Source: Candidatus Microsaccharimonas sossegonensis (GTDB taxonomy: Bacteria; Patescibacteriota; Saccharimonadia; Saccharimonadales; Saccharimonadaceae). Taken from it: a stretch of DNA of 64,000 nucleotides. The stretch covers positions 603,453-667,452 of the forward strand of contig SCKX01000001.1 of the NCBI GenBank assembly GCA_004100325.1, written 5' to 3'. Under the pieces are notes generated by a model. It had not been told where the DNA came from, did no database searches, and saw only the letters and a list, made by a program, of their open reading frames with translations. The position numbers and the translations under genes were made by a program. Shown in pieces: positions 1-64,000 of the stretch (positions are counted from its first letter, which is position 1; the number at the start of each line of letters is the position of its first letter).

Positions 1-182
1 AGCATATTTCGTAATTCGTCGCGCGACGTTTTGAGTAACCGCTTTACTAAAAAAATCGGCGCATAGAGGGGCAAAGACGCTCGCAGTGTTCCGTCTGGTG
101 CAACGCGTAGTCGAACCTGTGAGGCACGAGCACTCCGTCTGATCGTGATGTTGCCAAACTCTTCATCATGAATAATCGGCAT
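1..182 (-). CDS. YgjP-like metal-dependent hydrolase/protease, N-terminal part (runs off window)
   Basis: Minus strand reads MPIIHDEEFGNITIRRSARASQVRLRVAPDGTLRASLPLYAPIFLVKRLLKTSRDELRNM with no stop to the window edge; resembles the YgjP-like N-terminus. Confidence 0.5.
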   Translation of the reverse strand, partial: MPIIHDEEFGNITIRRSARASQVRLRVAPDGTLRASLPLYAPIFLVKRLLKTSRDELRNM

Positions 183-189
183 AGATGGA

Positions 190-777
190 TTACCTAATGG
201 TTATATGACGACCAGGAACAATTCTGGAGTTTGGTGAGTTTGGAGGCAGTGGATTTTGCGAAATCTGAGGACGAGTTGTCGAAAGTCGTCTCAGGACGGT
301 TTTTAACTGCGTTGGATAGGTGTGCTTGCCACTAATGACGACCGGTTTCTCAATTTCGGATGGATGTTGAAATTTTGTATATGCAGCGTCAAACTGTTTG
401 CTGGTAAGGCTTGAAACACCACGTTGTTTTTTGGTTGCGCGGTGTTTTGATTCTGAGGGGTCTGTTTGAACCCAGACAAGCAGTGGCTTGTACCCTGCCT
501 TTGTGAGCATATTTGCAAGCGCCATGCGCTGCGTACGCAGATAGGTTGACCCTTCATAAATGAGCGTCGTGTGTGTTTTCAAGAGTTCGTCGAAAAGTAA
601 TTTTGTAATCTTTTCAGTCGTGTCGACGTCACTACCAATCATGTTTGAAATCATACCAGCATTTATGTAGGGTGCATCAAACGTTTTTGAAAAATGTTCC
701 GCAAAAGTCGTCTTACCTGAACCCGGAATGCCCACCATAATAATAACGTGAGGCGTGTTTGGAGTGAGTGGTTTCAT
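190..777 (-). CDS. P-loop AAA/zeta-toxin-like kinase
   Basis: Walker A GIPGSGKTT near the N-terminus; compact single-domain kinase pattern. Confidence 0.75.
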   Translation of the reverse strand: MKPLTPNTPHVIIMVGIPGSGKTTFAEHFSKTFDAPYINAGMISNMIGSDVDTTEKITKLLFDELLKTHTTLIYEGSTYLRTQRMALANMLTKAGYKPLLVWVQTDPSESKHRATKKQRGVSSLTSKQFDAAYTKFQHPSEIEKPVVISGKHTYPTQLKTVLRRLSTTRPQISQNPLPPNSPNSRIVPGRHITIR

Positions 778-815
778 ATATGACAGTATAGCAAAGATGT
801 GTCGTTATTTGCAGC

Positions 816-1277
816 CTAGCGAAGGAAGAAATACACGCCAATACCTAGTGCGGTGACGACGATAATACCCCCGATAACGATAAATGGTTTTCGAGGCGCT
901 GGATGGTTTGTAAAGAATTGGAAGGCACGTGACGTCGAAGCATGTGTCAGCTCTTCAGCAATCGCTTCGGCTGTTGTGGCGGGTTTTTTTGGTTTTTGTG
1001 GCGTCACTGGTGCAAGTGGGTGTTTTATTTCAACTGGTTTTAGCGTAGGGGCGATTGGTCTCACGCCAATCGGTTCTTTGATCTTTGGTGTCAAGGTTGG
1101 CATAGCTACAGCCGGTTCCCGAGGAGGCACCGGCTGACTACCCGACGCATGTGAAGGTTTTGCCAGGTCGTCAACAGAGCGAGCCTCAAGTGCCTCAATC
1201 GCTAAAAGATGAGGATCCTCTTCGGGCACCACTACCTCGACAGGCTCGACATGATTGGGACGTGAATTGTGATCCAT
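816..1277 (-). CDS. Pro-rich hypothetical protein with C-terminal TM helix
   Basis: ORF; C-terminal hydrophobic stretch FIVIGGIIVVTALGIGVYFFLR. Confidence 0.6.
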   Translation of the reverse strand: MDHNSRPNHVEPVEVVVPEEDPHLLAIEALEARSVDDLAKPSHASGSQPVPPREPAVAMPTLTPKIKEPIGVRPIAPTLKPVEIKHPLAPVTPQKPKKPATTAEAIAEELTHASTSRAFQFFTNHPAPRKPFIVIGGIIVVTALGIGVYFFLR

Positions 1278-1379
1278 GAACTTTTTTGCCTCGTATGTTA
1301 CACTTGCGCTTACGGTTACTTGTAGTATAGCAAAAAAACAGTACTATCATCTAGCTCTATCTGAAAATGGCCTCTATTT

Positions 1380-1715
1380 TTAGCCTCTTAACATTTTTTC
1401 TTCTTGATCAAGCTTGCTGATTTGGGCTTGACTGGCATTCTCTATTTCGGTTTTTTGGCGTTGTAAAATAGTAGCTCGTGCATCTAATTCTGTCGCTTTT
1501 ATGTCAAATTTTTGGGCAGCCTGATCATGTTGGGCAGCTTTTTCTATCAAAGACTGCGCTTCATTGGCATATTTACTAGACGCATCAGGATCATCTACGG
1601 CGTTATCCGCGTCTGCTTGTCTTTTTTCAGCTTCTTTTCGAAAACTGTCCGCTTTTTGACGCTCTTTACCAGCGGCATCTTGTAGTTCTCTTATTGTGAG
1701 CATCGGCACCTCCAA
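1380..1715 (-). CDS. coiled-coil hypothetical protein
   Basis: ORF with charged heptad-like, Ala/Gln-rich sequence. Confidence 0.55.
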   Translation of the reverse strand: MEVPMLTIRELQDAAGKERQKADSFRKEAEKRQADADNAVDDPDASSKYANEAQSLIEKAAQHDQAAQKFDIKATELDARATILQRQKTEIENASQAQISKLDQEEKMLRG

Positions 1716-1864
1716 CCAGTGTATTTCTCATATTAGTATACGCGTATCATCCCTTTGAGGCTATACTGTGCTATGGATAAAAGTAGTACCACTTACTACT
1801 CTCATACGAAACACGTCATTGAACGTCTAGATAATCAAGCGACTCCGGGACCTAGTTCGTTAAG

Positions 1865-2104
1865 TTATTCACGAACGCGGGTCATCAACCGTAGATTTGA
1901 AAGATAGTGGGATGCGTTAAGGGTCGTATGTTGACTAAGATATTCCATATGTTTGTCGACGAATAGTACGTTGCCGCCAGCCGCCGGCGAATACATCGAC
2001 TTCGTGTTAAATTCAGGGTCAGTCATCATGTTGTTAAGAATCTCACGAATCTCTTTTGCTTCTTTGGAATCAAGGAAACGCTGTGCGCTTAAGGATTTTG
2101 TCAT
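1865..2104 (-). CDS. hypothetical protein
   Basis: 79 aa ORF, no recognised domain. Confidence 0.4.
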   Translation of the reverse strand: MTKSLSAQRFLDSKEAKEIREILNNMMTDPEFNTKSMYSPAAGGNVLFVDKHMEYLSQHTTLNASHYLSNLRLMTRVRE

Positions 2105-2345
2105 GAAGCAACCATTTTTTTAGGTTTTTTGACTTCTTTCTTTCGGTCTCGTCCCTTTGACATAAGCCACCTTTCCTTGTGTCTCCGTTATGGAGATATA
2201 TTTGCATACTATTATGCGCCTTTTTTTGTGATTTGGCTAATTTTGCTCACATGCCTGGCACATAAGAACCTAATTTTTTATTCGTTAATTCGCCTACTGA
2301 CGCATGTACTTAACTAATAGTATACATATATGTGTATAATTCTCC

Positions 2346-3533
2346 ATGGGAAATGTGACAAAAATCCAATCATCTGAACGACAATACTCAAACGAGTCAC
2401 TGCCGACGTTAAACTTGTCTTCTGCCGCTAATGAACTGTATAAAAATGAGCAAATTGCTCCGATCGAAGTATCAGTCGACAGCTCTCTGCGCCTCAAAGT
2501 ACTCGATCAATGCGGCATGGCCTGTGTTTTTTGTCATAACGAAGGAACACCAGTGAGCTCTGATAATGTTGGTCGTGAGGCTTCCGAGTTTACGTCAGCC
2601 GGTACATCGAGTCGCGTCTCAATTTATCTCAGCACAAATGGTGCGGATTTTGTCAGTGGTAATGTGCAGCCGGACATAGCCCTGCAGGAAGCAGTCCGCA
2701 GTATTGATAATTTGGTCGATATTCATGAGGTTCACTTAACTGGAGGTGAGCCGACTCTTCATCCACGATTACCGGAAATTGTCAGGCAACTAACCGACGA
2801 TGGTCATAAAGTAAAAATGACGAGCAATGGTGAGCGTTTTTATACCATGGCTCCAGCATTAAAAGAAGCTGGGCTGAGTAAGGTTGTTTTTAGTATTTTT
2901 GGAACGACACCCGAGGATCTTGCTGCGGTTCAAGGTGGAAAGTTTAATAATCTAAAGTTCGCGCAGCTAAAACTTGATGCACTCGAAAGGTCTATTGTTG
3001 CGGCATATGAAAATGGCATTGAAACATCTGCCAATATTGTGATGCCAAGTCTTGATCATGCCGAGCGAATTATAAATATTATTGATCGGTTTGGTGACTT
3101 TTGTAAGATCCGTATTTTAAACTCTCTTGACGAAGGTATAGAATCATACGAAGCTGTCTACGAAGTGCTCGCGATGATGGGTACTAAAGTTCAAAAAGTA
3201 AACATGACAGCTGGCGCATCGAGCATGTCAGTTGATTATGTGCTTCCGGATCATAAAGCAGTCGGATTTAAGCAGATACGCAAGTCATATTTAAGTGAAG
3301 TGTGCAATGACTGTGTATTAAAAGATAACGGATGCGAAGAAGGATTTTATGGCATGCGTATGTACGTTGATAGAATGAATCAATATCGAGTCGGTGTATG
3401 TATCCAACGCATGGATCTTACCCGTCCATTAGACTTATTTATGCGTAGTAATTTACCAGAGGCAATTAGAGCGAACAGAAGTCAAGAATATGATAGAATT
3501 ATTGAGACAACGCAAATTGAAAGGATTTTGTAA
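2346..3533 (+). CDS. radical SAM protein (MoaA-like fold)
   Basis: LKVLDQCGMACVFCHNEGTP contains CX3CX2C; VHLTGGEPTLHP is a radical SAM GGEP motif; C-terminal Cys cluster CNDCVLKDNGCEEGFYG. Confidence 0.9.
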   Translation: MGNVTKIQSSERQYSNESLPTLNLSSAANELYKNEQIAPIEVSVDSSLRLKVLDQCGMACVFCHNEGTPVSSDNVGREASEFTSAGTSSRVSIYLSTNGADFVSGNVQPDIALQEAVRSIDNLVDIHEVHLTGGEPTLHPRLPEIVRQLTDDGHKVKMTSNGERFYTMAPALKEAGLSKVVFSIFGTTPEDLAAVQGGKFNNLKFAQLKLDALERSIVAAYENGIETSANIVMPSLDHAERIINIIDRFGDFCKIRILNSLDEGIESYEAVYEVLAMMGTKVQKVNMTAGASSMSVDYVLPDHKAVGFKQIRKSYLSEVCNDCVLKDNGCEEGFYGMRMYVDRMNQYRVGVCIQRMDLTRPLDLFMRSNLPEAIRANRSQEYDRIIETTQIERIL

Positions 3534-3538
3534 GACTT

Positions 3539-4117
3539 GTGTCCTCAGAGTCAGTGAAAGATATTGAAGTTGAGCTTCGCACCTACGACGTAGATGGCGA
3601 TGCGCTTCGAGCAACACTCCGAACCTTAGGAGCGGTGAGCCTTGGTGAACTGGTTTTTAAACGTGCGGTTCTTGACGTTTACCCAGCGGATCCAAATAAA
3701 TGGATCCGTGTTCGTTCAAACGGTATTGAAACGACCCTTGCAGTCAAGCAGCGTGGGACGGCTACGGAAATGGACGGCGAAATCGAAGAACGGGTTGAGT
3801 CGTTCGAAACGACGTTGCAATTGTTGGCTTCACTTGGGTTTGAACCTCGCAGTGTTCAAGAATCACGCAGTGATATTTACACGATTGATGGCACAGAAGT
3901 TTCCATTGATACGTGGCCAGGTTTGAAAGAGCTGTTAGAGATAGAGGCTAAAGACACTCATGCATCTGTTGGCGAGCGTACGGCGACGATTTATAAGGTT
4001 GCTGAAAAGCTCGGCATTCCTGTCGAAGCTTTGACAACCGAGTCAATCGAACAACGCTACATGGATACTTTAGGGATTGACGTAAAGACAACGTCGCTGA
4101 CATTCGATACACTGTAG
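3539..4117 (+). CDS. CYTH-domain protein (class IV adenylate cyclase / thiamine triphosphatase-like)
   Basis: N-terminal EVELR-type motif (IEVELRTYDV), WIRVRSNG, LAVKQRG, and acidic/basic alternation typical of CYTH; RBS-distance spacing from the upstream gene. Confidence 0.8.
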   Translation: MSSESVKDIEVELRTYDVDGDALRATLRTLGAVSLGELVFKRAVLDVYPADPNKWIRVRSNGIETTLAVKQRGTATEMDGEIEERVESFETTLQLLASLGFEPRSVQESRSDIYTIDGTEVSIDTWPGLKELLEIEAKDTHASVGERTATIYKVAEKLGIPVEALTTESIEQRYMDTLGIDVKTTSLTFDTL

Positions 4118-4122
4118 ACATA

Positions 4123-4698
4123 ATGAAAGTCCATTTTACCGGATCTAACTACAAGCTTGACGAGCACTACGTCGACTACTCGGCTATTATTTCTTATTTG
4201 AAGTCCCAAGGACACACATTAACTCGCGAATGGATCGATGAAGATCTAAAACATCAAAATAAAGATGCCGAATACAGCGAGGTTGAGTATCGTGAGATAT
4301 GGCAAAAAGTAAAGAACTCAATTATGATATCTGACGCTGTGATTATTGAAGGATGGAATAACAGCTTTAGTATAGGCTATCAGACGGCTTTTGCTCTCAG
4401 TTATAAAAAACCTGTTTTAGTTATGACTCCTAATAACAAGATCAGCCATACGATTATAGCTGGTGAAGACAATCCTTTCTTGCATATTGTGCACTATACT
4501 GAAGCAACGCTTGAATCTGTATTAAAGGAATTTTTGGACAAATTCCAAGTAAGCGATAAAGATATGCGCTTTAATATGTTTATTGACCGTGAAACGCAAG
4601 TGTACCTTGATATTGAGTCGTACAAGACGGGTAAAACAAAAGCAAAAATCATTCGTGACCTGATTAAACGCGAAATTCGTAATAACGAAGGTTTATAG
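4123..4698 (+). CDS. nucleoside 2-deoxyribosyltransferase-like / DUF4406-like protein
   Basis: MKVHFTGSNY...IMISDAVIIEGWNNSFSIGYQTAFALSYKKPVLVMTPN resembles the NDT fold (substrate loop plus D-A-V-I-x-E). Confidence 0.6.
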   Translation: MKVHFTGSNYKLDEHYVDYSAIISYLKSQGHTLTREWIDEDLKHQNKDAEYSEVEYREIWQKVKNSIMISDAVIIEGWNNSFSIGYQTAFALSYKKPVLVMTPNNKISHTIIAGEDNPFLHIVHYTEATLESVLKEFLDKFQVSDKDMRFNMFIDRETQVYLDIESYKTGKTKAKIIRDLIKREIRNNEGL

Positions 4699-4718
4699 AT
4701 TAAAAAAGCCATTTTGAA

Positions 4719-4740
4719 AAGCACCCGATGAAGGGTGCTT
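4719..4740 (+). terminator. intrinsic terminator of the radical SAM/CYTH/NDT-like operon
   Basis: AAGCACCC-gatgaa-GGGTGCTT followed by a T/C-rich stretch, 20 nt after the stop. Confidence 0.6.
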
Positions 4741-4752
4741 CTTCATTCTGCC

Positions 4753-4782
4753 GGCGAGTCGTCATTTTTGAGACGACTCGCC
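4753..4782. repeat. perfect inverted repeat (stem-loop)
   Basis: GGCGAGTCGTC-atttttga-GACGACTCGCC, 11 bp perfect stem between convergent units. Confidence 0.8.
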
Positions 4783-4862
4783 GACACGAATGGTTCGCGT
4801 ATGGCAGACGCGAGGCTGTTCTAGATGACAGATCTAGGACTGGCTCATTTTGGACGGAAGAG

Positions 4863-5924
4863 CTACCGTTTGCTACCTTCTAGAGACACCCCATTACTAT
4901 TCAGGAATGCAATAGGATCAGCGGGCTTTCCATTCAGATGGACCAGCAAATGTAGGTGGTTGCCAGTGGATACACCGGTTGACCCAACATATCCAATAAC
5001 TTGACCTGCTGTTACTGTATCCCCTTTCTTAAGCCCTGCAGCGATGCTGGACATGTGTGCGTATCCAATGGTGACGTTGTTTCCAGCGTCCATGCCGACA
5101 TAGGTACCATACGTTCCGTTGTCTCCGGCAAAGGTGACAGTACCGGAACGCACGGCATAAATCGGCGTGTTTTTGGCAGCACCGAGATCGACGCCATCGT
5201 GCAGCTTATACCGAAGCGTGACCGGGTTAATGCGCATGCCAAAAATATCATTGATACGATACGTACCCGCTGCCAGTGGAAGTTGCCAACCAGTCGACTG
5301 ACAACTATTCGTCGCGCCAGGTGCTGCCACCTGGCTTAACAGTTCGGTGCCGGTTTTGTCCCAATTCCACCGTTTTTGGTATGCCGCTAGGTTTGGATTC
5401 TCGACGTCGATGGCGATGGTGATCATCGAAAGCGAGTCGAGGTTACCCTTCACGTTTTTATGAAGTGTGTCAAACCACTTGTTTGCGGCATAGGTGACAT
5501 TGAGTATTTCTGCTCGTGTCCCCCATCCTTGACTTGGACGCATCTGAAACACGCCCACACTATCTGAACCGTCACTCGCCTTTGTTTCAACATTGGTGAG
5601 ATTCGATTCTTGGATGCCAGTAGCGATCGCGGTGGCGATTGCCTTTGGGGTCTCTTGTGGTGTGCGTTGCATGCCTGCGGCGTAGATCTGTGTTGCGATC
5701 TGGAGCTTTTTCTTCTGATCATCTTTCGAGAACAGATTTAGATACTCCTGGGCAGACATGCCGGTCAACTGATTGGAACCAGTGAACGACACGCTCGCTG
5801 CTGCGGTGCAGCTGTTGCCTCCTGAAAGGAGACCACCAACTACACCAACAGCAAGCGGTACAGCCATGAAACTACCGAGCGAGATAAGCCCGATAGTCAG
5901 TGCGACTTTTCTATCGAGCGCCAT
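4863..5924 (-). CDS. T4SS-associated cell-wall hydrolase: lysozyme-like domain + M23 peptidase
   Basis: N-terminal TM; central lytic-transglycosylase-like region (GIQESNLTN..GVFQMRPSQGWG); C-terminal HDGVDLG and GNHLHLLVH M23 motifs. Confidence 0.85.
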   Translation of the reverse strand: MALDRKVALTIGLISLGSFMAVPLAVGVVGGLLSGGNSCTAAASVSFTGSNQLTGMSAQEYLNLFSKDDQKKKLQIATQIYAAGMQRTPQETPKAIATAIATGIQESNLTNVETKASDGSDSVGVFQMRPSQGWGTRAEILNVTYAANKWFDTLHKNVKGNLDSLSMITIAIDVENPNLAAYQKRWNWDKTGTELLSQVAAPGATNSCQSTGWQLPLAAGTYRINDIFGMRINPVTLRYKLHDGVDLGAAKNTPIYAVRSGTVTFAGDNGTYGTYVGMDAGNNVTIGYAHMSSIAAGLKKGDTVTAGQVIGYVGSTGVSTGNHLHLLVHLNGKPADPIAFLNSNGVSLEGSKR

Positions 5925-5938
5925 GTTTCCTCTCTAGG

Positions 5939-7462
5939 TTAGTTCCGGATTTCCTCTGCGATTTGCTTGGCTCGAAGGGCTGCGAGCTTCGCAAGTCGCT
6001 CGGGGTACTCCGGCATTTCATCGATGGGTTGGATGTTCCTCAGGCGATCGCGCGAGGAGTTGGACTGAACCAGCGGAATCTCCGATTCCAGCAGCCTGTG
6101 CTGAAAACGAACGGGTTCCCTGTTTCTAATCCATAGCACGCCTTCTCCTGGTTCGAAGTAAGGCATTTGTGCAACCAGTGCTTCGGTCATACCCGGGAGT
6201 TTCGAAATTTCATGCAAGACATCGGTGTCATCCGACTGTCGCATAAAAAACCGTATGCCCACTCCCAGATCAATCTCTTTTGCAAGTGCCCGCATTTCAG
6301 AGCCTGCGGAGCCCGCTTCGGTGACCTGCATGCCGAACTGATACATGCGCCAGAGCGACGTCGCACGCTTTCGTACCGTTGCCGATCCGTTCGCTTGCGT
6401 ACGCAGATGGAACAGACCCTTCGCCGCTACTCCTTCCTCATCACTAATGAAGAGGTGGGGAATAATGCGGCTCAGGTCACGGTTGGTACCGATCTCCTTG
6501 TCGTCGTATTGGACTCCGTCGTTCTCGGCTTGCATGATGACAGCCTCCAGGAACGCGTTCGCGAGCATGGGGATGTCTTCTGTATCAAGAAGGGCGACGC
6601 GCTGGATCAGGATGTCATAGAGCGACTCCTTGCCTCCGAACGCATCTCCATACTCTGGACCCATGAGCCTATCCAGACACTTGGCGGCATGGCTTGCCGT
6701 CTCAAGGAAGGACAGGTCGACATGGGTGATCGTGGCATCAAGCCGCAGCTGTTCCCGAAGATTCGGAAACCGCGTGAACTCCTGCTCGAAATCTTTTTCG
6801 AGCTGCCGACGACCCTCCCTGTAGTACTCGTCGAAGTCCGTCATGACCAGTCCTCGAAGGGCTTCTGCGATCAGACGTTCGCCGATGAGTTCGGGCTTCT
6901 CCTTCATGATGCGGGTAACAGCGATCGAGACCGCTGGTGCAACCTGGATGTTATCGTATTGTTTCCCGATATCTTGGATGATCCCGACAGTTGCGCTGAT
7001 GATGCTAGTGGGCGACTTCAGCAGACCGATCAAATTGATTCGCTTACCTTTGCCGATTTTGAAAAAAGTCGCATGCAGGGATTTGGCCACAGGGCCGTAC
7101 TCTGCCACGCCGTTTTCCGAACGACGACTCACGATACGTGTCCGCCAGTACTCCGGACGACCCAGGGGGTCACGAGCCTGAAGGAGGGCGCAACGCTTGA
7201 TCATTGACTTGGCGAAGGTTGACTTTCCCGCCCCTTGCTCACCAGCAACGGTGACCGATGTGGTCTTACTGTCAATCAGGTGGGGGTGGAAAAACATCAG
7301 GTCGGCCATGTAGGTGTAATTACCCACAGGGACTCCTAGTTTCTGTAGGGGCTTCGGTGCGACGTTGGGCTGATAGAGCGCCATCGCCTCAGGAGTACCC
7401 CTGTACACTCGACCGCGCACGATCTTTCCTTTCGTTGGGGGATGATGAATTGTGTGGTACAT
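5939..7462 (-). CDS. T4SS/conjugation ATPase (VirB4/TraE-like, actinobacterial type)
   Basis: Walker A GEQGAGKSTFAKS; Walker B-like HLFISDEEG; located among T4SS genes. Confidence 0.75.
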   Translation of the reverse strand: MYHTIHHPPTKGKIVRGRVYRGTPEAMALYQPNVAPKPLQKLGVPVGNYTYMADLMFFHPHLIDSKTTSVTVAGEQGAGKSTFAKSMIKRCALLQARDPLGRPEYWRTRIVSRRSENGVAEYGPVAKSLHATFFKIGKGKRINLIGLLKSPTSIISATVGIIQDIGKQYDNIQVAPAVSIAVTRIMKEKPELIGERLIAEALRGLVMTDFDEYYREGRRQLEKDFEQEFTRFPNLREQLRLDATITHVDLSFLETASHAAKCLDRLMGPEYGDAFGGKESLYDILIQRVALLDTEDIPMLANAFLEAVIMQAENDGVQYDDKEIGTNRDLSRIIPHLFISDEEGVAAKGLFHLRTQANGSATVRKRATSLWRMYQFGMQVTEAGSAGSEMRALAKEIDLGVGIRFFMRQSDDTDVLHEISKLPGMTEALVAQMPYFEPGEGVLWIRNREPVRFQHRLLESEIPLVQSNSSRDRLRNIQPIDEMPEYPERLAKLAALRAKQIAEEIRN

Positions 7463-7520
7463 GAGGTATTGGATAACACCTCAGAAACAATGTTAACAGG
7501 AAACATAACTGCTGAAATGT

Positions 7521-7576
7521 TATACATCCGGGTGACCGACGCAGCTTTCGCTACGCCAGTCACCCGGAGATGTATA
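7521..7576. repeat. long imperfect inverted repeat in intercistronic gap
   Basis: TATACATC--CGGGTGAC / GTCACCCGGAGATGTATA (16 paired bases with a 2 nt bulge). Confidence 0.8.
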
Positions 7577-7589
7577 CCGGAGTGTCTGA

Positions 7590-9326
7590 TCATTCACAAT
7601 CGATCAGTGTGACAGTGGTAAGGAACTTCTTCCACTGTTGGCTGGGTCGGCTCACTTGCACTGGAGTATACCCCAATGTAGCGAATCGATCCATGTCAGC
7701 CGCGATCTGCTCCTCCAGGTCTTCTTCCGAGCTCTCAAGTGCAGCAAATCGAATCACATAGTTCTGGCGAACAGACGACTCATCGATGTTTCTGAGTTCG
7801 TCGTAGCGTTCGTTCTGCCGCCGTTCAGCCCGAGGACCGGTGCGGATGATCCCAGCATTGTCGGCTAGTTCGCCGATTGCACCGAGACCATTGTTCGTGA
7901 CGATGTACTCCATGTTACTGCTGTGAGACTGACCGATCACGGAGAATGACGTGAACCTTGAGATGGCGTCTGTGAGGTCAGCCATCTCATGTGCTAGAGC
8001 TTCCTCACGTGGATACTCCGTCATATCAAGCACCGTTGCATAGGTGCCGTCCACGTTGATTCCGGTCTTCGAGGTGATGACATGACTCACTGGAAGGTAG
8101 CGATCGTACATTGCGTCTCCCACTACTTCGATGCCGTTGTGCTGTCGTTCCTTGTTCAGAAGCAATAGCTCTTCGGCTTCGTTGTAGTAGTCGAACAGTG
8201 TTGTGACGTCGCGCGACTTCCGTAAGTATCGTTCAGCTTGCTCGACGTCCAGGATCTCTGTACCGCCCCCTACTAAAGCGTCAAGCTTTGGGAAGACGAT
8301 GTTTTTAATCCTGGTGATCGTGAGGCGTCGGAAAACTTTCTCCGACATCTCGTTCTTCTTGTTTTTGGTCTCGAACGCCTTCCTCAGAGCGTCGTTCTCC
8401 TTGACGGTGACGACCAACACCATGTCTGTGCTATAGGACTGCACCGTCAGTTCGGCGAATCCCTCTGCCTGCATCTCGTACAACGCGACGTTCATCTTGT
8501 CGTCGAGAGTGTAGGTTTCGGGATCCTTTTCGGACAGGATGGCCTCCGGCATGATTACTTCCATGCTGGCGACCTGCTTCATCGTTTCGGGAATAAGCCA
8601 CTGGTCTTGCGGCCGGTTGCGAACTCCCATTGCGATGTTAAGGCCACGGAGACCGGCGGTGACCGTTGCCTGTTTGATGAGGTCAGCGTAGCCCTTGATC
8701 GTTAGATACTGGTTCACATGAGACATGCTCCGGAACCTGCTTCCATCGGTCTTGAACACCATCGAGTAGGTCCGCTTCTCCTTCTGAAAAATCAGACCCA
8801 CCTTAGAACCATCCCGAAGCACCATCCCTCGAACTTCGAGGGGAAAAATCTTGGCGCTCCGTTCACGGTCAATCTCGCTCAGTGTGAACTGAGCGATGAC
8901 GGCATCAGGAATGTCATCGACGGTCGTTTTGACCCGCCGAACATTTCCTACACGCTTTGCCTCAGTCTGCTTCGCGTCGGCAATCGCTTGCTCCACCTGC
9001 ACCGATTGCTCGGATCGGAAGAGTTCGTGATGTTTGACAGCCACTGTCCACCAGTCCATCACCAAAGTAATGGGAATCTGATAGAGACGCTCATTGAACT
9101 TGCCGCTCTTCGGAGTGTACATCGTGATACCCCAGAAAATGATCAGGGGTACCAGGGCCAATGTTGTTAACCAGCTCAGGCCATTCTGTGCGAGAACGCT
9201 CATCGTGACCAACCCGAAGGCTGCGACGATTGATGTCCAGAACCAGTCGAGTGCTTCATGTGGGAGGAACCGCTGGCCCCGCGTTCGAGGATGTCGAATC
9301 CCTGGCGCGTTGTTATCGATAGACAC
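7590..9326 (-). CDS. SCO6880-family type IV secretion/conjugation membrane protein
   Basis: Two N-terminal TM helices and a large soluble domain like actinobacterial SCO6880 conjugal proteins. GTG start at 9326 has GGGAGG RBS upstream; the tracked ORF extends to 9401. Confidence 0.65.
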   Translation of the reverse strand: MSIDNNAPGIRHPRTRGQRFLPHEALDWFWTSIVAAFGLVTMSVLAQNGLSWLTTLALVPLIIFWGITMYTPKSGKFNERLYQIPITLVMDWWTVAVKHHELFRSEQSVQVEQAIADAKQTEAKRVGNVRRVKTTVDDIPDAVIAQFTLSEIDRERSAKIFPLEVRGMVLRDGSKVGLIFQKEKRTYSMVFKTDGSRFRSMSHVNQYLTIKGYADLIKQATVTAGLRGLNIAMGVRNRPQDQWLIPETMKQVASMEVIMPEAILSEKDPETYTLDDKMNVALYEMQAEGFAELTVQSYSTDMVLVVTVKENDALRKAFETKNKKNEMSEKVFRRLTITRIKNIVFPKLDALVGGGTEILDVEQAERYLRKSRDVTTLFDYYNEAEELLLLNKERQHNGIEVVGDAMYDRYLPVSHVITSKTGINVDGTYATVLDMTEYPREEALAHEMADLTDAISRFTSFSVIGQSHSSNMEYIVTNNGLGAIGELADNAGIIRTGPRAERRQNERYDELRNIDESSVRQNYVIRFAALESSEEDLEEQIAADMDRFATLGYTPVQVSRPSQQWKKFLTTVTLIDCE

Positions 9327-10458
9327 TGAGACCTCCCTTTTTTGGACTCGCTTGCTTGTTGCCGATGGCACCGCCAACAGCCTTGATGAGCGGAGGCCCA
9401 ATCATGACTGCGGCTTTTGCCGCCGGATGGACATTGCTTCCAGCCATAGCAGCTGCTTTAGCTGCCTTGATCCCCCACGCAGTAAGCGCGGACGAGGCGG
9501 TTGCGGTGGCAGCCAAGGTAACCTCTTTCTTGAAGTTTTGCCCTTTGCTAACCTCATTAATACTACGCGTCCGGTTTGTCATGGCCGTTTCGACCTTGTT
9601 GGTGACACGAGCCTCCACCTTCTGGCGACCCTGTGTCCATGATCGAACTGATCCCTTGATCTCGCCGTTCAGCTTACCGATCACGTTACTCACGCTACGA
9701 TAAAACAGGAACGGCATCACGATTTGTGACAGTATTGCGAGCGTCATGCCAGCCCAATTGATGAGCCCAATCCAGAACAATCCCGATGAAGGGATCAGAT
9801 TGGCGAACCAATTACTTAGTTCTACAATGGCAATTGCGACAGGCTGACCAAACAGTTCGGTGACGAGCAGGATCGAGATAATCACGGACATAGTGCGGCG
9901 AGACCGAGGTCCCATACCGTACATGTACGCAACGATCACGCCGAACAACGTCAAAACGATGTTGATCAGTTGGTAAGACACGAACAGAAGCGTTAGTGCC
10001 ATAGACCATGAAAATAGCGAAGCAAAAATCGCCGAGTCGAACAGTCCATTGCCGAACGTAAAGTCCGGCAGGACGATCGCAGGGTCGGTTTTTGACGCCG
10101 TTTGCTGACCAATGCTCAGTACCAAAATTGTTAGGCTGCGACTCAAGCTATTCATCGTCGAGATTGCCAGAAACCAGACGGTTCCCAACACGGTCGATGC
10201 GACAAATATTAGCAACGAGTACACAGCTGACAATCGGTGACGTGAGATCAAGATACCCATGGGCACCATGATCAATGCAATGACCAGCGCTAGCGCTGTT
10301 CCAAAACCGTAACCGTTTGCAAACAGCCACTGGACGATGGACAAGTTGTCGAAATTGAGTGAAGTTCCGACAACCTTGAGAAGCACCTGAAATACAGCCT
10401 GATACGCGTCCTTCAACGCGCTTGGCCAATCCCAAGGAAACATTGGAACTCCAATCAA
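9313..10458 (-). CDS. polytopic TrbL/VirB6-like T4SS membrane protein
   Basis: Multiple hydrophobic helices, Ala-rich C-terminus; overlaps the next gene start. Confidence 0.7.
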   Translation of the reverse strand: MIGVPMFPWDWPSALKDAYQAVFQVLLKVVGTSLNFDNLSIVQWLFANGYGFGTALALVIALIMVPMGILISRHRLSAVYSLLIFVASTVLGTVWFLAISTMNSLSRSLTILVLSIGQQTASKTDPAIVLPDFTFGNGLFDSAIFASLFSWSMALTLLFVSYQLINIVLTLFGVIVAYMYGMGPRSRRTMSVIISILLVTELFGQPVAIAIVELSNWFANLIPSSGLFWIGLINWAGMTLAILSQIVMPFLFYRSVSNVIGKLNGEIKGSVRSWTQGRQKVEARVTNKVETAMTNRTRSINEVSKGQNFKKEVTLAATATASSALTAWGIKAAKAAAMAGSNVHPAAKAAVMIGPPLIKAVGGAIGNKQASPKKGGLSVYR

Positions 10459-10467
10459 TGGTTGATT

Positions 10468-10505
10468 CTACCGGGGTCGAACGCGTTGGCGAACGACCCC
10501 GGTAG
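10468..10505. repeat. perfect inverted repeat between T4SS genes
   Basis: CTACCGGGGTCG ... CGACCCCGGTAG, 12 bp perfect stem. Confidence 0.85.
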
Positions 10506-10513
10506 GTGGTGAA

Positions 10514-10912
10514 TCAGATGAAGCTGCAGGCTCCAGTGGAACTGCTGGTCGCGAATCCGACGATTGCCCCCATAAAGAGGATCACGCCAAGTGCTCCAGC
10601 AAAGATCGTCAGGACTTTACCGCGATGCCTCGTGAAGAAGGTTACCGCGAAGAGACCGACTGCAACGACCACTAGAATGACTGCACTGGCCTGCATGAGG
10701 CCAAGGAAGTTCGCGACAGCGTCGCTGACGTTGCTTCCTGATGCGCTACTGGCGCTTTGCTTGATCGTGTTGACCCAGCCGCAAGACGGTGCGATCGACT
10801 TGAGCGTGGTGGCTGCCGTCTTCTGATCCAGGGTTCCCCCTGCACCAGCCAGCGGCAGGAAGGCAGCTGCCATGAAGATGGCTGCTCCCAACTTGCGTGC
10901 GTGCTTGAACAT
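10514..10912 (-). CDS. small pilin-like (VirB2/TrbC-like) membrane protein
   Basis: Signal peptide MFKHARKLGAAIFMAAAFLPLAGAG plus two hydrophobic helices; next to the VirB6-like gene. Confidence 0.6.
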   Translation of the reverse strand: MFKHARKLGAAIFMAAAFLPLAGAGGTLDQKTAATTLKSIAPSCGWVNTIKQSASSASGSNVSDAVANFLGLMQASAVILVVVAVGLFAVTFFTRHRGKVLTIFAGALGVILFMGAIVGFATSSSTGACSFI

Positions 10913-10952
10913 GTGTTTTCCGTTCTGTCAGGCACCGTTCGGTGCAGGGGTG

Positions 10953-12065
10953 TTACTCGGGGGTATAGCCGTTGATTCGCATTGCCGTAGTCGCCACCTT
11001 CTGTGCGAGGGTGGTGAGTGCATAGCGTGCTTGAGGTGTCAGTGCCTTCCGAACGACCTTACCTATCTTTTTCAGGTGGGGGTCGAACGGAATCAGAACG
11101 ATCTGCTCTGGGGACACCTTGAACATTGCAGCGAATGCGTACTGCTCCCTGGTTCCGCACATGTGCACGGGCAGGTCGCTGAGTGAAATGACGACGGTTT
11201 CCAACTGCTCACGCAGCTGATAGTGGACATTATCCAGGGCTTCTCCTATATCTTCGAGGTCTTCCTTAGAGCCTGCTTTACCTACCAATACTCGGACGGT
11301 TGAGGCTTTGGATGCTCCAAAGGTTGCAGGATCACGAAGGTTGGGACTGGTGTCGATCACGAAGGTGTGGAAGTTATGCTTCAGCTCGGTCACCGTCTTA
11401 ATCATGGTACCTACACTGATGCTATGTCCCGCGAGGTGATGAAACACCACGACTCCTGTTGCGTCATCGGTTCCGGTGGCCTCGATGAGCTCGTCGTACG
11501 TCGGGGTGTTTCCCCTGTTGACGTGCTTCGAGACCCGCGTGGTGGAAATCATGTCCTCCTTGAGCAAGTTGAACCTGCCTGCAACCTTACCGCCCCCTCG
11601 ATTGGTATCGAAGACGGCAGAGGCCAAGTGGGTCGCTGTTGCCAAGGTGGCGACGAGCCACGTTGAAATGGTCGTCTTGGTGGCGCCACCTTTATCCGTC
11701 ATGACTGTAATGATTGCCATGAAATACGGTCGGTAGTGGTTGAGCCACTGCATGATCTTATCGGAAGCTGCGTTGTAAGACATGACCATCCGCGGTTGCG
11801 GAAGCCAGTCAAACTTGTTCAGTTTGAGTGCTGCGTAAAGCCACCACACCGCACGAAGCGACGTGTCCTCTGGCTTTCCAGCAAGCACCCACGGCTCGAG
11901 CTTGGCTTCGAAGGCAGAGCGACGTCTTGCCATAAGCGATGTCACTGACTGACGAGGCTCACGCTTGGGCTTCTGCGCCTTCATGGGGATGAGGTTGTCC
12001 TCGTCCTTGTTCCTCCCGACAATGTGAACCATTCTCGGAAAGGTAACTTGCTGTTGTTGCTCCAT
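10953..12065 (-). CDS. ParA/MinD-like ATPase of T4SS cluster
   Basis: Deviant Walker A-like TDKGGATKTTISTWLVATLA; TFVIDTSPNLRDP switch II-like. Confidence 0.75.
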   Translation of the reverse strand: MEQQQQVTFPRMVHIVGRNKDEDNLIPMKAQKPKREPRQSVTSLMARRRSAFEAKLEPWVLAGKPEDTSLRAVWWLYAALKLNKFDWLPQPRMVMSYNAASDKIMQWLNHYRPYFMAIITVMTDKGGATKTTISTWLVATLATATHLASAVFDTNRGGGKVAGRFNLLKEDMISTTRVSKHVNRGNTPTYDELIEATGTDDATGVVVFHHLAGHSISVGTMIKTVTELKHNFHTFVIDTSPNLRDPATFGASKASTVRVLVGKAGSKEDLEDIGEALDNVHYQLREQLETVVISLSDLPVHMCGTREQYAFAAMFKVSPEQIVLIPFDPHLKKIGKVVRKALTPQARYALTTLAQKVATTAMRINGYTPE

Positions 12066-12104
12066 GACTCTCCTTAAGGGATTGAGATGTTTTGTAAATG
12101 ATAG

Positions 12105-12165
12105 ACAACTTTTTAAGGTATACGAATGACGCGTGTGACGACATCAATACACCTTAAAAAGTTGT
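12105..12165. repeat. perfect 15 bp inverted repeat upstream of ParA-like gene (operator/structure)
   Basis: ACAACTTTTTAAGGT (12105-12119) / ACCTTAAAAAGTTGT (12151-12165). Confidence 0.8.
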
Positions 12166-12468
12166 AGAGTCGTCTTCGTGACATACCCGGATTTTTGTCC
12201 GGTTAAGAATTTGATTCATATTCGCGAAAGTATAAAAACTTTTTGCCCTCAAACCCGTAATCGAACAAAAATAATTACCATAACTGCTTTGATGTATATG
12301 ATGTATATATGTATATATTTTTTTAAAAATTATACCACTAATTCAAATTTAAATAAACCATTAACATGAAATTGATTAAAATTCGAATTATTAATATAAC
12401 ATAATGTTTTATCCCCGGGTGTTCGCGCTTAAATGAGCACCCGGGGATCTTCGTCCTCCTCTTTGAAA

Positions 12469-13173
12469 CTATGTGATTGCATTGATGATTGCTTCAAGAC
12501 GTTCGGCGTTCTTAACGTATTTCAGGTTATGAATCGGCTCATCATGTTCGATGATTGTATCCATGTCCACAGTTGATGCGTCGACGCCGATGCTTTTGAT
12601 TGCGGTCTCGAAGTTTGTCGGTTTTAGGTTGCAGCGAGTTTCTTTAGTTTTCACTTCGAAACTTATCTTCAAGATACCGAGATACCAAATTGGCTGTCTG
12701 GTGCGTCGGACACGATCGAGATCAGCGTAGATGAAGTCTCGTGACCACATGTTAAATGCCCGAAGTACGAGCCATACTATGAGGATTACGAACATCACCA
12801 TACCCACGATCAACTGCGATTCGTAGCGACCGAGTAGCTCTTGGTTTGATGCGTAGGCATAGGCTAGAAAATACTTAAGACCGAAGTATAAGGCGATGAC
12901 GAACATGACGAATACAAGAAGCTTCAAGTACTCTATCACAAGCATCAAAAGGCTTCGTCGTTCGTTGTAAACACCCACCTGGCTACGGAGTAATTTCTGT
13001 GCTTTTTTTCTGTCCTGAGCATCTTTCCGGTTTTGGATTTCTTGTGCTCTCAGGATTGAGAGCGCACCAAGTTCGATTTGGCGTCGATCATCGTCAGAAA
13101 GTTCATTGTTTTTTTGCCAATGCGACTGTTTGATTCCATTGTTGCTTTTGTTGGTGTCATGGTCGTTCATCAT
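12469..13173 (-). CDS. hypothetical membrane protein with two TM helices
   Basis: ORF with LVFVMFVIALYFGLKYFLAYAYA and LIVGMVMFVILIVWLVLRAF. Confidence 0.6.
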   Translation of the reverse strand: MMNDHDTNKSNNGIKQSHWQKNNELSDDDRRQIELGALSILRAQEIQNRKDAQDRKKAQKLLRSQVGVYNERRSLLMLVIEYLKLLVFVMFVIALYFGLKYFLAYAYASNQELLGRYESQLIVGMVMFVILIVWLVLRAFNMWSRDFIYADLDRVRRTRQPIWYLGILKISFEVKTKETRCNLKPTNFETAIKSIGVDASTVDMDTIIEHDEPIHNLKYVKNAERLEAIINAIT

Positions 13174-13285
13174 GCTCCTTAGAGAGAAGTCGGATTTTTA
13201 ATGTGCTATACACACCACACAGCGGGATAGCTGAGCATATCTACATTTATATACCTAAATTGTATTTATTACAAATCCATATTTA

Positions 13286-13314
13286 ATTACAAAATACACA
13301 TAAAGATGTATAAT
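13286..13314 (+). promoter_or_regulatory. sigma70-type promoter for Cys-rich peptide gene
   Basis: ATTACA-N17-TATAAT (13286-13291 / 13309-13314); -10 is perfect consensus. Confidence 0.65.
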
Positions 13315-13344
13315 ATAGTTGTTGGCTCTAGAGAAATGGAGAAC

Positions 13345-13524
13345 ATGAGTACAGCACTGTTGGAGCGTCCAACCTCCGAAAAGAAGGCTGTGGATCTACC
13401 TTCACTCGCTCATATGAAAGTCCGCGAGCCCGTTATGGGAGGCTGCGACTGCACCTGCACTGGGTGCAACGGCGATCCCACGTGGTGTCACTGCCATAAT
13501 CGGAACCGCGGATGTGACCTGTGA
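13345..13524 (+). CDS. small Cys-rich peptide with double-Gly leader-like N-terminus (candidate RiPP/bacteriocin precursor or metal-binding peptide)
   Basis: MSTALLERPTSEKKAVDLPSLAHMKVREPVMGG-CDCTCTGCNGDPTWCHCHNRNRGCDL: 7 Cys in the last 26 aa. The tracked start (13306) overlaps the promoter -10, so ATG 13345 (or 13336) is preferred. Confidence 0.65.
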   Translation: MSTALLERPTSEKKAVDLPSLAHMKVREPVMGGCDCTCTGCNGDPTWCHCHNRNRGCDL

Positions 13525-13530
13525 GCCACA

Positions 13531-13559
13531 GGGCCACTGGACGTAGTTCCAGTGGCCCC
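13531..13559 (+). terminator. strong intrinsic terminator
   Basis: GGGCCACTGG-acgtagtt-CCAGTGGCCC, 10 bp stem immediately after the stop. Confidence 0.8.
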
Positions 13560-13605
13560 TTCACATTTCACTACAATGTTAGAATTACCTATATAATAGA
13601 AAGTA

Positions 13606-14147
13606 ATGGTTACGACAATCAAACAAGCGCATCAACCGGAAAAAGGCAACTGGTTTCAACCGAAGAATTTGTTTGACAAAGTGTTCGAATACGGAACCCT
13701 TATTAAAGGTATTGATGGTGTCATTCAAGCACTAACGGCGATTTCTCTCATTTTTATTAGTCCTCAGCGCCTTCAGGGTTTGGTTGTGTTGGCAACGCGC
13801 CGTGAACTTGCTGGTGATCCGGATGACTTCATTTCAAATTTTCTTATTCACGCATCGCAGCAATTTACTAACAGTGCCCGCCTTTTTTTATTGTATATCT
13901 TGCAGTTCATGCCGCAATTAAAATTGTATCGGTAGTTGGATTATTACGAAATAACATGTGGGCGTATCCATTTGCTCTTATTTCACTGGGCGCTCTGACG
14001 TTGTATCAAATCTATGATATTTTCTTTGGTTCAGGCTCGATTGTCTTTATTATATTGACGGTAGTAGATATTGCTATCTTGGCGCTGATTTGGCGTGAGT
14101 TTCAAAAGGTGAAAACAGAAGGGTTTTACAAAAAGCCCGTCTCATAG
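13606..14147 (+). pseudogene. DUF2127 membrane protein split by a frameshift
   Basis: ORFs 13606-13935 and 13956-14147 become one protein if T7 at 13883-13889 is read as T8: ...ARLFFIVYLAVHAAIKIVSVVGLLRNNMWAYPFALI... Confidence 0.75.
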
Positions 14148-14238
14148 AGTGATTGATACATTACCACTCATAGCGCAATGCTGCATGCAAATTTAACTCT
14201 TGCTGTTAAAATGACTATAGGAACAAGCACAACAATCT

Positions 14239-15198
14239 ATGCCTAAGAATACAAAACAAAAAAATCTCTCTAACTTTGGATATATGTCTCGAATAGGCAT
14301 GATTGCCATAAGTATTTTGATCATTATAGTGGCAGCTAGTTTCTCGGTGTATGTCCTTTCAAATTACCAGTCAAAAGTCGTGACAATAACTGATATACCG
14401 ACCGTCCAAAAGAGTGACAGCGATAAGCTTTCGGGATCAACCACGACCGTTACACAAGTGACGAAACCACCAGTTGAAAAACCGGCGCCAGTTGTCACAC
14501 CTGCACCGGCCAGCAAAGTGCCAAGCCTGGCACCCACCAGTCCCCCGTCAAGTAATACAACGACGACTACCTACCAGTCGACGAACTGGGCAGGATATCT
14601 CTCGACCGGCGGTACTTTTACGGCAGTATCTGGTACCTGGATTGCATCGTCACCTACCCCAACCAGCACAACAAAAGAATCGGGTGATGGTACATGGGTC
14701 GGCATTGGGGGTATTACAACAAAAGATCTTATACAAATTGGAACTGAAAACACGTTTTCTGCAGCTGGTGTTATGTCGACGTCCGCTTTTTACGAGCTGC
14801 TCCCTGCCGGAGCTGTCGGTATCGTATCGGTTCCGATTTCACCAGGCGATACGGTATCAGCGTCAATTAGTCAACAAGCTGCGAACCAGTGGATGTTGTC
14901 TATCACGAATGTTACGACCGGTAAAACTTTTTCACGATCAGTCAGCTATTCGTCATCACTCTCTTCAGCTGAGTGGATCCAGGAAGACCCTAGCAATCCT
15001 GATGGCAGCCTTGTGCTACTCGACAATTTTGGGACCGTTCAATTCACGAATGCCGTCACGACAATGAATGGAACCACGATGTCCGCGGCTGCAAGTAGTG
15101 CTTCTCAGATTCACTTAATCGGCCAAGGAGAAGCAGCTGGTCACGGAGGAACACCTTCTGCGATCAACGGTAGTTCGTTTAGTGTTCGGTATTATTAA
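14239..15198 (+). CDS. secreted/membrane-anchored G1 (eqolisin-like) glutamic peptidase
   Basis: N-terminal TM, Pro/Thr-rich linker, then STNWAGYLSTGGTFTAVSGTWIA..GTWVGIGG..AFYELLPAG..AEWIQEDP matching the peptidase A4/G1 pattern. Confidence 0.8.
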   Translation: MPKNTKQKNLSNFGYMSRIGMIAISILIIIVAASFSVYVLSNYQSKVVTITDIPTVQKSDSDKLSGSTTTVTQVTKPPVEKPAPVVTPAPASKVPSLAPTSPPSSNTTTTTYQSTNWAGYLSTGGTFTAVSGTWIASSPTPTSTTKESGDGTWVGIGGITTKDLIQIGTENTFSAAGVMSTSAFYELLPAGAVGIVSVPISPGDTVSASISQQAANQWMLSITNVTTGKTFSRSVSYSSSLSSAEWIQEDPSNPDGSLVLLDNFGTVQFTNAVTTMNGTTMSAAASSASQIHLIGQGEAAGHGGTPSAINGSSFSVRYY

Positions 15199-15315
15199 TG
15201 TTATCGTACTTCAACGAAGTTTCTGTATCATGATGGCACCAACCATCATAACGTCACCTTGGACACCCGTATCGGTGTCTATGTTTCATGTCGACCAGAG
15301 GCTATAATACACTAG

Positions 15316-15528
15316 ATGAAGCATAAAAAACGCAGCCCCGCCTTCCCTCTTATTCCAAACAATTCCGAGTACTGCATCATTGGTGATAAGAAAAAACGTA
15401 AATACGAAACCGAAATGGACGCAGCCTTATCCGCGCCGTCTAAAGACCTTCACCAATACATCTGTGTGTTTTGCGGCCACTGGCACAATGGATCGAGTAC
15501 TTTGTTGACCAAAAAGAAAAGTTACTAA
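15316..15528 (+). CDS. small hypothetical protein
   Basis: 70 aa ORF with CVFCGHWHNG motif. Confidence 0.45.
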   Translation: MKHKKRSPAFPLIPNNSEYCIIGDKKKRKYETEMDAALSAPSKDLHQYICVFCGHWHNGSSTLLTKKKSY

Positions 15529-15540
15529 ATATCCTGTGTT

Positions 15541-16557
15541 TTAAGACCACTTTTTGTACTTGAAATACAGTAACATGCCAATAGCGGATAAAACGGAGGC
15601 GGCGACAATCAGCTTGAGCATGGTGTAGTCACCAAGGAATGTCCAAGACCCCGTCCCAATGCCACCGGGCAGCGTCACGTTCATGCCATATATTGCGGAA
15701 ATTAAAGCAGCCGGAATCGTAAGGGTAAAGACAAGCGTCAGTGCCTTTAAGCTCTTGTTGGTTTGTTCGGTACTACTGGTAAAGTGGGCGTCTTGGTAAA
15801 TTTCAATGCTTTCCTTTGCTTCTTCAACGGTTTCCAATAACTTACTGTTTAAATTGGTATTACTCTTATAGTAGCGCGCTAGTCTTTCACCCGTAAACAT
15901 GTCGATCACTTCGTCCAGTTCAGCCAGAATGCCTCGTTGTGAAGCCAGTGTTCTTAAAAGGCGCATAATTTTTTGCCTTAAAATACCTATTCCAAATGCA
16001 TCTGATGTTGCATCATTAAAGACTCTTTCTTCAATCTTGTCAAGATCAGTCGATACATCGGCTAGTAGCACCTCTACTTCTTTTAATAAGTGCTCGATAA
16101 TATGAAAAACAATTTTTCCAGGCGAATGGTCTTTGGTGTGGTCTTTATGTTCGTTGAAGCACTCTCGTATGGTCGGTGTATTTTGATCATGGATAGTAAT
16201 GAGGTAGTTTTTGCCAAGAAAAATATTGACCTGACTGGAAGTAATGCGCCGTTCCCCTTGTAGTTTGTGGGGGAAATGCAAAATGAGAAATATATACTTT
16301 TCTTCAACAGTGACCTGAGATATTTGATTTTTAGTATGCGCCTGAGCAATATGTAAGTCGTGAAGCTCATATTTCTCGGCAATTTCTTGTAGCTGCTCTA
16401 TCTTTGGATTTTGAAAATCCAGCCATTTAAATCCTTTGAACTGCTGATGTATCACACTGGAATGACCAGTCAAGATTACATTCCCGGGCTGTTGGTTTAA
16501 CATACCAAGGACATTGTGTAGTTTTTGGGGCGCAGGAAGATGAGAAGGTTTTGACAT
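15541..16557 (-). CDS. corA: CorA-family Mg2+/Co2+ transporter
   Basis: C-terminal TM with YGMNVTLPGG signature (GMN) and second TM. Confidence 0.9.
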   Translation of the reverse strand: MSKPSHLPAPQKLHNVLGMLNQQPGNVILTGHSSVIHQQFKGFKWLDFQNPKIEQLQEIAEKYELHDLHIAQAHTKNQISQVTVEEKYIFLILHFPHKLQGERRITSSQVNIFLGKNYLITIHDQNTPTIRECFNEHKDHTKDHSPGKIVFHIIEHLLKEVEVLLADVSTDLDKIEERVFNDATSDAFGIGILRQKIMRLLRTLASQRGILAELDEVIDMFTGERLARYYKSNTNLNSKLLETVEEAKESIEIYQDAHFTSSTEQTNKSLKALTLVFTLTIPAALISAIYGMNVTLPGGIGTGSWTFLGDYTMLKLIVAASVLSAIGMLLYFKYKKWS

Positions 16558-16696
16558 ATAGTGCTTTTGCTTTAATTCTTATACCTATCATACCTTATAG
16601 CCGTTAATCTTCAATCTCATTTGAATAATCTCATCTAAATATTTGTCCCTCCTGAACAATAGCCGTATCCCTTACACTCGACTAGAGAGCTTTTTA

Positions 16697-17473
16697 TTAA
16701 CAGCCATTTGTAAATGTGATCTTCAGAGTTGGGCTGACTGTGGTATAAAAGCTACTTGTCCAAACCGCACGAAATAGCATGTAATCTAGCTCAGTTAGAA
16801 TATTTTGTGCATTCCAAATATAAAAATTAGTCGTTGCGCCAGGTATATCAACCCAGCTGCCTGTCAAACTGTTTTTAGTTGAAAGACGTTGCCACTGTAC
16901 AGTTGGTGCCGGAGTGCCGGCTGCGGTACTATACAAATTAAAGTCATAATATTGACCGCCGCAGCCATCGCTATTAGAAGCAGTATCGCTGGTTGGAAAA
17001 GTGACCGTTGGCGGAGATCCTGTGACGAGAGTAGGCACATTATTCGTACTAGTGACAGCATATTTATTAGGGGTTGCAGTGTTCGCTCCGATGAGTATAT
17101 ACGATGGAGTTCCCCCATTATTATAGGTATACACCGTATAGAAAGTGCCTGTACTAGTTGGAAGACCTCTGCCGCCGTTGGCTGCACTGGTTGCTATTGG
17201 GTAGGCATTATTTGTTGCGACATCATTTGCAAGTATTTTAGCTGAATTGACAAGGTCACTTTTAAGCGTTGCTTCGGCCGCACTTTGACGAACTCTGTTA
17301 AAGGCAATGCTTGTAATAGCAGCTAAAATACCGATAACGACGATTACAACAATAAGTTCAACAATGGTAAAACCGCGGTTGTTTTTTTGCATTTCATTGT
17401 TAGTATACGCTTTATGCTTAAAAACTACATAGTTATGTAAAATGCCCCTATAGTACTCCTTAGCTTTTCGCAA
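16697..17473 (-). CDS. type IV pilin-like prepilin protein
   Basis: Class III prepilin motif NRGFTIVELIVVIVVIGILAAIT. Confidence 0.85.
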   Translation of the reverse strand: MRKAKEYYRGILHNYVVFKHKAYTNNEMQKNNRGFTIVELIVVIVVIGILAAITSIAFNRVRQSAAEATLKSDLVNSAKILANDVATNNAYPIATSAANGGRGLPTSTGTFYTVYTYNNGGTPSYILIGANTATPNKYAVTSTNNVPTLVTGSPPTVTFPTSDTASNSDGCGGQYYDFNLYSTAAGTPAPTVQWQRLSTKNSLTGSWVDIPGATTNFYIWNAQNILTELDYMLFRAVWTSSFYTTVSPTLKITFTNGC

Positions 17474-17524
17474 ATGTTTGATTACATGATGTAGAAATAA
17501 TGTATCACACTATATTTTCATATT

Positions 17525-18373
17525 TCACTTAAGCAACGTAAAGCTATTCTTAGACACATCATAGCCACGTCGGATCATGTCTTCGCGCCAGGTATTAAGT
17601 CGGCGCTGCAATATAATATCCTCGCGCATGCGGCGGCTTTTTTGAATGACATCGTACCAAAACTTCGCTCTTGAACGATGGTTATAATAGGTTTCTATAA
17701 AAAAGCGGTCAAACTCCCAGTCGGGTTGCTTCTTCATAAAATTTTGCGTCCATTCTAATTGTTCATTTCGCACTTTTGTCCAGCCGTCCTGTGTCCATTT
17801 GCGTCTGACCCCGTTCATTGCATCCGGATGTGCAATATAGCTTTTCAAATCTGCCAGGTACGAAGCGATGCTGCCCATAACGGCAGAATGATGTTCACTA
17901 TGTCGGCGATTAACGAACCCGTCATAGGTGATGCCGGAATTCATATCGACCGCTTTTTGACGACCATTTTCGCGCCATTCGTCGTATTTATTAGCGATTG
18001 CTCGTTGTTGATTATCGGACGCCAACTGTGCCCAAACTGCAACTCTTACTTCGGCAACGGCATGTTCAGTGCCCTCGCCCAGGTATTTTTCGAATACTTT
18101 GTTTCGTACAAAATGTGCACTTGTGCGCATAAAAGTTTCTGGGAATTGTGTTACGGCATTATTTTCAGTTGCCGAGTGTGGAATCCATAGGCCTGATACC
18201 ATGCGTTTAAAACCCCTGGTTGGTTCCGTCAGCGCGAGTTCGCCTATACGCTGGGCACGGTGGATACCCATTGCCGTCGCTTGCTCTTGATCAAATTCCC
18301 TACTAATACGTATCCGACCGTCTAATTCGAATATTTCCTGCGTTCCGATAATTCCACTAACGAGTTTTTTCAT
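17525..18373 (-). CDS. hypothetical protein
   Basis: 282 aa ORF, no recognised domain. Confidence 0.55.
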   Translation of the reverse strand: MKKLVSGIIGTQEIFELDGRIRISREFDQEQATAMGIHRAQRIGELALTEPTRGFKRMVSGLWIPHSATENNAVTQFPETFMRTSAHFVRNKVFEKYLGEGTEHAVAEVRVAVWAQLASDNQQRAIANKYDEWRENGRQKAVDMNSGITYDGFVNRRHSEHHSAVMGSIASYLADLKSYIAHPDAMNGVRRKWTQDGWTKVRNEQLEWTQNFMKKQPDWEFDRFFIETYYNHRSRAKFWYDVIQKSRRMREDIILQRRLNTWREDMIRRGYDVSKNSFTLLK

Positions 18374-18392
18374 ATGTATATGTTAGAAGTGA

Positions 18393-18968
18393 TTATGCGT
18401 TTGAAGATCGATCGATAGGAGGGTCAACTGGTGCCCCCAATGGTTCGGGTGATTTGCCAGCGTGGTCGTTAAAGAATTTTATGATCGTCGCTTCGTTATA
18501 ACTATCAAGGTTCAGTGTATACCTCCAGCTGGCTAGCTGTACGGCGTACGTAGTACTGGCTTTCGGCATGACAATTACCTTTCTCGGTGTGAAGTTCGGG
18601 TTGCTGTTTGGTGCCAGTACAAGTGCTTTTAATTTTGCTATGTTATCACTAGAAAGTAGCTTTGGTGAATAAGCGATGATAACCCCACCATGCTCTTCAT
18701 TGTGAAGATATATTTCAGGAGATAACTCTACTGAATATACTCCCCAACCTGTTGGCGCAACGCTACTTGAAAAATGCGGACCTGAACTTGCGAGATCCGA
18801 ATTGTAGGTAACGCGTGCCTGCCCTTGAGATATATGAGAGCCGCCTTGGTCAGGATAGAGAGTACCTATTAACGTACTATCTTTTGGTTTTGTTACCTGA
18901 CTAATCACTATTATCGCTCCAAACCCGACTATCATTGCACCAATTGTTATCCCAAAGATTTTTGACAT
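18393..18968 (-). CDS. DUF3105-like membrane-anchored protein
   Basis: N-terminal TM; YNSDLASSGPHF..YLHNEEHGGVIIAY pattern. Confidence 0.65.
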   Translation of the reverse strand: MSKIFGITIGAMIVGFGAIIVISQVTKPKDSTLIGTLYPDQGGSHISQGQARVTYNSDLASSGPHFSSSVAPTGWGVYSVELSPEIYLHNEEHGGVIIAYSPKLLSSDNIAKLKALVLAPNSNPNFTPRKVIVMPKASTTYAVQLASWRYTLNLDSYNEATIIKFFNDHAGKSPEPLGAPVDPPIDRSSNA

Positions 18969-19033
18969 CGTCTCTCCAATACGTTACGCAAGCTGTGAAC
19001 AGGTGGTTATTGTGTGTACACGATTTTATTATA

Positions 19034-21163
19034 CTAAACGTTTGATGCTAATCGACGAGAATTTTGTGCGATTACCTGGCTGACTGCTTCAGCTTGAGGC
19101 AATTTCAGGCGCTTTAAAAGGAGTGCGTTCACTGCAACAATCACACTGGAGCCCGACATTGATAGTGCCGCAATCTCGGGACTGAGTTTTAGACCTAAGG
19201 AGCTATAGAATACGCCAGCCGCAATCGGTAATGCAATTGTGTTATACCCAACTGCCCAAGAAAGATTTTGATGCATTTTCCGAAGCGTTCCTTTGCCAAT
19301 TCGAAGTGCCGTCGGTACACCCAAAGGATCTGATCGCATCAACACAACGTCGGCCGTTTCAATTGCTACATCAGTACCAGCACCAATAGCTATGCCAAGG
19401 TCAGACTGTGCGAGGGCAGGAGCATCATTTACGCCGTCACCAACCATCGCAACACGTTTGCCTTGTTTTTGCAGTTCAGCGATTTTTGCAGATTTGTCCG
19501 CTGGAAGCACTTCGGCGATGACAGTGTCTATGTGTAACTGCGACGCAATTCGTTCGGCGGTTGCTTGGTTATCACCAGTCAGCATCACGACTTCTATTCC
19601 TGAATCGTGCAGTGCTTTTATGGCACTGACAGCCGTATCACGTATAGCATCAGCTAGGGCTATAATGCCGACCGCTTCTCCATCAACTGCCACTAAAACG
19701 GTTGTCCGGCCAGTCGAAGATAATTCTTCGCGCTTTTTTGAAACTGGATCAATATTTATACCTTCAGCGGTCATTAGTTTACGATTACCGATAAACACCT
19801 TGTGACCATCGACTGTCGCACCAGCGCCGTGTCCTGGAACGTTACGAAAGGCGGTTGCTTTGAGAACGCTGGCTTTTTTTGCTTCTGCATATGTGACGAC
19901 AGCACCTGCTAGTGGATGTTCTGATTCTCTTTCAACCGCGGCAACCAGACCAAGCAACTGCTTCTTATCATAAGAAAGTGTAATAAAGTCTGTCACCTCG
20001 GGCTTTCCTTGCGTTAATGTGCCCGTCTTATCCATAACAACAGTTGTGATACGTGCTGATGTTTCAAGCGCAGAGGCGGTTTTGAACAAAATCCCTCGTT
20101 TTGCGCCCAGACCTGTTCCGACCATGATCGCTGTTGGTGTCGCGAGCCCTAATGCATCAGGACAAGTAATAACGACGACGGTGATGGCGAACAAAATAGC
20201 AACCTGGAACGTAGCACCGAACAGTAACCATGAAACGAGAGTAAGAATACCACCAATCAGAGCAACGAGCACCAGCCAAAAAGCAGCTCGGTCAGCCAGA
20301 CGCTGGCCTGGCGCTTTTGAACTCTGTGCATCTTGCACCAGTTCCACAATTTGGGCAAGAACCGTATCAGCTCCGACTTTCGTCGCACGTACCCGAAGGG
20401 TTCCCGTCGTATTTAAAGTTGCACCAATGACTGGTGATCCAACCGTTTTAGCCACAGGCAGGCTTTCCCCTGTCACCATTGACTCATCAATATCAGAATC
20501 ACCTTCTTCGACAATACCGTCGGTTGGGATTTTAGAGCCAGGTCGAATAAGCAGTATGTCGCCTATGACAAGCTCTGAAGTCAGGACTTCAATCGTTTCG
20601 CCTTTTCTGATCACAAACGCTTTAGGGGGAGCAAGCTTAAGTAAAGTTTTCACGGCATCATTCGCACCGCCTCGAGCACGCATTTCGAGCCAGTGTCCGA
20701 GCAATACAAAGCTTGTCAGCACCGTCGCTGCTTCGTAGAATACGTCACCGCCACCAGTAAGGGTAACAAACAGGCTATACAGCCAGCCGGCACCGACCCC
20801 AACAGCGACCAGTACCATCATATTTAAAGTCCGCGCTCTTAATGCTCTATAGGCACCATCGAAAAATATCCAGGCTGAATAAAAGATAACCGGTAACGAG
20901 AGGATGAGGGTAAAGATATCATCACGTAGCCCAAAAGGAGCCGGAGTTTTAAATCCAAACACGTCACGTCCGATAGGAGACCAAAACACGATAATCAATG
21001 AAAGTATGGCCGCGACAATAAAGCGGTTGCGCATATCTTTTACCATTGACTGCATTGACATGCCAGCATGGCCACCGCCATGACCCATACTATGAGGGTC
21101 ACTCTTTTGAGTATCGGTTTGTGAGGGAGAGTGTTGCATGTGTTGGTGATGTGAGTGATCCAT
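19034..21163 (-). CDS. copper/heavy-metal P1B-type ATPase
   Basis: His-rich N-terminus, [15 protein letters not shown] phosphorylation motif, [14 protein letters not shown] motif, [10 protein letters not shown]. Confidence 0.92.
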
Positions 21164-21222
21164 AGTGATTTCCTTTCGGTTACATTTATTGTAAGGCCCA
21201 TTTACTCTACTTTTACTCTTTT

Positions 21223-21519
21223 TTATGCCTCTTTACTTCTTACGGCGTGTATTTCGTACATGCCAAGTAAGTCAGCTTGGGCTTGTCGTTGCCTTGCTTC
21301 GTCGTCCGAACCAAGCATAGGTATGATATGCTCTGCGATATGATTATCGATCATCAATTTACTAAATGACGATAAAGACCTTTGGATCGCCAGGCTTTGA
21401 GTCAGTATATCCATACAATACACATCGTTATCGACCATCTTTTGTAAACCATTAATTTGTCCTTGAATGATTTTGATTCGATGATCCGCTCGTTTATTTA
21501 CCTTCTCAATCATATTCAT
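21223..21519 (-). CDS. csoR: CsoR-family metal-sensitive repressor
   Basis: [27 protein letters not shown] typical of CsoR/RcnR; upstream of the P1B ATPase. Confidence 0.88.
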
Positions 21520-21523
21520 AGTA

Positions 21524-21541
21524 TATACCCCTAGGGGGTAT
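21524..21541. promoter_or_regulatory. CsoR-type operator
   Basis: Near-palindrome ATACCCCTAGGGGGTAT just upstream of the csoR start. Confidence 0.75.
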
Positions 21542-21599
21542 TATTCAAGTCAAGAAATTAAACTATCAAAAACGGATAAGCGATTAGCTTTTTACACCT

Positions 21600-22148
21600 C
21601 TATTGATTGGTGGTTGTTGGCAGACGTTCGCTGACAAGCTTAGAACTCTCAGCAAAACTATCCAAGAATAGTTGAGTCGTCATTAAATTGAATAACGTAC
21701 TTTCCATATCACTTGTTTTATGTTTCTCAAAACCATCACTAGCTTTACTTATTGAAGATCGAAGTAGCTGCTCGGCATCTTGCAACGAGTACCAATCATA
21801 CGAAAAATGGGCTTCGCGATCGTTTTGAGGTGTGGGATGTGTAACTTTATCTTTATAAACAGCACTGTACCCATACACTATATATTTTCTTTTTATCAAG
21901 TTTCTATGTTGTATGACACTCCCAAGCTCTTGTTGATTCGTCACTTCTATCCCAAGCTCTTCCAGAAGTTCCCTTTTTAGAGCTGAGGAATTATTCTCGT
22001 CGCCTTCAACTCCGCCGCCTGGAATGAGACCATCATTAATAATAAGGATGTTACCATCACTATTTTGCACTATAACCTTTACCGTCGGTCGATCGACATA
22101 ATCAATTAATGAATCTTGCGTACCAATACTGTGTAACTGCTTCATCAA
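21600..22148 (-). CDS. NUDIX hydrolase
   Basis: Nudix box GGGVEGDENNSSALKRELLEELGIEV. Confidence 0.85.
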   Translation of the reverse strand: MMKQLHSIGTQDSLIDYVDRPTVKVIVQNSDGNILIINDGLIPGGGVEGDENNSSALKRELLEELGIEVTNQQELGSVIQHRNLIKRKYIVYGYSAVYKDKVTHPTPQNDREAHFSYDWYSLQDAEQLLRSSISKASDGFEKHKTSDMESTLFNLMTTQLFLDSFAESSKLVSERLPTTTNQ

Positions 22149-22357
22149 CCTATTCTAGCAAACAAAATCGCCTCCGGATTAACATAAGTTAAAATGCTTA
22201 TGGTAGCCCCTATAGGACGCATTATGTAGCCCCGAACTACCGTTTGAAATTATATCAGACATACTCAAACCGATAGTTGAAAGACACGGCTATCTGCCAT
22301 TGTTGGCATAATGGACCCTGATCGTAGGCTTACCGCTTTGCTGGCACTACCTACGTC

Positions 22358-23254
22358 TTACTCTGGTATAGAAAAGTAGCTAGTTCGTGCCAACCTCTTT
22401 TGTTTATTATTGGCATTTTCAACCTGTTGCTTTGTTAGCTTCACGGGCTTCCTTTTATCAGGGTTTTTCTTCAATGCCACTAGGTACTTTGGCGTAATAG
22501 GCATAGCTACGTATTCGGCTTCCGTAATTGGTACACTAATGTCGCCAGCCTTAGTCATAGTTATGACTGGGGTATCACCAATGACAAACTCAGCATTATC
22601 AGGTGCTTCACCTATTTCAAGACCAACTGAGGTATCGGCTAGATATTTTTTCGTTTTAGTGATATAGGTTTTCAATATGTCGATAGCTACTTCAAGAGGT
22701 GCCGTCTTGATAGCTTCTACGTATTTTTGATTGATTATATCTGTGTATTCAGGATAGACCGCTACAACCTCGTTCTTTCGTGCTTCTAGTATATTGATGA
22801 TGTACTTGGTGTTATTGCCGACAAGAGCAAAGGCTTGCGACCTGATGAAGTGTAAAGCCATCAAGTCTTTGACGACACCTATATGTTTATCAGTCCAGTT
22901 GTTGTTCGCAATACTGTTGATGGCACTTTTGGTGTCTTTTTCTATATCGTGCGACCATTGTTGTTCAAGTTCAGCGATAGCTTTTTTGGCAACTTTTAGA
23001 TAGGCTACATTTTCAACATCACATAGCTCAGTGGCGTCAGTTTCTTTGTTATGAACCGTAGTTTCATACTTATACTTCTTCTTGCCGTCATCTGTTTTTA
23101 CGACTGTCTTGACCGCAAACTGCCGTAGCACAACCTGCGATACAAGATGAGACTTTATAAACTCTTCCATAAACATATTATAAATCATGCCGACATATAT
23201 AGGGGGTAGCCGCCCTTCGTATCTGTCGTAGGCACACCGCCGTATAATACCCAA
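22358..23254 (-). CDS. DUF4238-like protein
   Basis: N-terminal SHLVSQVVLRQF, VENVAYLK, FIRSQAF; C-terminal ITPKYLVAL pattern resembles DUF4238. Confidence 0.55.
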   Translation of the reverse strand: MGIIRRCAYDRYEGRLPPIYVGMIYNMFMEEFIKSHLVSQVVLRQFAVKTVVKTDDGKKKYKYETTVHNKETDATELCDVENVAYLKVAKKAIAELEQQWSHDIEKDTKSAINSIANNNWTDKHIGVVKDLMALHFIRSQAFALVGNNTKYIINILEARKNEVVAVYPEYTDIINQKYVEAIKTAPLEVAIDILKTYITKTKKYLADTSVGLEIGEAPDNAEFVIGDTPVITMTKAGDISVPITEAEYVAMPITPKYLVALKKNPDKRKPVKLTKQQVENANNKQKRLARTSYFSIPE

Positions 23255-23286
23255 TTTTTTCGGGGTAAGTTTTCAAGCGTTTTTGA

Positions 23287-24060
23287 CTACAGGATAAATC
23301 TAGTCAAAGCGTCAAGGTTTGGGGTGTATTCATCACCTTCAAATATGTACATGCTGTCAGATCGTTTGTTCAATATACCGCCTGTCAGATTGTCGTGTTC
23401 CGCAAGGCAGGCTTGAAGTGCGTCTGATTTGGCGTAGGTTTTCTTGTCCGTAACCGTCATACCAGCCTTTGTGTCGTAAATGCCAATCCGCCCATCTTTG
23501 AACCGAACGATAATGTCAGCATAAAAGCCACGCAAACTTTTGACGTTCGTTTCTTCATCGTTTGCTTCATACGGGATAGCAAAGTATCTGTCTTTATCTT
23601 CGCCGTTTTTATACCACCAGACCACGTTATCAGATCGTTCAAGCATATCTTCAAAATACTTTTCTGGGTCAGATCGTTTGATTTACAAATAGGCTTTTAG
23701 GCTTTGTCATAAGGATACATATTGGCTTGCACCAATTCGTAGTTACCGCCAAAGTCATCAGATTTAGGCAGGTCAAATATAAAGTTGGTTCGGGTGCGGC
23801 GTGTGGTCAATTCTTCTGACCTTACACGCTCATAATCAAGCTGTGCAGATTTGATCGTTTCACTGAATACCCCTTTGGTTGTTTTCCGAACACGCTAGTA
23901 TCTTTTGCACTTCCGCCCATCGTTCTTCGTTGTAGCCGATGTGATTGAACCATTTGCAGATAGCAGATTTTACCTTTGTGTACGATCGGGCAGGTGCAAA
24001 TGGCAAGCTCCAAAGCCGTGCCAGATAGTCAAACTCACGCTATATGTTTGCGGTTGATAC
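23287..24060 (-). pseudogene. degraded type III restriction endonuclease (Res) C-terminal region
   Basis: Intact piece YADIIVRFKDGRIGIYDTKAG (PD-(D/E)XK-like) plus upstream RSDPEKYFEDMLERSDNVVWW and FDLPKSDDFGGNYELVQANMYPYDKA in broken frames. Confidence 0.55.
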
Positions 24061-24194
24061 GTCAGCGTTGATTTTCTCAATGTCCAGCGAACCGATCTGC
24101 TCACGGGCACGGTCACCGCCTATAAAGTCGGTAAGTCCTATCTATTCAAGATCGAAGATGTCCATAAGCTCATAGAAGACGGCAAGGTTGATAT

Positions 24195-25764
24195 ATGAGC
24201 AACAAGACCATCATTTTTGCCCGTGTGTCTACCAAGCGGCAGGAAAAAGAAGGTTTGTCGCTTGAAGAAATACAACTACCCCGTGCTAGGGACTATGCCA
24301 GAGCTAACGGCTTGAACATTATTGAAACTTTTAAGATCAGCGAAACGGGTAGCGAATACAAGGCACGTAGCAAGTTCCAAGCAATGGTGAACTATGCTAA
24401 AAAAAAACAAGGTTAATGACATTGTTTCGTTTCGTGTAGACCGTATAACACGTAACTTCCGTGATAGCGTGCTGATTGACGAACTACGCATCAAGTACAA
24501 GGTCAGGCTACACTTTATTGACGACAGGCTTGTGCTGACACAGGAAAGCCGATCCAACGATATTATCCAGTGGGACTTTAAGGTGATATTTGCCAAGTCG
24601 CAGCTCGAAAAGATCAAGGAAGACGGCGTGAACACAAAGATGTCCAAGCTAGAGCGTGGCGAATTGCCGTGGGTTGCGCCTTTTTGGTTACAACAACGTA
24701 ATCATAGAAACACGCCACAAAACCGTATTGCCCGACGACTTTAAGTCCGAAGTGGTCAAGCGTATGTTCACATTGTTTGCGACTGGTGCGTATTCTTGCG
24801 AAAGCCTACGCCGTAAGATAGCCGAAGAATTGAAGACGGATATATCAAAAAGCCGTGTTCACGACATACTGCGTAATAAATTCTATATCGGTATAATCGT
24901 AGACAAGAAAGGCGACGGCAAAGAATATGTGCATAGTTACCAGCAGCTCGTCAGTCGTGAATTGTTTGATGTGGTCCAAGACGTGCTAGACGGCAACAGA
25001 CTAGGCAAACGGCGGTTCATCGGCATACCTTTTATCTATCGTGGCTTGATAACTTGTGCTGACTGCGGTTGTGCGGTAACGACTGAATACCGTGAAAGGG
25101 ATCAGCAAAACGGCAACAAGCACACCTATCACTTCTATCATTGCACCAACGCCCGTAAGAAGCACAAGAAGAACACTTACGTTACGCAGGACGATCTGAC
25201 AGTCCAATTTATGCAGGTATTCAATGCTTTCAAACAGATACCAGCCGAAGAAATAGCACGGCTTGAAACCGAAATACAATCATCGCACCAAGCTGAAACT
25301 GCTTTTAAGATGATATGCTCAAAAAGCTCCGATCAGAGCGTGATGACTATAAGCACCGTATCCGTGTTGAGTTTGACGCAATGACAAGGGGTAGTATTAC
25401 TCCCGATGATTATAACGAAAAGAAGGGTCGCTACGACCAAGAAATAGTCCGTATAGACGGTCAACTGACACGGCTAGAAGACGTAGATCAAAACTTCTAT
25501 GCAACAGCTTCGTATCTGTTACAGCTATTCAAACACGGCGATAAGATCTTTGAAGTGGCAAGTGATGAAGAAAAGCGACAGATTATCAGTATTCTACTAT
25601 GGAACCTCCGAATGAAGGGCAAAACGGTTCGTTTTACACCTAACGAACCGTTTGCAACTGTGCTGAAACTTGCTGAAAGTTCTAAATGGCAGGGGTACAT
25701 GGATGAAGATAGAACTTTTTACTCTGTTAGCGAAAACGCTATTTCAGGAGGCAAAAATGTTTAG
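24195..25764 (+). pseudogene. large serine recombinase, broken by about three 1-nt indels
   Basis: ARVSTKRQEKEGLSLEEIQ resolvase N-terminus, SFRVDRITRNFRDSV, GYNNVIIETRHKTVLPDDF, CADCGC zinc ribbon and coiled-coil C-terminus found in four successive overlapping ORFs. Confidence 0.88.
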
Positions 25765-26203
25765 GTTATCATCATCTTCACTCTACAATCAGTCTACATT
25801 TTATGACAGGTTTTACAAAGACCTTCGGAGTGCAAGACATCGTGTAGTTATAGAAAGTCCGTTCATTACTCAGCGTCGTTCTATATCCTTGCTTGTCGTC
25901 TTTGCAAAACTTAAAAAGCGCGGCGTTGAGATTATCGTGAATACGAAACCTATTGAGGAGCATGATCCGCAGTATCAAGATCAAGTGATCAAGGCTATCG
26001 AAATGATGCAGAGTATGGGAGTTACCGTCCTAATGACGATCGGCCATCACAGGAAACTAGCTATCATCGATGATATCCTCTACGAAGGTAGTTTGAATAT
26101 ACTATCTCAAAATGATAGCTGTGAGTTAATGCGTCGTATAGATGATGCTTCGTCAGTACAAGAGATGCTACGCTTCATAAGACTGGAAAAATGGTGTAAA
26201 TGA
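25757..26203 (+). CDS. phospholipase D-like domain protein
   Basis: HHRKLAIIDDILYEGSLNIL HKD-like motif; ATG 25757 preceded by AGGAGG. Confidence 0.75.
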   Translation: MFRLSSSSLYNQSTFYDRFYKDLRSARHRVVIESPFITQRRSISLLVVFAKLKKRGVEIIVNTKPIEEHDPQYQDQVIKAIEMMQSMGVTVLMTIGHHRKLAIIDDILYEGSLNILSQNDSCELMRRIDDASSVQEMLRFIRLEKWCK

Positions 26204-26204
26204 T

Positions 26205-26714
26205 ATGATAGACAGTATGGAATATCTAGCGTTAAGTGCCGGAGTTTTGTTTGGTCTTGCGTACCTACATTTTTCACAGGCTATCGATTGGATCCTTGTT
26301 GTACTTCACTACGCATTCTTTAGGTCAAAAGATAGTTTCTACGGATTGTATGATAATACTGAGCAAGAATCGGTTTACGAGCATCTGAAGTACACGGAAA
26401 CAATAGCCGTCAAAGACTACGCTGATTATCTGCGCATACACCAGTCAGCTCGCCCTTCGGCGTATAAGCGATTCAGGGAATATTACGACACGTTAGTGCG
26501 AGTAATCTTAGTTCGTGTTTTGCCTATCACACTGTTACCGGCAGTCCTATTTTGGGCAAATTGGTACTACTACATTGGAGGCGTGCTTATAGCTTTAGGC
26601 GTTTTAGCGCTATATGCAATTATCGTAAAACCACGTGGGGCTGGTGCTCGTAAGAGACTCATGGTCTTTGCGGTAATGCGCGACTACCTAAAAGATAATA
26701 AAAAGACTAAATAA
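26205..26714 (+). CDS. hypothetical membrane protein
   Basis: ORF with TM helices; starts 1 nt after the PLD-like gene stop. Confidence 0.55.
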   Translation: MIDSMEYLALSAGVLFGLAYLHFSQAIDWILVVLHYAFFRSKDSFYGLYDNTEQESVYEHLKYTETIAVKDYADYLRIHQSARPSAYKRFREYYDTLVRVILVRVLPITLLPAVLFWANWYYYIGGVLIALGVLALYAIIVKPRGAGARKRLMVFAVMRDYLKDNKKTK

Positions 26715-27105
26715 TCTCGGCTATATCTTTTAGTTGGTTTGGGTTTTTCTGGAGGTCTATTAAGATAAAGTTATCGGTGGCATTGTGTCGCTCAAGCACC
26801 TTTAGCTCATCCTGCCATAAGTCATCATCGAGCCATATAAACTTCTCAGAGAAGTTTATTCCATCCGTCTTCATTTCATTCCAGACGGACGGCTTAATTT
26901 TGTCCAGCAGAGGCACGGTTTCAGGCTTGAGATGTGGTGCAAGTACCTCTTTAGTCCTGTTTTCACCCCTCCGGTTGTGTGTAGTCAGCCAATAGGTAGA
27001 ATCGGGATATGCTGCTAGTACCGCCTGTAGAAACTCATCTGCATAGTTGGCCGCGTTATGCTCGTTGGCTAGCAATACGCCGTCAATGTCCAGATAAATG
27101 TTCAT
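26707..27105 (-). CDS. HAD-like phosphatase domain protein
   Basis: MNIYLDIDGVLLANEH (DxDGV) and KFIWLDDD motifs. Confidence 0.75.
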   Translation of the reverse strand: MNIYLDIDGVLLANEHNAANYADEFLQAVLAAYPDSTYWLTTHNRRGENRTKEVLAPHLKPETVPLLDKIKPSVWNEMKTDGINFSEKFIWLDDDLWQDELKVLERHNATDNFILIDLQKNPNQLKDIAEII

Positions 27106-27131
27106 GTCCTTATTATACCCGAGTCATATTT

Positions 27132-28504
<1,373 letters not shown>

Positions 28505-28521
<17 letters not shown>

Positions 28522-28612
28522 CCGACGGAGACGACCAGTTGTCATTCCGGTTGTCAGCCCAGTTGTCGTTCAGCTTCAGCTGGCGGTCGTCGTCCCAGCG
28601 GTTGAGGTACGG
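28505..28612 (-). repeat. candidate DGR template repeat or variable region
   Basis: TACCTCAACCGCTGGGACGACGACCGCCAGCTGAAGCTGAACGACAACTGGGCTGACAACCGGAATGACAACTGG; five AAC codons and one AAT. Confidence 0.5.
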
Positions 28613-28837
28613 AACGTTCGACCAGAGCTGACGGGCACGCTCGAGCTGCTGCTCGGGCGAGACGTACCATGACGGCACGGTTGCCACGAGCTTGGGCTGG
28701 ATCGCCACGTACATCGTGGAAGCCAAGCTCGGCTCCTTGATGATACGGGCGATGTCCGAGTCCGTGAATCCAGCCGAAGCCAGCACACGCTGGAACTCGA
28801 CCTGCTGGCCGATGGTGGTGTCGAAGAAGCTGGCCAT
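28505..28837 (-). CDS. short GC-rich ORF with DGR template/variable-repeat-like C-terminus
   Basis: C-terminus VPYLNRWDDDRQLKLNDNWADNRNDNWSSPSVRDCS is AAC/GAC-codon-rich, like translated DGR TR/VR regions. Confidence 0.6.
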
Positions 28838-28918
28838 GATGGCTCACTTCCTTTCTGTGATCGCCGTAGACTTACTCGGTAGTTCGCATATCTGATGCGA
28901 CGAGCTTATCTTTTAGTT

Positions 28919-28966
28919 TGAGAACGGCGTATTACATGCAAAATTTGTATATAAAACGCCGCTCTC
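28919..28966. repeat. inverted repeat in the leader of the 28505-28837 gene
   Basis: TGAGAACGGCGT / ACGCCGCTCTCA (11 of 12 pair). Confidence 0.6.
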
Positions 28967-29054
28967 AGTAGGGAGTGCTAAACTGTTAAGGTTCGATTAC
29001 TATTATAGCACGAAATACGAAAATAAGCAATAGCTTGATTTGATCTGGCAATAT

Positions 29055-31673
29055 CTAAGTCACTGACTTCATCATTGATAGCTCGTCATCTGTTTTCTTA
29101 CCAGTTTGCTTCTTCTTGGGCTTTACAGATTTTTTAGATGCCTTAGGAGCGTCTTCTTGCTTTGATTCGGTGGGTTGCTGTTCTTCTGGCTCAACTTTCT
29201 TGGCGTAAAGCTGCCGTGATGCGTCGATCACTCTTTCGGCTATAGCCTCATCGCCCGATTCATCCACTACTACGGTCACACCTGACATTGGTTCTTGTGC
29301 ATTGACGGCCGAGATGCGTACATAATATGAATATGCTGGCAGATTGGCTATCTCGCCCTGCTGAATAAACGGCATAAATAGTGGTATAACCAGACGCTCA
29401 TCCGATGGGCTACCAGAACGGAAACATACCACCGTACCTACGTTAGCGAGAATGATATCGACCAGACGTTGCTCGTCCTGCTGCGAGGTAGATTGTTCGG
29501 CCATAGTTAAGAACAACTTATACTTTCTCGCCTCCGACAGCATTTGCACAAAGCTTGTCGTAGCAAAGTTCTGGAACTCGTCAACGTAGAGGTAGTATGG
29601 GGTACGCTCGCCTTGTTTAATACGTGCACGACGTAGTGATGCTGTTTGCAGCTTGGCAAGTACGGTTGTGCCAAATAATGCCGAGGTATCTTCACCAAGA
29701 AGACCTTTTGAGAAGTTGCATACTAGGATCTTGCGTCCGGCTAGGATGTCTTCAAAGTTGATAGTAGACTTCGGTTGCTCGATCATCCTGCGAGCTGAAG
29801 CTGAGAACAAGAAGCGCCCGATTTTAGCAGTAATACCAGCGGCCATTTTGACTTTCTGCATATCACCGGCCTTAGCGAGCTCGTTGTTCCAAAAGTCTTT
29901 CAGGTTCTTATCTTCGAGTGTTTTTACAACCTTGCGACGGTATTTAGCATCGTTGAGTAGCTCGAAGATGGTAAATAAAGTTGGGCTTTCAAGTGTTAGC
30001 GCTGTTTGTATGGTGTTGCGTAGTACGTACTCGATGCGATGACCGCCACTATCGTCCTCTGAAAATATCTTGCGCAGCACTGATATGGTTGCTTCTGTGA
30101 TGGGGTCTTTCTCTCGCAAAAGATCATCACCCTCAAGATCGGATGATAGCTCAAGAAGATTCATGCCTATCGGATAGGCTAGATCGTCAGGATTGAGATA
30201 GATAACGTCATTGACACGCTCCTCTGGTATATACCGCAAGATACGCTCGGCAAGATCACCGTGAGGGTCGAGTACCGCCACGCCGTTACCTGCGCGTATA
30301 TCCTGCAATATCTCGTAAAACAGCATCGTCGTTTTACCATTACCCGTGCCACTGATGATATACATGTGCCGTTCTCGCTCTTCATCGGTAAGGCCAATAG
30401 GTGTAATCGTCTCATGGTGGTAGTTGTCACCTATGAGAATTGATAGCTTCTTACCGGATTTTAATGATACGGGCGCTGGCAGTGTACGGCTCAGGGATGT
30501 GATAAGATTATCAGTTTTACTCACTTGGCTCGACGGGAAGTGGTAGAGACTTGCAAGTTCCGTTGAGGCTAAAATCATTGCTGACTTGCGGAAGAGAGAT
30601 GGCAGTCGATTCGTCGCGTTACGCTGGCGTAGTTTATCAATAACCGGTAGGGATAGCCTCGCCTTGATAGACTGATACGGCGGAACACTATAGCCGTCGA
30701 GTGCTGATCGGAGTGCAATGATATGTTGTTTTGCATCGGGGCTTTTGACAAGCACGCGCAGGTTTACTTGAAATAGCGGTCGTGTGACTTTTTGATGCAT
30801 TGTCTCCATCAATTCAAGCTCAAATGCGCTCAAAGTTCGTGCTGGCCTATCATGAGTAGTGATACGTGCTTGTTGTTGGACGGCGCGTGATTTGGAATTG
30901 TAATAGTCCTTGTGGCCAAAAGTTGTACCCATATACACCTCTCCGGCAAGATCTGTTATGCCAGACGATGCTTTGCCAAAGATATTCGTGAAACGTCCGA
31001 GTAGTGTTAGTTGCTTGCCGCTTACTTGTTGCAAGATATTCTCATTACCAAGGATTTTATGAGAGAGCATATCGGCTTCGCGTAAGCGTACTGGTGTTGC
31101 TACAATTTGCAGTGCAATCTCCTCGTCATCACCCAGTTTTGTCATCGCGCCTGTTACATAGGATAAAGGGTCATGTTGCTCAAATACAGAAGTTAGCGTG
31201 AGCGGCAATACGTAGTGGCCGGTCTCTTTGAACTCAATAATTTTATCTACTTCACTAATCTCGCGTTCAATTTCTTTAACTTTTGAATCAGGTATATATG
31301 ATGTGATAACTTTCTGTGTATTCTTTGAACGTGTTTTCTCGACTTGTAGTAAATAGCGAATACCGTCTCTCCGTGTTGAAACAATCTCAAAACTCATCAC
31401 TGGCGAGCGATGATATAGCTTATCTTTTAGTTGTCGTGCAGCGCGTGCGCCATGTATGACCGAAAAGAGCTGCTCGGTAGCTTCTGGCGTCTTGGCAATA
31501 TTGGCCGGTGGTGTGATTTCGAGCCAGACCGTATCACGATGCAATAGATAGCGACGGTTGAAAAGAGTGAGAACAAAGATTGCTATAAAGTATGTAGCGA
31601 CAATAGCTACTAGAACGATGGTGATAGGTTGCCAGTGTTCAATAATGGATTCAAGATAGGCTTTGGTGTCCAT
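29055..31673 (-). CDS. VirD4/TraD-like type IV coupling ATPase (CPR type)
   Basis: N-terminal TM; ISGTGNGKTTM Walker A, VAVLDPHGDLAE, YLYVDEFQNFATTSF Walker B. Confidence 0.85.
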   Translation of the reverse strand: MDTKAYLESIIEHWQPITIVLVAIVATYFIAIFVLTLFNRRYLLHRDTVWLEITPPANIAKTPEATEQLFSVIHGARAARQLKDKLYHRSPVMSFEIVSTRRDGIRYLLQVEKTRSKNTQKVITSYIPDSKVKEIEREISEVDKIIEFKETGHYVLPLTLTSVFEQHDPLSYVTGAMTKLGDDEEIALQIVATPVRLREADMLSHKILGNENILQQVSGKQLTLLGRFTNIFGKASSGITDLAGEVYMGTTFGHKDYYNSKSRAVQQQARITTHDRPARTLSAFELELMETMHQKVTRPLFQVNLRVLVKSPDAKQHIIALRSALDGYSVPPYQSIKARLSLPVIDKLRQRNATNRLPSLFRKSAMILASTELASLYHFPSSQVSKTDNLITSLSRTLPAPVSLKSGKKLSILIGDNYHHETITPIGLTDEERERHMYIISGTGNGKTTMLFYEILQDIRAGNGVAVLDPHGDLAERILRYIPEERVNDVIYLNPDDLAYPIGMNLLELSSDLEGDDLLREKDPITEATISVLRKIFSEDDSGGHRIEYVLRNTIQTALTLESPTLFTIFELLNDAKYRRKVVKTLEDKNLKDFWNNELAKAGDMQKVKMAAGITAKIGRFLFSASARRMIEQPKSTINFEDILAGRKILVCNFSKGLLGEDTSALFGTTVLAKLQTASLRRARIKQGERTPYYLYVDEFQNFATTSFVQMLSEARKYKLFLTMAEQSTSQQDEQRLVDIILANVGTVVCFRSGSPSDERLVIPLFMPFIQQGEIANLPAYSYYVRISAVNAQEPMSGVTVVVDESGDEAIAERVIDASRQLYAKKVEPEEQQPTESKQEDAPKASKKSVKPKKKQTGKKTDDELSMMKSVT

Positions 31674-32221
31674 GCTTCTCCTTTCTTGCCATATATAAAG
31701 TTGTAATACTGCGCTGAGTCTTTGGAGAATGTACGCTGTGACACTACGTTTAGGTGCGGCGCGTTCATCTCTGATATTGTCCAGTCGCCAGTCTTATCAT
31801 CGACCTTAATGACATAGGCAACGTGACCCCATTCTCCCTCATCGGTTTGGAAGACTGCATTGATGGCCGGGGTATGATTTACCTCGTAGCCATCGGCGCG
31901 AGCACGATCATCCCATGTGTTCGCATTACCCCAAGTCGTCGGTATCGGTGTACCAGCCCAGAGACGCATCGCAAACGCCCAATAGGTACAGTTGCCCCAT
32001 TCGTAGGTATCGCCAGGAACGGGGCCACCCATGTAAAAACCTTGTGTCTCAGCAGCTTTTGCATCCGGTGTACCGGCGAGAAAGCTCAGGGCATCCGTAC
32101 CCATCGACATCACCGCCATAAATGGTAGCGACAAGATGATGACCAGCGTCGCTAATACGACCGCAATCGTTCGTTTTGGATTGTAGCCAGCTACACCAAA
32201 GATAACGATGCTTGGGTTCAC
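31610..32221 (-). CDS. CHAP-domain peptidoglycan amidase/peptidase
   Basis: N-terminal TM, YEWGNCTYWAFAMRLWAG, EWGHVAYVIKVDDKTGDWTISEMN. Confidence 0.82.
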   Translation of the reverse strand: MNPSIVIFGVAGYNPKRTIAVVLATLVIILSLPFMAVMSMGTDALSFLAGTPDAKAAETQGFYMGGPVPGDTYEWGNCTYWAFAMRLWAGTPIPTTWGNANTWDDRARADGYEVNHTPAINAVFQTDEGEWGHVAYVIKVDDKTGDWTISEMNAPHLNVVSQRTFSKDSAQYYNFIYGKKGEAWTPKPILNPLLNTGNLSPSF

Positions 32222-33249
32222 GCGTAAATCTCCGTGGGGTTTGTCGTAATGAGTGGATGTTCTTTATCTGCGGCAACTACTCGTACCGCAACATGGTTTT
32301 GGTCAGCAACAATCAATGCGTCACCACGCTCGCATGTCAGCAAGAAACTCTGCTCGTATTCACTGAGATTAAACTCATCGACAACACCACGAATGGTCGT
32401 AGTATCTTGTCGCATTAGAATACGCAAGGCACTCTGCGAGGCGATAGCGCGACCGTATTCGCTATGCAAAAAGTCATTAGCTTGTTGCGAGATGATCGAA
32501 ACACCAAGGTAGTATTTACGCGCTCGACGGACTAGCCCGGCAACGAATCGAGCACTTTGCTCGTGTTCAAGTAGTAACCAGCCCTCATCAATCACAAGCA
32601 GGCGTTTTTCGGGACTAGCCATAACTTGATTCTTAACGAAGTTAGAGATAATGAGCATCATGATTGGTCGCAAGTTGCTCGCCATATCCTTGATATCAAA
32701 AATCACCAGTCGATTATCTAGTTCGATATTGGTATGTGAATTAAATACGCCAGCCAGCGAGCCAGAGATATATCGCTCTAGTCGTTCACAAAGTTGTAGT
32801 TGTCCAAGGTCATGTAGCTCTGCGTACAAATCTTGTAGGCGCGGTTGTGACTTCTTTGCTTTTTTATACACCTTGAGAATAGCGCGGTCTACCGCTGCTT
32901 TTTCTGATTTATCCAAGCCCTCGGCCATCAAGCCGATGACATCGGTGAGGTCTTGAATATGCTCAGACAAGTCATCTTTAGAGTGAAAAGTCGTCGCCAA
33001 ATCGAACGGATTTATCTTGTCCTTGCTGCGCGTCGATAGTTTGATGTACGTGCCATCAACTGACTCTGAAAGATTTTTATATTCGCGCTCCGGATCAATA
33101 ACAATGACTTTCGTGCCTTGCATAAGTTGGCGCAAAATCTCAACTTTTGTCGTGTAGCTTTTACCCGAGCCGGACTGTGCAAACGTGATTGAATTGGCAT
33201 TATGGAGGCTAAAGCGATCAAGGATAACAAGTCCGACACAATGTTTCTC
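32218..33249 (-). pseudogene. VirB4/TraC-like T4SS ATPase, C-terminal half only (truncated)
   Basis: Frame upstream of the tracked start reads EKHCVGLVILDRFSLHNANSITFAQSGSGKSYTTKVEILRQLMQGTKVIVIDPE; Walker A kept, N-terminal domain missing, TAA in frame at about 33250. Confidence 0.8.
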
Positions 33250-34040
33250 TTAAGGGTGTCGTGACGTGTGCGACATGCGGTAGTCAGGTTTCATGGCAGT
33301 TGCAGAAGGGTCGCTACTATGGAGCTTGCCAGCGTCGTGATGAGCGGTGCAAAAATCGTAAATATAAATATATTCGTGAAGATGTAGTTCAAGAGGTTGT
33401 AAAGCAGGAGCTTGAGCGTCTTCTGTGCCCCTCTCAGAGTGTCCTAGAGTGGGTTGTTGAGAGTATGCAATCTGACGTCGAGAAGGCCGCGGATAACCGT
33501 GCAGAAGTCGAGCAGAATACGAAGACACGCATTGAGCGTATCAAGTCCATGGACGAGTCCTTGTACGACGACAAACTTGCAGGCGTCATCACACAGGAGC
33601 GATATGAAACCAAACACGAGTCATTCATGAGTGAAATTGAGACTCTAGAGCTTGCTATGGCATCGTTTGATAGTGCCGTCACAGAGCGTAAGCGACGCGG
33701 CATATACATGCTTGAACTATCCCAGCGAGCAGCTAAATACTACGACGAAAAGGACGACGACGAAAAGCGCCAGATTTTGATAGAACTGTTCGAAAATATC
33801 ATGTTCAAGAACGATGCTGTATCTGTTAATTTAAAGGATCGTGCTGAACTGATTGCTAAATACAGTTCGAAAACACGCGAATTATTAGGATCACGAAAAT
33901 CAAATGATAGAACTTTTACAAATAGCGAAAATAACAGGGGTCAAAATAACGAAAAAAGCGCCGAAAATGCGCTTTATCCATTATGGCAGGGGCACGTGGA
34001 ATCGAACCACGATTTTAGGTTTTGGAGACCTATGTACTAG
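33243..34040 (+). pseudogene. serine recombinase, C-terminal half (catalytic domain missing)
   Basis: VSLKGVVTCATCGSQVSWQLQKGRYYGACQRRDERC zinc ribbon, coiled-coil, KRQILIELFENIMF; reads into antisense of tRNA-Trp. Confidence 0.82.
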
Positions 34041-34058
34041 CCGTTGTACTATGCCCCT
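33984..34058 (-). tRNA. trnW: tRNA-Trp (CCA anticodon), CCA encoded
   Basis: AGGGGCATAGTACAACGGCTAGTACATAGGTCTCCAAAACCTAAAATCGTGGTTCGATTCCACGTGCCCCTGCCA folds as a cloverleaf. Confidence 0.93.
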
Positions 34059-34347
34059 CTGCATTTCTATAGATGACCCGAAAGTTTTCTATAGCTTACA
34101 CATTGTAACAGATGGCGAACATTGCTTAAAGTGCTTTGCAAACGTTTAAAAAATCTGCTACCACAAGCGTGAATATATACGAAGTACCGTGAAAGTAAAA
34201 TCCTTATACAGGCTAACAAACATTTCTATACATGTTAAGAGATAATGTTGTTGTAAAAGCATAAGCATACATCTATACTTAAGTCAGAAAAATGACCAAA
34301 AATAAATGGGAGCAGCGTGGCGAACAATCGCTCACTATCGACAGGCT

Positions 34348-35568
34348 ATGAAGATTTTAATGCTGGGTTGGGAGCTACCTCCACACAATAGTGGCGGTCT
34401 AGGTGTTGCTTGTTATCATTTGTCAAAAGCTCTCGCCCAGGAGGGTGCATCAATCGATTTTGTCGTTCCCTACTCCGCGAAGCATGAAAATATCGATTTT
34501 ATGAACATTCATGCTGCCACCAAGCTTTCGCCGCTGCACAAGTTTGGCGTGGGTGCCTACGATCACAGTTTTGACATCGTAAGCGAACCTGGATCAGAAG
34601 TGAATGATGCAAAAAATATTCGTGGTATCCAACGTCACTATGTAAAGTACATTGAACGTTTGGTAAAAAAGAAGCGTTTTGATGCTATCCATGCGCATGA
34701 CTGGTTGACAATGGAGGCTGGCATTCGGGCAAAGCAAATGACAGATGCGCCATTAATCGTTCACGTTCACGCCACTGAGTTTGACCGGGCTGGCGGTAAC
34801 AAGGGCAATCCCCTTATTCATGAAATTGAATATCAAGGTCTGATGATTGCAGACCGCATCGTCGCGGTGAGTGACATTACCCGGCGAATTATCATTGAAA
34901 AATACGGCATCCCAGCTGATAAAGTCGAGGTGATTCATAATGCCATTGATGTGACGAGTTTTGATGATGGCTATGAGTATGATCGACGCACCTACAGGTA
35001 CCTTGAAGGGCTGCACGGCGAAGGGTATACCATCATTAGTTCGGTCACGCGTTTTACGATCCAAAAAGGACTTGAGTATCTTGTACGAGCGTTTGCAAAG
35101 GCGAGCGAAAAGAATGATCGAATTGCACTTTTACTGGTTGGTGATGGTGAACAGCGCGACCAACTGATTAGTCTTGCATCCGAATTAAACATATCGGACA
35201 AAATCTTTTTCACGGGTTTCGTACGCGGTAAACAGTGGCGTGATGCCTATAGTGTTTCTGATGTTTTTGTCCTTAGTTCTGTCAGTGAACCGTTTGGTTT
35301 GGCTGCCCTTGAAGCGGCACATCATAAGACGGCACTTATTCTGACCAAGCAATCTGGCGTTGGAGAAGTACTTTCAAACATCTTTCGTTACGATTTCTGG
35401 GATATCGACCGGCTGGCCGATCAAATTGTTGGTATCGCCACCTCTGATGCGCTTTGTAGCTCATTAAAAGATAACGTTAGCTCTGAATATGCTAAGCTCT
35501 CTTGGCAAGACGTCGCGAAGAAATGCATGGCAATGTATCAAAAACCGCGCATTGGAGTGTTTGCATGA
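34348..35568 (+). CDS. glycosyltransferase family 4 (glycogen synthase-like)
   Basis: MKILMLGWELPPHNSGGLGVACYHLSKAL; HAHDWLT; EPFGLAALEA motif. Confidence 0.88.
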   Translation: MKILMLGWELPPHNSGGLGVACYHLSKALAQEGASIDFVVPYSAKHENIDFMNIHAATKLSPLHKFGVGAYDHSFDIVSEPGSEVNDAKNIRGIQRHYVKYIERLVKKKRFDAIHAHDWLTMEAGIRAKQMTDAPLIVHVHATEFDRAGGNKGNPLIHEIEYQGLMIADRIVAVSDITRRIIIEKYGIPADKVEVIHNAIDVTSFDDGYEYDRRTYRYLEGLHGEGYTIISSVTRFTIQKGLEYLVRAFAKASEKNDRIALLLVGDGEQRDQLISLASELNISDKIFFTGFVRGKQWRDAYSVSDVFVLSSVSEPFGLAALEAAHHKTALILTKQSGVGEVLSNIFRYDFWDIDRLADQIVGIATSDALCSSLKDNVSSEYAKLSWQDVAKKCMAMYQKPRIGVFA

Positions 35569-36800
35569 GTCAAGCAACCCGTGGGATAACCCTTTACCTG
35601 CACGTGCATCAACCACTTCGAGTGCGTGACTACAGTGTATTTGAGACGGCAAATGACCATAACTACTTCAACGAACCCGATACACTAAGTGAGCGCAATA
35701 ACAAAAACGTTTTTGATAAAGTGGCGAACAAATCATACCGTCCAATGAATGCCCTGCTTGAAAAACTTTTAACGGTTCACGAAGACTTTAAACTATCGCT
35801 TAGTATCAGCGGTACGTTTCTTGAACAAGCTGAAATGTGGGCGCCAGATGTGATTGAAAGCTTTCAACGTCTGGTCAACACTGGTCGCGTGGAGATACTT
35901 TCTGAGACGTACTATCATTCACTCGCATTTTTTTATAGCCGCACTGAGTTTGAAGCCCAGGTAGAGGCACATAAAACAAAGATTCGTGAACTGTTCGGCG
36001 TTGATACCCGCGTCTTTCGTAACACAGAACTAGCCTATAACGACTCTCTCGCTAGGTGGGCTGATGAATACGGTTTTAAGGGTATTTTAGCTGAAGGTTG
36101 GGACCCAATTCTTGATTGGCGTAGTCCAAACTTTGTCTATCAACCAGAAGGCACAAATAATATTGCCCTGCTTCTTAAAAACTACAAATTAAGTGACGAC
36201 CTGGCTTTTCGTTTTAGTAATAAAGAGTGGCAAGAATGGCCACTCACCGCTGATACATATACTGAATGGACAAACGCCGCGGTACATAACGCCAAAGTTA
36301 TTAACCTTTTTATGGATTATGAGACATTTGGTGAGCACCAATGGGAAGACACCGGTATTTTCACGTTCTTTGAAGCATTTGTCGGACGTTGGCTGAGCAA
36401 TCCCGAGAACACTTTTTATACGGTTTCTGATGCAATTGATGCACACCAACCAGTCGGTACGATCAGTATGCCCAGCACCGTCACTTGGGCAGACTCAGAG
36501 CGTGATTTAACTGCCTGGCTTGGGAATAGCATGCAACAAGAAGCGATGCGATATCTGTATGCCCTTGAAGCGGACATTTTACGTACCAATGACCTTGAAC
36601 TGATCGCTGATTGGCGTAAGTTGCAAACTTCTGACCATGCCTATTACATGTGTACGAAATGGTTTACCGATGGTGATGTTCATGCCTACTTTAGTCCGTA
36701 TGAATCACCGTACGACGCATTCTTGTATTATATGAACGTTATTCGTGATTTGAGGTGGAGATTGCATGAAACCCACCGCACTGGTGGGCTTCGTGGCTAG
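35565..36800 (+). CDS. glycoside hydrolase family 57
   Basis: ITLYLHVHQPLR, FKLSLSISGTFLEQ, VEILSETYYHSL, VFRNTELAY, FMDYETFGEHQ. ATG 35565 overlaps the upstream stop. Confidence 0.88.
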   Translation: MSQATRGITLYLHVHQPLRVRDYSVFETANDHNYFNEPDTLSERNNKNVFDKVANKSYRPMNALLEKLLTVHEDFKLSLSISGTFLEQAEMWAPDVIESFQRLVNTGRVEILSETYYHSLAFFYSRTEFEAQVEAHKTKIRELFGVDTRVFRNTELAYNDSLARWADEYGFKGILAEGWDPILDWRSPNFVYQPEGTNNIALLLKNYKLSDDLAFRFSNKEWQEWPLTADTYTEWTNAAVHNAKVINLFMDYETFGEHQWEDTGIFTFFEAFVGRWLSNPENTFYTVSDAIDAHQPVGTISMPSTVTWADSERDLTAWLGNSMQQEAMRYLYALEADILRTNDLELIADWRKLQTSDHAYYMCTKWFTDGDVHAYFSPYESPYDAFLYYMNVIRDLRWRLHETHRTGGLRG

Positions 36801-38745
36801 ACCGATTGTCCTTAGTAACGGCGAACTCCATGTAGGGTTAAATATTTACGGGCTCGTTCATGACTTTTACTATCCTTATGTTGGCTTTGAGAATCATGCC
36901 GCCGGAGCAAACCTTCGTCACAAAGTAGGCGTCCTGGTTGATGGCACCATGAGCTGGCTTGATGATGACAAGAACTGGGAGTTTACGTTTAAGTATCCGC
37001 ACATGGCGTTGATTGGGCATACGCTGGCTAAAAACGCTCACTTAGGTATTATTATTGAATTCGATGATGCCGTTGATGCTGAGATGAGTATGTTTATGCG
37101 CAATATTCACGTTGTGAATCTGTATGAGCATCCACGAGAGGTAAAACTATACCTGCACCAAGCCTTTGCCATTGGTGATTCACGCAGCAACACCGACACT
37201 GCGCAGTATTTGCCTGACAGCGATGCCATCCTTCATTATCGCGGAAGGCGCGCATTTGTTATATCTGGTCAGCATAAAGGTCGGTCGTTTGATCAGTTTA
37301 CAATTGGGCTGTTCGGCATTGAAGGTCACGAAGGTAGTTACCGCGACGCCGAAGACGGTATCCTCAGTAGTAATACGATTGAGCATGGTCGTGTCGACTC
37401 GATCATCGGGTTTACAATGCATATCGGTGCTCATAGTTCAGAACGTGTTAGCTATTGGATCGCAGCCGGCATGTCAAACCGTGAAGCACTCTACATTCAT
37501 AAACAAATTCAAGACGATGGCATCATGAAGCGTTTGCATCATACCGCTGATTGGTGGCATACATGGTTACAACCGGTGCTTGAAATTGTCCCATTGGTAC
37601 CGAAAAATCATCGCCAACTTTTATTGAACAGTATGATGATCATGAAATCACACATGGATAAGCGCGGCGCAGTTATTGCCAGTACCGATAGTACAATGCT
37701 CAATTACTCTCGTGATGCTTATGGGTATAGTTGGCCGCGCGATGGCGCATATACAATGTGGCCGTTTATTCGTCTAGGTTATGTCGATGAGCCGTACCGT
37801 TTTTTTGAATTCACAAAACGTGGGCTGCATCCAAATGGCTACCTTATGCATAAATACCGCGCTGATGGTGCGCTTGGTAGTAGTTGGCATCCATATGTTC
37901 ATGAAGGTGGTATTGTAGCGCCTCCGATTCAGATCGACGAAACAGCAATTGTCGTCTTTATGTTCGTACAGTTTTATAACGTCCATAAAGACAGTACGCT
38001 CATTAAAGACTTTTACGCGTCTATGATTAAACCAATGGCGGATTTTTTGACAGATTATATCGATGAGGCGACGGGACTGCCTAAACCTAGTTATGATGTG
38101 TGGGAGGAGATCTTTGCTACTTTAACGTATACGACCGCAGTCACGTACGGAGCACTTTTGGCTGCTTCAGAGCTAGCGGTGATTGCTGGTGACAATGACA
38201 GTGCGGTTAAATGGCGCACGGCAGCTGATGATATCAAAGTAGCTGCAGCCAAACACCTGTACAACGAAAAACGTGGCGTTTTTTACAAAAGCCTTGTGAC
38301 GATTGACGGTACTATTACCAAAAACCCGATTATCGACGCCTCCAGTATCTTTGGAGCCTATATGTACGGTCTATTTGATTCCAACAGCGAGCAGATAAAA
38401 ACGTCGATCGATACAATGATTTCTACGTTTAAACTGCTTGATGACGAACCGGGTATTCCACGCTATGAAAACGATATCTATCGCCGCTCAGATCCATCCA
38501 TTCATGGCAACTGGTGGTTTATTACAACCTTATGGCATGCTCAGTATTTGCTGGAAAAAAATAGTACAAAAGAAGCCAAGTATATTTTAGACTGGGTAAA
38601 GCATCATGCCTTACAAACTGGTATGATTGGTGAACAAATCAACCCCGTTAACGATGAAGTTATCGCACCAGCCCCACTATCCTGGTCACATGCTGAATAC
38701 GTTTCCACACTACTCGATTATATTGAAAAAGTAAGGCAATCATGA
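36766..38745 (+). CDS. glycoside hydrolase family 15 (glucoamylase-like)
   Basis: SRDAYGYSWPRDGAYTMWPFIRLGY, YDVWEE, NWWFITTLWHAQYLL motifs. Confidence 0.85.
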   Translation: MKPTALVGFVARPIVLSNGELHVGLNIYGLVHDFYYPYVGFENHAAGANLRHKVGVLVDGTMSWLDDDKNWEFTFKYPHMALIGHTLAKNAHLGIIIEFDDAVDAEMSMFMRNIHVVNLYEHPREVKLYLHQAFAIGDSRSNTDTAQYLPDSDAILHYRGRRAFVISGQHKGRSFDQFTIGLFGIEGHEGSYRDAEDGILSSNTIEHGRVDSIIGFTMHIGAHSSERVSYWIAAGMSNREALYIHKQIQDDGIMKRLHHTADWWHTWLQPVLEIVPLVPKNHRQLLLNSMMIMKSHMDKRGAVIASTDSTMLNYSRDAYGYSWPRDGAYTMWPFIRLGYVDEPYRFFEFTKRGLHPNGYLMHKYRADGALGSSWHPYVHEGGIVAPPIQIDETAIVVFMFVQFYNVHKDSTLIKDFYASMIKPMADFLTDYIDEATGLPKPSYDVWEEIFATLTYTTAVTYGALLAASELAVIAGDNDSAVKWRTAADDIKVAAAKHLYNEKRGVFYKSLVTIDGTITKNPIIDASSIFGAYMYGLFDSNSEQIKTSIDTMISTFKLLDDEPGIPRYENDIYRRSDPSIHGNWWFITTLWHAQYLLEKNSTKEAKYILDWVKHHALQTGMIGEQINPVNDEVIAPAPLSWSHAEYVSTLLDYIEKVRQS

Positions 38746-39416
38746 AAACTGGTAGGCTTTTACCACGAATGCTTCGACGTCATTCTCCGATTATGTACGC
38801 ACGGGGTAAAGTCCTCCGCAAGTTTGCAGACAAGATCGGACTCGTCTATTTTGGCACGGTTGACCAGCATGAGGACGAACATGAGGTTATTCGCGGGTTA
38901 ACGGTTTCAACGACACACAAAGACTCGCATTTTGCAGTCGGATCGTTTGATGATTATGATATTAGTCTTGTGGATCGTTTCGACGTTTCGTATGACGTGC
39001 ATCACAAAGTGATCAAACATTCATGGGTTATTCTTCAGGTTTCGTTACAAAATAAAGAACTACCTCATATATTCTTTAAACCAATCGGTCATAGTCCTGC
39101 TGCGTATAATCGATTCTTTACTGCGTTTCACACCCTCCATATTATCAATGATGTTTTTAATGAGAATCACCCAATAGAATTTCATCACCGCTACGAATTA
39201 TATGGATTAGCGACACATGTCGTGACACTGGAAAAAACATTGAATTCACGAGTGACCCAGACAATTGCAGCTCGTTTTTGGCCACATGCAATTGAAGTGC
39301 ATGAAGGAAAATTGTATGTGTATATTACTGAACCACGACTCAGTGAGGCAATGCTTGCCGCCACACTACAGGCTTCAACATGGCTGGCTGGAGTTTTAGA
39401 CGATAAAGAAGAGTAA
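38742..39416 (+). CDS. hypothetical protein coupled to GH15 gene
   Basis: 224 aa ORF, 4 bp overlap with the upstream gene. Confidence 0.6.
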   Translation: MKTGRLLPRMLRRHSPIMYARGKVLRKFADKIGLVYFGTVDQHEDEHEVIRGLTVSTTHKDSHFAVGSFDDYDISLVDRFDVSYDVHHKVIKHSWVILQVSLQNKELPHIFFKPIGHSPAAYNRFFTAFHTLHIINDVFNENHPIEFHHRYELYGLATHVVTLEKTLNSRVTQTIAARFWPHAIEVHEGKLYVYITEPRLSEAMLAATLQASTWLAGVLDDKEE

Positions 39417-39430
39417 ACAGTACGTTTTAA

Positions 39431-39637
39431 CTAGTTTTTACGTGCTTTGACCTCGTTACGACCAAGGTTTTTCTTGGTTTCGGTGTACAACGCGTGCTTA
39501 CGGGCAATGGGATCATACTTTTTAAGACTGATTTTCTCAGTCGTGTTCTGCGTGTTTTTTGTTGTGTAATAGGTACGGTGCCCAGTCAGTTCGCTCACCA
39601 GTCCAACCAGTTTTCGCTTGGTATTCTTCTTTGCCAT
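39431..39637 (-). CDS. rpmG: 50S ribosomal protein bL33
   Basis: KKNTKRKLVGLVSELTGHRTYYTTKNTQNTTEKISLKKYDPIARKHALYTETK. Confidence 0.88.
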   Translation of the reverse strand: MAKKNTKRKLVGLVSELTGHRTYYTTKNTQNTTEKISLKKYDPIARKHALYTETKKNLGRNEVKARKN

Positions 39638-39736
39638 AGTGGTCTTAATTTTTTCCTTAAAAATGAATGATATCGACTTTCAGAGGTCAATTATAACAAA
39701 CACTTCTCCTTTAGGCAAGGTGAGAGAAGAGTTCGC

Positions 39737-40231
39737 TTAGCGATAATTTTCAAAAGCGACTGGAAAGTCGAAATTATGTGTTTGTACAAGATGCATGACA
39801 TGTTGTAATTCGTCTTTACTGGCGCTGCTGACGCGGACAATATCGCCCTGTATCAATCCTTTTGTTTTTGGTGCTTTCTCACGGATAAGAGCAGTAATTT
39901 GCTTTGCATTATCTTGCGTAAGACCAGCGATAAATAAAATTTCTTTTGTAGTTTTTAGATTAGCAGTGACGATTTCTTTTGTCAGATCGAGTGATTTGCT
40001 TGACTGGTTACGAGCGGCGAGCTTCTTTCGCACAATATCGAGAATAGTTTCGATTTGCCAGTCCCCTGCAGCAGTGATTTTGAAACCCACCTTATCACCA
40101 ATCCATTCAATAGCTGCCGGCGTACCCTTGAAATCAAATCGATTATTAATTTCTTTCTCGGTTTGAACGAAAACGTTATTCATTTCTGCTTTGTCGTAGG
40201 TAGAAACAATATCAAAACTAAATGTCGGCAT
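39737..40231 (-). CDS. YajQ-family nucleotide-binding protein
   Basis: MPTFSFDIVSTYDKAEMNNVFVQTEKEINNRFDFKG. Confidence 0.92.
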   Translation of the reverse strand: MPTFSFDIVSTYDKAEMNNVFVQTEKEINNRFDFKGTPAAIEWIGDKVGFKITAAGDWQIETILDIVRKKLAARNQSSKSLDLTKEIVTANLKTTKEILFIAGLTQDNAKQITALIREKAPKTKGLIQGDIVRVSSASKDELQHVMHLVQTHNFDFPVAFENYR

Positions 40232-40289
40232 ACTTATAGTATAACAGATTGAAGCAAAGCCCAGATTATGCTAAAATCATCGGAGTGCT

Positions 40290-40365
40290 GCCGCGATAGC
40301 TCAGTTGGTAGAGCGCATCCATGGTAAGGATGAGGTCTCGGGTTCAAATCCCGATCGCGGCTCCA
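40290..40365 (+). tRNA. tRNA-Thr (GGT)
   Basis: GCCGCGATAGCTCAGTTGGTAGAGCGCATCCATGGTAAGGATG...CGCGGCTCCA cloverleaf. Confidence 0.92.
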
Positions 40366-40431
40366 TGTAGCTTGATAACTTTATTCATTTCAGATAGAAT
40401 AATTTGGTATTACCTTATCTACAAGGAGTCT

Positions 40432-40508
40432 GCCGCCTTAGCTCAGTTGGTTAGAGCGGCTGTTTTGTAAACAGTAGGTCCACGGTTCGAATCCGTGAGG
40501 CGGCTCCA
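40432..40508 (+). tRNA. tRNA-Thr (TGT)
   Basis: GCCGCCTTAGCTCAGTTGGTTAGAGCGGCTGTTTTGTAAACAGT...GGCGGCTCCA. Confidence 0.92.
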
Positions 40509-40548
40509 CGATACAGCTACAGTAATTTATCTTTGGTGAATGACATAT

Positions 40549-40633
40549 GCCGGAATCGCGTAGTGGCAATCGCACGAGACTGTAAATCTTGCGCCGTAAG
40601 GCTTCGTAGGTTCGAGTCCTACTTCCGGCACCA
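40549..40633 (+). tRNA. tRNA-Tyr (GTA)
   Basis: Class II tRNA with long variable arm; GAGACTGTAAATCTTG anticodon arm; CCA encoded. Confidence 0.9.
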
Positions 40634-40635
40634 TA

Positions 40636-40668
40636 AAATAACTTGTCCTTACCGACAAGTTATTTTTA
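40636..40668 (+). terminator. terminator after tRNA cluster
   Basis: ATAACTTGTC-cttacc-GACAAGTTATTTTT. Confidence 0.75.
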
Positions 40669-40682
40669 TGTTCATTCTATTT

Positions 40683-41123
40683 TTATGACTCGTGATGAAC
40701 TGGTTTGTGATGGTTGTGGTATTCTCGCTCATAGTCACTGCTCTGGGTGAGATTTATTATCGCAAACACAAGAAGAATGAAATTATAAAACACACCAATG
40801 ACTAGGTTGATAATGATTAACATTTTTGCTAACCGAGGATTCGGTTGCCGCATAAGATAATACCCTGCCACAATTAAATAGATGTGTGGTAAAAACCAAA
40901 AGACAAGCATCAAAACGGCGACGAACAACAATCCGAGCGGACTATTAGTCGCATTGTACGACCCATCTGAAATCGTTCCGAGAGACATCACAAAAAGCAA
41001 AAAGATTCCAAATAGAATACCCAAAGCACCAAAAATAATTGAAACAAGTCCATGTGTCTTTAAGGTGTTATTTGCTCGTTCAAATAAAAGTTTTTCGTAA
41101 TGTTCTGCACTGTACTGAACCAT
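40683..41123 (-). CDS. hypothetical membrane protein (4 TM)
   Basis: Hydrophobic helices; ORF. Confidence 0.6.
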   Translation of the reverse strand: MVQYSAEHYEKLLFERANNTLKTHGLVSIIFGALGILFGIFLLFVMSLGTISDGSYNATNSPLGLLFVAVLMLVFWFLPHIYLIVAGYYLMRQPNPRLAKMLIIINLVIGVFYNFILLVFAIINLTQSSDYEREYHNHHKPVHHES

Positions 41124-41132
41124 GTGACCCTC

Positions 41133-41786
41133 CTACATAACCACGCGACGTGGCTGTTTTACTTGTTTTGATTGCCCTGACGGAATAATCATTTTTTCCG
41201 CTCGCTCACGAAGGTCGAGCGCAAGTAATGATTCACCGACTCGTTCATATGCATCAGCTAATATCGTCAGTGTCTGAGGAATTGGGTCGAGTTCAATCGC
41301 ACGTTCGAGCGAGTCAATCATTTTACGATCATTCCCAAGCTTTTCCTGTACTTTTGCGTATGCAATATGCCGCGACGACAGGTCGCTATCCATTGCCAGT
41401 GCTTGTTCGAATGCGAGTGCTGCTTTTTCGTAGCTTTTTGTTTCATAATAAATAAGACCGACGTTATGGAGGCTACTTGCACTCGGCTCTAGTGATTGGG
41501 CAATTTCAAAACATTCAATCGATTCTTTGTATGCTTGTTGCTTGGCATAAAGAATACCAAGTCGGTTATAGGCGCTGGCGTTACGCTCGTCAACTCGAAG
41601 GATGGTTAATAAAGCTTTTTCGGCGCGAAGGTATTTTCGATCCTGCAAAGATGTCTGAGCGATAGACCACAACTGATTTAGTTTGTCGGAAAGTTTAGAT
41701 GGCAGATCACTGGCGACTTCATTAATTGTTTGTCGCTGCCAGAGAACCCAAGCGCCAATTATGGCAATGACAATGAGGCCTAACAT
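41133..41786 (-). CDS. TPR-repeat protein with N-terminal TM
   Basis: Repeated A-x-x-x-L-G-x-x-Y motifs (YNRLGILYAKQQAYKESIECFEIAQSLEP; LHNVGLIYYETKSYEKAALAFEQAL). Confidence 0.8.
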   Translation of the reverse strand: MLGLIVIAIIGAWVLWQRQTINEVASDLPSKLSDKLNQLWSIAQTSLQDRKYLRAEKALLTILRVDERNASAYNRLGILYAKQQAYKESIECFEIAQSLEPSASSLHNVGLIYYETKSYEKAALAFEQALAMDSDLSSRHIAYAKVQEKLGNDRKMIDSLERAIELDPIPQTLTILADAYERVGESLLALDLRERAEKMIIPSGQSKQVKQPRRVVM

Positions 41787-41795
41787 GTATATTTA

Positions 41796-42626
41796 TTATA
41801 GCACAGCAGCTGCAAGTTGTAATCTGATGTTGCCATTTGCCTCAATACGCTCATGGGCTTTTAAAAGTGCAGCGATCATCAGAACATGATCGGCGCTATG
41901 ATTTGTTTTTAATGCCCCTTGTACTAACTTCATCGCATCGACAAGTAACAGCAGGCTTTTAGCTCGATCATCTTTATATAGTAAGGCTAGTTTCAGACGG
42001 TCATATAAACTGCCTTGTATAAAGGTTCGTGCATCACGAATCATCTGGGCACGCTGCTCGAATATAGTAGCATTTCTTGCCAGCAGCGTTAATTGTGCAG
42101 GCAGGCCACTAGCGATAAATAGTAGTTGTGAACGCTTGACTTTATCGTGTATTTTTAGTGAATCTAGAAGCTTTTCTGATTGTTCTAATGTGATTGGATG
42201 AATTTCTATGATCTGCACGCGTGACTGTATGGTCGGCAGGAGCTTTGATACATTATGGGTTAATAATATGAAGTGTTTATTTTTCCCTGGCTCCTCAAGC
42301 AACTTTAAAAAAGCATTTTGTGCCTGAAAACCCATTCGCTCCGCATAATCAATGACGATTAAACGCGTTCCCGTCTCGATTGTTTTTGTCATCATATATA
42401 ACCGCCGAATGATGTCAATGGTGATCACGCCATTTTCGGTATCGATACTCTCGTTTTTTTCTGGCAAGACGTAGATCGGTTGCGTCAGTAATGCATGAGC
42501 GACATATGAAATGGCAGCTGAAAGTCCGACCCCTTCGGGACCCGTAAATACCAGTGATTGAGGGAGATCGTGAACAAGCATATCAAGCTTTTTTTGTGTA
42601 TTCGGTTGTATATATAGACGTGTCAT
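41796..42626 (-). CDS. holB: DNA polymerase III delta'-like subunit
   Basis: LVFTGPEGVGLSAAI; AERMGFQAQNAFLKLLEEPGKNKHFILLTHNVSKLLPTIQSRVQ. Confidence 0.8.
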   Translation of the reverse strand: MTRLYIQPNTQKKLDMLVHDLPQSLVFTGPEGVGLSAAISYVAHALLTQPIYVLPEKNESIDTENGVITIDIIRRLYMMTKTIETGTRLIVIDYAERMGFQAQNAFLKLLEEPGKNKHFILLTHNVSKLLPTIQSRVQIIEIHPITLEQSEKLLDSLKIHDKVKRSQLLFIASGLPAQLTLLARNATIFEQRAQMIRDARTFIQGSLYDRLKLALLYKDDRAKSLLLLVDAMKLVQGALKTNHSADHVLMIAALLKAHERIEANGNIRLQLAAAVL

Positions 42627-43807
42627 AGCACCGTCTTTTGCACGTAATGTGGAAATTTATTAAAAAATTCTATTGGTAACGGAGCGACAAAGAACTCATG
42701 TCTTGCTGGAGGAATGAAGATTTCAAGCGTGTGTGCATGCAAAAACATCCGATCAGTTTTTATGTTACCATATATTCTATCACCGAGGATTGGCGTGTGT
42801 AGATACTGCATATGAACGCGAAGTTGATGGGTGCGACCCGTTTTTGGCCATAATTTGACTAAAGCTTCGTTCTCTTTTGTTGCAAGTAATTCATAGATAG
42901 TGACGGCACTTTTACCACTGGGATCAACCCGAAAAGTGCTTGGTGCCGAAGGATTCCGTCCAATCGGTAAATCAATCATTGCTGTCAGAACCTCTGGAAC
43001 GCCTTCAGTGACTGCTATATATTCCTTCTTGACTTGACGAGCAGCGAATTGTTTTTTCAACATATCCGCCGCTTCATCATGACGAGCTCCTATAATAACC
43101 CCACTAGTGTCACGATCAAGTCGGTGTACAATGCCAGGGCGGCTAGTTTCAAGACCAAAAGTCGTATAACGACGGAAAAAATCTGCCACGGTAAATTCAT
43201 CATTCATCACACCCTTAGAGTGCGTCAACATACCAGACGGTTTATTAATAACAATGACATTATCATCAATATAGACAATCGGCAGGTCTTGTTCACTAAA
43301 GTCGCTATATTCAGGTGGAATCATTGCGATATCATCCGTCTCAAGCACCTCCTGCTTCGGACGTGTGACGACGACACCATCAACTTTAACGTGTCCGGCT
43401 TTGATATATTTTTGCAGCGTACTTCGAGATAGTTTTGGATAACGAATCGCCAGTTCATGATCAAGTCGGCGTTTCGGGGTGGTAACTTTAAAGACATAGG
43501 CGTCTTTACCTTTAAATGGCATGCCGTATGTCGTATGTGACGTATCAAGCGGGTTCTTGACGACATGTCCAACGACTTCAGAGTCGATCGTTTGGATTTG
43601 TTCAAGGATGTAGCTTTTATCATCATCGGCGTGACCATCAATTAACACATAATATCGTGTTTTTTCAAAAACACACGTGATGAGTTTCACTCCTTGACGA
43701 ATCATCACTTCTTTCGATTGCATTATCTCGGCTGTTGAAGTGAGTTCACCAGCAATTTCAAATTGTCGCAAAATGACGCGGATATCTCGAGTAAGTGTTT
43801 TTGACAT
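42623..43807 (-). CDS. RluA/RluD-family pseudouridine synthase with extra N-terminal domain
   Basis: S4-like KLSRSTLQKYIKAGHVKVDG; INKPSGMLTH; GIVHRLDRDTSGV. Confidence 0.88.
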   Translation of the reverse strand: MSKTLTRDIRVILRQFEIAGELTSTAEIMQSKEVMIRQGVKLITCVFEKTRYYVLIDGHADDDKSYILEQIQTIDSEVVGHVVKNPLDTSHTTYGMPFKGKDAYVFKVTTPKRRLDHELAIRYPKLSRSTLQKYIKAGHVKVDGVVVTRPKQEVLETDDIAMIPPEYSDFSEQDLPIVYIDDNVIVINKPSGMLTHSKGVMNDEFTVADFFRRYTTFGLETSRPGIVHRLDRDTSGVIIGARHDEAADMLKKQFAARQVKKEYIAVTEGVPEVLTAMIDLPIGRNPSAPSTFRVDPSGKSAVTIYELLATKENEALVKLWPKTGRTHQLRVHMQYLHTPILGDRIYGNIKTDRMFLHAHTLEIFIPPARHEFFVAPLPIEFFNKFPHYVQKTVL

Positions 43808-43808
43808 C

Positions 43809-44846
43809 TTACTGTCCCGGACGCAGTCCGACGGCTTGTTGCGCACGCAGCAAGGTTGCCTGTGCCACGACTGATAATTTTTTCTCTGATGCCTGTAGTT
43901 TTTTCAAGACCGCGTCTTCGTCAACCTCATGAAGCTTTTTCTGAAAATCTGTCAAGAACCGTCGCGTTTCTTCCGCAACGACTGCTTTAAAGTCACCATA
44001 ACGTGTTTGTCCCTCAAATTCTGCGACAACTGAACTGAGTGGGCGACCTTGCAGCAACGCGAGTATTTCAAGTAAGTTACTGACGCCCGGTTGCTTCTTG
44101 CGGTCAAACCGAACATAGGCTTCTTTATCTGTTACGGCGCTCATCACTTTTCGTGCCGCTGCCTCAGGCGTATCACTTAAGAATATAACCCCTTTTCCCG
44201 ATTCATCACTTTTGCTCATTTTTTTTGTCGGATCTTGGAGGTCTTTAATACGAAGCCCCTGTTCTTTACCGAAAAATTCGTGTTGTTCTTTGACTGATTT
44301 TGGAAGGATAAAAATGTCACCAAAATTTTTATTAAACCGCTCACCGATATCACGAGTAAATTCAAGGTGTTGTGACTGGTCATCACCCACTGGCACATAC
44401 GTAGGACTATACAACAGGATATCAGCGGCCATTAGGACTGGGTAGTTAAAAAGCCCGACACTTACTCGTTCGTCACCAATCGTGCCCGATTTGTCCTTAT
44501 ACTGAGTCATGCGGCTCATTTCACCCATACCCGTAAAACAGTCGAGGATCCATGTAAGTTCACTGTGTGCAGGGATGTAGCTTTGACGGTACACATGAAT
44601 GTCAGGGTTATTCAGTGGTAACCCTGCCGCGACGAATTGTTTGGCAGTCAATAAAATCTGTTTGTAAATCGCACTATGATCGACTGTCGTCGTGATGCTA
44701 TGCAGATCAGGAATAAACATGTTAATCTGATAGTCTTTTGAACGTGTGTGTGCCATATCAATAATAGGTAGAATAGCACCAAAATAATTTCCGATCGTCA
44801 GATTGTTATTCGCACGTAGTCCGGTCAAAATAATTGGTTTTGCCAT
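43809..44846 (-). CDS. trpS: tryptophanyl-tRNA synthetase
   Basis: GLRANNNLTIGNYFGA; PVGDDQSQHLEFTRDIGERFN; KKMSKSD. Confidence 0.95.
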   Translation of the reverse strand: MAKPIILTGLRANNNLTIGNYFGAILPIIDMAHTRSKDYQINMFIPDLHSITTTVDHSAIYKQILLTAKQFVAAGLPLNNPDIHVYRQSYIPAHSELTWILDCFTGMGEMSRMTQYKDKSGTIGDERVSVGLFNYPVLMAADILLYSPTYVPVGDDQSQHLEFTRDIGERFNKNFGDIFILPKSVKEQHEFFGKEQGLRIKDLQDPTKKMSKSDESGKGVIFLSDTPEAAARKVMSAVTDKEAYVRFDRKKQPGVSNLLEILALLQGRPLSSVVAEFEGQTRYGDFKAVVAEETRRFLTDFQKKLHEVDEDAVLKKLQASEKKLSVVAQATLLRAQQAVGLRPGQ

Positions 44847-44898
44847 TTGTTTTATTATAGCCCACTTTACAATTATCAGCACTGTTATAGATAAAAAA

Positions 44899-44920
44899 GA
44901 CCCCATCGATGCGTGGGGTC
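44899..44920. terminator. terminator-like hairpin
   Basis: GACCCC-atcgatgcgt-GGGGTC flanked by A/T runs. Confidence 0.7.
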
Positions 44921-44939
44921 CTTTTTTGTTTAGTGGTAA

Positions 44940-45350
44940 TTATCGCTTTGAGAATTGTTCACGTTTACGGGCCGAACGTAGACCATATTTTTTACGTTCT
45001 TTTTCACGAGAGTCGCGTTTTAAGAACTCGGCTTTTTTAAGAGCGGAACGAAGATCAGAATGAGCGGTCGTAAGTGCTTTTGCAATCGCTAACTTGATAG
45101 CGTCTACTTGACCTGCACTACCGCCACCAGCAACACGAATGGTGATGTCATAGTTTTTTTGCTTGCCAACAAGCGCAAGTGGGTCAGTAATTTCAGCAAG
45201 AAGCGATTTGTTGCCTGAAAGGTACTCTTTGGCTGGCTTATTGTTGATGGTCATTGTTCCCGTCCCATCATAGAGTCGTGCGCGTGCTGTTGCCGCCTTT
45301 CGTCGGCCAAGTCCGTAGAAATATGTTTCTGATGTAGAGTTAGTGGCCAT
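44940..45350 (-). CDS. rpsI: 30S ribosomal protein uS9
   Basis: YFYGLGRRKAATARARLYDGTGTMTIN; C-terminal KKYGLRSARKREQFSKR. Confidence 0.96.
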   Translation of the reverse strand: MATNSTSETYFYGLGRRKAATARARLYDGTGTMTINNKPAKEYLSGNKSLLAEITDPLALVGKQKNYDITIRVAGGGSAGQVDAIKLAIAKALTTAHSDLRSALKKAEFLKRDSREKERKKYGLRSARKREQFSKR

Positions 45351-45790
45351 TATTTTACCTCAACTTTCGTAGGTGTTTGTGCAGTATGGGAGTGCGTCTC
45401 ACCAGCAAACACGCGCAGGCGCGCCATACGGTCAGCTGATAGCTTGTTCTTTGGAATCATTCCCTTGACTGCTTCTTCAATGATTCGCTCAGGGTACTTT
45501 AAGCGTACCTCTTTAAGCGTTGCTTCTGTGATACCACCAGGAAAACCACTGTGTCGGTAGTACCGTTTGCCAGTTTCTTTGTCACCGGTCACAATCAGTG
45601 CCTGCGCATTGATGACTACCACATAATCACCATTATCGATGTGTGGGGTGTAGGTAACTTTTGATTTACCGATCAAAAGGCGTGCAATGACGGTTGCGAT
45701 ACGACCAAGTGGCGCCTCAGAAGCATCAATAAGAAACCACCTACGATCAATGTCGACTGATTTTTGATTAAATGTTTTAGCGTTTACCAT
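45350..45790 (-). CDS. rplM: 50S ribosomal protein uL13
   Basis: RRWFLIDASEAPLGRIATVIARLLIGKSK; YRHSGFPGG. Confidence 0.96.
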   Translation of the reverse strand: MVNAKTFNQKSVDIDRRWFLIDASEAPLGRIATVIARLLIGKSKVTYTPHIDNGDYVVVINAQALIVTGDKETGKRYYRHSGFPGGITEATLKEVRLKYPERIIEEAVKGMIPKNKLSADRMARLRVFAGETHSHTAQTPTKVEVK

Positions 45791-46182
45791 TATGCAGGCT
45801 CCTTTAATGCTGGGGCATCCTTGATCTCGTCAACGAAAGCGATGGTAGCCATTTGAGCACCATCTCCCACGCGCAGACGAGTTCGCTCAACACGGACATG
45901 ACCACTGTTGCGTGCAGTCAGTTGAGGCGCAATCACGTCTACCAGACGGAATGCAGCAACTTGAGTCGAAAGTCCAGCAATCACCCGGCGACGGTTCGCC
46001 AGATCACCTTTTTTAGCTTTGGTGACAAGCTTTTCTATGTAGCGGACCAATTCTTTGGCTTTCGGAAGCGTCGTTTCGATTTTGCCGTGTTCAACCAGAC
46101 TTGTGGCAAGTCCCTTCAGCAAAGCGCGTCGTTGATCGCGTTCTCGTCCAAGTTTACGTCCTTTGTATCCGTGTCGGTGCAT
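45790..46182 (-). CDS. rplQ: 50S ribosomal protein bL17
   Basis: MHRHGYKGRKLGRERDQRRALLKGLATSLVEHGKIETT. Confidence 0.96.
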   Translation of the reverse strand: MHRHGYKGRKLGRERDQRRALLKGLATSLVEHGKIETTLPKAKELVRYIEKLVTKAKKGDLANRRRVIAGLSTQVAAFRLVDVIAPQLTARNSGHVRVERTRLRVGDGAQMATIAFVDEIKDAPALKEPA

Positions 46183-46194
46183 GTCTAAATTTCC

Positions 46195-47118
46195 CTATAT
46201 TTCCAATTCGGCCAATTTATCTTTAACTTCATCAAGCGCTTTGCTACCAAAGCCTTTTAACTCACGAAGGTCTTGTTCCGATAACGTCACGAGGTCACGA
46301 ACAGTGCGAATTTCGTTGTTAACCAGTGCGTTGGCAGTACGGGCGCTGAGGTTTAATTCTTCGATTGGCGTGTTAAGCTCATTTGATTCTTCTTCAGTAT
46401 CCCGACCAAGGGCAGGGGCAGCCTCAACCGTCGTTGAACCAGCCAGCGCCGTGTATTGGTTGACAAGAATAGCGGCAGCTTCTTCGAATGCTTCTCGTGG
46501 GCTGAGTGAACCGTCCGTTTCAACGTTTAGCTGGAGTTTGTCAAGGTTCGTCTCTTGACCTACACGAGTACTTTCAACTTTGTAGCGAACACGAAGGACT
46601 GGGCTATACACCGCATCAAGGGCAATCATGTCGCTATGTAGGCGGTTCACACTTGATTCTTCGATTGTTTCGTAGCCACGACCAGATTCAACGACGAAAT
46701 CCATAATAATCGACTTTTTTGGGTCGTCAATAGTTGCGATCACTTGGTCTTTGTTGATAATTTCTACGTCACTGGTAGTTTTAATGTCACCGGCAGTGAT
46801 AGTACCGGATCCTTTTTTTTCGAGACGCAGTTCAACGGTCTCATCAGTAGAAACTTTGAGCTTGACGTTCTTGAGGTTTAGCATGATATCAACAACATCT
46901 TCTTTAATACCTGGCACAGTTGTAAATTCGTGGCTGGTACCTTCAATACGAAAAGCGACAATAGCGCCACCTTTAATGCTTGAAAGCAGTACGCGTCGAA
47001 GACTGTTTCCGAGGGTGTTGCCATAACCGGCTTGCAGAGGTTCAATAACGAACGATGCACTTGTAGCGCTGTGTTCATCGACACTTGCAAGTGCTGGATT
47101 GTGAATGACTTTTGACAT
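46195..47118 (-). CDS. rpoA: RNA polymerase alpha subunit
   Basis: FVIEPLQAGYGNTLGNSLRRVLLSSIKG; C-terminal PIEELNLSARTANALVNNEIRTVRDL. Confidence 0.97.
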   Translation of the reverse strand: MSKVIHNPALASVDEHSATSASFVIEPLQAGYGNTLGNSLRRVLLSSIKGGAIVAFRIEGTSHEFTTVPGIKEDVVDIMLNLKNVKLKVSTDETVELRLEKKGSGTITAGDIKTTSDVEIINKDQVIATIDDPKKSIIMDFVVESGRGYETIEESSVNRLHSDMIALDAVYSPVLRVRYKVESTRVGQETNLDKLQLNVETDGSLSPREAFEEAAAILVNQYTALAGSTTVEAAPALGRDTEEESNELNTPIEELNLSARTANALVNNEIRTVRDLVTLSEQDLRELKGFGSKALDEVKDKLAELEI

Positions 47119-47152
47119 ATGGTAGTTTCCTTTACTCTTTAGAATTTAGTCA

Positions 47153-47770
47153 TTAACGTGAGTAATACTCAACGATTAACTGTTCGTTAATATCTGGCTC
47201 TGCTTCGGCTCGGGTTGGTACACCTGTGACAGTGATCGTCATCTTCTTTGCATCACTCTTGACCCAACTTAAGGCAGTTTGGCTGGAGTTCTTGACAATA
47301 TCATCAAGGACCGTAAAGTAGCCTGATTTTGCACTTTTTGGACGAACGACAATTTCGTCACCGGCTTTTACACGAATTGATGGAATATCAACTCGACGAC
47401 CGTTTAACACAAAGTGTCCGTGGCCAACAAGTTGACGTGCCGCGCGACGACTGGTTGCAAAACCAGCGCGGTAGACAACGTTATCAAGCCGTTGTTCTAA
47501 AAGTTGCAGTAAGTTTTCACCTGCTAGCCCGTCACGACGAGACGCTTCGTTCATAAGCTTTGCGAATTGCTTTTCAAGCAGACCGTACAAACGACGAACT
47601 TTTTGTTTTTCACGGAGTTGTGTCAAGTAGAGACTAGATTTGCCTTGGCGTCCGTTAGCGTGTTGGCCTGGTATACCAGTTTTTTTTGCCATCACTTTAT
47701 GTGCTTTAGGGTGCAGGGCATAGCCTTCGCGACGAGATTGTTTGACAATTGAAGAAGTATCTCTTGCCAT
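47153..47770 (-). CDS. rpsD: 30S ribosomal protein uS4
   Basis: LLQLLEQRLDNVVYRAGFATSRRAARQLVGHGHFVLNGRRVDIPS. Confidence 0.96.
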   Translation of the reverse strand: MARDTSSIVKQSRREGYALHPKAHKVMAKKTGIPGQHANGRQGKSSLYLTQLREKQKVRRLYGLLEKQFAKLMNEASRRDGLAGENLLQLLEQRLDNVVYRAGFATSRRAARQLVGHGHFVLNGRRVDIPSIRVKAGDEIVVRPKSAKSGYFTVLDDIVKNSSQTALSWVKSDAKKMTITVTGVPTRAEAEPDINEQLIVEYYSR

Positions 47771-47771
47771 G

Positions 47772-48161
47772 TTAACCCCTTCGTGCCTTTCGAGGACGAA
47801 CGCCACCGTGTGGAACGCCAGTTACCTCTTTAATACTATCGATACTGATGTCAAATGCACCGAGTGCACGGATACCCGCGTCTCGACCCATACCAACTCC
47901 TTTTACAAACACATCAACGGAGTTCACGCCGTATTGAGACTTGACAGATTCGGCTGCTTTCTCGGCCGCAACTTGGGCGGCATAGGCGGTTCCCTTTTTG
48001 CTGCCACGAAACCCTGTCGCGCCGGCACTGCTTTGTGTCAGGACATTACCTTTTTTATCGGTGAAGCTAATAATTGTGTTGTTAAACGTCGCTTGAATGT
48101 GCAACTGACCAGCTGGAACTGATCGTTTTTGTTTTTTCTTGGTTGAAGTTGAATCTGCCAT
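47772..48161 (-). CDS. rpsK: 30S ribosomal protein uS11
   Basis: GQLHIQATFNNTIISFTDKKGNVLTQSSAGATGFRGSKKGTAYAAQ. Confidence 0.96.
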   Translation of the reverse strand: MADSTSTKKKQKRSVPAGQLHIQATFNNTIISFTDKKGNVLTQSSAGATGFRGSKKGTAYAAQVAAEKAAESVKSQYGVNSVDVFVKGVGMGRDAGIRALGAFDISIDSIKEVTGVPHGGVRPRKARRG

Positions 48162-48184
48162 GATAAATAAATCTGTTCCTTTCT

Positions 48185-48571
48185 TTAGGTCTTCGTTGCT
48201 GACTTTGGTTGTGCACCACCAACGGCAATTGCGCGTCCCTTGCGTGTTCGTGCATTGGTTCGAGTACGTTGACCGTGAACCGGAAGACCCGATTTGTGAC
48301 GGAGACCACGGTAACTGTTAATGTCTTTGAGACGCTTAATATTATTTGTTACCAAGCGCTGTAGGTCACCTTCTACGGTGTAGTCACGATCGATCACATC
48401 ACGTAGTCGTTGTTCTTCAGCTTCGGTGAGATCTTTCACCCGAGTGGTCGGCTCAACATTCGCCGCCGCAAGGATGGCTGATGCGAAGTGTGGACCGATG
48501 CCGTAGATATACGTCAGCGCGACCTGCACTTGCTTTTCGTTTGGAATAACAATTCCAGCGATTCTAGCCAT
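48185..48571 (-). CDS. rpsM: 30S ribosomal protein uS13
   Basis: [52 protein letters not shown]. Confidence 0.96.
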
Positions 48572-48573
48572 GC

Positions 48574-48690
48574 TTAACCCTGCCTTTGCTTATTTTTAGG
48601 TTTCTTTTTGTTGATGACGCGAAGAACGCCTTTACGACGGACTATTTGGTCACCCGGACTGATTTTTTTTACGCTCGCACGAACTTTCAT
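48574..48690 (-). CDS. rpmJ: 50S ribosomal protein bL36 (below ORF-track size cutoff)
   Basis: Minus strand reads [38 protein letters not shown]. Confidence 0.85.
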
Positions 48691-48737
48691 GAACGATTAA
48701 AACTCCAGTTCTTACATTTATCTTTACATCAATATGA

Positions 48738-48965
48738 CTACTGATCTTTATGGCGGTACGTGATTCTTCCCTTTGTGAGATCATAAGGGGTCATCTCGAC
48801 GTCCACCTGATCACCAGGCACCAAGCGAATATAGTTTTTACGCATTTTTCCGCTAATGTGCGCGATGATGCTTAGACCGTTCTCAAGTTCTATCTTAAAC
48901 TGTGTATTAGGCAGTGCTTCCACCACCTTACCTCGCATTTTAATGACTTCTTTTTGAGCGACCAT
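48738..48965 (-). CDS. infA: translation initiation factor IF-1
   Basis: [67 protein letters not shown]. Confidence 0.96.
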
Positions 48966-49199
48966 AAGTTACAGTAGTGAATTATACACTATCACGTCGC
49001 GTACTTCAACCATTTACAAGAATATTACAGCGCGTTTTTGGCATGTAATTGTTATGTATGATTTTATTGTAACAAAACGGCATATATCGTCAATGTTTTT
49101 TTACTCATCCCTCAGTCGTTAAACTATTTTTTAACAATTTAGGGATGAGGACAGAGAAGGCGTGTTGCCCGCTGCGCCCTCACCAATTCGGTACACCGA

Positions 49200-49664
49200 T
49201 TACTGCATCTTTGTGACGAAGGTGCGGATCGAGTCCTTCTCGTGAATCGCCACAGACGCGCTCATGGCCCTACTCACCTCGACGATGTAGCCGGGCATGC
49301 GACGACTTAGACTGGTCGCATAGATCTCGTCAAACTTCGACGGATCATGTAGCGAGGCACGAAAATCCATGATCGATGTCGCCATGCGTTGACGCGATTC
49401 GATCTGCTTGCCGTTCGGTAAGTGGTTCGGATCATCCGTCCGCGCGAAGGTATCCTCGAATAAACGATTGTTAAAGTAGGCATGTCCTGTCGGTTCAGAC
49501 GCCACATTGCCATACTTTTTCATGTAACGCCGTCTGTACGCGACGAAACGACGCCAGGTGTTGCCAGCAAAGCGAAGCGCATTCGCTTTGATCTCCTGAT
49601 CTGTCGGTGGCATTCCCACATCTCTCCTCTGTCTTGGTTCGTTGTTCACCCGACTGGTGAACAA
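49200..49664 (-). CDS. hypothetical protein, unusually GC-rich for this context
   Basis: 154 aa ORF between infA and secY, basic N-terminal half, no known domain. Confidence 0.6.
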   Translation of the reverse strand: MFTSRVNNEPRQRRDVGMPPTDQEIKANALRFAGNTWRRFVAYRRRYMKKYGNVASEPTGHAYFNNRLFEDTFARTDDPNHLPNGKQIESRQRMATSIMDFRASLHDPSKFDEIYATSLSRRMPGYIVEVSRAMSASVAIHEKDSIRTFVTKMQ

Positions 49665-49717
49665 TCGAGTTACTAAAGCATATATGTTATACCACTTACA
49701 CAGATGCGAGTCAATTT

Positions 49718-51130
49718 TTACTTATAATCATCGTACGTCACCATGAGTGCACGTGAGTTAAGCTGGCGAAGCGATTCTAGACCAACGGAGACCACGATAA
49801 GAAGCCCTGTACCACCAATTGATAAGTTGGTATTAGAGACACCTGCTACCTGGTACAAAATGTATTCTATTAGAAACGGCGTAACCGCAATAAAACCAAG
49901 GACAATTGATCCGAACAAGATAAGTCGGTTGACGGTCGTAGATAAAAATTTTTCGGTTGTGATACCAGGCCGCACTCCTTCAATAAAACCACCTTGCTTT
50001 TGAAGATTTTCGGCAATTTCATTTGAATTAAAGACAATCCCTGTGTAGAAGTAAGTAAACAAGATAACCAGCGCAAAGTAACCAGCAGGGTAAATAAATG
50101 ATTCAAGTGTTGAGCCGGTAAAATTACCCGGCGACGGTGCTTGGAACCAAAGAATTAAATTATTTGCGACACCCCTATAAGCTGGATTATTCAAAGCCTT
50201 CAATACTTGTCCTAAAAAGGCAGGTAACGAAAGAAACGCGACTGCAAAGATGACAGGGATCACGCCAGCAGCAATCAGCTTTACTGGAAGGATACTTTTT
50301 ACGCCACCGTAGTTACTGTTGCCTTGCACACGCTTTGCATAATTGATAGTAATGATGCGCTGTGCTTCATTAATTTTTACCAGAAGATATAACAGCAGTA
50401 ATGCTAACACAATAATACCTACAGTAACAAAAAAGACTGTCGGGTTCACTGGAATAGTAAACCATCCAAAGACATTCATCACGCCGTACTGGGTGTTAAA
50501 CAACCCTTTACCGATCGTTGAAAGCATATTCGGAAGTTGGCTGATAATACCCGCAAAAATCACCAGGCTGATACCATTTCCAACCCCCTGTTCAGTGATA
50601 AGCTCACCAAGCCACATCAAAAGAACTGCACCGGCGGTCAGTGCCGCAACGGCAACGATCCACTCAATTGGTGTGGCATTTGTCAGCACTGTCGAATTAC
50701 CCGATAGGACGGTTTGACGAAGAATAAAAATAAAAGCAATTGACTGGATGATAGCTAATGGAATCGTTGCCAGGCGCGTCCACTGATTAATCTTTTTACG
50801 ACCAGATTCGCCGTCTTTGTGAAGTTCTTCAAGTCGGGGAATCGCTTTTGTTAACAGCTGTGTAATTACAGAAGCAGTAATGAACGGTGTCATCCCGACA
50901 AGAACAATCGAGAAGCTGGCCAGTGCGCCACCAGAAAGCAAGTTGAGGAAGCCGCCAAAATCAGTGCTACTAACGACACTATTAATGACTTGTCGAAGTT
51001 CGGTTGGAGCAGCAAGTGGGACAGGAATGTGCGCTAAAAATCGATAGACAACGATAATACCTAGCACAATCAAAAGACGCTTTTGCATGTCTCGGTTTTT
51101 AAATGATTTAAAAATCGTTTTCCAGTTCAT
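49718..51130 (-). CDS. secY: preprotein translocase SecY
   Basis: Ten TM pattern; ALASFSIVLVGMTPFITASVITQLL; EQGVGNGISLVIFAGI. Confidence 0.97.
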   Translation of the reverse strand: MNWKTIFKSFKNRDMQKRLLIVLGIIVVYRFLAHIPVPLAAPTELRQVINSVVSSTDFGGFLNLLSGGALASFSIVLVGMTPFITASVITQLLTKAIPRLEELHKDGESGRKKINQWTRLATIPLAIIQSIAFIFILRQTVLSGNSTVLTNATPIEWIVAVAALTAGAVLLMWLGELITEQGVGNGISLVIFAGIISQLPNMLSTIGKGLFNTQYGVMNVFGWFTIPVNPTVFFVTVGIIVLALLLLYLLVKINEAQRIITINYAKRVQGNSNYGGVKSILPVKLIAAGVIPVIFAVAFLSLPAFLGQVLKALNNPAYRGVANNLILWFQAPSPGNFTGSTLESFIYPAGYFALVILFTYFYTGIVFNSNEIAENLQKQGGFIEGVRPGITTEKFLSTTVNRLILFGSIVLGFIAVTPFLIEYILYQVAGVSNTNLSIGGTGLLIVVSVGLESLRQLNSRALMVTYDDYK

Positions 51131-51234
51131 TGTATGTCTTTACAGTCCCCTTCAGATTGTCTTCGGTATTTCAGATCAATTACAGTTTATTATACATGAC
51201 TCTTGCCGTCCTTAAAAGAATAATTACGAGGATA

Positions 51235-51263
51235 TTGACATAACGATTTAAATGGTGTATAAT
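51235..51263 (+). promoter_or_regulatory. perfect-consensus sigma70 promoter
   Basis: TTGACA-N17-TATAAT (51235-51240 / 51258-51263). Confidence 0.85.
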
Positions 51264-51508
51264 CTGTCTTATTCTGCCGTGGAAAAGTAGGATGTACAGT
51301 CAGTGAACATGGTCATATTTCCTCCGGTTGCAGTTTAAAAACTGAATAATAAACCGTAGAATAATTGAATAGTTCCTGTCCATTCACAACAGAAAAAAAG
51401 GCAATCCTTGACTAATGCCCTGCAAAGACTGTAGCCCTTAGGAGCTATGAATCAATGCATGCCATTACAGGACGGTGCAAGTAGCACTGTTTTAAAAAGG
51501 AGAATCCC

Positions 51509-51712
51509 ATGTTAACTGTCCGTACGAACACAACTAACCGCGGAGGCATTTACAATCCGTACACCATTGATTGGTGGCTCATTCTTTTGGAGGATGAGGG
51601 TAAGATTGAGTTCATTTCCGTCGCTATCCCGTCGACGAGCTGCCCAAAAAAGTGGCTCGAAAAACGGGGGTATACCCTTGAGGTTAATGCACTGGCGCAG
51701 CTTCTGCGTTAA
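51509..51712 (+). CDS. 67 aa hypothetical protein behind a long 5' leader
   Basis: RBS AAAAAGGAGAATCCC before ATG; followed by a strong terminator. Confidence 0.6.
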   Translation: MLTVRTNTTNRGGIYNPYTIDWWLILLEDEGKIEFISVAIPSTSCPKKWLEKRGYTLEVNALAQLLR

Positions 51713-51754
51713 TATGGCCTCGGGTCGAGTACTGCGCTCGTAAAAATGCATGCA

Positions 51755-51782
51755 CACCCCCCTGGTTTCGATCAGGGGGGTG
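51755..51782 (+). terminator. strong intrinsic terminator
   Basis: CACCCCCCTG-gtttcgat-CAGGGGGGTG then a T6 run. Confidence 0.9.
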
Positions 51783-51799
51783 CAAACTTTTTTAACGTA

Positions 51800-51828
51800 A
51801 AAAACCTCGGAATGTACCCGAGGTTTTT
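51800..51828. terminator. bidirectional terminator downstream of rplO
   Basis: AAAAACCTCGG-aatgtac-CCGAGGTTTTT. Confidence 0.85.
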
Positions 51829-51845
51829 ATACATTTGGAACCGTC

Positions 51846-52328
51846 TTATTTTGCGTCAGCTGCTTCAGCTTCTTTTGTATTTTGACGAAGCGGCACTGCT
51901 GTTTTGACGAATACACCGCCAGCTTTCACAACGGCTGCTTCAGCAGATTTGCTAATGTTTGCGATGTGAAGCGTGACTTTTTCTGCCAGTACACCACGAA
52001 CAATCACTTTGACCGTATGGAAAGGCGTCGAAATATACCCTTCTTCGTATAGCAGGAAGTTGTCGATTGTCTTACCTTTTAATGCGTTTAATGTATCGAG
52101 GTAGACAACCTGTGCAGGCGTACGAAGACTTTTAAATCCACGGGCTTTTGGAACAGCACGTACAAGTGTTCGTTGACCACCCTGAAACGTTGCACCAAGC
52201 TTTTTACCAGTTCGTGCGCCTTGACCTTTTGTTCCACGACCGGCAGTTTTACCTTGACCAGCAGATATACCACGTCCGACACGCTTGCGATCTTTGTGAG
52301 CTGTCACCTGTAGTTCGTTATACTTCAT
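51846..52328 (-). CDS. rplO: 50S ribosomal protein uL15
   Basis: RKRVGRGISAGQGKTAGRGTKGQGARTGKK. Confidence 0.95.
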   Translation of the reverse strand: MKYNELQVTAHKDRKRVGRGISAGQGKTAGRGTKGQGARTGKKLGATFQGGQRTLVRAVPKARGFKSLRTPAQVVYLDTLNALKGKTIDNFLLYEEGYISTPFHTVKVIVRGVLAEKVTLHIANISKSAEAAVVKAGGVFVKTAVPLRQNTKEAEAADAK

Positions 52329-52951
52329 TATTTTGCCTCCGCAGCGACACTCGCTTTGGCTGCAGGTTTAGCTGCAAAACTATTCCCTTTTGCTGCGTTA
52401 GCTTTAGTCGTCGTCCATTCATCACGTGGTACTAACGATCGAAGTGCTTCGATAGTTGCATAAGCAATATTTACCTTGTTCGTCGAATTCAGTGATTTTG
52501 AAAGCAGGTTACGAATGCCTGTCATACCGATAATTGACCGGACGACACCGCCAGCAATAATACCAGTACCAGGAGCGGCTGGTTTTAAAAGAATGCGTGC
52601 GCCAGAAAATTTCACCTCGTTTTCATGAGGAATCGTTTCGTGGACTATGGGGACGATAATCAGGTTCTTTTTGGCAACGTCGGTTGCTTTGGCAATGGCG
52701 GCTTGTACATCTGCACCCTTGGCTACACCAACGCCTATCTTTGTTTTATGGTCACCCACCACGACAAGTGCTTTAAATCGAAAGCGTCGTCCACCCTTGA
52801 CTACACGTGACACACGGTCAATGTTGATGACGAGTTCTTCGAATTGCTTTGGTTCGGTCGGAACTTGGTCACGTCGCTGACGTGGACCGTTGTTGCGACC
52901 TCCTCCCTGTGGGCGTGAGTTTTGAACGTTAACGTTTGGTTGATCAGCCAT
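52328..52951 (-). CDS. rpsE: 30S ribosomal protein uS5
   Basis: VVKGGRRFRFKALVVVGDHKTKIGVGVAKGADVQAAIAKA; start MADQPNV at 52951, not the longer tracked ORF. Confidence 0.95.
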   Translation of the reverse strand: MADQPNVNVQNSRPQGGGRNNGPRQRRDQVPTEPKQFEELVINIDRVSRVVKGGRRFRFKALVVVGDHKTKIGVGVAKGADVQAAIAKATDVAKKNLIIVPIVHETIPHENEVKFSGARILLKPAAPGTGIIAGGVVRSIIGMTGIRNLLSKSLNSTNKVNIAYATIEALRSLVPRDEWTTTKANAAKGNSFAAKPAAKASVAAEAK

Positions 52952-52952
52952 A

Positions 52953-53306
52953 TTAGAACTCCAATCCTTCTTTACGAGCAGCGTCGGCGAGGGCTGAAAG
53001 TCGCTTTGCGTATTGTCGGCCGTTACGGTCAAACACAATAGTAGTGATGTTGCTTTTTTTTGCTTTCTTGGCGATATCCGTACCAATGAATTTAGCTTGG
53101 TCGGTCATCGTACCTGTTTGTTTTGATCCGACCGTTGTTGAAGATACGATTGTCTTCTTGGCAATGTCATCGATGATTTGGGCACTAATGTGTTTGTTGC
53201 TGATAGTGACCGTCAGGCGTGGACGCACATCAGTTCCGGTGATTTTTGCACGTACCCGAGCAGCACGTAATCGTTGATTGAGTAATTTTTTAGCAAGTGT
53301 ACTCAT
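52953..53306 (-). CDS. rplR: 50S ribosomal protein uL18
   Basis: RPRLTVTISNKHISAQIIDD; TTIVFDRNGRQYAKRLSALADAARKEGLEF. Confidence 0.95.
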   Translation of the reverse strand: MSTLAKKLLNQRLRAARVRAKITGTDVRPRLTVTISNKHISAQIIDDIAKKTIVSSTTVGSKQTGTMTDQAKFIGTDIAKKAKKSNITTIVFDRNGRQYAKRLSALADAARKEGLEF

Positions 53307-53308
53307 AA

Positions 53309-53842
53309 TTATTTACCTGTCTTTCCAGCCTTGCGAAGAATAACTTCATCAGCGTACTTAATACCTTTACCCTTATATGGTTCAGGCTTTTTAAGGCTAC
53401 GGATTTCAGCTGCAGTCTGACCAACCAGTTGCTTATCAATGCCAGATACAGTGATTTCCATCTTGTTGACCTCAAGGCTGACACCATCTCGGGCAGTGTA
53501 CTTAACTGGATGTGAAAAACCAAGCGCCATTGTAATTTCTTTGCCACCACCTTCAACCCTGAATCCGACACCACTTACTTCAAGTTTCTTTTCAAAAGCT
53601 TTGGCAACACCTTCAACAGCGTTATTAAGGAGTGCACGCTGCAGCCCGTGTTGTGCTTTTGCGATTCGCTGGTCATCTTTACGAGTGACAACAGCATTTC
53701 CTTCAGAGACAGCAACGGTTACGTCTGACAAATGAGGCACTACGAGTTGACCCTTTGGACCAACAACTGTAATAGCATCAGTGTCGACCGTGATTGTCAC
53801 GCCTGAGGGGATCTGAACTGGTAGTTTTCCGATTCGACTCAT
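53309..53842 (-). CDS. rplF: 50S ribosomal protein uL6
   Basis: MSRIGKLPVQIPSGVTITV; KPEPYKGKGIKYADE. Confidence 0.95.
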   Translation of the reverse strand: MSRIGKLPVQIPSGVTITVDTDAITVVGPKGQLVVPHLSDVTVAVSEGNAVVTRKDDQRIAKAQHGLQRALLNNAVEGVAKAFEKKLEVSGVGFRVEGGGKEITMALGFSHPVKYTARDGVSLEVNKMEITVSGIDKQLVGQTAAEIRSLKKPEPYKGKGIKYADEVILRKAGKTGK

Positions 53843-54073
53843 GATTATACTTTCTTTGTTACCACGAGTGAAACGACAAGGCATTTCAGTGCTTTGGCAT
53901 CGCAGGATGACAGCGCAAAATCTTTTTGACTTCACTCGCATTAATTATCTGCTTAATAGTATCAGATAACAGATAGAAATTCAAGTAGTATGCAGTGTGA
54001 CAATCTTCACATAACTAGTGTATTTTGATAAAGTATTAACATTAATAAGGTTTTAATAAGTTTTACTATTCAC

Positions 54074-54361
54074 ATGTCTAAAAATATTTTCTGGTTTATA
54101 AACGTTTTGACAGTTATAAGTTTTATAATCCTTTTTAGAGTTACTGGTCCAAATGCTTCTTCGGTGCCACTCATCCTTTTATCTACCATTTCTATTTTAT
54201 TAGCCATTGGATCAATCATAGTAATTGGAATCTATCTAAAAAAATATGAACCATCTCGACTCGTTAAAGTAACTACGGTAGTAGTAATGATTGGTCTGGC
54301 TTTTGGTATCTTCCTCAGCTTGTGGTACATCGTGTACGCATTAGGACATTTCGTACAATAA
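54074..54361 (+). CDS. small membrane protein inserted in ribosomal cluster
   Basis: 95 aa, three hydrophobic helices, opposite strand between rplF and rpsH. Confidence 0.55.
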   Translation: MSKNIFWFINVLTVISFIILFRVTGPNASSVPLILLSTISILLAIGSIIVIGIYLKKYEPSRLVKVTTVVVMIGLAFGIFLSLWYIVYALGHFVQ

Positions 54362-54370
54362 GTCTTTTCA

Positions 54371-54404
54371 ATTAAAAAGCCTCTTAAGAAGAGAGACTTT
54401 TTAA
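54371..54404. terminator. hairpin terminator
   Basis: ATTAAAAAGcCTCTT-aag-AAGAGaGaCTTTTTAAT. Confidence 0.65.
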
Positions 54405-54425
54405 TCAAATTATCTAAACTGTTTA

Positions 54426-54827
54426 TTAGTAAACCTTTAGCAGCAATTCACCGCCAAGTCGTGCCTTCACAGCATCGTGTCCTGTTATAACACCTTTACT
54501 GGTACTGACAAGGACAATTCCACGACCGCTTTTAACCTTTGGAATGTCGCTTGCGCCGACATAGACTCGGCGACCCGGTTTAGACAATCGAGTGATCTCA
54601 TTGATGGTAGAGGTTTCACCAGGATTGTTAATGGTAACCACCAAGATGTCGCGCGGCTTTGCTGATTCGACTTTGACGTTTGTTAGGTAGCCAGCTTTTT
54701 TGAGTTCTTTGGCAACAGTCACCTTCAATTTACTCGAAGGCACGGTAATTTCGTTCTTGCCAACCATGACTGCATTACGAATGCGGGTAAGAAGGTCAGC
54801 GATTGGGTCTGTAGTTTGTAGTGACAT
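54426..54827 (-). CDS. rpsH: 30S ribosomal protein uS8
   Basis: DPIADLLTRIRNAVMVGK; SGRGIVLVSTSKGVITGHDAVKARLGGELLLKVY. Confidence 0.95.
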   Translation of the reverse strand: MSLQTTDPIADLLTRIRNAVMVGKNEITVPSSKLKVTVAKELKKAGYLTNVKVESAKPRDILVVTINNPGETSTINEITRLSKPGRRVYVGASDIPKVKSGRGIVLVSTSKGVITGHDAVKARLGGELLLKVY

Positions 54828-54841
54828 ACTTTATTCCTTTC

Positions 54842-55111
54842 CTACCAGCTACTCTTAGTAATACCGGGAATTTCTCCCTTTGATGCTTTTTCGCGGAAGT
54901 TAATACGGCTCAGGCCAAAGCGACGCATATATCCGCGTGGTCGTCCATGCAATGCATCACGGTTCTTCCAACGTGATGGTGAACTGTTCTTTGGAAGTCG
55001 TTGGAGACCTTCAAGATCACCCATTTCTTTGAGTTCGGCGCGCTTGCTAGCGAACTTTAAAATCATTTTCTTTCGTTTTTCGTCGCGAGCGACGGCAGAT
55101 GTTTTAGCCAT
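54842..55111 (-). CDS. rpsN: 30S ribosomal protein uS14 (long, zinc-free form)
   Basis: [51 protein letters not shown]. Confidence 0.95.
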
Positions 55112-55719
55112 TACGAAGCATCTCCTTCCTTCTTCTTATTTTTTTCAAAAGGTACACCAAACTTTTCAAGCAGTGCCCGGCTGTTCGCTTTTGAACCGTT
55201 CTTCATGACAAATGTTACTTGTAAACCGTGAACGTGCTGTGTTTCTTCGAATGATAGTTCGGCAAACACTGATTGATCGGTAATACCAAGATTGTAATTA
55301 CCACCCTTGTCAAATGCTTTTACACTGACACCGTGAAAGTCACGAACCCGTGGCAATGAGACGTTAACAAGGCGGTCGAGGAATTCATACATACGAGCAC
55401 CGCGAAGTGTCACACTTATACCGACACGGTTCATCCCAGCCCGAATTTTAAATCCGGCGATAGATTTTTTCGATATACGGTCGATAGGCATTTGACCAGT
55501 GACCTTTAAGATTGTATTACGTACAGCTTCGTAGTGATGTTTGTCATCTTTGTTCTTACCGATTCCAACGCTGACTACAATTTTTTCGAGTTTTGGCACT
55601 TCGTTAACATTCGAAAGACCGAGTTCGGCTTGTAGTTCCTTGGTATACTGCGTCGTATACAAGGCTTTCAGGCGAGGAGCGGTAGTAATGGTAGCTTTGG
55701 GAGCTGTTGTTGTCGCCAT
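55111..55719 (-). CDS. rplE: 50S ribosomal protein uL5
   Basis: [62 protein letters not shown]. Confidence 0.95.
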
Positions 55720-56033
55720 TATTTAATCTCCTTACTATTTTGCTGACGGGCAACACGAGTTGTGCCGCCATCAACGTTCTTTATATAGCCAACACGACTT
55801 GTTTTACCGCGCTTTTCATCGATAACAAGTGCGACCTTGTGCGCAGGCACAGCAACATGAATGTCTTTGTGTGAGCCACGTGGGTTTAATTGGCTTGGTT
55901 TACTGTGACGGTGTTTTTGACCAATACCTTCAACCAAAATACCGTCTTTTGTGACACCGAGGACTTTACCAGTCGTACCTTTATTCGCACCGCTAATGAG
56001 CTTCACTAGGTCACCTTTAATAATTCGTGCCAT
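55719..56033 (-). CDS. rplX: 50S ribosomal protein uL24
   Basis: IIKGDLVKLISGANKGTTGKVLGV. Confidence 0.93.
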   Translation of the reverse strand: MARIIKGDLVKLISGANKGTTGKVLGVTKDGILVEGIGQKHRHSKPSQLNPRGSHKDIHVAVPAHKVALVIDEKRGKTSRVGYIKNVDGGTTRVARQQNSKEIK

Positions 56034-56034
56034 A

Positions 56035-56403
56035 TTATAGTACCTCCGGCGCAAGGCTAATAATCTTTGCGTACCCTAGGTCACGAAGTTCCCTTGGGAC
56101 GGGACCGAAGACTCGAGTACCTTTAGGGGTCTTGTCTTCGTTAATAATCACAGCAGCGTTGTCATCAAAGACGATCGTGCTGCCATCTTTGCGGCGAATT
56201 TGGTTACGAGTACGTACAATCACTGCTTTGACAACAGATTTCTTCTTTACTGTACCGGTCGGGTTCGCATCTTTCACGCTGGCAACAATAATGTCACCAA
56301 CATGAGCGTACCGACGTCGCGTACCACCGAGAACACGAATACAAAGAATTTCCTTTGCACCGCTGTTGTCAGCTACTTTCAGTCGAGTTTCTTGTTGAAT
56401 CAT
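56035..56403 (-). CDS. rplN: 50S ribosomal protein uL14
   Basis: [27 protein letters not shown]. Confidence 0.96.
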
Positions 56404-56404
56404 A

Positions 56405-56686
56405 CTACTTTGCCTCTACTTCCTCTTCCCTCAGTTCGATAGAACCACGAGATTTCTCGTCGATACGAACTAATGTAAAGAATTTAGTCTTAGAAATAGG
56501 CCGTACTTCAGAGATAGTTACCTTGTCACCAACGCCAGCTTCATTTTTCTCATCATGAGCAGTGTACTTACGAGAAACAGAATACTGCTTGCCGTAAATT
56601 GGGTGAGTTTCACGGCTGGTGACCGTAATAGTGATAGTTTTGTCAGCCTTGTCAGAGGTAACAATGCCGGTCAGTGTTTTTGCCAT
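56405..56686 (-). CDS. rpsQ: 30S ribosomal protein uS17
   Basis: [30 protein letters not shown]. Confidence 0.95.
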
Positions 56687-56687
56687 C

Positions 56688-56960
56688 TTATTTCTCCTCC
56701 TTTGTGTCTGACTTTGAGTCAGTTAATGACTTCGTAGTTGCCGCTGTAATAGCCGTATGGATGCGGGCGATGCCTCTCCGTTGGGCGGTGAGAACGTGAG
56801 GATTAACGAGTTCGCCTTGTTTATGGCTTTTTCGTGATTCAAGATGTTCTAGCTGTAGCTTGCTCAGTTCTTCATGCAGCTGGTCGATCGTTTTTACTTC
56901 GGTTGCTTTTTGTGCCTTTAGCGGTGCTTTCGCGCCAGCTTTAGAATCTTTATTAGCCAT
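56688..56960 (-). CDS. rpmC: 50S ribosomal protein uL29
   Basis: TIDQLHEELSKLQLEHLESRKSHKQGELVNPHVLTAQRRGIARIHTAI. Confidence 0.92.
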   Translation of the reverse strand: MANKDSKAGAKAPLKAQKATEVKTIDQLHEELSKLQLEHLESRKSHKQGELVNPHVLTAQRRGIARIHTAITAATTKSLTDSKSDTKEEK

Positions 56961-57373
56961 TATGCTTGCTCCTTCATAATGAATTTGGTCTTGACCGGCA
57001 ATTTGTGTGCTGCCAGGCGCATCGCCTCGCGCGCAACAGTTTCGTCAACACCCTTCATTTCAAACAAAACGGTACCAGCTTTTACTTTAGCGACGAAAAA
57101 CTCAGGATTACCCTTACCACTTCCCATCTTGACATCTTGTGGTTTACGTGTTCGGGGCGTGTGTGGGAAGATGCGAATCCAAATCTTACCTCCACGTTTG
57201 ATGTGACGCGTCATTGCCTGACGGGAAGCCTCGATCTGGCGTGACGTGATGTCATTGTTATCTTGTGATTGAAGTCCATAGTCACCAAAAGCAACGTAGT
57301 TACCGCGAGTCGCGATACCTTCGTTTTTACCTTTGCGTACTTTTCGGTACTTGGTTTTCTTAGGCAGTAACAT
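56960..57373 (-). CDS. rplP: 50S ribosomal protein uL16
   Basis: [52 protein letters not shown]. Confidence 0.96.
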
Positions 57374-57375
57374 AC

Positions 57376-58008
57376 CTACACGCTCCTCTCACCTTTGTAA
57401 ATCCAGACTTTCACGCCAATGATACCAGCCGGTGTCTGGGCGCGAGCAGTATGAAAGTCAACGTCAGCACGAAGTGTGTGAAGAGGCACTGAACCTTCAA
57501 TGGTGCGTTCTCGCCTTGCCATCTCAGCATTGTTCAAACGACCGGCAACTTGAATACGAATCCCTTTTGCGCCGGCATTCATGGCATTCCCGGCAGCCAT
57601 TTTGGTTGCACGACGAAAGTTGGCGCGTCTCATCAGTTGATGGGCAATATTTTCTGCAACTAACTTGGCAGATAAGTCTGGACGTTTTACTTCTTCGATG
57701 TTGATGCGAACAGGAAGACTTGCAATCTTTTCAAGCTCGTTCTTTAGTTCGGTAACCCCCGCACCACCACGTCCAATCACAACACCAGCTTTGGCTGTGT
57801 GAATGGTCACAGTGACGAGGTTTGCAGAACGTTCAATTTCAACTCGGGCAATCGTAGGACGACTTGCAAAACGCTTTTCAACGTATTCACGAATCTTGAT
57901 ATCCTCAACCAGTAGACGCGAGAAATCTTTTTTACTTGCAAACCAGCGTGAATCCCAGTTTTTTGTAACTTGAAGACGAAAACTGGCTGGATTAACTTTT
58001 TGACCCAT
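57376..58008 (-). CDS. rpsC: 30S ribosomal protein uS3
   Basis: [59 protein letters not shown]. Confidence 0.96.
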
Positions 58009-58463
58009 TACTTCTTCTCCTCTTTAGTAGCTTTTTTGGCTGGTGTCGCTTCGGCTTCGACAGTGGCTGCTTTTGCAGGAGCTTTCTTTACTTTGATCGC
58101 ACCAGTGACTTCAACCAAAATGTTTGAAGATTTCTTTTCAAAGGGTAGTGCGCGTCCACGGCTGGCTGGTACAAATCGCTTGAGGCGTGTTCCAGTCGTG
58201 ACTGAAAGCGTTGAGATAGTCAAAGTCTTGCCGTCAAACCCATGGTTGTTAACCGCGTTTGCCCGAGCGCTTTCAATCACTTTAATTAATGGTCGGGCAG
58301 CCTGCTTTGGAGTGTGATTTAAAATCACAACCGCGTCTGCAACAGTGCGGTTACGAACCAGGCTGGCGACCAAACTGACCTTACGAGGAGTTTGGTCAAC
58401 GTTTTTTGCGTAGGCGCGGACTTTGTCAGCAGCGGCAACTTGATTTTTTGTCGTATTAGCCAT
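58008..58463 (-). CDS. rplV: 50S ribosomal protein uL22
   Basis: AYAKNVDQTPRKVSLVASLVRNRTVADAVVILNHTPKQAA. Confidence 0.94.
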   Translation of the reverse strand: MANTTKNQVAAADKVRAYAKNVDQTPRKVSLVASLVRNRTVADAVVILNHTPKQAARPLIKVIESARANAVNNHGFDGKTLTISTLSVTTGTRLKRFVPASRGRALPFEKKSSNILVEVTGAIKVKKAPAKAATVEAEATPAKKATKEEKK

Positions 58464-58465
58464 GA

Positions 58466-58729
58466 TTATTTCGCTTTGCCTCCGTGTTTACGGAATTTAC
58501 GGGTAGGGCTAAACTCACCGAGTTTGTGACCAACCATATTCTCTGAAATAAGAACCGGAACGTGTACTTTACCGTTATGGACGGCGATTGTACGACCGAC
58601 CATTTCAGGGCTGATAACACTGGCACGTGCCCATGTTTTAATAATTGTTCGGTCTTCAAGACTAAGCGCTGCAACTTTCTTAGCGAGCTTGAAGTCAATG
58701 AAAGGACCTTTTTTCAGTGATCGACTCAT
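58466..58729 (-). CDS. rpsS: 30S ribosomal protein uS19
   Basis: [45 protein letters not shown]. Confidence 0.96.
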
Positions 58730-58730
58730 A

Positions 58731-59570
58731 TTATCGCTTCCTCTTCGCGTCGTGGCGCGTTCTTACAATTAATCCAGCAACATCTTTACGACGGCGAGTA
58801 CGGTACCCAAGCGTCAACTGGCCCCAAGGAGTACGAGGCGCTTTACCAGGACCGTGTCGTCCACCGTCACCACCACCATGTGGGTGATCTGCGGCGTTCA
58901 TCACAACACCACGGACAGTTGGGCGAATACCTTTACGTCGTTTACGACCAGCTGAACCAACCTTGATGTTTTGGTGTTGAACGTTTCCAACCACACCAAT
59001 TGCAGCTGTTACTTCTAATCTAAATTTACGTACTTCACCTGATGGCATACGTACCTGTGCGTAGTTGTCTTCTTTTGCCATCAGTTGTGCTTTTGTCCCA
59101 GCCGAACGTACCATTTGCGCGCCTTTGCCTGGGTGTAACTCTATCGCGTAAATTTGAGCACCAACGGGAATGTTTGCCAGTGGCATGCGGTTACTTGCTT
59201 CAACCGGAGCCTCCGCACCACTGACGATTACCTTGCCTTTTTCCATTGATGTATCAGCAAGAATATAGTGGTAAGTACCGTGTTGATCTTTGACACGGGC
59301 AATACGGGCACTTCGATTAGGATCGTATTCAATTTCTTCGACCGTCACGGTCAAACCTGCAGCCAAGTTGTGGTTCATCAAACGATAGTGACGTTTGACA
59401 CCACCACCACGATGACGAACGGTGATACGACCTGAATTGTTACGACCGGCATTCTGCTTTTTACTCTTTAAGAGTGATTTGAGTGGTTTACGAGTCGTCA
59501 CTTGGCTCATGTCCTGAGTCGTCATACCACGGCGGGCTGGAGTAGTAGGGTTGTATGCTTTAATTGCCAT
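58731..59570 (-). CDS. rplB: 50S ribosomal protein uL2
   Basis: [45 protein letters not shown]. Confidence 0.96.
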
Positions 59571-59914
59571 TATTTCTTCTCCTCTGTCGCTTTCTTGTCG
59601 GTCTCTTCAACGCCAAAGATATTAAGTGAACTTCCATCAGCCAGTGTCACGTATGCTTTTTTGCTATCAGTTCGCGATGTTGAGCCTGGGTAGCGGTTCT
59701 TCCCGCGAGAAAAACGAATTGCTTTACCAGATTGAACAAGTGTCTTGATGGTGACAATCGTCACGTCGTACTGGCTTTGGACTGCATTTTTGATTTGCTG
59801 CTTGTTCGCAGTCAAGGGAACGTTAAACACATAGATGTTCTTTTGACTCTGTCCGTACGCTTTTTCAGTTGTGACAGGTGTCACGAAGATGGGTGCAGTT
59901 GTGATTGTTTTCAT
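59570..59914 (-). CDS. rplW: 50S ribosomal protein uL23
   Basis: FVTPVTTEKAYGQSQKNIYVFNVPLTANKQQIKNAVQSQYDV; start at MKTITTAP. Confidence 0.93.
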   Translation of the reverse strand: MKTITTAPIFVTPVTTEKAYGQSQKNIYVFNVPLTANKQQIKNAVQSQYDVTIVTIKTLVQSGKAIRFSRGKNRYPGSTSRTDSKKAYVTLADGSSLNIFGVEETDKKATEEKK

Positions 59915-59915
59915 A

Positions 59916-60569
59916 TTATGCCTCCTCTCCATTCTTTGGAGTGACCAGCCAGTTCGAAAGGGTTGGAAGTGAAGCTGCCGATAGGACGATGGTGTCGGCA
60001 TTCATAATATGGTATACAGTGAGATATGTGGTACTGACAAGTAGGACGTTCTGAATGTTGTTAGTTGATCGTAGCAGTGCAGGTGTTTTTTCATCAACAA
60101 CCAATAGTGTCTTGCGGTTCAATTGGTTGTCTTTAAAAAACTTAACTGCATCGGCTGTTTTACCGGTTGGCTTGAAATCTAGAACAACAATTTTGCCAGC
60201 TTGGTTCGCTAGTGTTAACGCTTGGCGAACTGCCTGGCGCTTTGCATGAGTCGAGATTTTAATCTTGTAGTTTTCATTGCCAAGAGGACCAAAAACGATT
60301 CCACCTCCACGCCAGATTGGGTTACGTGATGAACCGAAACGGGCCCGGCCAGTTCCCTTTTGCTTCCAAGGTTTTTTACCTCCGCCACTAACTTTACCGC
60401 GTGTTTTTGTGGTTGCACTTGCCTGGCGTGCGGTTGCAAGGTAGGCGTCGTAAGCAAGTTTTAAAAGATTGTGGTTTTTTATTTCCACGTCAAAAACATC
60501 TTTTGGAAGCTGTGTTGATACGGGCGTAGCCACTACTGCTTTAGCTGTAGCTTTAGTATCATTTTTCAT
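59916..60569 (-). CDS. rplD: 50S ribosomal protein uL4
   Basis: TKTRGKVSGGGKKPWKQKGTGRARFGSSRNPIWRGGGIVFGP. Confidence 0.95.
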   Translation of the reverse strand: MKNDTKATAKAVVATPVSTQLPKDVFDVEIKNHNLLKLAYDAYLATARQASATTKTRGKVSGGGKKPWKQKGTGRARFGSSRNPIWRGGGIVFGPLGNENYKIKISTHAKRQAVRQALTLANQAGKIVVLDFKPTGKTADAVKFFKDNQLNRKTLLVVDEKTPALLRSTNNIQNVLLVSTTYLTVYHIMNADTIVLSAASLPTLSNWLVTPKNGEEA

Positions 60570-61198
60570 GCTTTTCCTCCTACAGTTGTGCGTGCGTTAA
60601 GCACTATCAGACCTTTTTTGGGACCCGGGACTGCACCACGTAAACCGATCAAGTTATGCTTGCTATCAATGTAGCTGACAACAAGGTTTTTCACTGTTAC
60701 TTGGTCGTGGCCCATCCGACCTGCCATACGCTTGCCTTTAAAAACTTTTTGTGGGTACATCGAACCGATTGACCCTACTTTACGAACATTGCCATTTCCG
60801 CCGTGTGTACTTTTGCTGGTTGCAAAGTTATGGCGTTTCACAGTACCTGCGAATCCTTTACCTTTGCTGACACCAGTTACATCGACGATATCGCCAACTG
60901 CAAATGCGTTGACGTCAATAGTGCTACCGACGGTTATTTCTTCTGGAAGAGCCTCAACACGGAATTCACGAATGAATTTCGGAGTAACAGAGCTGGATTT
61001 GACATGTCCAGCAACGGCCTTGCTCAGGTTCTTACCTAAATCAAATCCTACTTGGACTGCGTTGTAGCCGTCGGTATCGACAGTTTTTACCTGAGTGACA
61101 GTCACAGGACCAGCTTGAATAAGCGTGACAGGAACTGCCTTGCCATCTTCGCTGATGATTTGGGTCATACCAATTTTGGTACCGAGAAGTGCTTTCAT
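60566..61198 (-). CDS. rplC: 50S ribosomal protein uL3
   Basis: MKALLGTKIGMTQIISEDGKAVPVTLIQAGP; GSIGSMYPQKVFKGKRMAGRMG. Confidence 0.96.
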   Translation of the reverse strand: MKALLGTKIGMTQIISEDGKAVPVTLIQAGPVTVTQVKTVDTDGYNAVQVGFDLGKNLSKAVAGHVKSSSVTPKFIREFRVEALPEEITVGSTIDVNAFAVGDIVDVTGVSKGKGFAGTVKRHNFATSKSTHGGNGNVRKVGSIGSMYPQKVFKGKRMAGRMGHDQVTVKNLVVSYIDSKHNLIGLRGAVPGPKKGLIVLNARTTVGGKA

Positions 61199-61425
61199 AG
61201 ACTTCTAAACTCCCACTTAAAATTCTTGGTGGAAGGCAGTATCTTTACCTTACATCGTAGTGAAACTACGTATGTTATAAGAGAAAGACTTACCAATTCA
61301 CCAAGAATTGCTTGTTATTTTCGTAATGTTACTGCATTACTATACCAAAGGGGAGTTTCGTCGTCAAGAGGTTCTACCTCTTACATTACGTCCTCCATCA
61401 TCAATCATTGCTGTATACTAAAAAC

Positions 61426-62340
61426 ATGAAAAAGCCGTTTCATGGTGGTCATCAGCGATTCCTTCGTCGTCATGTCATGAGCTTTCTTATTATTACCAGC
61501 GCTGGGCTTGGTGCTGCTGGCGCGAACTATTGGCTCATCACCACCACAAATAGTGCCATCGACGCAACACAAAAAGCGAGTGCGGCGGCATCAAAAAGTG
61601 CGGATGTAAAGATCGATGCTTTAAAAGTCCAGCGTGCTGCCTAATTAAAAACAAAGCAAGAAGCGGCCGCTAAAGCTGCTGCCCTTCAAGCCCAAACCGC
61701 AACCAGCAAGGCGGCAGCGACGATTGACTCTTCGTCATGTAATACGTCTAAAACGTACAACAATCCAGCATCAATCGACGTTGTCGTCAACAAAAAACAT
61801 TGTATTCAACCACTTACTTATGTTCCTCAGGATCTTGTATCTGTCGCAGATGTGAACGGAAACAGCTATGCACTGAGCGCAAAAATCGCGTCAAGTTTTA
61901 AAGCCATGTCAGATGCCGCTGTGGCAGCCGGCGAAAGTTTTTATATTACAAGCAGCTATCGTTCTTATAACGATCAAGTTTCAACTTATGCTTACTGGGT
62001 AAGAACCAGTGGTGCAAATAACGCTGATACTTTTAGCGCTCGACCTGGCTATAGTGAACATCAAACTGGCCTTGCTTTTGATGTGGCGGCATCTGTCAAT
62101 AGCAAACAATACGTATTGAGTGACTTTAACAAAACAACCCGATACAACTGGCTCCAGGCGAACGCAGCAGATTACGGCTTTATTCAGCGCTATTATGCAG
62201 GCTCGGAGTCGATCACTGGTTATAAAGCTGAAGAATGGCATTACCGCTACGTTGGGGTTGCTGTCGCGAAAGACATGCAAAAAAAAGGCATAAAGACACT
62301 TGAAGAATATTGGGGCGTCTCAGGTGGTAATTACTATTAA
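61426..62340 (+). pseudogene. M15 (VanY-type) D-Ala-D-Ala carboxypeptidase with in-frame TAA
   Basis: N-terminal TM and Ala-rich linker end in TAA (61642-61644). The same frame continues to ITSSYRSYNDQVSTYAYW..RPGYSEHQTGLAFDVA..EEWHYRYVG. Confidence 0.8.
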
Positions 62341-62410
62341 CATCGCTTGTGTTTATGAGGATTTTAAGCAATAATACATATATTAGCTAACTTCTAACTT
62401 AAGGATTATC

Positions 62411-62695
62411 ATGGTCGCCAAAAAAAATGCTGCCAAAAAAACCTCCAAAACATTATCAGCATCTAAAAAACTTTCGAAAGGTGTATCAAAAAAGCATTTC
62501 AAGAGTGTCCCGCAAAAAACGGTGTCAATGCGGTCATTTCACCTTTATAAAGATACACTTCCATTCACAACCACTCGACTAACCCGCCAAACTGTCTATT
62601 GGCTCATCCTGCTTACATTTATTGTCGTTACCCAGTTATGGATCCTTAAACTACAAACTGACATTGTGAACTTGACGGCACTTATGAATTATTAA
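62411..62695 (+). CDS. small Lys-rich protein with C-terminal TM
   Basis: 94 aa; basic N-terminus, then TVYWLILLTFIVVTQLWIL. Confidence 0.6.
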   Translation: MVAKKNAAKKTSKTLSASKKLSKGVSKKHFKSVPQKTVSMRSFHLYKDTLPFTTTRLTRQTVYWLILLTFIVVTQLWILKLQTDIVNLTALMNY

Positions 62696-62710
62696 AAACG
62701 ATAAAAGATA

Positions 62711-62734
62711 AAAACCTCCACAATGGAGGTTTTT
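62711..62734. terminator. bidirectional terminator
   Basis: AAAACCTCCa-ca-aTGGAGGTTTT. Confidence 0.85.
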
Positions 62735-62749
62735 ATTATGAACTTGAAA

Positions 62750-63076
62750 TTACATCCGAATTTCTGCGTCGACACCAGCTGGAAGGCTAAGGTTTTGGAG
62801 GCTGTCGATCGTTTTGGGGGTTGCGTTCGTAATGTCGATAAGACGTTTATGAATACGCATTTCAAATGCTTCACCACCCTTTTTATACACGTGTGGACTT
62901 TTTACAACGGTAAATGTACTACGACGGGTCGGAAGTGGGACGGGTCCGGCGATGTTTGCACCACTACGAATAGCGGTGTCAATAATTTGCTTGGCTGATT
63001 GGTCGATGACCTTGTGGTCATATGCTTTTAGGCGAATACGAATGCGTAGGCCTTGGTCTTTTGCTGCTTCTGCCAT
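62750..63076 (-). CDS. rpsJ: 30S ribosomal protein uS10
   Basis: [72 protein letters not shown]. Confidence 0.96.
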
Positions 63077-63220
63077 GATGAAAGTCAGAAACCTTTCTTG
63101 GTTTATATCGTGTAACCTCTGCTCGAATCGCTTTTATGACGTCTGACCGAGTTATCACGAAGGATTGATATTCCCTATTATTGTACCAGTTTTCAGTTTT
63201 TATGTGAATATGTTATAAGT

Positions 63221-63667
63221 ATGTTTATGAATCAATATAATAATTCGCATGTAAACATTACTTATCGTCTGCGAAACATTTTAGAACTCAATGGGCGCTC
63301 ATTAGAATCGGTTGATTTAACTCCAGCCGCTCTCGCTAATATTATTACACAGATTGATGCCGAACTTAGCAAGAAAATGATTGAGGAAGCTGCATTCAAT
63401 CAGGAATACCGACCAACGGCGTCACGATTTATTCGACCGGTTGTCCTTATTGCACGACTTGCACTTGAAGACCAACCTTTTATGGCACTAAATCGACGTG
63501 CTCTTCAAAGTGGTGAACGTTACTTTACCCATGGTAGTGTACTGACCGAAGAAGCTCTACCTTATTGGAATAGCGTTGCAGGAACCGGCTATCAACCACA
63601 AGTCCATAATCTTCGCAGCACTGACGCATCGACTGCCGGCATTTGGCTAGGTATTAGTGAAAAATAG
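63221..63667 (+). CDS. hypothetical protein
   Basis: 148 aa ORF, no recognised domain. Confidence 0.5.
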   Translation: MFMNQYNNSHVNITYRLRNILELNGRSLESVDLTPAALANIITQIDAELSKKMIEEAAFNQEYRPTASRFIRPVVLIARLALEDQPFMALNRRALQSGERYFTHGSVLTEEALPYWNSVAGTGYQPQVHNLRSTDASTAGIWLGISEK

Positions 63668-63690
63668 TATACATTACGATATTACGATCA

Positions 63691-63722
63691 AAAACCTCCG
63701 ATTGTTTTGACCGGAGGTTTTT
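63691..63722. terminator. bidirectional terminator
   Basis: AAAACCTCCG-attgttttgac-CGGAGGTTTTT. Confidence 0.85.
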
Positions 63723-63765
63723 CTCTAAAATGATTAGATTTGAAATAATTTGTTACTTATTTACA

Positions 63766-64000
63766 TTATTTAACAATTTTCGTTACCACACCAGCGCCAA
63801 CAGTTTTGCCACCTTCACGGATAGCGAAGTTGAGACCTTGCTCCATAGCGATTGGGGCAAGAAGCTTCACTTTAAATGTTAGCGTATCACCAGGAATAAC
63901 AAGTTCTTTGTCAGCCGGTAATTCGACTTCACCAGTGACATCCGTGGTACGGAAGTAGAACTGAGGTTTGTAACCCTTACTGAATGGGGTGTGTCGTCCA
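63766..64000 (-). CDS. tuf: elongation factor Tu, C-terminal part (runs off window; absent from ORF track)
   Basis: Minus strand reads [77 protein letters not shown]. Confidence 0.95.

Follow-up and report, generated by a model that had tools for sequence, protein, structure and literature searches.

The window analyzed here, a 64,000-nucleotide stretch of DNA from Candidatus Microsaccharimonas sossegonensis, carries a string of six co-directional, tightly packed open reading frames (ORFs) running from position 12065 to 4863. All six are intact and lie where an earlier note had proposed a T4SS cluster. They are listed in order of transcription, followed by a possible accessory gene upstream of the string and by the genomic island that encloses it.

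10953..12065, minus strand: ParA/MinD-like ATPase of 370 aa that opens the string; its Walker A is K125-GGATKTT
10514..10912, minus strand: VirB2/TrbC-like pilin of 132 aa; the N-terminus resembles a signal peptide and is followed by two hydrophobic helices (hydropathy)
9313..10458, minus strand: VirB6/TrbL-like polytopic membrane protein, 381 aa, about six transmembrane (TM) segments (profile-profile comparison, hydropathy)
7590..9401, minus strand: SCO6880-like protein, 603 aa; TM hairpin and predicted VirB4 N-terminal-domain fold
5939..7462, minus strand: VirB4-like ATPase, C-terminal half only, 507 aa; Walker A 74-GEQGAGKS, Walker B LFISDE
4863..5924, minus strand: VirB1-like cell-wall hydrolase (lysozyme/M23), 353 aa; N-terminal TM segment, lysozyme-like domain, M23 endopeptidase
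12469..13173, minus strand: possible accessory gene, whose product has two predicted TM segments and a bPH-like C-terminus
2250..13556, no strand: genomic island with the cassette
2346-3533: island gene, radical SAM
3539-4117: island gene, CYTH-like
4123-4698: island ORF
13306-13524: island gene, Cys-rich 72-aa ORF

The cassette is clearly set apart from its surroundings by composition. Its GC content is 0.535, compared with a mean of 0.444 (SD 0.011, maximum 0.467) for other 7.2-kb stretches of the window, and its GC3 of 0.52–0.68 lies above the 0.35–0.45 of sampled flanking genes. The GC enrichment claimed in the earlier note is thus borne out, supporting a foreign composition for the cassette.

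Individual genes could be identified with differing degrees of certainty. Taken singly, none of the VirB4-like, SCO6880-like, and VirB6-like proteins finds a usable match in family libraries; their identities were confirmed by profile-profile comparison with actinobacterial proteins: VirB4 (hhalign prob 99.8, E 1e-30), SCO6880 (hhalign prob 98.4, E 6e-15, 444 columns), and VirB6/TrbL (prob 96.9, E 1.9e-10). The SCO6880-like protein probably starts at GTG 9329 (579 aa, with GGGAGG upstream) rather than at TTG 9401. Intact motifs are seen in three of the proteins: Walker A and B in the VirB4-like ATPase, a deviant Walker A in the ParA-like protein, and the M23 metal ligands in the hydrolase. The ParA-like protein matches ParA_partition (1.3e-6) and, below cut-off, AAA_31 (1.9e-4), and the cassette ParA profile matches the MinD/ParA gene adjoining VirB4 on a Clavibacter plasmid (7.6e-18). 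In the hydrolase the M23 domain is certain (Pfam 8.5e-29) and a preceding lysozyme-like domain is supported by a PHROG endolysin match (1.5e-14, residues 71-190); the protein also matches PHROG tape-measure (residues 71-340). The pilin is VirB2-like by size, topology, and position only: its length and place match TrbC/VirB2 genes of actinobacterial clusters, while hhalign gave no sequence-level proof (prob 3.8; the automatically picked pilin ORFs of loci L029 and L032, apparently in the wrong frame, were left out of the profile comparison). Membrane proteins laid out like that at 12469..13173 sit at comparable places in L012, L031, L033, and L074, with a bPH_2 match (0.0025) in L031 only; since it shows no significant similarity to them, its accessory role is tentative.

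Predicted structures show VirB4 split over two genes. The AF2 model of the SCO6880-like protein (pLDDT 71.6) matches TrwK/VirB4 10-378 through its residues 175-603 (Z 19.1, rmsd 4.0, 332 aligned), and the model of the VirB4-like ATPase (pLDDT 80.2) matches TrwK 398-789 (Z 20.9, rmsd 3.6, 335 aligned) as well as TpVirB4 4ag5 (Z 27.6, rmsd 3.2, 348 aligned). Because the two predicted folds tile TrwK/VirB4, we read the SCO6880-like protein as its N-terminal half and the product of the next gene as its ATPase half. Structure libraries return HerA and TrwB besides VirB4 for the ATPase model, so the fold alone does not identify VirB4, and we base the assignment on rank together with profile comparison and context. 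Distances of the two proteins co-vary across cassettes (r 0.65, p 0.001), as expected of interacting partners that move together. A role in anti-phage defense was considered and rejected: the only sign of it is a weak mad8 match of the ATPase (1.8e-5), which we attribute to the shared HerA/VirB4-type ATPase fold.

Saccharibacteria are tiny parasitic or epibiont bacteria whose usual hosts are Actinobacteria, and the earlier note had suggested both an actinobacterial kinship and acquisition from a host lineage. The kinship is upheld. An SCO6880 family protein adjoins a homologous VirB4 ATPase, as in SCO6880-type systems, and the same gene string recurs on 13 actinobacterial plasmids, with the order pilin, VirB6, SCO6880, VirB4 in clusters such as those of Rhodococcus opacus pRoPD630_2, Clavibacter pCM2U-F1, and a Rothia mucilaginosa plasmid. 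As in the cassette, a gene for a ParA-like protein often belongs to these clusters, as does one for a dual cell-wall hydrolase. Judged by gene order and by the profile-profile matches of VirB4, SCO6880, and VirB6, the cassette shares common ancestry with the mating-pair-formation module of actinobacterial SCO6880-type conjugation systems. The curated model NCBIfam NF042935 (SCO6880_fam) does not match the window protein at E up to 1, versus 5e-131 for the Rhodococcus protein. In the VirB4 tree, the 17 Saccharimonadia cassette copies form one deep clade (100/98) beside, and not inside, the actinobacterial clade (100/99), leaving recent capture from a host unsupported. The cassette also differs from the plasmid clusters in being chromosomal and in lacking the coupling protein, DUF4913, and relaxase found there. 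A VirB8-like gene, which precedes VirB6 in the actinobacterial clusters, follows VirB4 in the Saccharimonadia cassettes that have one. Most other Saccharimonadia loci do, but in the window copy the hydrolase gene follows VirB4 without an intervening ORF, and no VirB8-profile match occurs anywhere in the window, which could reflect partial loss of function.

The cluster is a compact accessory T4SS cassette of Saccharimonadia. In samples of about 390 genomes each, we found it in 12/392 genomes of the class and 12/394 of the family (~3%), and in the phylum-wide sample only within class Saccharimonadia. We read 17 loci, including the window. The order ParA, VirB6-like, SCO-like, VirB4-like is the same in the 16 others, usually with a pilin and a terminal hydrolase gene, the latter modular across loci (M23, NlpC/P60, CHAP, GH3, Exo_endo_phos). 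Strict vertical inheritance, which would have counted against the earlier note, is unlikely, since cassette divergence shows no relation to that of the core VirB4 (below) and the site is empty in a relative (G006, locus L110), where about 0.4 kb separates the genes that flank the 11-kb island and the cassette is absent. The cassette is GC-richer than its flanks in 16/17 loci. Either it travels among Saccharimonadia, or its loss is very frequent.

Could the cassette simply be a divergent copy of the ordinary Patescibacteria T4SS? The phylum's known relaxase-less T4SS likewise has VirB4, pilins, and VirB6 (PMC12102498), and both systems are VirB4-dependent, usually relaxase-less, monoderm, and equipped with VirB2-like pilins. 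Yet the core system is separately present in this genome (C1:225-244 kb, beside ORFs recognizable as dnaA and dnaN), and core VirB4 occurs in 16/17 cassette genomes. Within the genus, VirB4 identity is 91–96% for the core system and 15–28% for the cassette, and the VirB4 tree splits the cassette from the core Patescibacteria clade at 100/100, refuting this reading for VirB4. The core T4SS is near-universal and conserved, while the cassette is rare, GC-rich, and has a split VirB4 of another clade. We rate the equation of the two as extremely improbable.

The DNA-loading parts of a conjugation system are missing from the cassette. As the earlier note had observed, the cluster contains neither a relaxase nor a coupling protein. 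A linked relaxase just outside it, which the note would have taken as a refutation, is also missing: the cluster and its flanking ORFs encode neither protein at any of the 17 loci. The cassette is thus probably not a self-sufficient conjugation system. Relaxase families PF03432 (Relaxase) and PF08751 (TrwC) are found in 0/17 cassette genomes and PF13814 in 3/17, never linked to the cassette, so that 14/17 have none of the three. Coupling proteins (PF12696) are present in 17/17 genomes (1–4 each), but the nearest to any cassette is at least 17 kb away; conversely, a coupling protein follows VirB4 in 13/13 actinobacterial plasmid clusters. In the window, a coupling-protein-like ATPase at 29055-31673 lies 17 kb off, beside a different, truncated VirB4.

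One possibility is that the cassette is the transfer module of an ICE or IME, mobilizing itself or, in trans, a distant relaxase module. The island missing from G006, the GC enrichment, and the divergence pattern are all in keeping with a mobile element, and in this genome mobilization in trans is possible given a PF13814 relaxase beside its own coupling protein at 379-381 kb, 229 kb from the cassette. Nevertheless, we regard this reading as improbable: besides the missing linked relaxases and coupling proteins and the 14 genomes without the tested relaxase families, a search of phages and viral contigs returned nothing, among plasmids the only match was a weak one, to a Rhodococcus plasmid present as two records, and no flanking (att-type) direct repeat of at least 10 bp was found near the window island junctions.

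A coupling protein elsewhere in the genome could work in trans, and a second possibility is an effector-export T4SS that relies on such a protein and is directed against the host or competing epibionts. Such delivery has been proposed for Saccharibacteria (PMC12592800), every cassette genome encodes VirD4-type coupling proteins elsewhere, and the modular, variable hydrolase gene may suit an exported lytic protein. However, coupling proteins occur widely across the phylum (PMC12102498) and need not belong to the cassette, no cargo was identified beside it, and the hydrolase starts with an ordinary N-terminal TM segment, through which, as for VirB1, the wall could be reached without the T4SS. 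We hold effector export to be a real but minority possibility.

Archaeal Ced/Ted loci comprise a pilin, VirB6, and VirB4, with VirC1/ParA-like genes in Ted and no relaxase in the published accounts drawn on here (PMC9905601, PMC11868833), and the cassette matches this inventory (VirB2-, VirB6-, VirB4-, and ParA-like genes, no linked relaxase) as a part list, with the pilin assigned by topology. Ced is likewise described as spreading the VirB4 N-terminal half over two proteins, although CedB and CedD both keep ATPase domains, unlike the cassette split (PMC11868833), and those accounts describe no peptidoglycan hydrolase such as the cassette has. By description, the cassette also resembles Streptomyces coelicolor cmdABCDEF, a chromosomal six-gene cluster with a VirB4-like CmdB and a non-conjugative role, whose cmdB, cmdC, and cmdD are reported to be similar to SCO6878, SCO6880, and SCO6881; unlike the cassette, it is needed for normal sporulation (PMC2782261).

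The match to Ted DNA-exchange loci and the Ced precedent for a divided VirB4 favor an importer, a minimal T4SS of pilin, VirB6, VirB4, and ParA that lacks relaxase and coupling protein and pulls DNA from host or other cells to feed a nucleotide-auxotrophic epibiont. Saccharibacteria have been proposed to acquire nucleotides through a T4SS (PMC11665869), and DNase I-superfamily (Exo_endo_phos) domains occur in the hydrolase gene of L032, L033, L036, and L078. Exo_endo_phos also covers phosphatases and lipases, however, and no nuclease domain was found in the window hydrolase. Moreover, among the actinobacterial and Patescibacteria systems compared, the cassette is related in sequence to actinobacterial export (conjugation) machines, and presence in ~3% of genomes means that the cassette cannot be a general nucleotide source. 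We therefore consider an importer unlikely. A bolder variant, which we rate as more doubtful still, is a second, horizontally circulating T4SS, derived from a conjugation-type machine through loss of its DNA-loading parts and with a split VirB4, reversed to draw in host DNA or nucleotides and helped, in some lineages, by a fusion of lysozyme, nuclease, and endopeptidase.

Together, these results moderately favor, as the best explanation, a T4SS exapted for cell contact, translocation, or exchange rather than self-conjugation. The earlier note's proposal of a protein-delivery or pilus device instead of a conjugation system probably holds in its negative part; the function may be protein delivery, a pilus, or DNA import. 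In an exapted machine of this kind, the ParA-like ATPase would position the apparatus, the lysozyme/M23 protein may open peptidoglycan locally in its own wall or its partner's, the SCO6880-like protein would link the separately encoded VirB4 ATPase to the VirB6-like protein in the membrane, and the pilin would build a pilus or conduit. With its own relaxase and coupling protein missing, such a machine would be used to contact another cell, probably the host, or to trade material with it, rather than to pass on the island on which it lies.

The role of the Saccharibacteria T4SS has been described as completely unknown (PMC11665869), and the core system is cited as essential in Southlakia epibionticum (in PMC12102498). 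If our reading is correct, some epibionts have two distinct T4SSs, the second an actinobacterial-type machine without DNA-loading parts. As an accessory element, the cassette may tolerate removal where the core T4SS does not, which would make the role of a T4SS in epibiosis testable, and its separate VirB4-N-like and VirB4-ATPase proteins would offer a compact system in which to test the coupling of the VirB4 motor to the membrane in monoderms.

Six tightly packed minus-strand ORFs with intact active-site motifs make up the cassette. Family libraries clearly identify only the M23 domain among the encoded proteins, and the remaining identities come from deeper comparison:

Cassette, 12065 to 4863, minus strand, in gene order
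ParA-like ATPase: weak family-library matches
Pilin: signal-like N-terminus and two hydrophobic segments; assigned by size and position only
VirB6: profile-profile E 1.9e-10 against actinobacterial VirB6/TrbL
SCO6880-like (SCO-like) protein: profile-profile probability 98.4, E 6e-15, 444 columns
VirB4-like protein: profile-profile probability 99.8, E 1e-30
Hydrolase: lysozyme-like domain and M23

The curated SCO6880 model did not match the SCO-like protein in the family-library search. The cassette ParA profile matches a MinD/ParA gene adjoining VirB4 on a Clavibacter plasmid (7.6e-18). Cassette GC is 0.535, versus 0.444 ± 0.011 for stretches of the same size taken from the rest of the window; GC3, too, is elevated in 6/6 genes. 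The six-gene T4SS cluster of raised GC described in the earlier note is thus real, well beyond chance, given the packed ORFs, the raised GC and GC3, and the intact motifs.

Structural models suggest how the two central proteins relate to known machines. We compared AlphaFold2 models of the SCO-like and VirB4-like proteins (pLDDT 71.6 and 80.2, respectively) against the PDB by Foldseek and structural alignment. At Foldseek E < 0.001, the SCO-like model matched only chains of R388 TrwK/VirB4 structures; residues 175–603 of this model align with TrwK 10–378 (Z 19.1, rmsd 4.0, 332 residues). For the VirB4-like model, the best alignment is to Thermoanaerobacter VirB4 (Z 27.6); it also aligns to TrwK 398–789 (Z 20.9, rmsd 3.6, 335 residues). 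In the models, the two proteins tile a VirB4 end to end, and they may assemble with each other. Two predicted TM helices lie N-terminal to the VirB4-N fold of the SCO-like protein, a pair whose topology suggests an equivalent of VirB3. There is precedent in Ced, where the N-terminal half of VirB4 is distributed across two proteins (PMC11868833).

The cassette is not the core Patescibacteria T4SS, which is present separately and whose VirB4s the tree places apart. That known system (PMC12102498) lies at 225–244 kb of the source contig beside dnaA and dnaN (ORFs recognised by eye), and core VirB4 is found in 16/17 cassette genomes. Aligned within the genus, core VirB4s are 91–94% identical versus 15–28% for cassette VirB4s. 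The cassette ATPase occurs in 12/392 class genomes by protein search and 12/394 family genomes by profile search, and a phylum-wide sample (n = 379) yielded six genomes with matches at E < 1e-160, every one from that class, the remaining matches being partial, near 1e-11, or a divergent copy in G015. These counts come from single samples that took one genome for each species and do not amount to a census. Across the 17 loci read, some interrupted by contig ends (L076, L077), the order of ParA, VirB6, SCO, and VirB4 is constant, and the pilin and terminal hydrolase are usually present. Most carry after VirB4 a small TM protein of VirB8-like layout with weak profile support; the window and G009 copies lack it.

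The earlier note proposed capture from a host lineage; the tree does not support a recent capture of this kind. In a VirB4 phylogeny of 38 rows, Saccharimonadia cassettes form their own clade (100/98), separate from 13 actinobacterial plasmids (100/99) and core VirB4 (100/100). The tree has long branches, two of which join inside the Saccharimonadia clade and leave the branching order there uncertain. Cassette and core distances show no positive correlation (Spearman −0.23 for VirB4), those of cassette VirB4 and SCO rise together (0.65, p 0.001), and ParA distances follow neither. Although cassette distances are partly saturated at 15–30% identity, signal survives, since those of VirB4 and SCO correlate. 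Cassette GC exceeds that of the flanks in 16/17 loci. In the relative G006, the flanking genes stand ~0.4 kb apart; the window has an 11.3-kb island between them in a genome of 810 kb (97% complete). The tree, distances, raised GC, and empty G006 site mark the cassette as an accessory element that either moves horizontally or is often lost, and whose connection to actinobacterial systems is old. The same island encodes a radical SAM protein (2346–3533; prokaryotic viperin models 7e-15, plus generic radical SAM matches) and, at its right end, a 72-aa ORF (13306–13524) with a dense C-terminal Cys-rich stretch, a candidate peptide-product-like or metal-binding protein. Elsewhere in the window, a Peptidase A4 family protein (14239–15198; Pfam 1.6e-34) has a hydrophobic N-terminal segment.

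All 13 actinobacterial plasmids encode a coupling protein after VirB4 in the same cluster, with relaxases nearby wherever the displayed stretch extends to them. ORFs flanking the cassette loci include neither, and coupling proteins (PF12696), found in 17/17 cassette genomes, all lie at least 17 kb from the cassette; the earlier observation that the cluster lacks relaxase and VirD4 is therefore correct. Genome-wide, PF03432 and PF08751 occur in 0/17 cassette genomes and PF13814 in 3/17. These three include the source genome, where a PF13814 relaxase and a coupling protein (L115:11154–14448; ~379–382 kb of the contig) sit side by side, without VirB4, next to tRNA-Ala/tRNA-Ile, probably an rRNA operon. 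The nearest coupling protein in the window (29055–31673, VirD4-type) belongs to a second T4SS fragment (29055–33249) that also encodes a CHAP hydrolase and the C-terminal half of a VirB4-like protein, 42% identical to core VirB4 residues 236–600. Adjoining it is a reverse transcriptase (27132–28193; RVT_1 4e-20, PADLOC generic RT model 1e-54). G785 has two fuller copies of the fragment-type VirB4, each with a nearby coupling protein. The cassette could possibly use a coupling protein or relaxase encoded elsewhere, in trans.

Terminal proteins vary. In L032, L033, L036, and L078, Exo_endo_phos (DNase I superfamily; two domains in L032) lies between lysozyme-like and M23 domains, and some carry an extra NlpC/P60-like stretch, seemingly without its cysteine (by eye). 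The domain content of this fusion, which the window copy lacks, suggests that it attacks another cell or scavenges nucleic acids. In the L031 hydrolase (5453–8302), NlpC/P60 and a domain of glycosyl hydrolase 3 take the place of M23.

We found no description of SCO6880-type cassettes in Saccharibacteria, an absence that is not proof because only open-access papers were covered; already described are the core T4SS and, in a handful of cases, VirB4s of known classes gained by horizontal transfer. The cassette genes are intact, conserved as a string, and homologous to T4SS, without linked DNA-loading parts. Ted loci have the same inventory (PMC9905601). A Streptomyces chromosomal cluster, cmdABCDEF, has a non-conjugative role, in sporulation (PMC2782261), and is likely kin of the cassette machine, making such a role feasible for its relatives. 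The cassette would build a pilus or channel touching another cell, for which three readings remain: nothing passes and the machine serves adhesion, protein moves out, or DNA comes in.

Follow-up and report, generated by a model that had tools for sequence, protein, structure and literature searches.

A short stand-alone gene in the window (the whole stretch of DNA analysed here, 64,000 nucleotides from Candidatus Microsaccharimonas sossegonensis) encodes a member of an apparently undescribed family of Cys/His mini-proteins, as seen in Patescibacteria genomes and viral contigs. The family is defined by a core at the C-terminal end of a short open reading frame (ORF), C-x-C-x-C-x2-C-x(3-13)-H-C-x(~5)-G-C. 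We give a roughly even chance to the reading that the product is a cytosolic metal-thiolate (Zn-type) mini-protein, either metallothionein-like or a binding module, with metal binding, cytosolic location and role all inferred.

The features of the locus, which lies in a genome of 0.81 Mb that is 97% complete, are collected in Table 1. The first-pass annotation had described a stand-alone Cys-rich mini-gene with an ATTACA-N17-TATAAT promoter, a polar segment of 33 residues ending in MGG, a 26-residue core with seven Cys and a terminator with a 10-bp stem, and most of this description stands. The gene is real and has relatives with the same Cys spacing, and its translation from 13345, MSTALLERPTSEKKAVDLPSLAHMKVREPVMGG followed by CDCTCTGCNGDPTWCHCHNRNRGCDL, begins with the polar segment and has all seven Cys, along with two His, in the 26 residues of the core. 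There are three in-frame ATGs (13306, 13336 and 13345); the first, suspected from the outset of being the wrong start, is improbable because it overlaps the -10 box, and 13345, with GGAGA just 5' of it, or 13336 is likelier. The promoter-like site is present as claimed but is by itself weak evidence, because the region's four such sites are not above the 4.9 +/- 2.2 found in shuffles. As for the terminator, the perfect stem is there (z = -4.3), but the hairpin lacks a U-tract and is therefore missing from the list produced by the terminator scan.

Table 1. Coordinates of the mini-gene, its flanking signals and the partner protein; positions refer to the window unless a locus handle precedes them.
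Feature	Position	Strand	Basis and remarks
Sigma-70-type promoter-like site, ATTACA-N17-TATAAT	13286-13314	+	10/12 matches; ATTACA 13286-13291, 17-nt spacer, TATAAT 13309-13314
Mini-gene, 59 aa	13345-13524	+	ORF; relatives via profile; in-frame ATG at 13336 also possible; stop codon 13522-13524
N-terminal segment, polar, variable, 33 aa, ends MGG	13345-13443	+	N-terminal alignment scores not above shuffles
Conserved Cys/His core CDCTCTGCNGDPTWCHCHNRNRGCDL	13444-13521	+	28-sequence alignment A7; scores beat shuffles; codon usage at conserved columns
Perfect 10-bp hairpin 3' of the stop, terminator-like, without U-tract	13531-13558	+	z = -4.34; 13531-13540 pairs with 13549-13558; -28.7 kcal/mol for the stretch
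Partner protein copies, ~190-198 aa	L053:6573-7163; L054:1067-1660; L059:1486-2046; L060:1462-2049		

Several neighbouring genes were also recorded. A gene for a DUF2127 membrane protein (13606-14147) is broken by a change of frame near eight consecutive T, which probably means a sequencing error or a recent pseudogene. Positions 14239-15198 encode a Peptidase_A4 protein (G1-type glutamic peptidase family) with an N-terminal membrane-anchor-like segment, and positions 19034-21519 hold two genes, one for a P-type metal ATPase whose N-terminus is rich in His and Met and, after it, one for a CsoR-type metal-sensitive repressor.

The core motif occurs once near an ORF end in the window and in none of 300 dinucleotide shuffles. 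Across 28 aligned members (alignment A7), C34, C36, C38, C41, H49, C50 and C57 are invariant and G56 is nearly so, while mean column identity is 21% and nearly all positions other than the ligands vary. For almost every pair, the core aligns better than composition-preserving shuffles do, which is not true of the relatives' N-termini; since only the core behaves in this way, it is the core, and not the N-terminal 'leader', that constitutes the conserved unit. N-termini comprise only 4-15 residues in several members and otherwise differ completely, being basic and amphipathic-looking in the G688, G504 and G741 copies and long and polar in those of G709 and the window. Among 42 distinct members, both TGT and TGC, or CAT and CAC, occur at all seven conserved Cys/His columns. 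Two pairs of phage copies are under strong purifying selection (L081/L095 and L086/L094, with pN of 0.22 and 0.12, respectively, and synonymous sites saturated). AlphaFold2, given 28 sequences, returned a low-confidence model of the peptide (mean pLDDT 66; the model contains no metals) with no regular secondary structure.

Within Patescibacteria the family amounts to ten genes in nine genomes, the window included. Within the same order, a protein search of 294 genomes recovered copies in G049 (E = 2e-4; core CTCRCLRCSTGNPNAHCGNPTTGCRVHC) and G063 (core CTCSCVYSTSGCNATPQVHCNQCSQGCHNQC, which is divergent and carries an insertion), and a profile built from the three sequences added G396 (E = 6e-5; core CTCRCPRCCTGNAHCHRYETGCNINW), which holds a second copy with the core CSCGCDRCARYDHCHGRRCLQ. 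When 290 Patescibacteria genomes were searched with a profile, four more emerged (G688, G504, G579 and G709), in four other families, and a profile of the core only (28 positions), built without G741, then recovered that genome at E = 3.3e-8. The profile search for the core that the first-pass annotation had proposed recovers relatives in Patescibacteria, Saccharibacteria included, and the Cys spacing, on which that annotation had staked its case, is conserved in them. Most of the phylum-wide relatives are short, and both a clear ribosome-binding site and a TATAAT-like box accompany them; such boxes lie 5' of the G688, G741, G504, G709 and G579 copies, and the G049 copy has a promoter-like site of the form TTGACA-N17-TATAGA. 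The family is patchy: in the phylum sample, the core is carried by 4 of 281 genomes. The DNA pattern GG-C-x-C-x-C-x2-C matches in 10 of 393 genomes, and only the matches in the window and G049 are genuine short ORFs of the family. One further observation concerns the G396 copy with the core CTCRCPRCCTGNAHCHRYETGCNINW (L053, near 6417): a run of eight C separates its N-terminal part from a core in another frame, which may reflect a sequencing error.

Members are also found outside bacterial genomes. We scanned IMG/VR, whose contigs are predicted to be viral and do not come from cultured viruses, with DNA patterns of the motif at four fixed spacings and, after discarding chance matches, retained genuine members in about 20 viral contigs. 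Here the motif mostly forms the last 25-40 residues of ORFs that span 35-95 codons from stop to stop. Tandem arrays of up to four genes occur (four each in L080 and L083, three or four in L089 and three in L082), and a control scan with the codon-reversed motif gave nine stretches and no arrays. L080, L128 and L130 are parts of a single 166-kb contig with at least six family members in its sampled parts. In 9 of 20 viral loci a member lies within 600 bp of a tRNA gene, against 4.0 expected by random placement within those loci (p = 0.0005, somewhat optimistic because some loci share a contig); more generally, the viral copies, which carry no export signal, are found in accessory regions and often have tRNA arrays next to them. 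The tRNA regions of four named phages (Streptomyces phages LuckySocke and Byblos, Mycobacterium phage ET08 and Gordonia phage Smoothie) are without a member. Next to the L083 array is a DNA polymerase gene whose product has its closest relatives in mycobacteriophages (46% identity), and several other contigs look, by eye, like phages of Actinobacteria. Two side observations belong here: L130 has 41 tRNA genes in 10 kb (595-9365), and an identical, extremely Cys-rich ORF of 44 residues ending in CCCPCGGCCGCPCHCGCCCCGCM recurs in viral contigs L097, L099, L100 and L105. The latter has no apparent kinship with the mini-protein family; it could be a repeat or a chance frame.

In two Saccharibacteria genomes the mini-gene has a companion. 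In both G049 and G396 it is convergent to a gene for a protein of ~197 residues, with about 36-65 bp between the stop codons; the two partners are 53% identical, and the second G396 copy has the same layout beside a paralogous partner. A fourth partner copy, in G049, has no adjoining mini-gene, so that convergent pairing holds for three of four copies. The partner is rare even within its order: among 293 genomes it occurs in G396 and G049, plus one weak match in G005, and searches of the window genome and G063 did not find it. The scan for the partner covered 85,462 genomes, and the search of genome contigs returned only G049 (EFPC_124) itself; viral contigs, plasmids and named phages yielded none. 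No credible family match emerged from Pfam, NCBIfam, PHROGs, PADLOC or PDB. The best weak match, to a CRISPR Csa3-type model (E = 0.0017, 16.9 bits, one paralogue only), is not credible, and the AlphaFold2 model of the partner (pLDDT 47) is uninterpretable.

What might such a protein do? In the mechanism that we propose, the C-terminal core would be the active part and the N-terminus a disposable or lineage-specific adaptor. One or two Zn(II)-type ions would probably be enclosed by the six invariant Cys and the invariant His in a small metal-thiolate knot that has hardly any regular secondary structure or none, and this knot could either buffer metal in the manner of a metallothionein or present a rigid binding module to a protein or RNA partner. 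Invariance confined to Cys, His and one Gly is what would be expected of such a knot, the main chemical alternative being a disulfide knot; a disulfide-bonded peptide would give the same invariant cysteines, which counts against the metal reading, and the absence of regular secondary structure in the predicted model would fit either knot. We nonetheless judge metal binding the more likely of the two because of the CxCxC, CxxC and His ligand sets, which metallothioneins and zinc knuckles typically show, and because the phage copies lack an export signal. The ATPase and CsoR-type repressor, at 5.5-8 kb from the mini-gene in the window, lend weak support, since the other loci are without such genes and metal genes are not recurrent neighbours across the family. 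Between the two roles, we favour the binding module because of the patchy distribution, the divergent tandem copies in phages and the partner pairing in two Saccharibacteria, a combination no less compatible with a binding module or effector than with a metal buffer.

A possible, though on balance unlikely, alternative is that the peptide is a disulfide-stabilised effector or antagonist acting in or on another bacterium, with the partner as its immunity or chaperone protein. Six invariant Cys suit three disulfides, and the patchiness of the family in the phylum sample, the strict convergent pairing at three loci with a partner that, within the sample, occurs in G049 and G396 only, apart from one weak match, and the kinship of at least one carrier phage with mycobacteriophages all point in this direction, as does the position of the window copy beside a possible secretion-system cluster. 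However, there is neither a signal peptide nor a conserved secretion signal, the phage copies reside in accessory tRNA-array regions without an export signal, and the partner is missing from the window genome and G063; moreover, Pfam does not confirm the T4SS assignment of the neighbours and has no match for most of the upstream genes. Actinobacteria are the hosts on which Saccharibacteria live, and some carrier phages appear to infect Actinobacteria-type hosts, so that both may target the same kind of cell. A still bolder and somewhat less probable proposal is that epibiotic Patescibacteria and phages have Cys/His mini-effectors in common that manipulate the same host process, perhaps one linked to tRNA or translation, and that the ~197-residue protein serves some Saccharibacteria as partner or immunity protein.

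Little different in standing from the effector is the view, to which we assign a low probability, that the gene encodes a conventional metallothionein, one that buffers metal but belongs to a new sequence class. The CxCxC and CxxC spacing and the His ligands recall SmtA and other bacterial metallothioneins, and a heavy-metal ATPase and a CsoR-type repressor lie within 8 kb in the window; yet the prokaryotic metallothionein family of Pfam gives no match, metal genes do not recur at other loci, and for a metal buffer it would be odd to have multiplied into divergent tandem genes next to the tRNA arrays of phages. Of the two first-pass suggestions, a metallothionein-like Cys/His peptide is still preferable to a double-Gly RiPP precursor.

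Very unlikely is the reading that the first-pass annotation had put foremost, a RiPP or peptide bacteriocin whose leader is cleaved after Gly-Gly by a C39 peptidase-transporter and whose Cys-rich core is modified. It could draw on the stand-alone gene with its Cys-rich core, on the GG that adjoins the first Cys in two copies (window and G049), and on a SagB-like nitroreductase, recognised by eye, 5' of the G688 copy. Against it, neither GG nor the leader is a family feature: N-termini are no more alike than shuffles, no other Patescibacteria copy has the GG, and some members are almost without a leader. The genome-wide search for C39 that had been proposed found no such peptidase (PF03412) in the window's own genome, where positive controls were detected; YcaO (PF02624) had no match there or in G049, and a weak one, below cut-off, in G063. 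As that annotation had noted, the locus has no obvious tailoring enzyme (the 17 window proteins encoded within about 9 kb include neither LanC/LanM nor a SPASM radical-SAM enzyme), and the relatives' loci share none. It is because conserved leader and GG, C39, YcaO and a recurrent tailoring gene are all wanting that we disfavour this reading. A chance ORF of biased composition, which the gene's shortness and the unexceptional promoter match might suggest, is practically dismissed by the motif's absence from 300 window shuffles, by purifying selection and by independent relatives with the same spacing.

The surprise in the family, whether metal-thiolate or not, is a patchy distribution common to host-dependent bacteria and phages. 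That a constrained motif of 26 residues is unannotated in the tested libraries points to a blind spot for very short genes. The core also offers a concrete, chemically simple target (does it bind metal, and what partner does it contact?), the study of which could show by what means phages and epibiotic bacteria disturb their hosts or adjust to them.

The first-pass annotation had thought a new family possible, and this is probably so. No family in Pfam, NCBIfam, PHROGs, PADLOC or PDB covers the peptide or its relatives above cut-off, metallothionein and zinc-finger families included; the best weak library matches of peptide, relatives and partner, all below cut-off, were judged to be chance. 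Against plasmids and named phages tblastn gave nothing credible, the core being too short and divergent for BLAST's reach, and a literature search found nothing on such a Cys/His mini-protein family. Three known systems nevertheless invite comparison. The FeoB-associated Cys-rich membrane protein (PF12669) is approached by the G504 copy (E = 0.02, 15.6 bits), but below the cut-off of 27, with different Cys spacing and no FeoB seen beside the mini-genes. Double-glycine-leader bacteriocins and RiPP precursors share the short precursor-like ORF and, for the window copy, the GG before the Cys-rich part, but differ in their conserved leader, processing enzymes and nearby tailoring genes. Bacterial metallothioneins of the SmtA/BmtA type (PF02069, Metallothio_Pro) differ from the family in its spacing, C-x-C-x-C-x2-C ... 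H-C ... G-C, and curated profiles in Pfam and NCBIfam do not match the mini-protein (PF02069 not even at E = 5); bacterial metallothioneins are not known from phage tandem arrays or as neighbours of tRNA genes. With these proteins, however, the window core has in common its very small size, its wealth of Cys arranged in CxC units and its Cys/His ligands, and regular secondary structure is not expected in them either.
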